Under the pieces are notes generated by a model that was given only the letters and a program-made list of their open reading frames with translations, searched no databases and had not been told where the DNA came from. DNA of 64,000 bases from Monosiga brevicollis MX1 (Eukaryota; Opisthokonta; Choanoflagellata; Craspedida; Salpingoecidae). This document shows, in pieces, positions 1 to 64,000 of this stretch (within the stretch, counting starts at the first letter, position 1; each line of letters begins with the position of its first letter). A program made the translations under genes and the position numbers. The stretch spans positions 358,134 through 422,133 of the forward strand of contig NW_001865072.1 in assembly GCF_000002865.3 (NCBI RefSeq). The letters run 5' to 3'.

Positions 1-1138
1 GTCCGCAACTGCCGCAACTGCCGCCACGATCAACGCCGACCATCGTTGCATGCAGGCAAGAAAGCGTAAGGTTTTGGTTATTGTCACTGGGTTCGCGTTT
101 GATTTTCTCTGCCGACCAGGTTAAGACCGAGACTGTAGCTGGGTTCAATAGTAGAGTATAATATCACACTTATTGCAGATGTGATAAGACTTTCTGTGTA
201 AGTTTATGAAGATATATTTAACTTTAACGTCGCCCGTGGCGTTGCTGATGTTGCATGAATTTGGCGGCGGACGTGTGTTGGTCTCGTGCCACTGCCGCTC
301 CCCCGTCGTCCCGGTCCTGGCCCTGGCCCCCCGTCCCAGTCTCAATAGCACGGTCTTGAACAAACAAGACCTCAGCCAGGACCTCCACCTGTGCTAGGTA
401 CGACTGGAAGGCACCTGAATTGCCAGTGTTGTTTTGAATTGGGCCCAACATGTGCTGCATGGGAACCGTGTTGATGTTGACTTCTCGTCACTGAACCAGG
501 GAACACGAGAGAGAGAGAGAGAGAGAGAGAGGACCGAGAGAGCTTGGGCGCGTGGCTCCCGTGCCCCCGTGCCGCGAGGGCAGCCCCTTTGTCGCCCAGG
601 TGCCTGACCTTCACGGTGTGCTTTCCTTGGATGTGTGTGCCAACGAATTCTGGCCCAGGCATCGCGATAGTTATTAGACCCGGACTTCTGCCCGCCAGTC
701 CTGTTGCACCATGGCCGCCCATGCCGCCAGCGGTGACGGAAGTCCGCCACGCAGCGAGGGACGAGAGGTGTGTTTCGACTGCCCCAGTGCCTTGAGTGCT
801 GGCGAGGTCTTTTGTGCTGACTTGGCAATGCATCGTCGTGGCTCAGACCACCATTGCCCTCACGTTTTGTGTCATTGTGCCCCGTTTGTAGCGTCGAATT
901 CACAATCAGAGGGCTGCGACGTCGCGACTTCGTCTGCTCAAGTCACTGGCCGATGCCAATGCTGAGGTGCACACCCATGCCTTGTCTTCCCGCCTTGTCC
1001 CGTGTTCTCTTGCAACAGCGCTGTGCCTCCGCTTTGACACTTTCTAGTTCTCATGACTGGCTCGTCTTCATGAAATGTGGACTACACCTTCAGTTGGCTC
1101 CGGGTAGCATATCGCCACCCGCTCGACGGGCTTCGCAC
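1..1138. other. Upstream non-coding stretch
   Basis: I see no convincing gene. The first 240 bases are AT-richer than the rest. A (GA)n tract lies at about 509-532. Open frames here are short, overlap on both strands and have no recognisable domain. The right part is probably the promoter and 5' leader of the gene starting at 1139. Confidence 0.5.
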
Positions 1139-4100
1139 ATGGACCCCATCTCAGATACTCCTAGCGAGGGACGAAAACGCTCAACCTCGGCCATCAGCTC
1201 CTGGTCCACGTCGAGTCGACGTGGCCATGGGGGTGCCGATGTGGAAACGGTTGTGCGCCAAGAGTCACAGATCCAGGCACTGCGCGCTGAAACCCATGCC
1301 TTGCGCATGCAACTTGAGGCCGTTCAGCACGATGCAATGGCCGCTCGATCTGCCAAGGATCAGTTGCAGGCCGAGCACGTTGCGACGCAAGCCATTGTAA
1401 CAAAGCAGTTGGAACGCATCAACCAGCTGGAGCAAGACAGCGTTGCTGCACAGAAGGAGTTGCAGCATCACCGCGCCGCTCGCCCGGGCTTGTTTCATCG
1501 CACGGTACGCAGGCACCAGTGCCCGAAAGCCCTTGGTCTTTCGTCTCTTCAGTTGCGACCAGAGTGCTGAGTTTTTTTTGTTTTTTTTTCTTGGACTGGA
1601 CTGGCCTTGTCATTTGTTTTGCTGGAGCTGCTCTGTAGTAGTCCTCATCCCATGACCTTTTTTTTTTTTGCTGCGAATAATTGGTGATAGAAAAAGGGCG
1701 ACGACGATTTGCTTGCAGTTTTGCAAGAACGGACGCATGAGCTCCAGGCGCTTCGTGCCGATAACGATCGCCTCGTCCAGAACCAACACATGTACCAAGA
1801 GCAGGTCAGTCACCCGCTTAATGGCGCGTGAGTGGTTCTAGCACCTTTATCCAGCTGACCAATCCCCTCCCTCTCTCGGCCCACAGCTCAAGGCGGTGGA
1901 GGGCATCTTCATCCAAGCCATGGCGGCGTCTGGCGTCAAAGATCTGCTTCGTGGCGATGATGGCATCGAGTGCATGCAGCAACTCGTGAACGAGTTTCAT
2001 CTGCAAAAGGAAGAGAACCAAAGCCTACAAGAGCTGCTAGCTGAAAGCCGGTCGCAAATTCTCGGCTCGCAGGCCCAGTGCGTCAAGCTACAGGACATGC
2101 TGGTGGGTGCTCTGATTACTATCGGTTCTCTGGACACTGCCAACTCGTGCTCGCCAGACATGCTATGCCACCGATTCTGACACGCGCCATATGCACCGTT
2201 CCTGGGCTGGGAGTGTAGAATCAAATTGAAACCACGTCCTTGGATGTGGAAACAGAGAACAGGGATCTACAGGCTGAGCTACGCACTCTTCGCAGCGAGC
2301 TGCGCGATTGCCATGGGCAGCTGGAGCAGCTGGATAGCTATGCCGAAGAAGTCAATCACCTGCAGTCAGAGCTCAAGGCCGCTCGGCAAGAAATCACCGC
2401 GGCCCGTACCTCTCGAGCCAACCGACTTTATGAGCAGACCAGTAGTGGCACTGTGCGTATCTCGCGGCGCAGCTCGATGCTAGAGGGCAGTGCCTTGAAG
2501 AGTAGCCGTCGGGACGAGATTGCCGAGCTGGATGACATGATTGAAGCACAGAACGAGCGCATCGAGGAGATGACAAAGGAGCTGGATCAACAAGCAGATG
2601 ATTTTGAATCGGAGCGGACCTTCTTGCTCAACGAAGCACAGCGGCATTTGAACAGCAGCCACGCGCTTGAAGCCGCACTGACTCGCACCCGGGAGCAGTA
2701 TGCCGCTGAAACAGAAATGCTGCGGATGCAAGTTGAAGACCTCAATACGCAACTTCAAGAGCGAGACAGCGAGCTGGAGTCACTGCGCAGCGCCTCAGAG
2801 CAAAATATGCTCGAGCTATCGACAACCATCACGGCCCTGCAGTCTGTCTTCGACGAGGACGACGAGGCCGCTCGCCGCGTTGCCAAGGATAACAAGGCGG
2901 TGGCTCATGTCATGGAGTCGATGGACAATTGGAAGGCCGCTCGCAATCAACAGTTGCGCGACGCGCGAACCGAGCTAGCCGAGGTGAACGAGCAGCTCAA
3001 TCAGACCTCCGACGCGCTAGCTCAGGCCGCCCCTGTACTGTCGCTGCCAATGCCTCCTGCGTCGGGCATGGGCACAAGTGACAAGAAAGACCAAATGACG
3101 GCTAGTGAGCAAGCGCCCAAGCAAAGTCTTGACAAGTCTGAGTCACGTCGTAAAGGCGGTAAACGCAACAAAAACGCGCACGGTCGTTCCAATGCGCCGG
3201 TGGAGGCCAAACCCACCAGCACAGAGACATCTCGCCCAGCCAATGGTGGTGCGTCGCCACGACAGGCGTCCGAGAACTTGGGTTGGGCGGGGCCCCACGC
3301 TCCCTCTGTAATGCTCAAGCTGCAGGAGGATCAGGCAGAATGCATTCTTGAGGCGTCGCGCCAACTCCACCGCACACGACGCGAGCTTGAGCAAGCGCGG
3401 CGCCAGCTCGCCTCAGTCCGTGCCGCACGCAACGTGGAGCTGCAACGGCAGGGTCTCAAGGCCGACGATGTTGTCGGTGCAAATGCAGCTACAGCTGCGT
3501 CACCAGCGCACCGACGTGAGGCGCCTCAGAATGATCAGGCTGATCACGCGGCGGCGGAGGAACTTGCATCCTCATCCCCCAAGAGCGGCTCGAGGGCCTC
3601 CGCAGCGTCTGTGGCGCGCTTGGAACGACGTGTTCAGGCATTGCAATTAGACGTGGAGCATTGTGAACAAGAGAATCGCGAACTTCACGACCAAGTTGAG
3701 GTGGCTGACCGGCGTCGCTTGGAGCTGGTGCGTGAGCTGGCGCGCCGGCAGGATCGGCAACTAGGTGATCACGTTCGAGGCTTTGTTCAACACGCCGAGA
3801 TTTTGGGTCTACCTGCCTTGCCGGGGGCAGGTGATGAGACTCAAGCCATCCATACTTTGGCGTACATGTTTGGTAGCCTCTTGGGGCGGCCAAGCATGGT
3901 CACAGCCCGGTCGCAGCTGGCAGCCGTCAGTCCGTATCTGGGCCTAGCGGTCATAGTTGCGATGGTTGTTGGTCTACACTTACTCTTGTGGCGGTGGGGA
4001 GGCCATGCTTGGGCCGTGGCGGGATGTACGTTGACAGCTGGTATAGGAGCCTTGTTGCACGCGTTGTTGCGCGTGGCACCACCAACGCGCACGGTGATTG

Positions 4101-5604
4101 CCGGCGGGTATGTAGATGGTGTGGGCACGTTGAGGTCGGCCAGTCTGCCGACGTGAAAAATCTGCACTGTTTTGGAGGTCTATAGCACGTGTCTCACCTG
4201 TTCTATGGCCTTTTTAGTTGGCTGCTCCGAGATGCCGAGGAGGATTTGGCGGTCGCCAAGCGCACCGGCGCCATGCACGCTGCACTAGAGTGCGTTACCC
4301 ATTATCCTCAAGCCCAGCTTCTAATTCGAGCATGCACATCAAATCTCACAATTGCTCCTGTGGCACATGTGGTTGGCATACGTGTTAGGGCTGGGCGGCT
4401 GGGTCAGCCCGAGAGAGTTGTTTCCACCCTGGCCGTGGAGCCCCGGGAGCAGGTTGATCACCGAGGCTCCTGGGAGGCTAGTTTGCGCCGACACCTTGTG
4501 TCCCGCCTCGACAAGCTGCAGCAAGAGGGCAGGCCTTGCCTGGAAGTGCGTCGCGTCGGCAACAAGGGCCCGGCAGCTTTGCTAACACTCGTTCCCTCCG
4601 AGGAGAAGCATACGAGGGCACCAGCTGCCGTGGCTGTGTTGCTGGGTTTGCTGGCCAGCCATGGCCGCGCCCCGGCCACGGATCAGTCAGCCGCGAGCGG
4701 CGCCACGATGCTTCGTTGGGGCGTGGAAGCGAGTGGGCGCACGCTGCTCCGGCATCTAGGACAGCAATTGGCTGGGCGTGCTTGGCGTGCTCGCTGGCGG
4801 CCATTTGCTGCTGAAAAAAGCCCTGATCTACTCCGTAACTACCGCATGTACGGTCACGAGTTTGTCGTGGCCCAAACAGAGGCCATGGGCGCTTGGTCGG
4901 CCACTGCCAAAAGCCTTCACAAGGCCTTTTTCAAGGTCGCGCCTGGTGCTGCGGTCCTGGCGCTGAAGGTGACGCTTTCGCGAGCAAGCCTTGAAGGCCG
5001 AACCGTGTCATTCCCTTTGTTTTGGCGTCGTGATGAGGCACCCGAGACGGCTGTGGACCAGCTGCGGTATTGGGTGCATCTCGTGCAGCGCTACCCCAGT
5101 GCTTGCGGTCAGTTCTGCGGAGCTCGAATTTCCGTAGGGTAGTGTATTAGCCTGCTCTCACGTTGATGGCTGTGCCTCCACCACCCCTTAGATTTGTTGT
5201 GGCGTGTGTGTGCACGCCTTGTACCCTGCCCCGACCTCCACCTAGTTCTAGCCGAGCCACAGCCTCAGCCAGCACCAGGGGCCGAGCAGTTTGGCGTTGT
5301 GTTTGCGGACACTAGCGTACGTATCGTGACGACAGGGCGTTTTTTGAGGCATGTTTGCCGTCCGCATATCGATACTCACTCGGCTCTTGTTTTGTGTTGT
5401 GTTGTCGATTTTGTTTTTCTTCTTTTGATTTGCTTTCGGGCACAGGCTGCCGTTTCGGTGCTTGTGGTGGCGTTTGGAAATCATGTTAGCTTGTCGGTGG
5501 GAGGCTCTCGAGAGCAGGACCAAACTTTGGCCGATATGATCCACACGCTGCGCTCGGACTTTGATCCATCAACGGCCCCACGAGCCAACACGCGCGCGCA
5601 ATGA
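1139..5604 (+). CDS. Long coiled-coil protein with internal membrane segments
   Basis: Proposed exons 1139-1504, 1691-1804, 1887-2102, 2219-4093, 4186-5107, 5192-5316 and 5446-5604; phases close and give about 1258 residues. The first half (to about residue 560) is Glu/Gln/Arg/Ala-rich heptad sequence typical of golgin or centrosomal coiled coils. It is followed by two hydrophobic stretches (about 3930-4080), a membrane hairpin or anchor. The downstream part (4186 onward) has no domain I recognise. Alternative: exon 4 reads on to a stop at 4154-4156, giving an 877-residue tail-anchored protein, with 4189-5604 a separate gene. I prefer one gene because the second frame has no nearby ATG and begins right after an acceptor-like TATAG. 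The start chosen is the first ATG directly before the Ser-rich head. A Golgi or ER location is inference. Confidence 0.65.
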
Positions 5605-5727
5605 CCGCTACAGCGCATTCGAGCAAACCAACAGGCATGCTGAATCTATGAGTCAAATTTGTTGTTTGAAGGTCGATCATCAACTGTGTTGTGTCCTCTG
5701 AAAAGGAGGACGGTTTGTGTGGTAGCT

Positions 5728-7421
5728 TTACTTGGCATCAGTGGCAATGGGGCATTGCTCTCGTGGCGAACTAGCCCATTCAGTCCACGCGCCATCATAC
5801 ACGGGGATTTCTGCGAGAAGCAGGGACGTAATTTCACGTGAGAACCGGGATCGATTCTGCTGGGTTAATCATGCCAAGCCGTCGCAGTCGTTGGCTCGGA
5901 GCCAGGCAATCGTGGGCAAGATGGGGCAAGGCAGGCGCACCAGTGCCGTCGACGAGGTAGCGGCCAAAGGCGAGCATGCAGGCCGTAACTCCAGAGCCGC
6001 AGGTGGCGACCAACGGTCGGTCAAGCTGAATACCGGCTTCTTCAAAGAGGGCACGCAGCTCAGCTGGATTCTTCATCTCCTGCAGGATCAGGCAATGAGG
6101 GGGAAACATGATTGGCTGAAGGAGGAGGCCAAGCTAGTACGTACGCCGTCTCGGTTGACGAGCGCGTCAAATGGGAGGCAAGCGCTACCAGGAATGTGGC
6201 CCGAAGGAAGGCCCGGGCGGGGCTCGGGTGCGGTGCCAGCAAATCTGAGCATTTGAATCGCGAATCTCGTTAGTACAATGGAAAGGATGTGTGGCTCGCG
6301 CCTGAGACTGAGCTCAAGCTTAGAGGAAGAAGATGCGGGGGTAGCCGTCAAGGGGGAGGGGGGGAGATAATCCAAGGCGGACGAAAAAACAGACCGGCCG
6401 CGTGCGCGAGCATCAAGCACTTGTTCAGCAGGCTGGTGGACATTGGCTTGCATCTGCGCCAGTGAGCGCACGAGGTCCGGGCGCATCACAACCTCACAGG
6501 GCTAGTGACATACGATTGTTAGGATCGCAAGCGGGAGGTGAGAGAAACGACGGGAGGCTAGCACTTGAGACGTTTGAAGCGGCAATGGCGTTGTCTCCTA
6601 TCGAGCCAAACAAGCCTGGAAGCCAATCCGAACCGTCGTGTCCAAGGGTGCGGGGGTGGGCTCGCTGGCCGAGTCTGTGGTGGGCAGTCCGAGGTTGGAC
6701 CAACGACGCAAACCACCGTTGAGCACGGAGACTTTGTTGATGCCAAAGCAGCGCAGAGTCCACCATAGGCGTGGCGCAGAGAAGACGCCATAGTCGCTGC
6801 AGTCGTAGACGACCACGTGCGTATCGGCGCCAATGGCCAAGCGGCGCAGCTCTGAGCGGCGGAGATGGAGGATGGAGCGGCGGCAAGGACACCGTGAGTG
6901 GAATCGCAAGGAACTAACATTCAGAGCCAGGCTCGTGGTGCCTGGAATAGGCAAGGCCTGCGACATGGTCCGTACCGTCACTCATTTGCTCGGCTGAGGG
7001 GAGCATGTGTGGCAGCTGACTGGGGGTAGCGACGGCATCAATATCAAAGAACCGGGCCGATGGGATGTGCTTGGCTTCAAATTCACGTGCCGCATCTCGC
7101 TGGGCCTGAGGATGAGTCCCCATCGATGATTGGCAATGCGGCATAGGTGTCAAAGGTGTCAAAGGTGTCAGAGGCGTGAGTTGCGGCAAGTGGCAAAAGA
7201 TGAGCGCGCCAGGGCGAGGCCGCAGATGAGCAAGCTGGCCAGTGAGGCAAGCTGGTGAGGCGCGGCAGTGGGCGAGGCCAACAACAACAACAGCACCCTC
7301 AACCTACCGTGGGAAGATGAAAAGTCGCATCAATGATACGCAGCTTGCTGCTGTTCACGGCCTGCGGCAGCGCACGCTGCAGCCATTCACAGTTGACAAT
7401 CGCCCTGACGCCGCCGTTCAT
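5728..7421 (-). CDS. MPST: 3-mercaptopyruvate / thiosulfate sulfurtransferase
   Basis: Seven exons: 7421-7308, 7105-6976, 6851-6634 (end uncertain), 6492-6395, 6244-6145, 6079-5941, 5810-5728. The product is 293 residues, the usual length of the two-domain rhodanese family. The N-terminal inactive rhodanese domain has the HIPSARFFDID and LPHMLPS signatures and a THVVVYD...FSAPRLWW stretch. The C-terminal domain has the SGHIPGS motif and the catalytic loop CGSGVTA with the active Cys near residue 247, then VYDGAWTEWA at the end. CGSGV(T/S) is typical of mercaptopyruvate sulfurtransferases, so sulfur transfer from 3-mercaptopyruvate (cysteine catabolism, H2S or persulfide supply) is expected. 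No clear mitochondrial presequence is seen, which suggests a cytosolic form. Exon 3 could instead end at 6616 through a GC donor. The gene converges on the coiled-coil gene 124 bases away. Confidence 0.9.
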
Positions 7422-10400
7422 CTTGGTCCGGTTCCTCTCTTGACGGTGTTACCTAATCAACAGCTCCCTCTGTTGAATTGACTTGAAATATGCTGTTTTT
7501 TGCTGATTTATTAACATGTCTCGTGTTATTTTATGTAGATCATCTGCGAGTTTGTGTAGTTTTACTTTGACTGTCTTCTCAGAAGAATTATGCTGACAAT
7601 TATGGGTAATCGTCACTGTATTCGCTTACTGAAGATTGGGGGGATCAGGGCAGGCAGCAGACCGGAAGGAAGGGACAGGCGGCAGCAGCAGACAAGGCTG
7701 GGAGATGCTCCAAAGGGCAGTTGGCTGGAGGAATACATGCACCTGGCCAAGCTTGTCTCCAGACCGATCAAGAGACACAAGAACCTTGAAATCTCAATAC
7801 CACCAAGATAGCAGCGACTAGGCACAAGGCGGCGAGGGCGGCTCTCCCATCAAGTGCTCCTGTTGATGCTGGCCGAGACGCAGCAATGGCATGCCGCCAT
7901 GGCTCTCCCATCGTGTTTGCAAGGCAAAAGGCAAATTTCCGCTGCTTGCGATGCGACTCCGGACGTAACGTGAGCGGGTCTGCACCATGATGTAAACCCT
8001 TGCCAGATTCCCAAAGTAAAATATGGGAAAGGGCGGGTCATGTTGTGGATGGGGAGGCAGAGAAGCAAAACGGTGACCGCTGGCCTGACCATGGAGGAGC
8101 GATGAGCTTGCAACCGACTTGGTTTGGGTTGGGAACGCTTCAGACAGACTGCAAGGGCAGCGGGAATCAAGAAGACGTTTTCAAAAACAAGTCCCTGTGG
8201 CCTCAGAAAGACAGTCCCGCGGCGTCTCTTCGATAAGTCGTTGAATCCCAGCGCAGCGCATGAGCCTGCCATAGGCAATGCACCAAGCCGCTTAGGTGCA
8301 CTGTTGCGTGTACTCCTGAGCACCTCCCACTGTTTGAGGGACGCCCGCGTACCCAGTGGGAAAACTGATCCCGCCAAATGGTGTGACCCGCCTTGGAACG
8401 GACATTCGAACCCCTCATTCCCTGTCCATGGGACACAGGACTGCATTCCATGGGCACTCGAGCGGCTCGATCCCTACCCACCCATACTTCTCCACACACA
8501 CGCACACTTCGTCTCCCACTCGCCATTCCAACGGCATGAGATGCCATTGCGACGTGCTTCTGCCGCGCCCCGCTCAAGGCACCCCTCGTCGCCGCCACCA
8601 GAACCCGACAAGACACTTCCCAAGGCAAACGATCCAGCAGGGAATCTCACCCTCTTTCAGCCTTGGCTACGACCATCTCCGTGCTCGTAGCGCTAACACT
8701 GAGCGGATCACGCGCGAAAGGTGTCATGCATGTAAACATACGACTCATCATGGCATCCGCCGGTTGAGGTTCTTGGCAATTCGGAGTCGCGTTGCCGCTC
8801 ATGATCGCACTTCATGGGTATGCACTCGGTGATGGATTCTGCCGCGCCTTGACAGGGATTGGTGAAAAAGGGGGGTCGTTTCGCACCAGGTGCCGTTAGC
8901 TCGCTTTGACAGACGCACAACTTGTGTTTCACCCGGCGAGACTTGATCCCAGTGAATCGGCGAGCCTTGATCCCAGTGAATGGACGAGGGGGTGACTTTG
9001 TTCTGTCCGCGCAGGACGCACTACACCACAACCAAGGACCAGCGCATGTGAAGGAATCAGATGCAACCGCGTCGGACGCTGGATGGGCTTTTTCTGAGCG
9101 AAGCGGCTGTGACCCACAAGGTTTGGCGGGTGAGGGCCGGAGGGTGGCCCATGACTCTTTCCAGCGGACATGTTCATGCCCTGGTGGTCCCTGAACAAAG
9201 ATGCGAGGTGGGTACGCAAGACCCCCCATTGTCGAGGCGGACCAGGTCTCAACTGCGTTAAGGTACTCAGGACAGACACAAGGACGGGGACATGGAGCCA
9301 TGGCGCAGCGGCCAACGCAGAAACAGACGGACATTGTTGAACCCCGAGGTCTGTACGCGCTTGCGCCTTCCTCTTCGTCGGATCAAAAGCCAAAACAAAG
9401 TTGGGTTGGGGCGGGCTCGTCTCCGGGAAGCACACCGCATCACCCAGCTCCACTTGTGGGCCATTCCTCCCAAACCGCAGCATAGCAAGACGCGAGAGAG
9501 GGAGTGGAGAGCGGGACAAGCGGCGTCGCTGGCAAGATCCAACAGAGCTCCCCCCCTCCCCTCTTCCCCCTTGGCGATGAGCGCAAGAGGGAATCGCTGG
9601 CTCGTATTTTCGCCCGCCCGCTCTCACCACACACCCACACACCTGCCTGCGACAGAATATCCACGCTTTTGACCCATCGCACCCGGCCTGCAGCCAGCCT
9701 CCTCTCCACCTCTGCCTCTGCTCCCAAAGGACGTCAAGAGTCCTCGCACACGCTCCCAACGGCCGGGGTATGGGGTGTTGATCGTAGTCCCTCGCCTTCC
9801 AAACAAGCATCAACCTACCGCGCAGCCCCTTCCTCCTGCCTCTGTCGACCCAAACTAAGCCTTGACTTGTTGACGGAGAGCACCCAAGCAAGATCCTCTT
9901 CTTGCCGCTGCCACGGCTAGCCAAACCGTGCCATCACATTTTGGTTGAATCCCCCCCTTTGCCGACTTTTTTTTTTTTTTAAAAAATAGCCTCACGTCGT
10001 GCCTGGCCGCTGCCAACTGGACAGACGCTGTTTCGCCCCGCCCCTCTGCCCCTCTTTCAAGTTGACCCGCAAGGCTTCGCGCCCTTGACTGCGCTGTTGG
10101 TTGTTGTTGTTGTTGCGTTTGTATAGTGCGTGTCCGGGTGCTGGTTTTCTTGTGAAAAGTGCACGGGGCTCGATCGGTTGCTGGCTCGATTGACCACGCA
10201 AGGTCCCTTGATTGGGGCTGAGATGTGCCCATCGACAGATTGGACTTGATTGCTGAGTATTATTATCACCAGCTTGAGTCGTGCAGCTCGTTGAATGCTG
10301 GCCAGGAAACACGAAGCACGCTTGGTTGAGCTTCTGCCCGAATCAACGGCTTCTTGCACCACGCAGGGTCACGGCTGTCGCTTGTCATTGAGCATGGGGC

Positions 10401-10450
10401 AGGTGACGTGATCCGAGCCAACTTGCCCTTTGACATACCATCGCCGGGTC
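7422..10450. other. Three-kilobase region without a supported gene
   Basis: About 3 kb between two oppositely oriented genes. The part at 7480-7620 is AT-rich. Long open frames occur on both strands at 8100-9900, including one of 331 codons on the minus strand (9924-8929), but they lie opposite each other, are rich in Arg, Gly, Ser and Pro and show no domain. That is expected by chance in GC-rich DNA. A 24-base unit is repeated in tandem at about 8936-8983. It may hold promoters for both neighbours or an unrecognised RNA. Confidence 0.45.
8936..8983. repeat. 24-bp tandem duplication
   Basis: Two adjacent copies of a 24-base unit beginning cggcgag and ending cccagtgaat, differing at one base (gacttg versus gccttg). 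They lie in the gene-poor 7.4-10.4 kb stretch. Confidence 0.75.
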
Positions 10451-12210
10451 ATGGCCAACCGACCGTCGGACCCGGGCGGTGCCGGGCAGCCCGACCTGGC
10501 CGCACTTCCTCCTCAAGCTCACCACTCACCCCTCATGCCACCAACCCACCCGAATCGATGGCCCCCGTCCGCGGCGGCGTCCGCCCCTGCTGGTGTGGGC
10601 AGAGTCGCCCACGACCTGCCTGCTCAATGGGACGCCCCCGAGTACCCTGGGGACCCAGTGTCAGGCTTGCCCTCAATCACGAGCCAGCACTTGCCTCAGG
10701 TGCGCATAGGCTATCCCACCATGCTGGCATGCGCTCCCCTTTTCTTGTGCGTCTGCCCTCATGATCAAATTTTGGCTGGATCTTTGCCTTTGGCGGGGCC
10801 CCAATCCCAATCCGTGGCAATCAGGCCAATGCAGGGACCATGGTAAATGCTTTGGGTTTGTCGCACGCCCAAAGGGATGGACACGCTACCGTGCAGTTTC
10901 CTGTTGAAGCAGTATCCTCCCCGCCGTCTGCGCCCGGGGAGGCGGGCAGGCAAGAGCTTGTCCAGCAGGCCATCGATCTCGTGTACCGCAATCCCACCGC
11001 TAGTCCGAGCTGGTTCGCAGCCCTGCTTCGTCAATTGTCCGCGCAGCATCCAGACCGTGCCAGCGTCGTGGCACTGCAGCACCATATGGAGAAGCGAGCT
11101 CGTATCGAGCCCGTAGCTCGACTCTTACTCCAGTGCGCCAATCACCCAAGCAGCCTTCGACCTGAACAAATCAGTGCATTGTCTACATTTTTGGCTCAAT
11201 GGCAACGCGACTCTATGATTGGTTCACCTGAGGGCACCGAGGGCAGACATGCATCTACTAAGAATGTGCCCCAGCAGCCCGCTGACGCTGTGCACAGCGC
11301 CTCCAAGCAGCCATTCGACTCTTCCGACGCATCGTTTGCAGCCCTTAGTGAAGGCATTGCTCGGGCACACACCTCAACTGAGCCAGACTTGTGCATTATG
11401 ACCCAAGACCAGCTGCCGTGCAAGCGTCATCGTCGAATGGCCGAGGCCAGCTCGACCGCAGCCTCCTCCAGCACTCTTGAAGAGCTGCCACCCACCTCGG
11501 GGTCCCAGTCGGTTTTGCAGCTGACTGAAGCACTGGGACTTGAACCGGAGAACCTGTTTGCTCGTCTCAATCAGCAACAACAACTGGAGCTACCCTCTGC
11601 CTCTTTGCAACACCTCGAGTATCTGCAGCAGGGCACCAGGCGGGAGTTGGTGGCGCCAGGCCTGCCTCGCTCTTTTAGTACTGCCAATCTACCACCTACT
11701 GCAAGTGCAGCCACAAGTCAGGCGCAGCCCATGAACATTGCCGCCATGCTTCTCTCCGCAGGGGGCAGAATGGGCCCGTTGCAGGCCAATGCATCCTGGG
11801 GTAGCGCTCACGCTCTGGTATCTTCCCCGGGCCCGTCCTTTAGCTTGGGCAGCTGGCCGGGATCAATACCAGGGGCACATGCTGCTTCAGAGCCCATGTC
11901 CATGTTTGAGCCCTGGCTCACTTTGAGTGGGGGAAGCTGGCCCGAGACCACCTCAACACACGCCTGGACCTCGTCCATCGACCCTCGCCTCGTCCTTCAC
12001 GCGCCCTCGGCTTTAGGTGGTGTGCCGCCACTTTTCGATAACATGAGATCAGAGCAGCCATTGATGCAGACACATGCAAGCCAGTTCCTGGCTGTCACCC
12101 ACGCGCTCGGGGCATGGCAGCCACCAAGCACCGATTCGCGCACAGGCGGTGCCACAGCTTCCCACTGGCTAGTGCATCTTCCTACAGCTCCCAACTCTTC
12201 TGCATCATGA
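10451..12210 (+). CDS. Unknown Ser/Ala/Gln/Pro-rich protein, possibly nuclear
   Basis: Two exons, 10451-10699 and 10825-12210, joined in phase 0 to give 544 residues. The start is the ATG just after a Pro/Arg-rich leader; a further ATG lies at 10430. Two parts look folded: an alpha-helical block around residues 105-185 (a Gln/Leu-rich segment with QQAIDLVYRN) and a shorter helical block around residue 310-345 (SVLQLTEALGLEPENLF). The rest is low-complexity Ser, Ala, Pro and Gln. A basic KRHRR patch at about residue 275 could be a nuclear localisation signal. I recognise no family; a transcriptional or chromatin co-factor would fit the composition but is only a guess. The next gene, GAS41, lies 595 bases downstream on the same strand. 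Confidence 0.7.
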
Positions 12211-12739
12211 ACCACTCATTCAAAAATGACACGATGTGTTCAGAGACAAGCCGGCCATGTCGGGCCCCAAAACCCCTTTGCGCCACCCCGGACAGCGATG
12301 TCGTGGAGCCGATGGCCCCCGCGTAAAGCGACTGACTGCAGGAGAGGCCTGCGATGCGCCAAGCGCAACTTGTTTTCTCGGTGCCTACATTCCATACCAT
12401 GTCATTTTACACACCTTCATCTATTCAAGCCCGACTATCTTTTAATCACAAATAATTGATTGCTCTGTCTGTAAGGCTACTAGCGGCCCCATGCCCGTCA
12501 CACACCAAAAATGCCGGACTCTCTCAAATTGCAAAATCTGATGGTGAGAGGCACAGAGTAGTGGCACGGTGAGTTCGTCTTATGACAACCCCTCTAAAGT
12601 TATAATCATCTAAAGTCTAACCCCTTTCACACTTCCAAACACACACTCTCTCTCAAACTCTCTCTCTCTCTCTCTCACATGTGGTAGTTGTGTGCTTTTC
12701 CTTTGTGTCTTTGCTCTTTGTTTCAAACCGACCAAATTC

Positions 12740-12757
12740 ATTTCTCTCTCTCTCTCT

Positions 12758-12792
<35 letters not shown>

Positions 12793-12800
12793 GGCACAGC
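12740..12800 (+). promoter_or_regulatory. Pyrimidine tract and possible 5'-leader acceptor before GAS41
   Basis: A (CT)n run is followed by more than 30 T residues and then GGGCACAG, ending four bases before the first ATG of the YEATS gene. This looks like a very strong 3' splice site placed just in front of the start codon. It could end a leader intron, or accept an upstream coding exon I did not find. Confidence 0.4.
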
Positions 12801-12804
12801 GATC

Positions 12805-14157
12805 ATGACGGATGTGATTAGCAAGGCCATCGTGTACGGCAACTCGGCCCGAGTACTGCCTGAGCGCGATGCTCAAAACAACACGCATGAATGGACCGTT
12901 TTTCTGCGCAGTCCCACCGGCGAGGTACGCCCAGGCCTGGAAAAGAATCCCCATGCATTGAGCTGACGGCCGACACCCCTCAGCTCAAAGTCAGGCGGCG
13001 CTCATGCCTGTGACACACACTCAGCCTTTGGAAAAGTTTATCCGCAAGGTCACATTTGCTCTTCACAGCAGCTTTAAAAACGCCAATCGTGGTGAGTTGG
13101 AACCAGATGCTCACCCACTTTGGTCCTTTGAGCCCATTCTGCTCGTCGTGATGCCCCGTGATCTTGACTGCCCCGCTCTGCTCTCGGCTCTCGGCTCTCG
13201 GCTCTCGGCTCTGCCTACCCTCGACTACGAATACGCCTGATGCTGCAACGGGGGCCTGGGCATGCGCTTGCAGTGGTGGATAAACCGCCTTATGAGGTGA
13301 AGGAACGAGGTTGGGGCGAGTTCGAGATTACCATTAAAATTACCTTTGCCAACAACCACTACAAAACCGTACGTCTCGTGAGCCCTTCGCTGCTGACCAA
13401 GACATGCTGTCGTCCTGTTCGAGCTGGACCTTGCAAAACTTCCTCCTTACCTGTATCCTCGCATCCCTTCTCAACCTGTCCCCTCGCATCCTTCTTCAAA
13501 ACCCAAACATGACCATTTTGCGGTTGTTTTTTGGTTCCTCCCTTGCTAAAGCTGCATCTCAAGCATATGCTCAAGCTGTTTCCCAACGAACATGTGGTCA
13601 AAACTGAGGATGGCTTTACGATTGAGACATATGACGAACTGGTCTTTCCCGTGCCAGCTTCTGGTGCCTGGGATACCTCCTCGGTGCTTCCCCCGCAGCA
13701 GCAGCCCGGTTGTGCCGTCAACTGTACGTCCCAAGCCAGCTTTGAGCAAAATACTCGCATGTAGGCATTTTTTTTCTGCCGTGGGCCTGATAGACTCGCT
13801 TGCTGCTGAATGCCTGCACGCTAGATTATGAGTTGGAAAAGGATGCGCTCCAAAAGCTGGATGAAGCCTCCTCTCGTATTCAGCAGTCACTGCACTTTGT
13901 CCGACAGCGCCTGGGCGTAAGTTATTGGCATGTTCTTCTGGAAGAAGGGGATGGCATTGCACCCTCATACTATACTGTCGTTGCAACAGGAGGCCGAACA
14001 CAAGACCAAGGATCTGCAACAGCACATCGAATCAATGGAGAAGGGTGTTCTTCCCGATTCGTACAAGCAGTTGCTACGTCAACAACAAGAGCAGCTTCGA
14101 CAGAAGAAAGGATCGGCGGCATCTCTGGCGGGTTCGAATGCCGCGTCCACCAAATAG
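12805..14157 (+). CDS. YEATS4: YEATS-domain chromatin reader GAS41/Yaf9
   Basis: Six exons (12805-12924, 13025-13091, 13274-13368, 13552-13723, 13825-13916, 13990-14157) give 237 residues; animal GAS41 is about 227. The YEATS fold covers residues 1-140: IVYGNSAR at the start, HEWTVFLRSP, then the strongly conserved KPPYEVKERGWGEFEI block and a YDELVFPVP motif. The last 65 residues form the acidic/basic coiled coil typical of GAS41. The family reads acetylated or crotonylated histone H3 and is a subunit of SRCAP/SWR1 and TIP60/NuA4. Compared with animal GAS41 the N-terminus is about 15 residues shorter, and there is an Ala/Ser/Gln-rich insertion between the YEATS fold and the coiled coil. Confidence 0.95.
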
Positions 14158-14434
14158 ACCTGTGGCCACCAAGTCATTCTGGGCAGTCTGAATGAATTTC
14201 GCTACATTACACCTTGGCTACCTTTGCAATGTAATTGTCACCATGAGCGCCAGCCGCGCTGGGCTCCTGTCACTCATGTGATGCTCTTGAGTTGATATCT
14301 GACCGAAGTGTGTCCATCGTCAAGTCTTCAAAGTGTCTTTTTCTACGATTCATCAAAATCATGGCGTTGCTCGACACCAGAATCCTTGATTTTCAGATCA
14401 ATTGGGATTGGAAAATCGAATTGGTCGATGAACA

Positions 14435-16117
14435 TCAATGACTCGGTAAAGAACGGGCAAATTGAAGGCTGTGTGCCAGACAACAAGGCGTGCATGGCAC
14501 GCCTTTGCCGTCGCCATTCGCATCCACCCGTACATAGAAATGAGAAATGGTAATGATTTCAGAAGAAGCTACTGGAGTAAAGCAAAGCAAAACAACAAAA
14601 AAACAAAAACAAAAAAAAAGGGGAAAAAACAAAAACAAAAATCAAGCAAAAACGCAAATCAAGATGAGAGTTTGTTAGATCAGGGTCTCAGACCAGCTGG
14701 AGACCTTTGCTAGGTACATTGTGATCTTCATTGGCCCCCGCAAGCAAGCCTCATGTGCCGACGAGTACGCGAGTCGAAACCGTTCGTGGCCAGCACGAAC
14801 GAAAAATTCTTGCGCGCCAAGAAGTCGGGAGACAGGCTCGTGAGGCGGGTTGCCGCTTTGAGGTCCTTGAACTTTACAGGGGCAAAGAGGCCGACGAGGA
14901 CGTGCTGGGGCGTCGAGTGGAGGGACGAGTCGATCGGACCTTGCCAGCGACTGCATGAAGCATGGATTCAACGACGGCACGCTCCATGCGGCCAGCCTCA
15001 TTCAGCCATTGATTCAAAGCCTCCTGCTTTGCAAAAGGTGGATGAGCTGCTTCAAAGAGAGAGATCGAGGCGTGCTGCCCGTGCAGCAAAGGCAGTCACG
15101 ACAAGTCTGAAGAGAAACGCACCATGGACATGGGGTCGCTAACAACGGTGGAGAGGTCATCTTCAGTGAGGAGCGAGGAGCGGCGACGCACAACTGGCAC
15201 ATCACCAAGAGCTGTGGGTGCGGTGCTGGGTGCAAGAACAAATCATTTGTAAGGTCATTTCAAGGTTGAGCAGAGCAGGACCGATTAGGGCTCTCGATCG
15301 TACCGGATGTTTCGAGAAATGGCGCCAATTTTAGACTCATACTCTTCCGGGATAATACCGTGCTCTTGTTGCCCCAGAGTGCCAACAGCCCACGGCTGTT
15401 GACTCATGCTGTAGCGTGAACGGCGGGTTTGACGAGACATGCTGGGGCGTGGCTCGGAGAAACTAATGCGGCTCGAGGAGTTGAAGTCTTGGGACGTGTT
15501 TCGAGTCAGAATGGTTGGGCCCCCAACACCTTCAAGGTAGGTCCCAAGTTGGAGTGCTGCGTGAGAAGGCAAGCCAGGGGGAGTAGATGGGGGAAGAGAA
15601 ATTCGGATTCATGCATTGATACCTTGTGCCTCTGACATGTAGCGCACGCTACCACCGTTCGGGAGAGTGTGGGTTTGAAAGACCTGGGGTAGCACACGCG
15701 AACAAGATTTGTGGAAAAATCAGGTCAGAAAATCTGGGCGAGCTGGGCCTGAAGGAGGCTGCGTCTTTCTGAAGAGATGACGGACTTTTGAGTTTTGAGG
15801 CTTGTTGCGGCGATTCACGGAGGCGGGGCGAGCAAGCGGGGGCCGCTGGGTCGTCTTGACAAAGTCTGGCATGGGTCTGTTGAACGAGTGGCGTTGATGT
15901 TGGGATATCGGAAGAAGAGGGGCGGGGTGAGAGAGAGATCGGATGAGCGGTGGCACGGATCACTCGGCTCCAGGCCTTCGAGGCCTCGGTGCATACAGCA
16001 GGCGACTGACCGACGGTTATGTTCACGAAAGCGCCTTTCAAGAGCCGAGACCGATGGCGTTTTGGGGATCAGGGCCGGGGTGCCAGCCTGGCTCTGGGCG
16101 GTCTGGGCGGGCGGCAT
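14435..16117 (-). CDS. Unknown Ser/Arg/Pro-rich protein
   Basis: Proposed exons 16117-16011, 15876-15786, 15683-15623, 15556-15304, 15225-14940, 14871-14769 and 14571-14435. All phases close, giving about 345 residues. The N-terminal two-thirds is basic and Ser/Pro/Arg-rich (many SR and RRS patches, possible kinase sites). A helical segment near residue 240-275 (SLFEAAHPPFAKQEAL) is the best candidate for a folded part. An upstream in-frame exon at 16304-16181 could extend the N-terminus, but no ATG was found for it; the ATG chosen is the first in the next exon. No family recognised. It converges with GAS41, stops 278 bases apart. Confidence 0.6.
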
Positions 16118-16969
16118 GTTTCTGGGGATTTTCGATCTGCCTAAAGGTGGCATGCCGCAGCGGTATGAAGGTAACCACACGAGACACAGAGGAGGGTGGA
16201 TTTCGGATCCGATTCCTTTTTCCAAAGCTGGCCCTCTGACCCCTCCTGGCACTGGCACTCGGCGGCACGGGTACGATGTTGATCACAACTTGTTGCAGCA
16301 CCAGCTCCAGTTATTGTAGAAACTGTACCAACACCCGCTTCGTTTCATGTAGATCACACTTCGATACATGTTGTTGGGGCGTTGGATCAAGCCGTTACAG
16401 TGTGTACGGACGCGGGTCCAGCAGGTGCGAGGGCTCCGCGATTTTTTTTTTTTTTTTTTTTTTTTTGCTCCCTAATGTCAATCAACAACACCAAACGTGG
16501 ACAGCCCCTTCCTAAGCTACAGGACAAGAAAATTCCATAACAGAACACTTTCTAGATTCTCTGACTTGATCAAAGATGACATGATGTGTTTAACATGTTA
16601 CATACATGTACATGTAATTTTTTTTTTTTTTTAATTTTGTGATGTGCTTGAACGGCTGGTGCTTCACTGTCTCTGACGGATGCGCGGGTACCAGCCAAGC
16701 CAGGATGAAAATGCTTTGTGTCATGGGAAGGGCGGCTTGAAAAGAGGCCGCGTTCGATCTGGTTGATAATTGATATAGGACACACGGGACGGGGGTTGGA
16801 AAGGACCTCAAAAAGAAGAAGAGGCAAATCATGTGCCACACACCAAGATAGCCCCCCACTTTTCAAATGCACGCGCATCCAACTCCGCTGATAGGTAGAG
16901 TGCGCAACGGCGACGGCTGCTTGGATGCGAGCGCGCTTGCGGACTTGCGACGCTCCGTTCCATTTGGGT
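16118..16969. other. Gap with homopolymer tracts
   Basis: No clear gene. Contains a 25-base T run at about 16441-16466 and a T run at about 16619-16632. A possible extra 5' exon of the preceding minus-strand gene is at 16304-16181. The right end is the 3' flank of the glycosyltransferase gene. Confidence 0.45.
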
Positions 16970-18848
16970 CTAGGCTTTCTTGGGCGGGATGACGGGCTGC
17001 TCAGTGTTGGGGTCGCAGTACTGCGTCATGTCCCAGTGATGCTTTTGAGCCCGAGCCAGAAAGTCCTCCTGCCCCTTGCGACTGGGGTCAACTGAGGACT
17101 GGTGCCGCACATCCTGCACTACCAACGATCGATAAGCTGCGCGCACGGGAAATCCCATGCTTGTGAGGTGCGGCCAAAGATGGTCAAAGGGCTCGTCGGC
17201 TTGCAAGGTCCACTCGATGATCGGCGCAAAAACTTGGCGATGATAAATGACACCAAACGTGCCCATGGTCTTGCGGTCCACGTTGAAGCATTGAGTCGAG
17301 CGACCCGTGCGCTGGCGGATCACCTCCATGTCGTGATCCACCTGAGCCCAGCCGCCGGTCCAGCGCCCGCGTTCGGGATAAGTGCCGTTGATCCACAGCG
17401 CCGATCCAAGCAGCAAAACACCACCCGTGCTCTCTGCTTCGACCAGGCCGCCACAGCGCTCTTCTGACAACAGCTTTCGCAGTTCTTCAGCAAAATTGCA
17501 GTGCAGCAGCGCATCGTCATCAAATACCAGGATTGAAGTCACGCGCGGGTCATTCAGCGCCTCCTCCAGCAGCTGGCGCATGGTCGCCAAGTAGCCCTGT
17601 TCGCCAGGCGTCAAATAGCCCGGCTCACCAGGAAGGAGCACCTTGCCTTTGAACTTGCGTCCCAGAACCGGCTCTTTGGATGTCTTGGATGTCGTCTGAA
17701 CGTAGTCATTTGCAAAGCGGGTTGAACCCTGCACACCGATGAACCGGCGAACGTACACGCTCTGGTTGCGGAAAGTATCTCGACGCACGCGGTAGTCCTC
17801 CCAATGCCCCTCTAGGCTCAACCTGAGTATCGAGATCCCAATCACAACAACAAACACACCATTGGATGAGTGCCAATTTAGCCAAAAGCCCAATGTACTG
17901 CCAGGGAGGTGAAGGAAACGCAAACGTAGATCCAAGAAAGGACATCATGAAAACGAATACGAAGAGCAAAATAGCACATCACCAAAAAAAGAAAAAAAAA
18001 AGTCAAGGGGCAATGATCGCAGGGTTGGATGTTGAGGCGCAGGCAGAGCAACACAGAGGAAAAGGCGACCATTCAAATCAGGGACCAGAAGCCAGGGCAC
18101 GGCCAGGTGTAAACATCTGCAATCACGCCAGTTTAAGAGCAAATCCACAAGGCCGAGAGATGCGTACATGTATGCGGCACTGAAAAGACGGGTGGTAGTG
18201 GGCTGGTTGAACAGATAGCCGCGCTCCTGCATTTGAGTGAGGCAAAGTGTTGCCAAAATTGTCATGAGCATCAGACCGTTGCGCGAAAAATAATCCATTC
18301 AAGACCAAGCGCTCTCAAAACCCACCGGAGGACATTCGGGAATTGTTTCGCCCGTGTCCTCATAATGCAATGAAGGGTTGACACTGCAGTTCGTTCGCAA
18401 GGCTGGGCAGCCGAAAGTTGAGAAGACACGGCATTTGGCGCAGGCAAGGCTCACGGGGCAAAAGCCAGAGTCGGAGCCAGGAAGCATGGGATGCAAACTT
18501 CGTACCATGTGGCTTGGGCGCCACGAGGTGAGCATGGAGACGGGCGTCGACGCGGCGAAGCATGCTAATGTAGGCAGCCGTGTCGATCACTTGCGTGCTA
18601 TCAGCACGCGAATCCTGCTCGACCTTATTGATGCGCTCTATGGTGCAAGGACAGAGGGGTGGCAACGCAGTGAGTTGACGCAGCACTTTTTTATTTGTTG
18701 CCTGGTCTCTTGATCCAGCAGGCGTCGTGGGCTATGCGCCTAGCAACTGACCGTGCATGTTGCTGAGCTGGCTGTTGAAGTACAGGGTTATCACGCCAAA
18801 GGCCAAGAGGAGGCCCAAAAGGGCCATGGTATTGGTAGCGGCGGCCAT
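16970..18848 (-). CDS. Type II membrane glycosyltransferase-like protein
   Basis: First exon 18848-18752 encodes a short N-terminus and one hydrophobic signal anchor (MALLGLLLAFGVITLYF). Exon 2 starts at 18637. A Cys-rich stem exon ends at 18326. Then 18226-18181 and the large exon 17811-16970. The last exon carries a nucleotide-sugar-transferase-like core: an ATMRQLLEEAL helix, the metal-binding-type motif ILVFDDDALLHCNF, a Gly/Leu-rich loop, one NGT glycosylation site and a C-terminal catalytic-looking region (DEPFDHLW). The DDD motif after a hydrophobic strand is the hallmark of GT-A enzymes; I cannot name the family with certainty (GT25-like is possible). A Golgi lumenal role is inferred from the anchor. 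The junction between exons 2 and 3 (about 18535-18400) is unresolved: the two frames do not meet through a normal intron longer than about 46 bases. Confidence 0.65.
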
Positions 18849-19506
18849 GGCGTCTGTGTGGCCTAGCCCGTGACTCCAGCCTAGAAGCGCCCCCGTTCGT
18901 CCATCCACAGGTCACCAAGAATGATCCAAAGGAACCAGACAAACGTGAGCAACCCACACTCAAAAACCACCCCCATCCTGCATGCCAGTTCCCTCTACCC
19001 AGCCTCCGATCCGCTCTTCCATCCAGCCACTCACCACCCAACGCGCGCCGACAGTTACTGTAAGGTCTGATCAAAAAATGCCACAGCGTTTTGCTGTTTG
19101 TTGCCGCCTTTGACAACAGGTGACACACAGAGAAGAAGAACATAAAACTACAACTGCAAAATACAACAGCAGTCGCATGTCCGCTCAATCGTGTCCAATT
19201 TGAACTCGCATGTCAAACCTTCCTTCTCTCTTGTTGATTGTTTGCCACGACGGGTGATTCGCAGGTCAGTGATTCGCAATCATGTGAATTGAGTGATCAG
19301 ACGCAAAAATGCACAACAGAAACAAGGAGACAAGGGCACAGTACACATTGGTAAACGGACACCACGCTTTCAAGATTTGGGCTTTGCCACCATTGAAAAG
19401 AGTGAAGGGCAAAGAACAGAGCCGAAGACTCCTGTTTCTTTCCATCTCTGACACACAGCAGCAGGAAGAACAAGGCTCGCAGACGCAAAAGCACAGCGAT
19501 TGCGGT
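18849..19506. other. Intergenic, promoter side of glycosyltransferase and 3' flank of Rpt6
   Basis: No gene supported. Open frames on both strands are short and Lys/Phe-biased, as expected from AT-richer DNA. Both flanking genes are on the minus strand, so this stretch should hold the Rpt6 3' UTR and the glycosyltransferase promoter. Confidence 0.5.
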
Positions 19507-22268
<2,762 letters not shown>

Positions 22269-22892
22269 GGTTGGGCAGGTCGAGTTGCAGAGCTTGCCCT
22301 GTCGGCGGTTCAATTGCGTTCAGTCAATGACAAATCCAGGAGGCGTGTGAGAGTGAGGTGGCAAGTTGTCATTTCAACGTGGCGCCACTGTGTTTTGCTT
22401 GGCACGCAGGAAGCCCGCAAAATCAGAAACGTGACCTGCCAACGCGCGTCAAAGACATTGGTATCACCACACCTCACCTTTGAACAAGAAAGGGCGCTGC
22501 CGTTTCAAAAAAACGCAGCGCACAGCGACAACGACACCAACAAAAGAAGAAGCCGTTCTTGTTGCCACTGAATCTCCTAAAATAGAGAGAGAGAGAGAGA
22601 GTGAGAGTGAGATAGAGAGAGAGAGAGTGATAAAGAGAGAGAGACGAGAAAAGAAGAGAAGAGAGAAAGGGAGCTGCTACCAAGCATCAGCCGACACACA
22701 ATGACATTTGGTAACGCAGCCCGTCGTCGAATGTCAGATTAAACTATCAGACTTTCTGGCTCTCCCTCTCCCTCTCTCTCTTGTTTTTACGTGTGGTAAT
22801 TTTGCGTCTCACGTTATCGTTGACGCTCGTCTCTCTTTGTCATTCAACTGTCACTGTCTCTCTCTCGCCGACCATTTTTGGACCGAATCGCC
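22269..22892. promoter_or_regulatory. Shared divergent promoter region of Rpt6 and SAE1
   Basis: 624 bases separate the start codons of the minus-strand Rpt6 and plus-strand SAE1 genes. It contains a long (GA)n-rich purine tract at about 22584-22660 and CT-rich runs at about 22758-22785 and 22850-22866. No TATA box is evident. Whether one element serves both directions cannot be told from sequence. Confidence 0.5.
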
Positions 22893-25251
22893 ATGGCAGC
22901 GCCAGTGGAGAGCACCGAAGGGCAAGGTACGGACCGTGGGGATAGGGCTGCTCCCACAACCCTGTTGACACGCTTGGGCTGATGTGCTCTGCCTATGTTT
23001 GACATCAAAGCAATGTGGGTGCGGCGGGGATTGACTGACAACATCGCTCGTGATGCGCTGAGCAGGAGCCGACAACTTGACGGATCAGGAGGCGACGCAA
23101 TATGACCGACAGATCCGCCTTTGGGGCCTTGAAGCCCAGTATCGGTGGGTCAAGCGTAGGCCTGTGCATTGCGTGCTGCGTGCTCCTGCTTGGCTCATGT
23201 TGATGGTCGCATTCCAGGATCCGCAAAACTCGCATCCTGATGCACGGTGCCCGCGGCCTCGCCATCGAGGCAAGCCATGCCGAGTCCTTCGCTTTTAAAT
23301 GTGTGCTGTGGCGAGCCACAGGCCCCGATTATATTGGCCAACGCTGATGAGGCCTTACTTGCTTGCCATGCCTGACGCAGACGGCTAAAAATCTCGTGTT
23401 GGGCGGCGTGTGCGAGCTGCATCTCGCCGACCCCGAGGTCACAGTCGAAGATGATCTAGGCGCACAGTTCTTTCTGACCCTGGATGACTTGGGAAAGAAC
23501 GTGCGTTTCTTTTTTCCAGCCGCGTTTGCCGCCCTTCTGGTCAGACTCACCACCCTTGTGCCGCATGGACAATTGCATCAAACCCACATGGTCGTACGCA
23601 GCGGGCTTCGGCAAGCGTTGAACGTCTGCAACAACTCAACCCCATGGTCAACGTCAAAGCCAGTGCGACCAGCCTAGAGCAACTGGATGCTGCCTTCCTC
23701 GGCCAGTTTGACGTTGTTTGCCTGACCGATGCCTCCTTGGCTCAGGCGGTACGTGTGCCTCGTGTTTGCCCTGCGCTAGCCCGGCACGACTCCAGGTCCT
23801 TTCTTATCTTACTGGGGGTTCCCGCCGACAGGTGCGCATTGACGATATTTGCCGTCAACTCAACATTCGATTCTTCTGCGGTATGGCCTCGCTGGGCTCG
23901 TGAAGCTGGACTCACGCGCGACTGCCATAACTAGCCCTTGACCGCGCTGTTTGCCTGCCACGCACCCAGGTCGCGTTTATGGTTTTTACGGCTATTTCTT
24001 CAGCAATCAACACACGCACGACTATATCCTGTGCGTGGTGCAAGGCTCGCGTCAAGCTTTAGCTTGCATGCCGTGACCCTGTGGACTGGCCAGCCATACT
24101 CATGCTGCCATTGCCCCTGCCTCGGGCCTGTTGAATAGAAAACTTCCACAAAGTGACGGCACCGAAGCCGCCAAGCAGGTATGCGCGGGCCACGCTGCCT
24201 TCTGGAAAGCAGCAGCCGGGGCGCATCATGACGCTTTTGTTTGTCTGTTCTCGGCGCACAGGTGAAGAAGCAAAAGTGCTTTCCCACTTTGCGCAGTGCC
24301 CTCGAGCATTCCTTGCAGGTCAAACCAGCTTCTTCCCTCCCTTTCCTTCTCCTGGAGGACCCTAGCACGCTGTGTTCTGATTCTCTGCGGTCTGACGTGA
24401 TGTGCTTAACGTTATAGGGGGTCAAGAAGCGTCGTTGCCCGCGCATGTATCCAGCGCTGCTCACCCTGGAAGCAGCCATCGCTTCAGGCAAAGTCAGTCT
24501 GCTGAACCGCGCTTCTGTGATTTCTCCTTGCCGTACTCTACGACGTTCATCCATTGCCACTGCTGCCCGCTTTTTGACTGGGTCAACATCTGCTTGGCTA
24601 TGCTAGGCGCCAGAGAGCATTTTGCCAAAAATTATGACTGAGCATCATGTTGCACCCGAGGTGGTGACCCCAAACTTTGTCAATGCGTGAGCAAACCTGA
24701 AACCACGTGCAGAGTCGCAAACCTGGAACCACGCGTAGAGTCGCTCTTGGCCTGGAATGTTTTGCTGGCCTCAACCAGCCGTTTTGTTGACCCCGATCGT
24801 AGCATGTATCAAGGATGGCGCACGGAAATGGTGTCCACCAGCGCCATCGTGGGCGGCATGCTGGGAAGTGAGATTATCAAAGCCATCTCGGTACGTCGTG
24901 CTTTATCGTGTTTTGCTGTTTGAATTTTGTGTGCGTTCTGCCAACTCTTGTCTTGCCTCCACTAGAACGTGGACGAACCAATATACAACACATTCTTTTG
25001 GGACGCCGACGAGAGTAGTGGTGAGGCACACGGTCGCCATGGCGACATATCTCACAGCTTTGTACCTTATAGCACGCTGATTGGCACACGCTCGCCACCC
25101 TTTTGTCAACTTTTCCCCTCTTGTTTTTTTTTTTTTTTTTTTAGGTTCAGTTGAGCTCTTGGGCCAAACGGCTTCGGACACGAAGCAGAGCAGTGACCCA
25201 GTGACTCCCGCTGAGGCGGCCGTGCCCGTGGCTGATGTGATTGAGCTGTAG
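22893..25251 (+). CDS. SAE1: SUMO-activating enzyme subunit 1 (Aos1)
   Basis: Fourteen exons: 22893-22926, 23066-23144, 23218-23269, 23381-23500, 23602-23748, 23832-23880, 23970-24030, 24139-24178, 24262-24318, 24418-24492, 24607-24686, 24779-24890, 24966-25020, 25145-25251. The total is 355 residues (human 346) with every phase closing. Family marks: YDRQIRLWGLEAQ at the start, TAKNLVLGGV, an LNPMVNVKA block, FDVVCLTDAS, a GFYGYFFSN strand, VKKQKCFP, and VGGMLGSEIIKAIS near the end. As in other SAE1 proteins there is no catalytic cysteine domain; it pairs with UBA2 to form the SUMO E1. The third intron uses a GC donor (GAG|GCAAGC at 23270) and the last intron has a pure T-tract before its acceptor. 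Confidence 0.96.
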
Positions 25252-25665
25252 AGATGAGGTAATGGGTATCGACCTGGGGCTCGACACCAACTGATGGATC
25301 AAGGGAATTTACATGTCAAGCATGCCAATTCTGAGTTTCGTGTTTCTACTAACATTCAACAGCGACGCCAGCGCTGGAAACAAACAGCGAGCAAAGCGAC
25401 CTATCCATGCACCCTTAGATGGTCAGGGTATCAAAACCAAAACAAAAAGACGATTTGGGATTTACTTTGGGCGTGTGAACGGCCAGAGGGACTTGAGTTG
25501 GATGGTTTGAAGCCACCATCTTCTCTTGCACAACAGATCAACGGTGGGCCGACAACAGAGCACTTGAATGGCGAACGCAAACCACACCAACTGGCGAGGG
25601 TAGATATTCAGCCAAGTGTGCCCTGTGTTGTGGCAGCACAAGTGCTTCGCTTCCAGCAGCTTCTT
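25252..25665. other. Convergent intergenic spacer
   Basis: Holds the 3' ends of SAE1 (+) and the sorting nexin (-). No gene or RNA recognised. Confidence 0.6.
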
Positions 25666-27823
25666 CTACTCAACAGGCTCGCCTTTGAGCTCACCCAAGA
25701 GGCCCTTCCATAACCGGTATTGCTCCTGTGTACCACGGAAGGGGGGGAAAACAGATTGAAGCGCCGTGAGCTCTGGGCCGTGCACCCGCAGCCTGGACAA
25801 TCAGGCTGTTGGTTTAGCGGCCTGGGTGCCACATTCATCCACCCAACTGATTGTAATAGCGAGGCAGCAAGGCGGTCGGCCGCATACCTGGGCTTGGCGC
25901 ATCTGTGTTTGGGTGTATTGCACAATGCCTTTGCGGAAGGCGGCCACACGACGCTTCTTAAAGGTGTTGAGTTCTGCGGCGCGTGGAAGGCCCGACGTGA
26001 GAGGGGACGCAGGCTTAAGTGCATGATGGCCTCCCACGCCCTGGCGCTCGACGCAGACGCCAGACCGTACCTTCTTTGGCCGACTTTGAGATTTCAACGG
26101 CACGTTCTTCGGCAGCCTTGGCAGCATCCTGGCTTTCCAAGACCTTCTTGCCGCTGGCCTGCGCTTTGACAAGAGCTTTAGCAGAGCGGTCCTGCTCCTG
26201 CAGCGCTTTGACGCGGCGCATCATGAGCTCACGTGCTGCCACGGCATCTGCGGCATAGTATACCAGGAGATCCTAAAAAGGCCACCAGCGAGGATGACCG
26301 GGTCAGCGAGGGTGCAGGCGTGGGTGGTGGTTGCAAGGGCAAGAGTTGTGCATCAATCGTGGCGGTGCACCGACCAAAAGCTTAAGGTCTTCCTTGGCTG
26401 CAAGCTTCTTCTCAATTGTTTGCGCCTTGCCGGTAAAGTCACCCACTTGGCGCAGGACTGTTGGCGAAACGACATTGCGTGAGCACACAGGACGATCAAG
26501 CAGCGGCAGGCAGGCCGGGCGGGCAGGGTAGCAATCAAGATCAGACATCACGGCGGGGTTACAAGACAACTGACTTTCTCCAACGCGGTTCTCCACGGGG
26601 TACATGTGGCCGAGATGGGTTTCAGCCACCCCAACGCGACCGAGCGCGGCGACGAGCTGCTGGCGGCGCTGCACCTTGTTTCCGCATTTGGTCTTAGCAT
26701 CCTTAATCATGTTGATGTAGCGTGTCACAAAGGAGCGCTGGTCCTCGAAAAACTCATCAGCTTCCTTGAAGTTGGCCAGAGAAGAATCAAAGTTCTTGGC
26801 CAGGCTCTTCAGGTAGTTACCGGCGCGCTCGGTGCGTGACTTGCTCTTGCAGGCCAGCTGAAAAAAGTCCAAGCCTCAATGAGTGAAGGGACAACACAAA
26901 CAAGGCAGTCGCAAAGGGTTTCAAGAAGTGCACAAGCAGCATCGCCAACAACACGTACGTCATCTTGAAACTCCAAGAAGGCCTGGAGGCGGGCATTCTC
27001 TCGAAAGATGGGGTGGGTCACCAGTCGCAGCAAGAAAACCTCGTGCATGGCAACTGTCTTTTGAAAGGCAGCCAGATACTCGCTGCAAGAATTTTCAATG
27101 GGGGGAGAAGGGGGGCAATCTTGACTGAGGAGGGCCAGACCAAGTCGATGATGGGCGAGCAGACGCAGTGTGGATAACGCACCCTTGAATCTCCTGTTTG
27201 AGCTTTTCAATCTCTTCTGGCGTCATGGATGAGTCGCCAGCTTGCAGCTTGGCGAGCTTGCCATGGCTCTGAGAAAAGTCGGGCTTGGGCGGGCAAGGAG
27301 GAATCTAAGCCGAGTGTGCGATCAAAGGCGCAATTAGTTTTCCTCTCGTTACTCTCTTGTGGCCCACTGACATGGCCGTGCAGGGGGCGTTGTCGATCGG
27401 TCGCGAGTGACCCACCAAGAGGCCAGCATAGTCTGGGTCCTCAACCAAGCGATCATGGAGCCAGACAAACTCCTCATGTTGGCGTGTGACTTGAAAATCG
27501 CGCTTTTGAAAGCGCTCAAGGGATGTCTTGGTGTGGACAGTGAATTTAACAATGTCCTGTTCATTCAGAGCGTCGGCGATGCTAATTTGCAGGGCATCGT
27601 CGCGATTGAGATCCACTGTCTTGGTGGGCTCTGATTGCTCCTGTGCAAAGGGGGTGGTGCGGCCCGGGTGGGTGGGTAAGCAACGGAAATAAAAAATCAG
27701 AGGCACGACGAATTACAGAGCTAACTGTTGCGGCATCACACTGTGGTTGATGTGAGCTCAGATGAGGGTGGCATATCGGGCATATCGTACCTCTGAGTCG
27801 GGCTTGACGTCTTCGGCCAGCAT
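25666..27823 (-). CDS. Sorting nexin of the SNX5/SNX6/SNX32 type
   Basis: Nine exons: 27823-27791, 27640-27416, 27304-27183, 27082-26959, 26857-26575, 26457-26375, 26272-26071, 25973-25888, 25725-25666. They give 405 residues, equal in length to SNX5. The PX domain (about 15-160) has [26 protein letters not shown] and the SNX5-type DYAGLL...[10 protein letters not shown] turn. This group carries a helical insertion in the PX domain that recruits cargo, and indeed [15 protein letters not shown] follows. The BAR domain (about 190-405) has [27 protein letters not shown] and [11 protein letters not shown]. Function expected: ESCPE-1/retromer-linked tubulation at endosomes, as heterodimer with an SNX1/2 protein. 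The very short first exon (11 codons) has an acceptable ATG. Confidence 0.95.
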
Positions 27824-29541
27824 GGTTCACGGTCTAGCCCAACGCACAATATACATGAATAAGCGAAGGCACACATGCACGCCGTAAACCTTGCCTGGCG
27901 CGGTGCCACCGCACGCCATGAACAAGGTGCGGGACGGCTGGAGGACGATGACAGAGAGAGAGAAACAACAGCTCAAAACACAAAAAAAAAAAGATGGTGG
28001 CGGGGGGGCGCAAGGTCTGGAGGGTTGACCAGCCCCTTTCCCCCCACCCCAGCAGGCAGCAACAAACCCACTTCTACCCCCAGGCAAGGTATTCATCTCC
28101 CTCGACACCCCACGGCACACACTGACCTTGATCGGGAGAGAGAGAGGTGCGGTTCAAAACAGACACACTGAAATGCACGCTCTGCGCTTGAGCGATGTTG
28201 ACCATAACAATCGTCAGATCAAACAGGAGCAGAGACAGAGACAGAAGAGAGAGAGACCGAGACACACAGAAGAGAGACAGAGACAGAAGAGAAGAGGAGA
28301 GAGAGAGAGAAGAGAGAGAAAAAGACTGGTTCACACAAAAAGACCGAAGAGTTTCAGTTGGTAGCAGAGCATAGGTACACACAGTTATTTGAGAGTTGAA
28401 GACTTTTTGTGTATCATTGGAGATATCATTAATGACTGCAGATTGATTTGAATTTCACCAGAGAAATTGTCAGAAAAGGTCCTGTACCTAACTCATCTTC
28501 GCATGAATACACTTGGGTCGGTCCTTCATAAAGTATAATCATACTCTCCTTTTTGTGACAATATATTGCCATTCATTCGAGGCGAACACCATTTTATTGG
28601 CAGTCAGTATTTCGGGTCGTGCTCGGCCATTCTGTGTGAAGTACGTTTCAAATCAAGCACAGCAGAAGCGCTAAATTTTTGTGGATCAAACGAGGGTGCT
28701 CTTGTGTTCATACGCTTCCTGTGGATGCCGTAGCAGCCCAAAGACCAGAAAATTAGTTATTCTGAAATAAATCCCATTTCTTTTCCTTACAAAACTAACT
28801 TAGTTTTGATTCTCTAGGGCTACATGGCTCCGATTGGTATGTCAAATGGCAGCGCCATAAGACGAGTCAGCGAAGCAATGAGACAACTTGGTGGGTAAAG
28901 GCAGATGGACAAGACAAGTTCTGATTGATCAATGGTCATTCAAGGTTTATTTCGATTGACAAACGCCCGGGACGATTTTTTTTCCAAACACTTAGTAAGC
29001 AAGCTGTTTCCTTATTGGGTGGACTTAGACGATTTTCTCTTCTTGGGATGTGGTTGCCACTGCGCCACTCGTGCAAGGTGTGTTCGACGTGGAGACCCAG
29101 TTTGGACGATTGATGGGGAAGGGCTACGGTCCGCAGCGGCGCTTGAGGCTTCTCGTGTTCGCGCCTCGGTACTTGCATGTGATGTCTCTGATGCCGCCGT
29201 AGACGGCGTGGTGCACGGTGGACTTGTCACCTGAATGCAATGATGAAGACGAGGAATACAGATGAGAGTGAAGCCAACGAAGATGGAAGTACAAATGAGA
29301 ATGAAGCGCACCCGCTCCAACGGTCTTAACAGTCAACGAAAGCAGTCAAATCTTTCTTTTCAAAAAAGGTGACAATCAGAAGAACACGAAAAAAACCGTT
29401 TCTAACCGTTGAAGTGTGCACCGACCAGCATTTACAACGGCAGCGCCGTCAAACTGGTGCTCGGACCTCTTTTAACGTGGTTGCGCTCCCCCCACACGTT
29501 CATCTGCACACATACACACACGATACACGTGCACCAGTGAC
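27824..29541. other. Intergenic with AT-rich island and purine tracts
   Basis: Divergent spacer of 1.7 kb between the sorting nexin and EXO1. Contains a (GA)n-rich tract at about 28210-28325 and a clearly AT-richer stretch at about 28380-28930 with no long open frame on either strand. Small open frames at 28932-29234 (+) and 29320-29012 (-) overlap each other and have no family. Probably promoters for both neighbours. Confidence 0.5.
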
Positions 29542-32377
29542 ATGGGAATTCAGGGCTTACTGCCCCTGGTGCAGCCTGCGATGCGCAAGGTGCATATGCG
29601 GGCCTTTGAGGGCAAGCGTGTGGCCATCGACGCCTTTAGCTGGTTGCACCGCGGCGCGTATGCCTGCGCCATGGACCTTGCCCTCCGCAAGCAGACTGAC
29701 ATGTAGGTTGCTCCCTGGAGCTTGCTTGATTTTGGGCATCAGGGCTTGATGTAGACATCCCACGCCCCGCCTCCTGCTCTTGTGATACCCCCCTGCTGCC
29801 GTGCCATTCAACCTTACGCCTCCTCGATTAGGCATGTGCGATTCTGCATGAAGCGGATTGCGCTTCTCAAACAATGTAATATCACCCCAATCATGGTCTT
29901 TGATGGGCAGCCTCTGCCCTCAAAACGCAACGAGAACCAGCGCCGCACGGCACAGCGGCTAGAGGGCCGCAAGCGTGGCCTGGCGCTCTTGCGCGAGGGC
30001 AAGCGAGCCGAGGCCCGTCGTCAGTTTTCTCAAAGCATCCATATTGATGGGGCCATTGCCTTTCAGCTCATCGAAGCCTGCCGCAAAGCTGCCATCGAGG
30101 TTCTTGTTGCCCCATACGAGGCCGACGCCCAAATGGCCTTTTTAGCCCACAGCGGTTATGTCGATGCCGTTCTCACCGAGGACTCGGATCTCATTGTCTA
30201 CCAAGTTCCCTGGTTCGTCCATTCAGTCGTTGGCATCAGTCAAAGCCCTTTCCTTCACAAATCAACAATTTTCTTACTGCCCTGCGTATTTGCTGGGTTG
30301 GGGGTCGCATGCTTGTTGCAGCATCATTTACAAGCTCGAAGAGAGCGGTGAAGCCCAGCTTATGGAAGTCAACCTGCTTTGTACGTGGTGGTGGTGGTCC
30401 CCTGTGAGCTTGCTCGCTCGTTGTGTCATGATTCAACTGACGATGTTCTCACGCCTCTGAGCAGATCGTGGTGCTCAACTGGACAGCAACATCAATTTTG
30501 CATCTTGGACCCCCACCATGTTTCGCTGGGTGCGATCTTTTCCATCCTTTCTCATGCTTCACTTTTGGCCCTCTCTCTGATGAGTGTCGATGGCAGTCGA
30601 TGGCTCTTTGTTTGCTTGCTGGCTGGCTGGCTTCTTCTTCTTGTCACTCATTGTCCTGTTTTTACACGTGGTCAGATGTGCATTTTGGCCGGCTGTGACT
30701 ACCTGCCGTCGGCCGCTCGCATGGGCATCAAGAGTGCCTACCGAATCGTCCGAACTTCTCGCAGTATTGCTCAGGTACGCGCATGTAGCTGCTTATCAGT
30801 GATTTTTTTTTTGTCACTTCTGATCGTCCAATTCACCTTGCGGGTGCTGCCTCGGGTCTGTGCCAGATTTGCAAGACCATGTCTGCCCAAGGCTTTGCAG
30901 GAGATGCCGAGTACATGCGTGGATTCGTCAAGGTATGGATGCAAGCAGCGCAAGGGCACGTGATGCTCCCACCACAAACACCGACTGTACCGCGCTCATT
31001 TCATCGATTTGTTTGATTATGTTAGGCGGAAAACACTTTTCTGCATCAAGTCGTTTTTGATCCTCAAACTCAGCAGCTACGCTATCTCACGGCTTGGCCC
31101 GAGGGATCGGATGGCAGTCAACACAACTATGTTGGCGAGTATGTTCTTGGACCACGTCCTACACTCTGACAACAGCGTCCGCGGCAGCTCACCTCGGCAT
31201 GTTGTGGCTTAGGCTGTTTGAAAACGAGCTGGCACGCGCAATTGCCTGTGGTGCCTTGGACCCCATGACGCACCGTCCACACCAAAGCCACGCTGAGCGG
31301 TCCGCTGCAACGGCCTCAGCCAAACGCTCGGCCAACCAAGCCCATCACAATGACAGGAGTCAACTCGCAGACGCAGACGCTGGTGCTGGCAACGGCTCCA
31401 CTGCTGGATTGCATCCTTCTGCGGCCGCGGTAGCGGCCCTACCCGTGCCACAAGTCGCAGACAAGGCATCGGCTCGCGATTATCTACGGCAGTTTGAGCA
31501 CGGCACGGCGCAGAGTCGTACTCTGGATGCCTTTGTCGTCACGCGTTCCTCTCGTGCTGTCATTGCTAGCTCCGCACCCCGGGCTGGGTCTCCAGTACCC
31601 CGGTCTTCAGGGCATGCCCCAAGTGGCCTGAGTTCGACACCGCCCACCTCTCCTACCAAGCGTCGAACGCTCCCAGCGCTGCGCAAGGCCGTCAGCCAGG
31701 ACGGACAGACCAAAACGTCAGCCGATGCCTCCGCCTACCTACATCTACAGGCCAGCGCCAGTGTGACTCGTGGCTTCAAGCAACCCCAAAGTGCCCTGCT
31801 TCGGACCAAGCAGGAAAGCACGTCGGTGCCCTCACTCCCTGCTCGTCCAGTCAAAAGGTGAGAGCCATGCTTGCGACCGGTCTTCTCTCCTCCCACCATG
31901 CTGATCTGCCACGCCCTCTTCCATCTGGACCTCTTGTAGCAAGTACTTTTCCTTTGGCCGACCTGCAGGCCTAGCCACCGCCACCACCACCCCCACCACC
32001 CCCGAAGCCGATTCCACTGCCAGCCCTGAGCCAACACGACCGGCTGTTGCCTTTTTGGACACAAAGGTTTGTGGAAACATGCCACGATATCTTGTTTCCG
32101 GAGTTTCAATCCCTGGCGTGTACACCGTCGATAGACTTTGCACAACGCAAGCTCACATGCTCAATTACATTGACTTGCAACGACGCTGCCGTCACAGACG
32201 GCAGCAGCGCTGGTAGACATGAACGCATATCGCTGCCCAAGACCAAGCAAAGCAGCAAAACATACGCCTCTCATGCCTCGGCCAACAATAGCAATTTCGG
32301 AGCAACAGGGCGCGCCTCTGAGTGCGGCAGAGTTGGACAAACTCTTCTCGTATCGCCGCGAGACCAGCACTCCCTAG
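29542..32377 (+). CDS. EXO1: Exonuclease 1 (Rad2/XPG family)
   Basis: Ten exons: 29542-29702, 29832-30212, 30322-30380, 30465-30529, 30676-30774, 30867-30932, 31026-31138, 31213-31857, 31940-32066, 32198-32377. They give 631 residues. The N domain begins MGIQGLLPLV with metal-site motifs IDAFSWLH, VFDGQPLPSK and the arch region. The I domain has APYEADAQMAFLA...TEDSDL (catalytic acids) and ILAGCDYLPS with a helix-hairpin-helix next. FLHQVVFDP follows, as in EXO1 rather than FEN1. Residues beyond about 330 are Ser/Ala/Pro-rich and disordered; a KYFSFGRP patch and the acidic SAAELDKLF end may be partner-binding motifs, by analogy to PCNA- or MutL-binding peptides in EXO1 tails, but neither is a clear PIP box. 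Shorter than human (846). Confidence 0.94.
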
Positions 32378-32612
32378 CAACGTCCATCTAGGCGTCAAAA
32401 CAGGGTGTGCAGACCATTGTGGAGGCTCCCCCCCCCCACATGCACACACAAAAGCGCTGCGCGCTTTCTTCGACGCCATCTTGGCTAACACTAGAGTCGA
32501 CCCAACAGCGCGTTTGTTGTGAACATTGCCGTAATGATGAGGTTCCTGCTCGTCGGCGGCCTGAAATCGAAAAGTCATGTCGACAAAGGGATCTTGTTTG
32601 GCTGGTGTCCAC

Positions 32613-32819
32613 TCAAATCAAGTTGAGGTTGGTCACATACAGGACGCGCGCCGCTTGATCGAAGGACGTGCAGATCGCCAAGCCTCGCTACAGAAGGGCA
32701 AAAACGTGAAGTAGAACCACAACAATAAAGGGGGTGAGGCGATGCGGAAGGAAGGGGTGTGACGGGAAACGGAAGAATGACCCAAAAAAAAAAAAAAGCA
32801 AAAAAAAAAAAAGCAAAAA

Positions 32820-32850
<31 letters not shown>

Positions 32851-34400
32851 AAAAAAAATCAAAAAGTCAAGGAGCGTCGTTGAGAATGCATACCATGTCT
32901 GAGCTCCAGTCAAAAGAGGCGACGGGCTGGGTGGAGACGACACTGCTGTTGACAAATTGAACGGTGCCGGCAACACCACGAGGTTGACCGTCTTCATCCT
33001 CTTCCACGCGCTTCTTGGGGTAGTTGTATTTCCACAGATTGACAGCACCATTGCCACCACCCGTCACAAACACGTCCCGGTCGTGGGGCGAATGCTCGCC
33101 AACCCAGATTGTGGCCTTGTGACTCTGTCGGTAGCCACAGGCACGTGAGCGCAATATCAAGAACGCATGGGATGGTGCACGAATCGTGGGCTTGAACAAA
33201 CCTTTTCTGTGACCGCCGCATATCCACCGGCTTTCTCGTTGAAGGTGCGCATATCAAAGACATTGAAAGTGGACTCAAGACCAGATACGAGTAGCTTATT
33301 CATGGAAATATCCGGGCGGTCAAATTGCAGCGAGCAAATCTATTGTCATACAGAGCGATGTCGGTGATGAGCAATGAGAACGTGAGCGGTGGAAAAGTGA
33401 AACGGCACAAGACAGGAGCAAGGGCAAAGAAAGAACAGGCGTGACTGAACGTACGCCGTTGGGCAGCGTCGTTTCCCAGCGAAGTTTCATGGCGCGAAGA
33501 TCAAAGAGCTTGAGGTCACCGTTGTCATAGCCGGCGGCGACGCAGCGCTCCTCATCAAAGGAGTGGCCAAAGGCAACTGACCAGCAGTCTCGCGCGGTCT
33601 CGCTGTCTTCGGGCGCGAGATCCACAACCGGCACCTCGGGCTGTCGGGTGTCCCAAATTTTGACGCAACCTGATCCAAGTGCAAGGAGATGCTGATGTGA
33701 GTTGAATCTGGCGCTGGCACTGGGCCTGGCTCAAGCAATCAAGCAATCAAGCAATCAAGCAAACAAGCAGACCAACCATCTTTGCCGCCCGTGGCAATTT
33801 CCGGGGCACCGCCTTGATTGAGGCCGCCAGCGCCGTCAATGCAATAGATCATGCCATCATGCTGTTTGGCCGAGTACACGGGGTTGTCCAGACGTTCGAG
33901 ATCCCTGTCATTCGAAACAAGACCACCGCGAAGCGGTGAGGACAGGCCGTTGCTGATGACAAGTCGACGTAACTGCCACGGACTTACCACAAGGAGAGTT
34001 CGCCGTCAAAGTCTCCCACAGCCAGATGGCGTTCTTCAAAGCTTGATGCCTTAAAGGTGCCACACTTGATACCGTGCGGCCGTGTCACCTGGCAGCCACG
34101 ATAAATTGAAGGCCCGGGGCATGCAGAGTCAAGACAGAACAACGGGATACAGCAGGGAGGGGAACAACACAACGAAGCAAGAAGCCAAAAAGAGGGGGGC
34201 TTTGAGAAAGCACAGCGCGTGCGCACCTCAGCTTCAAGCTCTAGTTTGCTATCCTTGAGCGCCATGACCTGGAGCGCGCCCGTGTTGCGGGCATGCTGTC
34301 CAAAAAGCACACAGCGGGCGCTGGCAGGAACCCAGCGGGCGCCAAAAAGCGTATAGTTGACGCTATGGTTCACATGCTCAATGATCTGCGGCTTTTCCAT
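32613..34400 (-). CDS. WDR92: WD40 axonemal dynein assembly factor WDR92 (Monad)
   Basis: Seven exons: 34400-34227, 34088-33988, 33904-33777, 33669-33455, 33339-33202, 33124-32894, 32687-32613. They give 353 residues (human 357). The start [10 protein letters not shown] and nearly every WD repeat match the family: [83 protein letters not shown] and the C-terminal [13 protein letters not shown]. The family (DNAAF10) works with the R2TP-like chaperone in cytoplasmic pre-assembly of axonemal dynein arms, so its presence fits a flagellated cell. The last intron carries a run of T-tracts separated by GC (see repeat entry); the third intron has an AAGCAATC octamer array. Confidence 0.95.
32782..32862. 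repeat. Regular A-tract array in WDR92 intron
   Basis: Five runs of 10-15 A separated by GC on the plus strand, i.e. T-tracts separated by GC on the transcribed strand of WDR92, beginning about 30 bases after the last exon-6 base. It may be slipped-strand expansion or act as a polypyrimidine tract. Confidence 0.8.
33730..33770. repeat. 8-bp microsatellite in WDR92 intron
   Basis: About four to five head-to-tail copies of aagcaatc (the last degenerate, aagcaaac), just downstream of the donor of exon 3. Confidence 0.8.
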
Positions 34401-35313
34401 CCCAGCGGTGAAGGGAAGTAATCAAAGCGAATCCGTCCGCGTCTACGTGCTTGCGCCGCTTGCTGCCTGCACCACAAGTCCAAGCCTCAAACCGCAGGTG
34501 TCCAGCGCGCTGCCACTAGAAAAGAAGAGAAAAGAAAAATGGATCAGATGCCCATTTTGTGTTGCTAAGACTTTATGTGTGTGTGAATGTGTGTGTGTGT
34601 GATGTCAGATCTTTTTTTTTTCTTCTGAACGGACTTAAAGATGCTGCTTTTGTGACTGGGCGGGGTGGAAGACGCGGAAGACGGAAGACGCGGAGGACGG
34701 ACGACGGAGAGGGCACGGGTGCAAATGCAAAATGCAAAGGCGGGGGGTGGATCGCAACAAAAGATGGACAGCCAACACGATGGTGTGAGGGCTGCTGGTG
34801 ACTTGGAACAGATGTCGATCAGGAATTAAACCTTGGAATTTTGCCTATATCGACGTAAGCCAAAGGACTGGGGGATGCAGACTTTTGTGGCACACCAGAC
34901 TTGTCAAAACTACTCTCCTAAACATGGCGATGCACGGTGGGCACGGCCACCTCAAACAGGAACAAAAAGCAGACACAGGATAAAACAGAACAGGAAAAGA
35001 AAAGAAAAAAAGAAAGAAAGAACAAAAGACACTGTGTGCTAAAGGGAAAAAAAACTGGCAGCGTTGGCATCAATCGGGCTCGGTGATGGTGACCGAGCTT
35101 GCTTCATCAAGCAAGCTAAGTGAAGAAAAAGGAAACAAAACAAGGAGGAAGAACGAGAGGATAGGAGGAGGAAAGGGGCGGGAAGAAGGGGTCAGGGGGC
35201 GAGCTTGCATGATGATGGCCGGCTTGCACGGCGAGGGTTGGAACGATCAGGTACAGCACTTGGGTTTTGGGGCCGCCGTCGCGGCAATGGGCGCGGGTGA
35301 CCTAAAGGCACAG
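34401..35313. other. Intergenic, minus-strand tandem genes
   Basis: Lies between WDR92 and the Rab-like gene, both on the minus strand. Contains a short (TG)n at about 34576-34602, an imperfect ggaagacg/cggacgac repeat at about 34663-34712, and purine-rich DNA at 34980-35200. No gene supported. Confidence 0.5.
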
Positions 35314-36081
35314 CTAGATCAGCTTTGCTGCGAGCGGCACCTGGGCGCACGGGAAGCTGCGCGACCAGCAAGGATAATGAAAGGATGCCAAGTCAGCCTG
35401 CGGGTCGTACCGTGCGACGGCGCCATGCAGTCGTTGCGCAAGTTGACTACAGCATTCGTCAATCCCAGCCCCGGTGCGTGCAGAGGTTTTCAAGTAGGGA
35501 ATGCCCAGTTCGGCAGCCCTGGCCTTGGCTTCACTCTCCGTGACTTGAGGCTCGAGGTCGTTCTTGGTTGAGACAAGGAACCGCACGAGCGACTTTTTGA
35601 GGTTGTTGCGCTCCACCTCGTCCACCCAATCAGAGAGGCGCTCAAAGGAGGAGCGATTGTGAATGTCAAACATGAACAGGACGGCGTCAGCCTTTTGATA
35701 AACGGAGCCAATGTTGGTGTGAAAGCGCTCTTGGCCGGCAGTATCCCAGAGTTGGAGGGCGATTCGTTCGCCGTGACATTCCTCAATCCGCGTTTTCTAC
35801 ACCGAGAGAGGGTGAGAGGGAGAGGCAGGGGGGAGGAGGCATCAGCATTGAGACGGTCAAGCCAAACCGGTGGAGGTGCGGTGGCTGGATTTGAGTCGGT
35901 TGAGTCGGGATTTGCTGTCACCTACCCGATCGAGACCAATGGTGGCCTCGGTGCGGAGTGGTTCCTCCGCCCCCGTCATGGCAAGGAGAACTGCCGTTTT
36001 GCCGATGCCAGCGTTGCCCACGGTCAAGATGGTGTATTCCTTTTCCCTAGAGCCGAGATTGAGATGAGATTGAGTCGTCAT
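35314..36081 (-). CDS. Rab-like small GTPase lacking a prenylation cysteine
   Basis: Two exons, 36081-35926 and 35796-35314, joined in phase 0 give 212 residues. G1 is GNAGIGKT; switch I has ATIGLDR; G3 is LWDTAGQERFHTN; the G4 position reads STKND instead of NKxD; G5 is KTSART. The DTAGQERF and TIG motifs place it near Rabs. The C-terminus runs into FHYPCWSRSFPCAQVPLAAKLI-like sequence, with no terminal Cys, so classical prenylation is absent unless a further 3' splice exists that I missed (the reading after codon about 190 looks less gene-like). The start is the ATG before SHLNLGSREKEYTI. It lies next to the assembly gap; a second Rab-like gene starts on the other strand 1.3 kb away. Confidence 0.8.
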
Positions 36082-36966
36082 TGACAATCGAGGGGAAGGA
36101 GGAGGGAGGAGGTGGGCGACGGGCCAGCCAAGCGCGGGGCATGGCATGACGCGGCTCGAAACACGTTGTCGTACCAAGAGCCCTCTGGCTCGTCGCTGAC
36201 AGAGAGACGCATGGCCATGGTGGTGCTGACGGCTGCGCAAAGCCAGACGCCGATCACAGCGCAAGTCAGCTCACTTGCGGGCCGCAACGGCTTGCAAACA
36301 CGGCCACTCTGGCACGGAAGCCTTTTGGCCCAAAACAGCCACACCACAACCCAATCGACCGATCGAAANNNNNNNNNNNNNNNNNNNNNNNNNNNNNNNN
36401 NNNNNNNNNNNNNNNNNNNNNNNNNNNNNNNNNNNNNNNNNNNNNNNNNNNNNNNNNNNNNNNNNNNNNNNNNNNNNNNNNNNNNNNNNNNNNNNNNNNN
36501 NNNNNNNNNNNNNNNNNNNNNNNNNNNNNNNNNNNNNNNNNNNNNNNNNNNNNNNNNNNNNNNNNNNNNNNNNNNNNNNNNNNNNNNNNNNNNNNNNNNN
36601 NNNNNNNNNNNNNNNNNNNNNNNNNNNNNNNNNNNNNNNNNNNNNNNNNNNNNNNNNNNNNNNNNNNNNNGGGGGGGGCGGGGGGCGGGCAACAGCCAAT
36701 CAATCGTCTGGACACACAGGAGCCCACACACATACACACAAATACGGAACACGAACAAGAATATTATCGGCAATTGGTTAGGTTGAACACCCATTAACAT
36801 CTGCAACAACTACAGCATCATCTACATGTTTTCGCATCCCATTGTTTTTTGTGCGTTTGCCTATGTTTGTGTGTGTGTGTGTGTGTGTGTGTGCGTTGAT
36901 GGAGTAATGATGATGATGACTTTTGGCCACAACTGCTGTTGTTCACTAATCGTTCGTGTTGGTTGG

Positions 36967-36998
<32 letters not shown>

Positions 36999-37413
36999 AT
37001 TTTGTTCACGCGCTGTTCCATCGCGCTGTTCCGCATGCATCTGGGTGCGGGGGGCTTGTTGTTGCTGGAGTGTTGCAGCTTTGCTTGGTGCTAAGGGAGG
37101 GGAGGTCTTGATCCCTCTGCCTCGTGTTTGATTGCTTCAAGCTTCTTCCGTTTCCTGTCTTGGCTCGGTCCCAGGCGTGGGCGTGTTGTTGTTGTACGTG
37201 GGGTAGATTGGTTTGGTGGGAGCCTTTGGAGGGCGGCGTTCTGCTCTTGAGGGCTGCATCCTTGCTCGTTGAATCGGCCGGCCTCCCCACAGGCGCTTCG
37301 ATCAAGACGGGCTGAAAGCATCAGGTCTGACCGCCCGGCTTCTCCCAGCTCTTTCACCCTTCCATACCAAGGGGATTGCCTTCGAACGAATACCAAGCGA
37401 ACCCACAGCAATC
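36082..37413. other. Divergent spacer containing assembly gap
   Basis: Between the two GTPase genes. 36369-36670 is a run of N. GC-rich flanks adjoin the gap (a G-run at 36671-36685). GT repeats occur at about 36868-36893 and 36969-36998. An open frame on the minus strand left of the gap (36300-36110) has a hydrophobic stretch and may be a chance frame; the gap prevents judgement. Confidence 0.5.
36369..36670. other. Assembly gap (302 N)
   Basis: Unknown bases in the deposited sequence. Nothing can be said about its content; open frames through it are artefacts. Confidence 0.99.
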
Positions 37414-38900
37414 ATGGCCAACCCCGTCGTGCCCGCCAACATCCCGCCCCCTGATGACCCGTGCGTAGCGCTTTCAGCCCACAACACATGTTGTTGTTTT
37501 TCGCCCCATGCTGTCCTTGGCTCCTCCTCGTGCCCGTTCACCGGCTTTGGGCCAGGCGAAGATCCAAGGTCAAGCCTCGACTGCCAAAATCGCGCATCCT
37601 CATCCTCACGGCATTTTCCAATGACATTCATCCTTGGTCGCAGGAATCGGATCAACATTATCATCGTTGGCGATGCTGGTGAGTGTCCCTGTGTGCCCCT
37701 TGCCCTGGCCACAAAGGCACCGAGCTGAGCTCTTCACATCTGATGAATCGATGCGGGTCTGACCCTTGCCTCTGCTTTGCTGTCTCCTCCTGCTCTCCGC
37801 TTCTTCCTCTCTCGGTCCAGGCGTGGGCAAGACCTCCTTTGCCATTCGCTACGTCAACGAGACCTTTGAGCAAACGACCCTTAATGCGAACCAGGAAATG
37901 GTGCGGCCTTGACTTTGATCAACCTGGTTCTGTGCACCTGCTCAAGTAACTCATGACCATCTCCGTCCGTTGTAGTTTATCAAGCCCATGACCGTAGATG
38001 GACAGGAGCGCACTCTCTTGTTGTGGGACACGGTTGGCCAGGAGCGCTTCCGGTGCGTTGCCAGACCTGAGAGCGAGCTGCTTTGTATTTGGGGGACCCG
38101 GAAGAATGATGGCCAAATGCTTTTGCTTGGTCCGGCCACTCACGCCTTCCGTGTTCCTCCTCCCTTTGTTCGGGTCTCTCCTTGCCCCCGGGCGTTAACC
38201 TCGAGCAGAACCATCACAGCCGGGTTTTACCGGCAAGCACACATCGCCTTGGTGATGTACGCTGTTGATTCACCGGTTGGTTCTTGCCGCCCGCTTGCCC
38301 GCTTGCCCGCTTTCCTTTCACATTTACTCGGCTTTTCCCCCCACGCTGGTGCCGTGCATGCCGCACTGGATCGCCCATGCCTATGCGCCTGATATCTTAC
38401 CCCCTTCAATTCTTCGGGCCAACGGCCCTGCTGGTCCGAAACAATAGGACTCGTTTCACACCGCGCGCCAATGGCACGATGAAGTCAAGAATTTTGGCGA
38501 CAGCGGCGTTTGTGTCGTCTTGGTGGGCAACAAGACCGACCTGCCGCGTCTCGTATCCACAGAGGAGGGCAGTGCATTGGCCAAGGACCTACAAGTGGCC
38601 TTTTGTGAAGTCTCAGCTAAAACAGGCGACTCCGTGGACGCAGCTCTCAAAGCTGTTTTGCCGGGCGTCCTCAGGTAAGCGGCATCCTCTTTATGCCTGC
38701 ATGTCTGTGGGAGCTGGATGAGCCACCCTCTCTTGGCTGTGGATCGTGTTGGTTTCTGTTGCCTCATGCCTTGCCCGGTCCTTCGACTGCTCTGGTGCAT
38801 TGGCAGCCGGCGCCCAAAACAGAAAGCCGGTGGTGCTGTTTCGATAAAGAAGCAGAGTGCATCGCGTGGTAGTGCGCGCAGCCTCTGCACGGTTCTGTGA
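37414..38900 (+). CDS. Divergent Rab-like small GTPase with CaaL box
   Basis: Seven exons: 37414-37460, 37644-37678, 37821-37900, 37976-38052, 38209-38275, 38448-38674, 38807-38900. The product is 208 residues. G1 is GDAGVGKTS; switch I is TTLNANQEMF without the usual TIG motif; G3 is LWDTVGQERFR (Val for Ala); G4 is LVGNKTDL; G5 is VSAKTGD. The C-terminus is basic (RRPKQK, KKQ) and ends CTVL, a CaaL box expected to receive geranylgeranyl from GGTase-I rather than the double-Cys Rab end. Closest general type is Rab; subfamily not assignable. The switch I change suggests altered effector or GAP recognition (inference). Confidence 0.88.
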
Positions 38901-39294
38901 ACCCTGCCCTTTCCACCCGCTCCCGATTTACGTTTGCGCCATTTGGGCTTTGAGCGCACTGCAACACTTGCTATCACCCTCAAAACTTGTTCTCCGTGCT
39001 GTATCTTGTCTGTTTTTCTCGCTATGCGCCAGTCATGTGCGTCGTGCTCCCCCAATCAATCATACCAATGCCTGCCCAGCCGTGTCAAGAGGTCAGATTC
39101 CTTATGAAGAGAGAGAGAGATGAACAGAGAGATCTAGAAATCCTTGTCATTGTCAGAAAATCGCCAACCAACGGCAGAAAACGGTCGTGTGTGTGTGTGT
39201 GTGTGTGTTTTTGCGCTGGCGCGCGACCCGTGCCTGTGGCGCCGATGTTGGGCGGCACTTTGGGAGCAGAGGACACCGCAGATGTGTCGATGCG
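38901..39294. other. Short spacer before the helicase gene
   Basis: 394 bases with a (GA)n run at 39108-39120 and (TG)n at about 39186-39208. It should hold the helicase promoter. Upstream non-coding or coding exons of the helicase here cannot be excluded. Confidence 0.5.
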
Positions 39295-45000
<5,706 letters not shown>

Positions 45001-45060
45001 TCGGTCGCCATCTGTGCTCACAACTAGCACACAGTACAGTTTGCGTCAACAGACTGGAAT

Positions 45061-47792
45061 TTAGACAGCGCTGGCGTTGGTATGGGTGCGGGACCGCCCG
45101 CCTGCGAGCTCAACGCTCGCTCCCGTCGCACGTCGTTGGTCGGATCCCCAGGTATTGGAGCGACTGGGAGGGTTGCTAATGCTGATGGGGCCACCAGACA
45201 AATTGACATGCTCGCTTCCTGGACGCTCAGCCATGGGCTGAATCACGACGCTGGCCATGTCATTGGCGATTTGAGAAACACCCAGAGGCCCGTCCTCGCT
45301 ATGGTCGCTTTGGTGCTCGCTGATGGGCCCAGCGAGTTGAATGGTGTTTTTGTTCGTGGGATCATCGTCTGCAAATTGTCGCCGGTACTGGTACCGATAA
45401 GATACGCCACGCACGTGGCCAATGGCAAAAAGGGCAGCATAAAAGGCTAGGGTGGCCAGCACGACGGCAACAGTAAACCCCATCACCTTTGTATCGTTTT
45501 GATCATCCGTGTCTCGAGACCGCGCTGCGCCTGGAGTTGGGCTTGCCATGGCGGGCGTGGTAGCGGGCGCGGTCGGCGGGGAAGATGAGGTCAGGGTGAC
45601 GGTTTGGAGGCCCTCTAGACCATCCACTCCCTGCAGCAGCGTTAGCAGCTCAGCCCAGGGCAAAGTCGTCAGGCGGTCGTCCAATGTGGCAGCACGAAAG
45701 TTGGGGCTGCCGCTGCCAATGGTATCGATGAGCACAGTCAGCATACAAAGTGTAGCGGGCGTTGATGGTTCGACAGCCGTGCCACTGCGCCGACGCGCCT
45801 CCGTGATGGTGGGTGCTTGAGTGGCGAGCGTGGCAGGAGGGCGCACCGCTTCCAGGGTCAGCCAAACGTGGCGGGCCAATCCCTGAAGGACGTCAGTAGC
45901 CACGAGAGCCTGCAGGTCGTCTTGAGCGGCAGTGGCCTGTGCCAAGCTGACATTGACGAGCAGTAGGTAGTGGGTGATGTTGATGGCACGGACGGGATGA
46001 CATGCGCAGGCGGCAGTGTTGGTGGAGTCGGTGCAGACGTAGGAAGCGTTTTGTTCGACGGGCGTTTGGGTGCTATCATTCGGCGAAACGCACGTCAGAT
46101 AAAACGTGCTGTTTCCCTGCAGCGTGAGATGGTCTGGCAAGCAGGCCACGGGAATTTCTTCACCCGAGCTTCGTGCTACAGCCGCAGGCAGGTCTGCAGT
46201 TGTGTCGGTTAAAGGGCGAGCGGCGGGTACACCGCAGGTGGAGCAGCTGAACGGGGCAAAACCAGTGAGGGGAGGACAGTCAAAGCCAAATCCGGAGCCC
46301 TGATTAAGCTGGAGGCTGCTAAGGGCTGGAATGGCAATGAGCGGGGGCAGGGGGCCAAAGAGCATGTTGCCGTCGACGCGCAGCGCCTGCAAGGCGCTGC
46401 CCTGCAGCTCATCGGTGGAGGGACCCGGGCTGGAGACCAAGAAACCACGCAAGCGATTGTTATGCAGCTCGAGCGTTGTAAGGCTGGGGGCGGCCTCAGA
46501 GAGCCACGCGGTCGACAGCTGGCCAGTGAGGTGGTTGTTGCCAAGTTTGAGAACGCGCAGCTGGGGTAGGAGTGTCACCAGGGCAGGGTCGGCCAGGCTG
46601 CTGTTCAGCTGGTTTTGGCTCAGGTCGAGTCTACAGCAGGCATGCGACGACAGCCGTGTACCATTAGTATGAATCGAACGCGGCAAATCAAACAAGAGTA
46701 AGGACAAAAGTCTGAGCAAGCAAATCTGAAGGAAAACCCTCACGGCGACGAAAAAAAAAAAACTTACTCGCGAAGGGTGCTGATAGCGGCTAGAGCTGGA
46801 GGGAAGGGCCCGGTCAAGTGAGCGGCCACAGCAGTCAATGTCTCGAGGGCGGGAAGATTGGCCAAGGCAGCAGGCAGGCCCGTAGCGACGCCCGGTGTCG
46901 ATGCAAGGGGGCCAGGCAGGATAATGTCCTGCACTCGAGCCAAAGGCGGCGTGGGCTGTGAGCAGGTGACCCCTGTCCATGCGCAGTAGTTGTCATCACT
47001 CCAGACGCTGGCGTCGAGCAGGGACTGGCGCAGAGCGAGCATGGCGTCGCGCTCCGACGTCGAGACACAGAGGGCATTCTGGCGCGCGGTGCAGTCCCGA
47101 ATGGCGGTTGTTCCCGCACCGCAAGTTCCGCAGCGCTGGCAGGCGGCACCATCGCTGGTCGCTTTGAAAAACCCAGTCCCACAGGTTTGGCAATAGGCGT
47201 TGCTGACGTCTTCGCCCTCGCAGATATCACTGCCAGAAAGACCCTCGCCGGCGGGGCACGCAACTTCACAGGGGGTGCATTGAGTACACTGACCCCCGCC
47301 ATCACGGGCGGCGCACCCACAGTCAAAGGTGAGATTGAAGAGCGCGCGGTAGGCGGAGCCGTTCACCGTGGCAAAGACGCGTAGCTGAACAATGTGAGGC
47401 CCAGAGGTTGACAGGGCGCGCGGCGCCGGCGCTGCCCAAACGGGCGGAGTAGCATCGGCATAGGGAATGCCAGTTCCACAAGATTTGGCCCCTTGCAACT
47501 GGCCCGGACCAGCAAGCAAGGCGACCTGTAGGCCGGCCACGTCCAGAGCCTGGCCCGAGGATACCTCGTGCGCCTCAAGCGCGAGCGTATAGCTTTCATC
47601 AGGCAAAAACAGGCGGTTGTGGGCGGGACCAGCCCCGTGCTGCGCCACCAAGCTGACGTTCCATGCGGCTGAAGCCTGTGGCGTCGGATCGCACACATCT
47701 GCTTGCACCACAACTGGCTGGAGAACCGCCAGGCTCAAGACCAAAAGCGGCCACGCCCACCCAACGATTCGGCCGCACGATCGAACCGGCAT
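45061..47792 (-). CDS. Receptor-like protein: TNFR-like Cys repeats, LRRs, one membrane span
   Basis: Exons 47792-46768 and 46630-45061 join in phase 2 to give 864 residues. A signal peptide (WAWPLLVLSLAVLQPVVV) is followed by a beta-rich region. Next is a Cys-rich part about 160-250 with TNFR/EGF-like spacing (CTQCTPC, CQTCGTGFF, CQRCGTCGAG), then an LRRNT-like YCAWTGVTC as in plant LRR receptors. LRRs follow (LDLSQNQL, LKLGNNHLTG, LELHNNRLRG, LRVDGNMLFGPLPPL), then a Cys-bearing Thr/Ser/Pro-rich stem with several NxS/T sites. A transmembrane helix at about 45410-45490 and a cytoplasmic tail of about 130 residues without kinase or death domain complete it. An in-frame ATG at 47828 would extend the N-terminus. 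Ligand and signalling are unknown. Its stop is only 60 bases from the Hrq1 stop. Confidence 0.88.
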
Positions 47793-48689
47793 GATGCCAG
47801 TGTCCGCCCCCGGATCCGTCCACAACACGCACCAACAGCAGCAATGTCAATATGAGAATCAAGTCCGGACCCAGTCCAGCCCGCCACCATTCACACTCTC
47901 CTCCCCCGCCACCTCCACCTCCTCCTCCTCCGTCGCCGCCTCTGCTGTCTCGTCTTCTTCGCCTCGAAAGCACACACGCACACGCACTCACACACACACA
48001 CACACTCTCTCTCTCTCAAATTTCAAAATGAATACACCCCTTTTAATTCATACAAAAGTTTTATCTAACTATGACACCTGGGAAATTAAATTTTGAACCG
48101 AGGGTCACGGTCACTCATCGAGGGTTTGCACAACATCCCCAAAGTCCAACCCATTTACACTTTGATGTCTGGGTCCTGTTTTCTTAAAGTGTGTTGTGAG
48201 ATACACTCAAGCAGGCTGTGTCAGACGCCCAAAACCTAGAGGACAGAATCAAGCAAACGGTGGGATAGTTTTTCATCCCTACCGATGACAGGGGACACTC
48301 ACCGCCTTCTCGTTGCCTTGAATCAACAAAGCTTCGCCCCTCCCAAACGCCACTCAGCGTGAGCGTGGCTGGAAGCCTGATGTTGCATCTGCGTTGACTT
48401 GTTGAACGCGAACCCCCGCACTCCCCTCCTCCTTTCAGTCCGGCTTTCCTCTGCAAGCTCCGAAAACTGGGGCTCGAGCACAGGCGAAATGACAGCTCCC
48501 CCAAATACGCGTTGTGAGGGAGCAGAACCCATCAGCGGATCGCAGTTCCCAACAGAGAGCGCGCACACACACTCACACACTCACACACTCACACACTCAC
48601 ACACACACACACACGCTTGAAGGCTTTCTTTCTGGTACCCTGGATTGGACAGGCTCAAAAAACCTGTGCTTCACGCATACACAGGGGCC
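47793..48689. promoter_or_regulatory. Head-to-head promoter region of two receptor genes
   Basis: 897 bases between two divergent receptor start codons. Contains short (CT)/(AC) tracts at about 47970-48016 and (AC)n at about 48564-48613, plus an AT-richer segment at 48020-48180. No core promoter motif identified. Confidence 0.5.
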
Positions 48690-51600
48690 ATGGCGATCCT
48701 GCGCCACCCCGCTCTGGTTGTCCTGGTTCTTCTCGCGTGCATCAAAATGGCTGCGGCGCACGGTATGTACACGCACTGCCCCTTTCCGCTCTCTTGCACC
48801 GACGGCTGCCACATATGACGCCAGACTGCCGGTGACTAACGCTTTGGTTGACATGTCCATGTCAATTAGAATTCTTAATCGTCATTCATTCAGTTGGCCT
48901 GGCTTACAACGCCTCAATCCTGAGCGACGCTGCCGAATACACGGCAGACCTGAACCAGCCCGCTCAACTTCTCCTGGACCCCTTTTTCCGCCTTGACGCA
49001 TCAGATCCCAACGCACCGCCGCTGTGGTCCAGTGCCATCAACCCCCAGCAGGCACCAGCCCCATCTCGCCTTGCGCTTCCTGCCCTGGACCTCGTGTGGC
49101 GCACCAACGACGACAACCTCACCTTCTCCGTCTGGGACGACGATCAGGGTGATGCGAACCATCACGCCTTTGACCGCAGCTTCATGGCCAGTGACCATCT
49201 GTTCAGCACGCACCTTCGACTGTCGCCGCTCAACCCCGCTTTGCAGGTGCAACTCAATGCCAGCACCAAAGCCCTCACTCTGAGCCTCAACTACAGTGCC
49301 TGGCCCTGCGCATGCCAGTCTTCCGGAGGCTCTTGCATTCGCGGCAACGACGACCCGGCTAACGTCGCTTGCCAATGCCCCCACGGTCATTATTCCCACT
49401 CGGATCTTCATGGCCGGCCCACCTGCCAGCCTTGGGCGCAGTGCCTTGCCGGTCAAGTCGAAGTGCAGGCCCCGTCCCCATTTATCGATCGTCAATGTGC
49501 AGCTTGCGGCCCAGGCCAAGCATGCCCCACGCCGCTGCCCGCCACAACCCGAGACTGCCTCGCTCAGGATCGCCTTTATGCTACCGGAAACGCCACCATC
49601 TGTGCCATTGACCCTCGATCCGGTGGCCACTATCTGCAGACCGATGCGCATGGTCGAGGCGTGGTACGCCTTCCCTGCCCGACCAAGAGCTTTTGCCCAC
49701 CTGGCGCTCTGTGCCTGGACGCCTGCATCTCTTGCCAAGAATGTGGTGACAGCTTTTCCCAAGCCAGTGCCTGCTCGGCCACCAGCAACGCCGTCTGCGA
49801 GCCCGAAACGACATTTTGCAATAACCTTGACTGTGGTGACGAAGAGTGCCTCGGCGCCATCATCTTTGTGCGCGAAGCTCGCTGCGAGTGCCCCGATGGT
49901 CAGACCTGGAACTCCACGTACCGCCGGTGTATCTCTGACGCAACCCCCTGCAATTTTGGCATCACCGTCTGTGGACAAGCCTCCTGCCAAGCTCAGGGCG
50001 CCAGCTTTAGCTGTCACTGCCCCAAAGGTCTGACTTTTGATGGTCAAGGTGCCTGCATTGATCAAGAAGATACCTGTACCCCAGCTTCATGTACCGTCAG
50101 TGAGGATACTGCCTGCGTCGATCTAGCAGAGGCCCCCATGTGCCGTTGCGACGCCCTGAGTCACGGCACCTCGTGTGAGCACGACCTGCAGCCCTGCCAG
50201 CTCGATGGCAAACCTACTTGCTCCCACAATGCCAGTTGCTCTTACTCGGGCGTCTTCAACGAGGAGGCCAGCGCCCTTTCCGTGCAGGATCTGATGTGTG
50301 CTTGCGAAGAATCAGGCTTTGCTGGGTCTCATTGCACCCTCGACGTGGATGAGTGTGCTCTGCAACCCTGTGGACTACATGGCACCTGCATCAATCTGCC
50401 TGGCGGCTTCACTTGCAACTGTGACCCGGGGTATGACCAGCCCTGGGAGAACGCACCATGCTCCGACGTTTCGAGCCCCAACATCACGCTGGACAACGCG
50501 TTCTTTTCCATTGATATTGCAGACGGATTGTCGGTCAGCTCAGTCTTACGCCTTACCCGGCCTCATGTGTCAGACAACAGCGGCGTGGTCCCGGCCTTGG
50601 AGGTGGTGGTCCCTCTTAATATGACGGCCAACTCCAACGTAACAGTGACTCTGCGCGCCGTTGACGAGACGGGAAACAGTGCCACCCAGCTCGTGATCGT
50701 GCGGGTGCTCGATCTCTCCGCCCCCCTGTTGACATTACGAGCCGAGCCAGCGAACCAACACCCCGTCCAGACTGCATTTGTGGCGCCCACGGCCATGGCT
50801 CAGGACGCCGTCGATGGGCCGTGCCCCGTCACCCTCGTCAATTCGGTTGACAGCAACCGATTGGGCTGCTATGACCTCATCTGGTCTGCGCAAGATCAAG
50901 CAGGCAACCGAGTCAAGCTTTCGCGACAGGTTTGCGTTGTCGATCGGATTCCGCCAACCTTGGACATTCAAGTCTCCTCGGTACCCCACCGTGTTCCCGT
51001 GGGGTCCACCTTTGCACCGCCCAGCGTTGTGGTTCAAGACAATTACGACGCCAGCGCTAGTCTCGAGCAGTGGCGGGTCCCAAATACGATCGACACCCGT
51101 GCTGAGCCCGGCTCTGAGGCACTCCTCACCTACTTTGCACGAGACGCCAGCAACAACACCGGCAACGCCACGCTACGCCTGCTCTTTGTGGATATTGAGG
51201 GACCTGTCATTACATACAATGAGCAACCCGTGTCGCGCGCCACTCAAACCGTTGCGTTTGGCACACCACTTCGGGGCTTGCCCATTGGCATCAACGACAA
51301 CGCCGACCTGAACCCACGGTGGAGCGCCAGTGGGTATAGCCGCTGCACAGCGGGCCTGCAAACCCTTCGCATCAACGCAAGCGATGCCTCAGACAACGTT
51401 GTTCTGGCTTATGTTGACCTGGACGTCACCAGCCCCTCAAGCAGTTACATGACTCAAGACTTGGTGCAGGCCAGTTGGAAAGACGAGAATGTTGACAAGA
51501 CCCGAGTACCACTTCTCTTGCAAACAGTTGTGCCGGACCTTTGCGTGCAGCTCGTCTCGTCTGGTACAGATCACGTTGTTGCTGCCTTTTACGACACCCA

Positions 51601-53553
51601 TCGCCAAGACTGGCTCGAGGCCTCCATTGCAATCGACCGTGTGGCTAATGGTACGCACAATATCTCGACAGCTGGTACCAACGCAGATGGAAGCGGAGTG
51701 GTGTCCGTGGAACAGATGTCCACGCCGACCTCCATCCAGCTGGGTGGCATAACACTTGAGCTCGTGGCCTATGCCGGTCTGTCGAATGGCAACGGAGATA
51801 ATGAGACGACCTCGCCGACTTCGTCGGCTGGGTCCATCGCGCTTGTAGCCGGTGTGGGTGCCGGCGCGGTGCTACTCTTGGCTCTAACCATCACCGCTGT
51901 TGTGTTCTGGCGGCGCGTGCACCAGCGACGTAAGCGTGACGCCGTACGCACGCGCTCAATGGCGGAAGCTGACATGAGCAAATTTGAGTTTCACAACATG
52001 CGCCACATGGCTGATCTGCCGGGTGGGCGGATTCCAGCATCTTTTCATAGCGTTGACTCAAACGTAACCTCTCTGCCCCACGATGATCGCGTCTATGCCA
52101 CCATCTCCGTCACGGAGCGCTCTGCGCAGACGTTGGCTCAACATGCTGAAAACTATTATTCAGAGATTGGTGACAACACCCTAGACAGCAGCCAATATTG
52201 CGTCCCTGTGCCCCTTCCCGATGGCCATCTCTATGCCAGCCACTTGACTATCAACGCCAAGGCCATGGATGTCAACTTAAAGCGGAGTGGGTCAGAGATG
52301 CAGGTCCCAACTTACATTTCTCGGCCACGAGATATTGGCGCGCCTGTGCCCGTGCCTATCTACGATGAGTTGGGCCAGGTTCTCAGCTATCAGCTGCGAG
52401 CAGGCTCGGAGCACGGTGGCATGCACATTTATGTTGCGCCCGTGCGCGACCCGGCAACTAGCCCACGCGTCCCTTTTTATGATGAGCTGGGCAACGTGGT
52501 TGGTGAGACAACCTTGCCACCACTCAACCAGGTAGAAGTATCGTCCCAACAGCCTGTGAGGGGATTTGTGCAGACCCCTTCCACCGCAGCTGATGGCTTT
52601 CAGAGCCTCACTTTTACCTCCTTCGCCTCGAGCACGGGCATTATCTCGATGCCTCCCAGCATTGCACGCCGCGCTGCCGCACTCAATCCGAGCAATGACG
52701 CCGGGACTAGCCCGCGTCTGGCATGGCAAGAGAGCATTCAATCGGGCAGTTATGGGTTTGAACTGTCACGCAGATCCTCGAGACTATCTGCACAGCACCA
52801 TGCGGTCACTCAACGCGGAGTGCCGGGCAACGCTGACCTTGAGGAAGATGCAAGCCAAGCATCATTATCAGCGGCTGCCGTTGATTTGATGGAAGCCACT
52901 GCACGCCCCTCTAGTAACAATGAGCCCAAAGATCGCGACGATGGCGAGTATCTGCGTGTTGACGGCATTGTTGGTACGGAGGAGCCGAGCGATGCCCTTG
53001 ACCGTAATATGCTCGCTGCGCTGGAACCCCGCTCTGGAATGCCTTCGCCTCCGCCGCCTTCAGCCGCTTCGGCCCCATCAACAGACGCGACTCTGTCAAA
53101 AATCTTTACGGTGCACACCATGAGTGGAGTGGATGCTGAGGTGAAGCTAGCAGACGCAGCGCCGGGCACGTACCTTCTGCGCCTCGTCGTAGGGGGTATC
53201 ACATCCCAGGTATGATTGTCGATCGTTCATGCAGGAAGATCAATCGGGCTTCTGACCTGCGCCAGCAATACCAAAACATGTCTTTTCACCCTTGTTGCCC
53301 GCATCGCCGGACTGTGCGCCCATAGTCTTGCGATTTGTGCGTGCGAGGCGCAGACACTTTCACACACCATGCTCTTTATTTCACAAAGGAGCAAGCAATG
53401 TACTTTTTAGATGGCACAGTTGGCTCTACTTCTGTCACCTCCTTGGATGAGGCGATGCTAGACATTCTTAAAGCTAACCCTAGCACCTTTATCCAGCAAT
53501 GGCAGCGCGGCGACCCGGCTTTATCACTCATGCAGGCCCCGCACGAGGATTAA
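48690..53553 (+). CDS. EGF-repeat transmembrane receptor with tyrosine-rich tail
   Basis: Exons 48690-48762, 48894-53209, 53389-53553 give 1517 residues. Signal peptide (LVVLVLLACIKMAAA); a C2/DSL-like N-terminal region; Cys-rich TNFR-like blocks (CGPGQACP, CISCQECGDSF); several EGF-like modules ending in a calcium-binding EGF (DVDECALQPCGLHGTC) near residue 508; then three HYR/Ig-like beta repeats (DETGNSAT, DQAGNRV, DASNNTGN). A membrane helix (VAGVGAGAVLLLALTITAVVFW) at about 1005-1030 and a 487-residue tail follow. The tail holds at least nine tyrosines in short acidic or hydrophobic contexts: VYATI, YYSEI, QYCVP, LYASHL, TYISRP, two YDELG repeats, IYVAP and EYLRV. No kinase domain is present. 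The last 70 residues fold-like segment (APGTYLLRLVVGG...SLDEAML) recalls the second half of an SH2 domain only weakly. Confidence 0.9.
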
Positions 53554-53985
53554 ACGAGTCGCCTGGAAGTGTGCGTCCCGAACAAGCATGCAAACTTGTC
53601 AAAAAGAACTTACTCTGCGAGCTTGCAAAAGCGTCAGCAAGAACCATGCATACTTCTGCGAGAGCATGTCGTTGGCCTGCAGCCATAAGCCTGCTTGTCT
53701 CCCTTCATGATTGAATAACTCGCTGTTCTATCGCAGCGCTCCGTGAAAGATGAATAAATGCAACCTGTTTTTCAGTCAACTAATTGATTGTAATTGCACA
53801 GCGGCACTGATTGATGCACCTTGCATCTCACTCTCAAAGCCACACATGGAGAACCAGCTGCGCGTGCGCAGGTCAGGTTAGCAAGGTATCTCTACCGCGC
53901 TGGACAAATGAATATGGCATCCAGTAATGGCCGCTCGGCAAATACCAGTCTTGCAAACTGCACGGCTGCTCAATCGAAAAGTCAG
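53554..53985. other. Convergent intergenic spacer
   Basis: Between the stops of the EGF receptor (+) and the TMEM175-like gene (-). An AATAAA-like element (gatgaataaatg) lies at about 53749-53760 downstream of the receptor gene. No gene seen. Confidence 0.5.
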
Positions 53986-56409
53986 TTAGCTATTCAAAGC
54001 TCCAGGCGCGTCGTTCGGAAGCAAGCGAGAACGAAGGTTATCCCGCTCCGGCTGTTCTCCGTGTGAGCCAAATACGCGCACCAAGACCCAGCGTAGTAAA
54101 GGAGCCGCCAGCAACACCAACATTGTCAACCTGAAGAGTCGAGAGGTGGAATACAGCAGCCATCAATAGAGGTACACAAACTGTGTGGCCCATCGTTGAA
54201 AAAAAACAAATACCGCCAAAGTGGCTTACCAATGTGCCCATGAGAGGCCCAGCGCAATAAGGCCGCAGAGAGGCATGGCCATAACTCCGAGCGTAAAGTT
54301 GTCCAGATCTGTATATAGAGACACAAACTCGGTTTGAAACACACGGGCGGGCGCACGATGAAGACAGCAGAGCAAATGGAAGCTTGCTCTGCGACATGAA
54401 CAGCACAACCAGCAGCTCACTGACCTTGGCGCCGTGATTGCGGGTTGAGCACGCCGACGTTTGTGTAACGGCACAGAACCCAGGTGATAACCTGCAATAG
54501 CCCACCTATGGTGGTAAAAGCGCTCAGAAGACGGGTCGAGAGCTCTCTGGGGACAGAAAAAATAGAAATTGTAGTGGTGCTTGAGTCATAGACGAAGGTC
54601 TGGCCAAGCTGTGGGCGCTTGGAAGGTTATCAAATCAAAAGCTGTGGGCGCTTGGAAGGATATCAAATCAAAATACTGACTTGACCGAATCGCCACCATG
54701 CTGCAGAATGGCATAGGAGAAGAAGGAGGCAGTAAAGGGCAAAGCCAACAACCAAGCAAGCTGAAAATAGAGCGCATAAGCCATCGTATCTACCACAACA
54801 TTGCCACAGTGCATGAGCACGTTGTTACTGGCTTTATAGAGGCACTTGCGCAGAAGCGAAGGCAAGTTTCAGAGCTAAGAAGTCAAGACGGCACCACCGC
54901 ACCATGTAGAGACTTGAGATGGGCAACGAGCGCGACGTTGTTGAGATAGAACGAAGCAGCAATATAAAAGCTTATGAAGTAAGCCATGAGCACAGAGACC
55001 TACAAATGCGCGCCAAAATGAGCAGACAGTGTGGGAGAAGGACCAAGTGTTCATTTGGATCTGGTGCACGAGTGACCAACCTGCTTGAGGGCGCCGTGAT
55101 GAGCAGCAAAGAACTGATCCGAATCGAGGCTCAACGCCAAGATGCTTCCAATGATCGAATACACCGCATCTCGAAAAAGCTCATAGCGTTTTTTGTCGAA
55201 ATTGACACGCTAAGCAAAAGCCGAGGCGGTGGTGGTGGTGGTGGCGAAAGTCGATGACTGAACATACCAATAATCAAAAGAGAGACTGGAGCGCAAGTAA
55301 GAACTGCCAACGGGCGGGGGCGCACCTCAAAGTGTGAAGCTGGAATGAGACCAACTTGTCGGGTTATGCGATCCATCAAAAACAAGGGCAGGAGGCCAAG
55401 GACTGTGGTGATGATAGACGTGCAAGAGTGGAGGTGCGACCAGGCGCGAGCGAGTGAGGTTCATCGGTGGCACTTCGCAAGGAGGCCAGAGGGGAACTTT
55501 GTTGATCTTGTCAAAGGAAAAAAAGATATCCCCCGTTTGGCGGTTATGGCCCCCGTATCTTTCCATCCCGCTTGATCCTTCTCAAGCACCATCGCAAGCA
55601 AGGCAGAGAGGAAAAAAAAAAAGCAAAGAAATCTGAAGAACATTGACAAACAGATGGCAGACAAGTCCGTCCCACGTACGCGCTAGGGAGCCAAACACGA
55701 TGGCTAATCCAAACAAAACCAGAACGAGGACAGCCTGGAATAGGACGCGGCGCACACAAATTGTGTATTCCAGCTCCACTGCAGCACGACGCCTGGCGGC
55801 AGAGTCGATGCCGGCGTCAGAGGCCATCGGACTGCTCATTGCGCCGTCTATCTGGTTTAGGGGCTGGCGTTCGCTGCCGTGGACGAGGCTCCCATTGCCT
55901 GAGGTTTCTACCAGGCCCGTAGAATTGTTTGCCTCTGTTTCGTCTGCTTCTTGGCCATCCTCATCCTCTGGCTCACTCCAGAGATTGTGGCGAGCAGCAT
56001 GATGGAGAAGAAGGAGTCGAGTGATTTGGATGCAAAGCAGAGCACCCAAGATCATGCTGGCAGAGACTTTGGAGTCTTGAAGCGTCCGAATGCTGCTTCC
56101 CAAGCTGGATGCAAAGGGCAGCAAGCAAATGAAACAAAGCTCGGCGCAGTTCAAGGCTTGGATGCCCTCGTTGGCTTTCGGGATGAAGCGAAACACATAG
56201 AGGCTAAAGCGGCGTAGGAGCAGGATCAAGAAGAAGGTAGAACACGCCCATCCAAAGTAACCAAACTTGACCTGCAAAATCTCAAAGGCAGACTCGTCGT
56301 TGCCCTCTTCCTCATCGTCGATATCACTCAGGGATTCGACGCTGATTGTGGCAGCGATGGCCAAGAGGGCCTCGGCAAAGCCGATCGGAAGCTCGCTGGA
56401 CACCAACAT
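53986..56409 (-). CDS. TMEM175: TMEM175-like (DUF1211) endolysosomal channel
   Basis: Eight exons: 56409-55680, 55402-55326, 55209-55081, 54999-54903, 54789-54681, 54546-54425, 54308-54230, 54130-53986. All phases close to give 495 residues (human 504). Two homologous six-helix halves, as in animal TMEM175: half 1 starts PIGFAEALLAIAATI, contains a LLPFASSL helix (matching the conserved LLPF) and a charged, Ser/Glu-rich loop; half 2 starts RYELFRDAVYSII. The signature (R)xxxFSDA of the pore helices is degenerate in both halves: FAEA and FRDA. If orthologous, it conducts K+ or H+ in endolysosomes; the motif changes leave selectivity open. Intron 1 (55679-55403) is joined directly to exon 2, skipping an open frame that breaks the alignment. 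Confidence 0.85.
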
Positions 56410-57291
56410 GATGCTTCCCGCCTCGGCGTGGTAAAAGAAACTAGCAATTTGCTAACCGCAAAAGCCTACGATGACAGCTATCACTCCTTGCTGCCTGCCA
56501 TTCACACGCCACCCATCCTTGGATCATCGGGTGGGACCTTGGCGCTTGAACAGATTGACAAGAAGAAGAGATTAATAAGTGGCAGTGAAGCAACGTCTGT
56601 GGGACGCAGAGGTTGCAGGGCTGAGGCTGTGGGGCGCAGAGGCTGTGGGGCGCAGAGGCTGTGGGACGCAGAGGTTGCGGGACGCAGAGGTTGCGGGACG
56701 CAGAGGTTGCGGGACGCAGAGGTTGCGGGACGCAGAGGTTGCGGGACGCAGAGGTTGCGGGACGCAGAGGTTGCGGGACGCAGAGGTTGCGGGACGCAGA
56801 GGTTGCGGGACGCAGAGGTTGCGGGACGCAGAGGTTGCGGGACGCAGAGGTTGCGGGACGCAGAGGTTGCGGGGCTGAGAAAATGACCTTCTTAGCGCAA
56901 GGGCCGACTGCTCGTGTCCATGTTGTACATGTAGCTTGTCACTTTCGTTTTGTTTTTGTTATCTCTTTTTTCTTTGTTATCGATCTGACCAATTCATTTA
57001 AAAATTCAAATGAGCGAGATTGAGGTTTTTCAATTTTTCAATTTTTTTTTTCTTTTCCATTACATGTATTGGTGTGATGATCAAGGGGGGCAGGTGAGGC
57101 TTGCTGGGGGGGGTGAGCCCTTGACTTCCAACTCGTCGCCGTCCACTGGCCGATGTGACTGGCGTTGGTCCATGAGCAGGCTAGTGGGCTCGGATAGGCG
57201 CTGTATTTGGCTGAGCTGACTTGTACCTATGTCGCGTAGCGCGCTGCTTGAAGGACACGCACAAGAACCTTGACGTAGGAGACAGATAGTC
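56410..57291. other. Spacer with minisatellite
   Basis: Divergent spacer between the TMEM175-like gene and the plus-strand unknown gene. Apart from the minisatellite there is AT-rich DNA at about 56930-57070 and no supported gene. The 152-codon frame through the repeat exists only because its 16-base unit reads open in three frames. Confidence 0.6.
56601..56876. repeat. 16-bp minisatellite
   Basis: Thirteen perfect head-to-tail copies of gggacgcagaggttgc from 56663 to 56870, preceded by about four diverged copies (ggggcgcagaggctgt variants) from 56601. The unit is not a multiple of 3. Confidence 0.97.
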
Positions 57292-59063
57292 ATGGAAGAA
57301 CCTATCGATACTAGTCCAAGGTTTGAGGTTGCCGTTCCTCGCCCGCAGCGCTATCACTCGCACTCACACACGCAGCCAAACACACGTGCACATATCCTTG
57401 CTAAACGACATCGTCTCAAACACACGCCTCACGCACTCTTGCCCTGGAACTTGCTCAATCAAGTGGACCAGATGATGCCTCCGAAGACGCGCCGCGCAGT
57501 GCCCGAACAAAGTCTCGGATCGAGTAAGTGGGTTTTTGCAGTAGCAACCCGCATCTGCTCTATGGCCCTGACTGACAGGTTTCGTGACATCCTCTCGGAC
57601 TGAACTGTCCACGTGCCCCAGTTTGCAGTCGGGTTTTATGAAGCACATCCAACGACACCAGCACAAGCACAACAAGTTGCACCAAGAGTGGGAAGCAGGG
57701 CAGGAGCCAACCAAGGTCGGCCTGCTTGGCGACCATTTGCCACCTTCTTGGCCCCATTAGACCGCTCGCCCTGGCGCTGCAGCGCGTGCGCATGCCCTCA
57801 TCAGGCGGGGCACGTTGTTGGCAGGTCGCAGAACGAGTTCGACGAGCCATTCCAGAACGGCAACGGGTATGGTCAAGTCGTCATGTTGAGTGCATCTGTT
57901 CCTGACATGCAACATGCAACATGCGAAGCCGGGCCAAGCCTCGGAAGCGCGCCCGTACCCTTTCTCATCTTGCTCATGCCTCTGCATTTGTACCTGCCTT
58001 TGTCGATGTTGCTATTTTAATTGGAACAATCAGGGCTCTGGCTATGCTAAACACGCCCCACCTGCTCGCCTCGCCTCGTCCATTCTTGGCAACGCCCTTG
58101 GCCGCCCACCTCGAGCTGCCCGACACGCTGAGAGCCCGGCACCCATCGCACCTTCTGCCCAATCAGTGGCCACTCGTGATGCCGATGGTACGCCACAGCA
58201 GCGCCTTTCCCTCCAAATGTGGACCGTCAAAGGATCTGCGGTCCTGCAGTTGTCCAGAGTTTATCTTGTGAACCCTCATGATATTGTGCTAACATTGCGT
58301 ACCTTGCAGCGCGCAAGGCGGCCTCCCCCAGCCTTGCCCGTCGTTCACCCGCCACATCTCACACCTCAGACCTGGCAGGAGAGGATGATGCCACATCCAT
58401 GGCCTCTGCGTCCTCGCCGCCCCGCAAAACGGCAGCCACCATTACACAACGCCTATCCGAGTCGACATTGAACCCAGCACGGTACATTTCCACCCCCGTG
58501 CCGCCGTGACTTGACACCCTTGGGCTTCTTCGGGTCGTTCTTTGTATTTTGTGTGCGCGTACATGCGTGTGGCTGTACGGAATCTCACCACGTTCACCCG
58601 TCCTGATGGGCCGGCACTGCGCTCTTTGCCATGATTGACTGACCTCAGGCCAGCACGGCGGAAGAAACTGCCCGCCCAGCAGCTGTACCGGCCCGGCGCT
58701 CGTACCCAAGCGTCCAGTAGTCCTGGTCTCAGCAAACCTGATAAACCTTCGATTCATGCGCGCCTCAGTGGTCGCCCAGAGCCCGCCAGCTCTACTCCTG
58801 TGGCAGAAGCACCTTCCTCGATGCCCGATCCAGAGCCTGAAGCTGTACTCCAAGTCCCTGCAGAGGAAGTGCTTATTTGCAATGTACTCCTTGATCTCGA
58901 GAACGGACAAACGGAAACGCTTGCCCTATATCGAGGCGTGCGGCTCTGGCCTTTGTGTTGTTCTTTCGCCCAGGACCACGACCTCAACCCGGACCAAACA
59001 TTGGGTCTTCACACGCGTCTCAAGTTGGAATACGAACAACATGCCGGGGAGCCCGCCATGTGA
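57292..59063 (+). CDS. Unknown protein, disordered with C-terminal folded segment
   Basis: Five exons: 57292-57523, 57579-57715, 58034-58187, 58310-58481, 58649-59063, phases closing to 369 residues. The first exon start is uncertain: the ATG at 57292 lies before a His/Pro/Arg-rich stretch, and an internal MMPPKTRR could be the start. Mostly basic and Ser/Pro/Ala-rich, with a His/Lys helix (KHIQRHQHKHNKLHQEW) near residue 100 and an R/K motif (ARRKKLPAQQLY) in the last exon. The final 70 residues (VLICNVLLDLENGQTETLALYRG...) have a strand-strand-helix pattern like a small ubiquitin-like or PB1-like module, seen at C-termini of some ciliary proteins; unproven. No family assigned. Confidence 0.62.
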
Positions 59064-59626
59064 AGATGAACGCATTTCTTGCCTTTTGTTGGGGACGACC
59101 AACCTTTTGATTTGAGTCATGTCGTTTTTGTTGTTTTTGTTTCGGCCTTCCTGTTCTGCCTATTAATGAGGTGGTATGGTACTTCTTGGGTCAAAGCTAC
59201 GAGGCCGCGCCTCTGGCCATCCAGATGCATTGAGCATGAAGCAAACTCAAGCTTTTTTTTTTTTTTTTTTCCTTTATGAAGCAGATCAGATCCCTGTTCC
59301 GTAAGTCTCAGAGAAGGTCGTGGCGAGTGACTTTTGCTTGACCTTCCACGCAAGGCACCATGACCATGTCCACTCTTTCCCGCACAGAGGCAAGCAAATC
59401 ACAAAGGTGCCATGAAATTGCGTCCAACTACACCTTTGTCGCTTTGCAACCATACCGGCTTCAACTCAAAGCCACAAGAGGAAATTAAAAAGAACATCGA
59501 TGGTAGAGAATGAATAATCGAGTTTTGGAACCAGACGCCTATAGCCACACATGTCAAACCGTGGCTCAACATCACAGAAGAAGAAAACACACATCTCATG
59601 GATCAACTAACATAAACGCTGTATAT
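59064..59626. other. Convergent intergenic spacer
   Basis: Holds 3' ends of the unknown plus-strand gene and MOK. Contains a 20-base T run at about 59252-59271. No gene seen. Confidence 0.6.
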
Positions 59627-61634
59627 TCACTTAAAGGCTTTGCTAAGGGCCGGAAGGGCTGATGCCTGTGGGAGACCCAAAGTCAAGGGTGAGCGCAGGG
59701 CCTCGCCTAGAAAAACGTGGCACTGGAAGCAAGGCGAGCGTTGCAAAGAAGAAGGCTCACCTGTGTTGAGGAAAAGCTGTCGTTCTTGCCGCCGCCAACA
59801 GCTGCCAAGGGTGGAAGCTTGGTGCTATTCGTGCCACCCATGCTAGCAGCTTTGCGGTTAAAGTATGTTTTGCGCCGGCGCTCCGAGCCTGCCGGCTTGG
59901 CTTGAGCAGGGTGACCGCCCAAAATGGTCATGCCACCTGGCGGACCATTGACAGTTCGCCGCGTGCTGACAAACCGGCCCGCAAAGCCATTGCTGCCACG
60001 GCGTTGCTGTTGCGTATCTTCGTCCTTGCGCGCCTTGCGGGTGTGCTTCCGCCCAATGTTCAGCTTGCCCTTGAGCACCGTGACCAGATCGTCTTGGGTG
60101 CCGCCTGCTGCCGTGGACGCGGAATGCTCCACCATTTCTGGGATGGCGCCATCGGCCTTGCTTGACAATCGACGACGCCCTCCATCGATGGATTGCTCGT
60201 GTTGCTGACTCTCCTTGGCACGGCGCTTGTCCGCCTCACGGAGCTGACGGAAGTAGGGATGCTTGAGGGCCTGCCGCGCCGACAGGCGAGCATCGGGATC
60301 ATACTCGAGCAACCCCAGAAGGAGCGAAATGCACTCCTCTGAGGCGTGCGGCATGAGCTTGTCCAAGCCCTTGCCGGCCTTGTCGGGGAATTTCATCTTC
60401 ATGTGCTGCGCGTTCTTGCGGATCTTGGCCATGACATGGCTCGGGGGTGTGCCCATGATGTCGTGGATTTTGTTGATTTGATCAAGCTCATTGGCACCTG
60501 GAAAGAGTGGGTATAGGCTGCAGGAAAAGAAAGAAAAGATGAATGAGACGAGTTCACACCACACACACACACACACACATACACCGCGCCTTCTCTCAAT
60601 GAGCGCGGATGCGAGAGTCACGTACCACATGACTTCAAACATGACACAGCCGACAGACCAGAGATCCATTTTGAAACCATAGTGGCCATTGGTCAGAAGA
60701 CATTCAGGAGCGCGATACCAACGCGTGGAGATGTATTCTGTAAATGGGGGCTTGGAATAAATGCCTCGACATGAGCCAAGGTCGGCCAGTTTGAGCTCTT
60801 CGCCATTGATGAGGACATTTTCTGGCTTGACGTCACGATGAAAGATGCCGTTGCGATGCATATGGTCAAGGGCCTTGAGCAGCTGATACATGTAATTCTT
60901 GACCAGGTCCTCGGGCAGATGATGGCGACGGCCTTTGATGCGTTCATAAATATTCATTTCCATCAACTCAAACACCAGATCCAAGGTCCTTTTGTCCGGG
61001 TCACTGCATTGCCAAGAATCGAGAGGCGAGCGAGGCCAATGGGAGGGTCAGCAAAACCTCGGGGCTATTATCAAGAATGCATTGGCAAGGAACAAGAAGG
61101 AGAAGCGTGCGAGAGGCTAGGGACCGTACTAGATGACTTCGGTCATGTCAATAATGTTGGGGTGCGGGTTCAAACGGCGAAGGGCTTGAATCTCGCGCAA
61201 ATTGTCAATCTTCTCGGCACTGCAAGAAGAAAAAAAGGCAGAACCACAAAAGGGGTGGATTAATCAATTGGGTTGCCAAGCAGGCCCGGAAGAACGCGGC
61301 GGGTGCATCGCGAGGCTTGACTGACCTGTTGAAGTGCCCCTTCATTCGCTTGATGGCAACGGGGACGCTGTCTGAGCGCCGTGTACCCTTGACGACCTCG
61401 GAAAAGGTACCTTCGCCAGCCTTGTTTTTGAGGTCATAGCCTGCGTTGAGGGTGGTGCGCAACACGACAGAGGAGGCGCAAACATGCAATGCTCGGATGA
61501 GTCGATGGGAGAGAGCGTGTGGAAACTGAGGCGTCGATACAGTTTCTCGGCTCGCAGATGCACAGCTTTGAACCAAGCCGTTGTCATTCAACACCGTACG
61601 TACGCGACTCGAGGCTGGCAATGGTGGTTGCCAT
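59627..61634 (-). CDS. MOK: MOK-type cilium-associated protein kinase
   Basis: Six exons: 61634-61604, 61440-61326, 61219-61130, 61003-60626, 60517-59761, 59665-59627. They give 469 residues (human MOK 419). Gly loop AGEGTFSEV, catalytic Lys in VAIKRMK, REIQALRRLNPHPNI helix C, FHRDVKPEN catalytic loop, metal motif ADLGS (Leu replaces the Phe of DFG), activation loop PFTEYISTRWYRAPE with the TEY dual-phosphorylation site, and LFPGANELDQ. The RCK family (MAK, ICK, MOK) controls cilium length and transport. The C-terminal 160 residues are Arg/Gly/Lys-rich and disordered, with a RRKTYFNRK motif. The 10-codon first exon (MATTIASLES) is chosen because its phase matches and a GTACGT donor follows. 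Confidence 0.94.
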
Positions 61635-62999
61635 GTTGTGTGGTCTTGAAGGTAGTGCGTTGAGCGCGTGCACCAATATGCTGATCAAGCAGGGCTTGCT
61701 CGAGCAGAGCGATGCGCGAGGGCGCGCAGCAAAGGCACGCTCGCCCAAGCAGAGGCGAGGTGTTGACGGGCACGACCAAACGAGAGAAAAAAGGGGGGTC
61801 AGGAAGACCCAACCTGAACCAAAGAGCAGCACACGAGCGCCCTGTGCCAAGGGTTCGGTAGCATCCAAGGACAGGAACCTTTGAGTTCCTGTGCCCGTGG
61901 ACAGGTACGCGTGTGTGTACCTGTGTGCCCGTGTGTTTGTGTATACAACTCCCAAGAGCGGGTCAACGCCCGATCAACCAGGAAGAAAGAGGAGGAGGAG
62001 AAGGAGGAGGCCGACCCCAGTCTCGCGCCCCAAAAGTTGTGTCAGACTGAACAAAAGGAATGCATTGACCCGTCAAGACCACTGCCCACTGCCAGTCACG
62101 ACCGCTCAGCCGGTGCAATGTAGACTGGGCTAGACCACGAGTCAGGCACTGCCCCTCAAACCAAAGCAGCACCAGTACCAGTACCAGCACCAGCACCAGC
62201 ACCAGCTCAGGAGGAGAAGAAGGAGAAGGAAGGAGGCAGGGGGCTTTGGTTTTTGAAATGCAACCGTTGATTGTGTGTGTGTCACCTCACAACCAATCTC
62301 CTTCTGTCTCTTTTGTGCTCGTTCTTTGTCGTTAGTGCTCTCTCTCTCTCTTCCTTTCTCTCTCTAAGTCTCTCTCTCTCTCTCTCTTCTTTTTCTTCTC
62401 TCTTTTCTCTCTCTCAAGCTCTCTCAAGCTCTCAATCTCTCGCAGGCTCTCTCCAACTCTCTCTCCCTCAAACTCTGTCTCAGGTATCAGCGCCGGGTGA
62501 CACACATCAAATCATGGCTGCCATTTGCTCACACCGCTCTGCTGTGCTGTCCTGCCTCCTGCTGTTGTTAGGGGACGTTTGACGCGCAGAGACTTAATGT
62601 GTGATGTATGACACACTATACCAGTGCGATCATCACAACAACACCGTGTTTGCTTTGCACAACACGACATCACAGCGCCTGAGGGTAGCCAAGCGGATAA
62701 TTTTGTATTGGTTTGAACATGACTTTTGGTACTTAAAGTTATACGAAAACACAGGCTCTCAAGCAGCAACCGAGCAGCGAGAGAGAGATTGATTTGAGCT
62801 CCCCGCCTCGGGCGGGATATGGCGAAGACCCTTGTTGAGAGCACCAACGTCACGGACGGACGCAAAAGAGACACCGCAACAGCACAAGCTCATTGAAGAC
62901 ACGCTCTACCCACACATGCCTGCCCTCCCCCCTTTCAAGCCATCCATTCCATCACCATCATGAGGGGAAGAGGGCTGAGCTATAAGGCCCTTTCCTTTC
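61635..62999. other. Low-complexity intergenic region
   Basis: Upstream of MOK and downstream of TRAPPC3. Contains a repeated accagt/accagc tract at about 62167-62206, a long CT-rich stretch at about 62338-62480, and AT-richer DNA at 62590-62790. Open frames are short. No RNA gene recognised. Confidence 0.5.
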
Positions 63000-63833
63000 C
63001 TAATCCTCGGGCAGGGGTTCATCGCTTGTCTCCTCAATCAGACGCACACGAATTTCCGTCGTCGGGTCACCTCGTAGAGCATCCTGCGTAAACTTGACTT
63101 CCGACCGAAAGGAAATCTAAACAAAACGACAGCAGGGCTCCGGGGTATCAGCGCAGCGTCGTACGCCGAGCCCAAAGCAATTTTGCATGTCGACCACACA
63201 ACCTCAGAGCAAGCAGGCCAAGGCTCCCCAAACGAGTGACAGATTGTTTACCGTCTCAAGAGCACCGCGAATGACACCGGCCAAAATATTGCTAAACAAG
63301 AGGCCACGATGGTTCTCCGGCACCTCGGTAAAGGTGACTAGCGGGTTGTCCTCCAGGATAAAGTAGCATTCGGTTCGTTCAGGTGACCACTTGGCCAGAT
63401 TGGGCACCACGCCAAGGTATCGGCGAAACCCGTCCTGTCCCCACACCAACGACGTAGCCAAGCGAAGTCGTAATCAGTCAGTCACTCACTCAGGGGAATG
63501 GAGACCTTCAGAAATGCCCACCGCAACCATGCCTGCCGCTCAAGCAAGTCAGGCTCAAGGCATGCAAACGCACGACACTCGAACCTTGGCAATGACGTTG
63601 CATGCTTCTTGGAATGATGCACAGCGATAGTCTTGATTTGTGTGTGAAAAGAAATCATCGACGATCCGCACGCCAATGTTGAATCCCCTGTTCAGTAGAC
63701 ACGCCCGCCCAGAGTGTAGAAAGGTGAGGTGACACTACCACCAATCTCAAATCAAATACCAAGGCACGTACATGCGATCAAGCTGCTGGTTGACGTCCTC
63801 GTCGTCTTCGTAATCCTCAAGCAATTGCGCCAC
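63000..63833 (-). CDS. TRAPPC3: TRAPP subunit TRAPPC3 / Bet3, 3' part
   Basis: Four exons seen: 63833-63772, 63687-63585, 63434-63252, 63116-63000, encoding the last 154 residues. The first exon(s), about 25 residues including the start, lie outside the window. Family marks: DEDVNQQLDRMGFNIGVRIVDDFF, a Cys in DYRCASFQEA at the position of the palmitoylated Cys of Bet3, RRYLGVVPNLAKW, NPLVTFTEVPENHRGLLFSNILAGVIRGALE and a C-terminal TTEIRVRLIEE. Bet3 is a core TRAPP subunit that activates Rab1/Ypt1 at the ER-Golgi step. The C-terminus (EPLPED) is acidic. Confidence 0.93.
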
Positions 63834-64000
63834 CTGTCCGCATAAAGCCAGACCCATCAACTCTCGGTCACAACCCAGACAAGAGAACTCTGCAGGTCTG
63901 CTATGGCCTTCCCGTCACAAGCCGCTCGCACTCGTCCACCCCCCCCCCCCCCCCCCCAAAAAAAAAAAAAAAAAAAATTAAGGGGGAAAAAATCAAAGGG
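63834..64000. other. Window end with homopolymer runs
   Basis: TRAPPC3 intron followed by an 18-base C run then 20 A at about 63940-63977, and a low-complexity end. May be a sequencing or contig-edge artefact. Confidence 0.6.

Follow-up and report, generated by a model that had tools for sequence, protein, structure and literature searches.

Can a membrane receptor that has no kinase of its own both display phosphotyrosine and read it? The question is raised by a gene in a stretch of 64,000 nucleotides of Monosiga brevicollis MX1 (contig NW_001865072.1, positions 358,134 to 422,133, forward strand), the whole of which is here called the window, and all coordinates below are counted from its first letter. 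The original prediction was of a receptor tail rich in tyrosine motifs, with the unit YDELG repeated, that would serve as a docking platform for SH2 and PTB proteins. The motifs, the lack of a kinase and the presence of YDELG twice have held, whilst the spacing of the repeat, the length of the tail and the end of the gene have had to be revised. The reading preferred here, to which we give a probability of about 0.6, is that of a kinase-less receptor whose tail would combine phosphotyrosine sites with a phosphotyrosine reader, the reader being an SH2 domain if the proposed second intron is spliced.

Gene structure and splicing

The receptor encoded in the window spans the membrane once, lacks a kinase domain and is probably of type I; its predicted exons and introns are as follows:

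48690..48762, + strand: predicted exon 1, an open frame encoding the signal peptide MAILRHPALVVLVLLACIKMAAAH, with a GT-AG intron to exon 2
48763-48893, + strand: intron 1, GT-AG (GTATGT ... TTCATTCAG)
48894..53209, + strand: predicted exon 2, a single open frame that covers the ectodomain, the membrane helix and the greater part of the tail; GTATGA at 53210 is a possible donor
53210..53325, + strand: predicted intron 2 of 116 bases (GTATGA ... CCATAG), within which lies the in-frame TGA that closes the frame of exon 2
53326..53553, + strand: predicted exon 3, which supplies the rest of the SH2 domain (histidines of THHALYF at 53365-53370), the C-terminus and the stop TAA at 53551-53553
53389..53553, + strand: exon 3 from an alternative in-frame acceptor, which would drop 21 residues of the SH2 core (13.4 bits, against 25.7 for 53326)

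The splice junctions were placed from the sequence. Exon 2 is taken from the open frame 48848-53215, which ends in TCC CAG GTA TGA, and as GTATGA fits a splice donor the TGA at 53213-53215 is placed within the intron. Two acceptors, 53326 and 53389, are in frame with the common stop TAA at 53551, a further one at 53392 lying one codon from 53389; acceptor 53326 was picked after the likeness to SH2 had been noticed. The length of the intron is not a multiple of three, so the two halves of the SH2 domain lie in different frames and are joined by splicing alone. With acceptor 53326 the protein would have 1538 amino acids, a transmembrane helix at residues 1005-1030 and a tail of 508 residues (51911-53550), which replaces the 487 residues first given for a tail placed at 51980-53209, a span that covers 410 codons. 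A first gene model had used acceptor 53389, and was set aside as it is in frame but lacks the 21 core residues and scores 13.4 bits in place of 25.7; it is kept as a possible isoform. A search of positions 46000-56000 with Rfam returned no matches at gathering scores.

The ectodomain and membrane segment

The extracellular part has the following features, ahead of a helix that was read from the sequence:

49376..49498, + strand: TNFR-like cysteine-rich repeat (PF00020, 26 bits, below the cut-off of 29.4)
50342..50452, + strand: calcium-binding EGF domain (PF07645, 30.1 bits, cut-off 27)
50762..50938, + strand: HYR/Ig-like repeat (PF16403, 25.8 bits, just under the cut-off of 27)
51833..51910, + strand: transmembrane helix SIALVAGVGAGAVLLLALTITAVVFW, followed by RRVHQRRKRD

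EGF domains are above the Pfam cut-off in the receptor protein, and the HYR/Ig-like repeat sits within a stretch that matches four other loci of the same genome. That the receptor is not a kinase had been proposed from the start and agrees with its Pfam matches, amongst which there is no kinase family, either in the model with acceptor 53389 or in the other C-terminus. On these matches it is not assigned to the receptor tyrosine kinases. Among the PF07714 matches listed, two fall on contig C23, and neither position (92947 and 346834) is in the window.

The gene has a divergently oriented neighbour 0.9 kb away (window 45061-47828, - strand, in two frames), itself an apparent receptor, whose ectodomain by eye is TNFR-like and leucine-rich and is followed by a transmembrane helix and a short tail.

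Tyrosine motifs of the tail

The tail contains all of the tyrosine peptides that had been named, VYATI, YYSEI, YISRP, IYDELGQV, FYDELGNVV, IYVAP and EYLRV, each of them in frame. At least nine tyrosines had been counted, and there are 12 in the 393 residues between the membrane and the last domain and 15 in the corrected tail, although their density is modest, at 12/393 (3.1%) in the tail segment compared with 18/979 (1.8%) in the ectodomain. Four places in it are of particular concern:

52154..52171, + strand: YYSEIG, the first copy of Y-x-E-[IL]-G, with YSEIG itself at 52157
52313..52384, + strand: tail repeat 1, YISRPRDIGAPVPVPIYDELGQVL (repeat score 54, matched in none of 300 shuffles)
52430..52501, + strand: tail repeat 2, YVAPVRDPATSPRVPFYDELGNVV, starting 39 codons past repeat 1 (score 54, 0 of 300 shuffles)
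52946..52960, + strand: EYLRV tyrosine site

The two copies of YDELG are 39 residues apart, rather than 43 as first reported, and they lie within a duplicated unit of 24 residues and two tyrosines that is longer than was noted earlier. Aligned without gaps the two units score 54, where shuffled sequences averaged 32.7 and went no higher than 49. Together with YSEIG they bring the number of Y-x-E-[IL]-G motifs in the tail to three, when 0.005 would be expected and none of 5000 shuffles reached that count, nor did any of another 1000. Synonymous differences (TAC/TAT, TTG/CTG) separate the two YDELG copies, and a search for DNA repeats does not list them; thus they are not a fresh copy of DNA. 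The case for docking is drawn from the count of Y-x-E-[IL]-G (3 against 0.005 expected) and from a YEAI-bearing unit of the receptor kinase RTKB2 that binds the MbSrc1 SH2 domain in vitro, according to passages of PMC3584944.

It could be argued that this is ordinary disordered sequence in which such motifs have arisen by chance. The modest density of tyrosines would agree with this, as would the finding that the DNA pattern for YDE[LF]G occurs at chance in the genome, with 15 sites compared with 16 for the reversed control; the shuffled sequences, none of which reached the repeat score (300 shuffles) or the Y-x-E-[IL]-G count (5000 shuffles), and the synonymous differences between the YDELG copies make it very unlikely. 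The same genome-wide count rules out YDELG as a receptor motif of the genome at large. A search for the motif in other choanoflagellate receptors had been suggested as a check. Of the 13 sites of this genome outside the gene six were read, and none of these is in an evident receptor tail. The motif is a feature of this one tail and not a genome-wide receptor code.

A further possibility is that the tyrosines are not docking sites for phosphotyrosine readers at all, and instead act when unphosphorylated as YxxPhi endocytic signals for AP-2. The consensus for such sorting signals is Y-x-x-[bulky hydrophobic], which YATI, YSEI, YDEL (twice) and YLRV all match, and Y-x-x-[ILVMP] occurs 7 times in the tail where 3.4 would be expected, a count attained in 2.7% of 5000 shuffles. 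The three Y-x-E-[IL]-G copies have in common, however, an acidic residue at +2 and a glycine at +4 that the consensus does not need, and the probable SH2 domain further along the tail speaks for phosphotyrosine, so we regard endocytic signalling as a doubtful account of these motifs.

Other known classes of tyrosine tail were also considered. Immune-type receptors carry ITAMs, with paired Yxx[LI] 6-12 apart, or ITIMs, of the form [SIVL]xYxx[ILV], and the tyrosine contexts show neither. YxxP occurs twice, compared with 1.0 expected. There is no NPx[YF] in the tail, which rules out a PTB docking receptor that uses NPxY. The idea of a platform for SH2 and PTB proteins is thereby divided, as docking of the SH2 type fits the sequence and the 146 PF00017 matches of the genome, whilst the PTB half is unsupported. 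The docking interpretation is partly supported, with phosphorylation of the sites putative.

A probable divergent SH2 domain

Reading on from 53102 and splicing to 53326 yields IFTVHTMSGVDAEVKLADAAPGTYLLRLVVGGITSQ/SCDLCVRGADTFTHHALYFTKEQAMYFLDGTVGSTSVTSLDEAMLDILKANPST, and the spliced C-terminus is most likely a divergent SH2 domain, or "SH2-like", judging from its profile matches. It would cover residues 1428-1517, with the FLVR-type arginine at residue 1454:

53102..53209, + strand: N-terminal half of the divergent SH2 domain, which includes the FLVR-type arginine (GTYLLR; 53180-53182), from the family SH2 profile

Pfam PF00017 calls no SH2 in the spliced domain and phmmer finds no SH2 chain with it in the PDB. 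It was therefore ranked with five SH2 profiles in a set of 10,002 sequences, made up of two splice variants and 10,000 shuffles, and it came first with all five. A profile of 19 SH2 domains of the genome, from which 11 of 30 loci were excluded as incomplete and in which two transmembrane genes (L036 and L038) were included, gave 13.3 bits with a best shuffle of 7.9. Four related receptors of the genome, described below, have two SH2 domains each, and profiles of these gave 19.4 bits for the four first domains (best shuffle 10.1), 14.9 bits for the four second domains (best shuffle 8.6) and 25.7 bits for all eight (E 4.6e-6 for 10,002; best shuffle 10.1). A pool of 27 SH2 domains gave 22.2 bits compared with a best shuffle of 5.8. 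The probabilities from hhalign were 93% versus 8, 95% versus 27 and 73% versus 19.

An unselected scan was made of 827 six-frame segments of the window, each of at least 50 residues. The profile of the eight relatives' domains placed 53326-53550 (+ strand) at the top, with 14.3 bits and an E of 0.0014, and the pool of 27 also placed the exon 3 segment at the top, with 11.0 bits; with the 19-domain profile exon 3 alone was fourth, its 4.3 bits being no better than chance.

These results bear on where the protein ends. If it stopped at the TGA at 53213 it would be a pure docking receptor without SH2, as was originally thought, and the frame does stop there, the splice being a matter of inference rather than of a transcript. 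Half an SH2 domain would then be left dangling, with the other half 116 bases further on behind a GT-AG boundary, and the profile tests favour the spliced C-terminus, which leaves an end at the TGA scarcely credible.

The FLVR arginine and the histidine of strand D are invariant in all nine aligned domains. The arginine of helix A, the serine of FLVRES and the opening tryptophan are absent, with SGVDAE, RLVV and IFTVH standing in these places, and with these residues missing the affinity for phosphotyrosine may be weak or nil. Accepted SH2 domains can be without some of these three residues. They are customary and not universal, hence the label "divergent, SH2-like".

It is conceivable, then, that the last domain is derived from SH2 but no longer reads phosphotyrosine and is a structural or protein-binding cap, leaving the tail as a docking strip only. 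The loss of the three residues is in keeping with this, as is the fact that Pfam misses the domain yet matches the eight SH2 domains of the relatives (E up to 10). The phosphate-binding arginine and the strand-D histidine have nevertheless been retained in 9/9 domains and the first SH2 domains of the relatives are also without the tryptophan, so that a mere cap, whilst deserving some weight, seems to us unlikely.

When the eight domains of the relatives and that of the window were combined into a nine-domain profile and compared with the PDB, ZAP-70 and SYK came first. These matches indicate that the family is SH2, most of the signal coming from the other eight rows. In a tree of 28 SH2 domains the window domain groups with the first SH2 of the relatives, at a weak local support of 0.815. 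The window domain is apparently a divergent SH2 that escapes Pfam even in its spliced form.

Related receptors and SH2 genes in the genome

The genome searched comprises 39.5 Mb in 57 contigs. A search with the ectodomain at E up to 1e-6, in which 46 of 48 candidates were scored, found the gene itself and four other loci, L047-L050, on contigs C12, C47 (two) and C55, with ectodomains 27-34% identical to the HYR/Ig-like ectodomain of the window. Each of the four is followed on its own strand by SH2 matches, 1.4-2.9 kb downstream. When read, each proved to have an ectodomain of HYR/Ig-like repeats, a single transmembrane helix and a tail that bears tyrosine motifs and ends in two SH2 domains, an architecture that Pfam confirms for L047, L048 and L049; Pfam matches the SH2 domains of all four when they are scanned singly (E up to 10). 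The ectodomain and the SH2 domains of L050 are in different open frames, and we infer that they belong to a single gene.

The tails of the relatives are of another kind. YxxP occurs 15, 14, 3 and 4 times in them (2.2, 1.9, 0.6 and 1.2 expected) and Y-x-E-[IL] is absent from all four. In the tail of L048 (3390-7544, - strand) YxxP forms a strongly repeated array, in which GYQQPGGLGQQELYD[SL]PNAQDQTGMPVTMTMPLAQDSE occurs three times in full and further times in degenerate form. In all six other transmembrane SH2 proteins that were read an NPx[YF] lies at most about 55 residues from the membrane, being NPVY, NPTY, NPLF, NPLF, NPTF and NPTF in L047, L048, L049, L050, L036 and L038 respectively; L036 and L038 have further copies and the window receptor has none.

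Searched exon by exon at E up to 10, the genome has 146 matches to PF00017, five of them under the cut-off, and at E up to 1e-5 it has 166 matches to PF07714, a family that does not separate tyrosine kinases. This richness in SH2 and PF07714 matches fits a choanoflagellate. The crka1 SH2 domain of M. brevicollis (PDB 2RVF) has a single match in the genome at E up to 1e-10, with 48% identity, which taken by itself would suggest a species other than M. brevicollis, in which case the YxxP/SH2 class would extend to one more choanoflagellate. The 146 SH2 matches merge into 110 places, of which 39 were looked at (28 with flanks of 1.5 kb, 7 in stretches of 9.8 kb and the 4 HYR relatives). Transmembrane proteins with a cytoplasmic SH2 are encoded by at least six other genes, these being the four HYR relatives, the cadherin-type L036, and L038. 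A crude in-frame scan for transmembrane segments was positive in two of 30 short loci (L036 and L038) and found segments in three of 10 long loci (L051, L055 and L060); only L060 of these three was read and the membership of the segments in the SH2 genes is putative.

Two further genes of this survey have their own peculiarities. L038 (G000 C54) is an open frame of 2987 residues with a transmembrane helix and two SH2 domains, between which is a tyrosine-bearing linker. In L060 (908-2767, - strand; G000 C56) an SH2 domain (35.2 bits) and a Rhomboid protease domain (111.8 bits) share a single frame of 620 residues; we know of no other case of this pairing.

A possible mechanism

As the gene appears to run past the intron into a divergent SH2 domain, the receptor would read phosphotyrosine as well as display it. 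A separate kinase, either of the Src type or a receptor kinase, would phosphorylate the YSEI and YDEL sites when the receptors cluster, and the phosphorylated sites could then recruit SH2 proteins of the Src type. The SH2 domain of the receptor might in turn bind phosphotyrosine on the same molecule, a sister receptor or a kinase receptor nearby, and phosphorylation would in this way build and hold the receptor cluster. More tentatively still, a receptor that writes nothing yet shows and reads phosphotyrosine might drive clustering directly, and use of acceptor 53389, with its loss of 21 core residues of the SH2, might disable the reader and yield an isoform capable only of docking; we think of this extension as speculative and rather improbable.

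Comparison with known systems

DUF5011 is presumably the older name of PF16403, a family that also scores in the ectodomain of the window receptor. Transmembrane proteins of choanoflagellates with YxxP repeats and C-terminal SH2-like domains (A9V449, A9VAL3 and PTSG_05573) are described in passages of PMC5043372, which give A9V449 and PTSG_05573 a DUF5011 ectodomain. The broad class, transmembrane with a YxxP tail and a C-terminal SH2-like domain, is thus already in print in those passages (PMC5043372). The window receptor shares with this class the single transmembrane helix, the tyrosine tail and, if the proposed splice is right, the SH2-like C-terminus, but its tail has two YxxP (1.0 expected) and three Y-x-E-[IL]-G in place of several YxxP, and its SH2 is single. 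With YxxP at 2 against 1.0 expected rather than several, it is a variant and not a plain member of the YxxP group. The passages of PMC5043372, including the section on pre-metazoan crka SH2 partners, do not name it. Passages of PMC3507883 and PMC8662651 mention neither a member with YxE[IL]G nor a receptor that reads itself, and neither do the titles and abstract openings that were surveyed.

The nearest systems in the same genome differ in other ways. L047-L050 resemble the window receptor in their related HYR/Ig-like ectodomain, one transmembrane helix, tyrosine-motif tail and C-terminal SH2, but their SH2 domains are in tandem and matched by Pfam, their tails have 15/14/3/4 YxxP and no Y-x-E-[IL], and they have a juxtamembrane NPx[YF]. 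The cadherin-transmembrane-SH2 protein (L036, on C30) is alike in having an adhesion-type ectodomain, one transmembrane helix, a cytoplasmic SH2 and no kinase in the stretch read, whereas it has cadherin repeats and its SH2 is near the membrane and recognised by Pfam.

The closest parallel for the docking sites is RTKB2 of M. brevicollis, in which, according to passages of PMC3584944, RTKB2 and MbSrc1 phosphorylate a tail unit holding Y-E-A-I, to which the MbSrc1 SH2 then binds in vitro. In mammalian cells the tail was only weakly phosphorylated and no complex with MbSrc1 was recovered (PMC3584944). As described there (PMC3584944), RTKB2 is like the window receptor in its TNFR-like, hyalin (HYR) and EGF ectodomain and in its disordered, repeated tail with a Src-type site (YEAI), and unlike it in that it is itself a kinase and has RM2 units about 80 residues long, with no tail SH2 mentioned in those passages.

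For the reader, the likeness is to the tandem SH2 domains of ZAP-70 and SYK, the best PDB matches of the nine-domain profile that represents the family of the window domain. ZAP-70 and SYK are soluble kinases that bind ITAMs on other receptors, whereas in the window the SH2 would be within the receptor itself. In the animal phosphotyrosine receptors known to us the sites are on the receptor and the SH2 reader is on soluble proteins. In the window receptor a single membrane protein appears to hold both, which may provide a case in which the wiring of phosphotyrosine circuits before the origin of animals can be tested.
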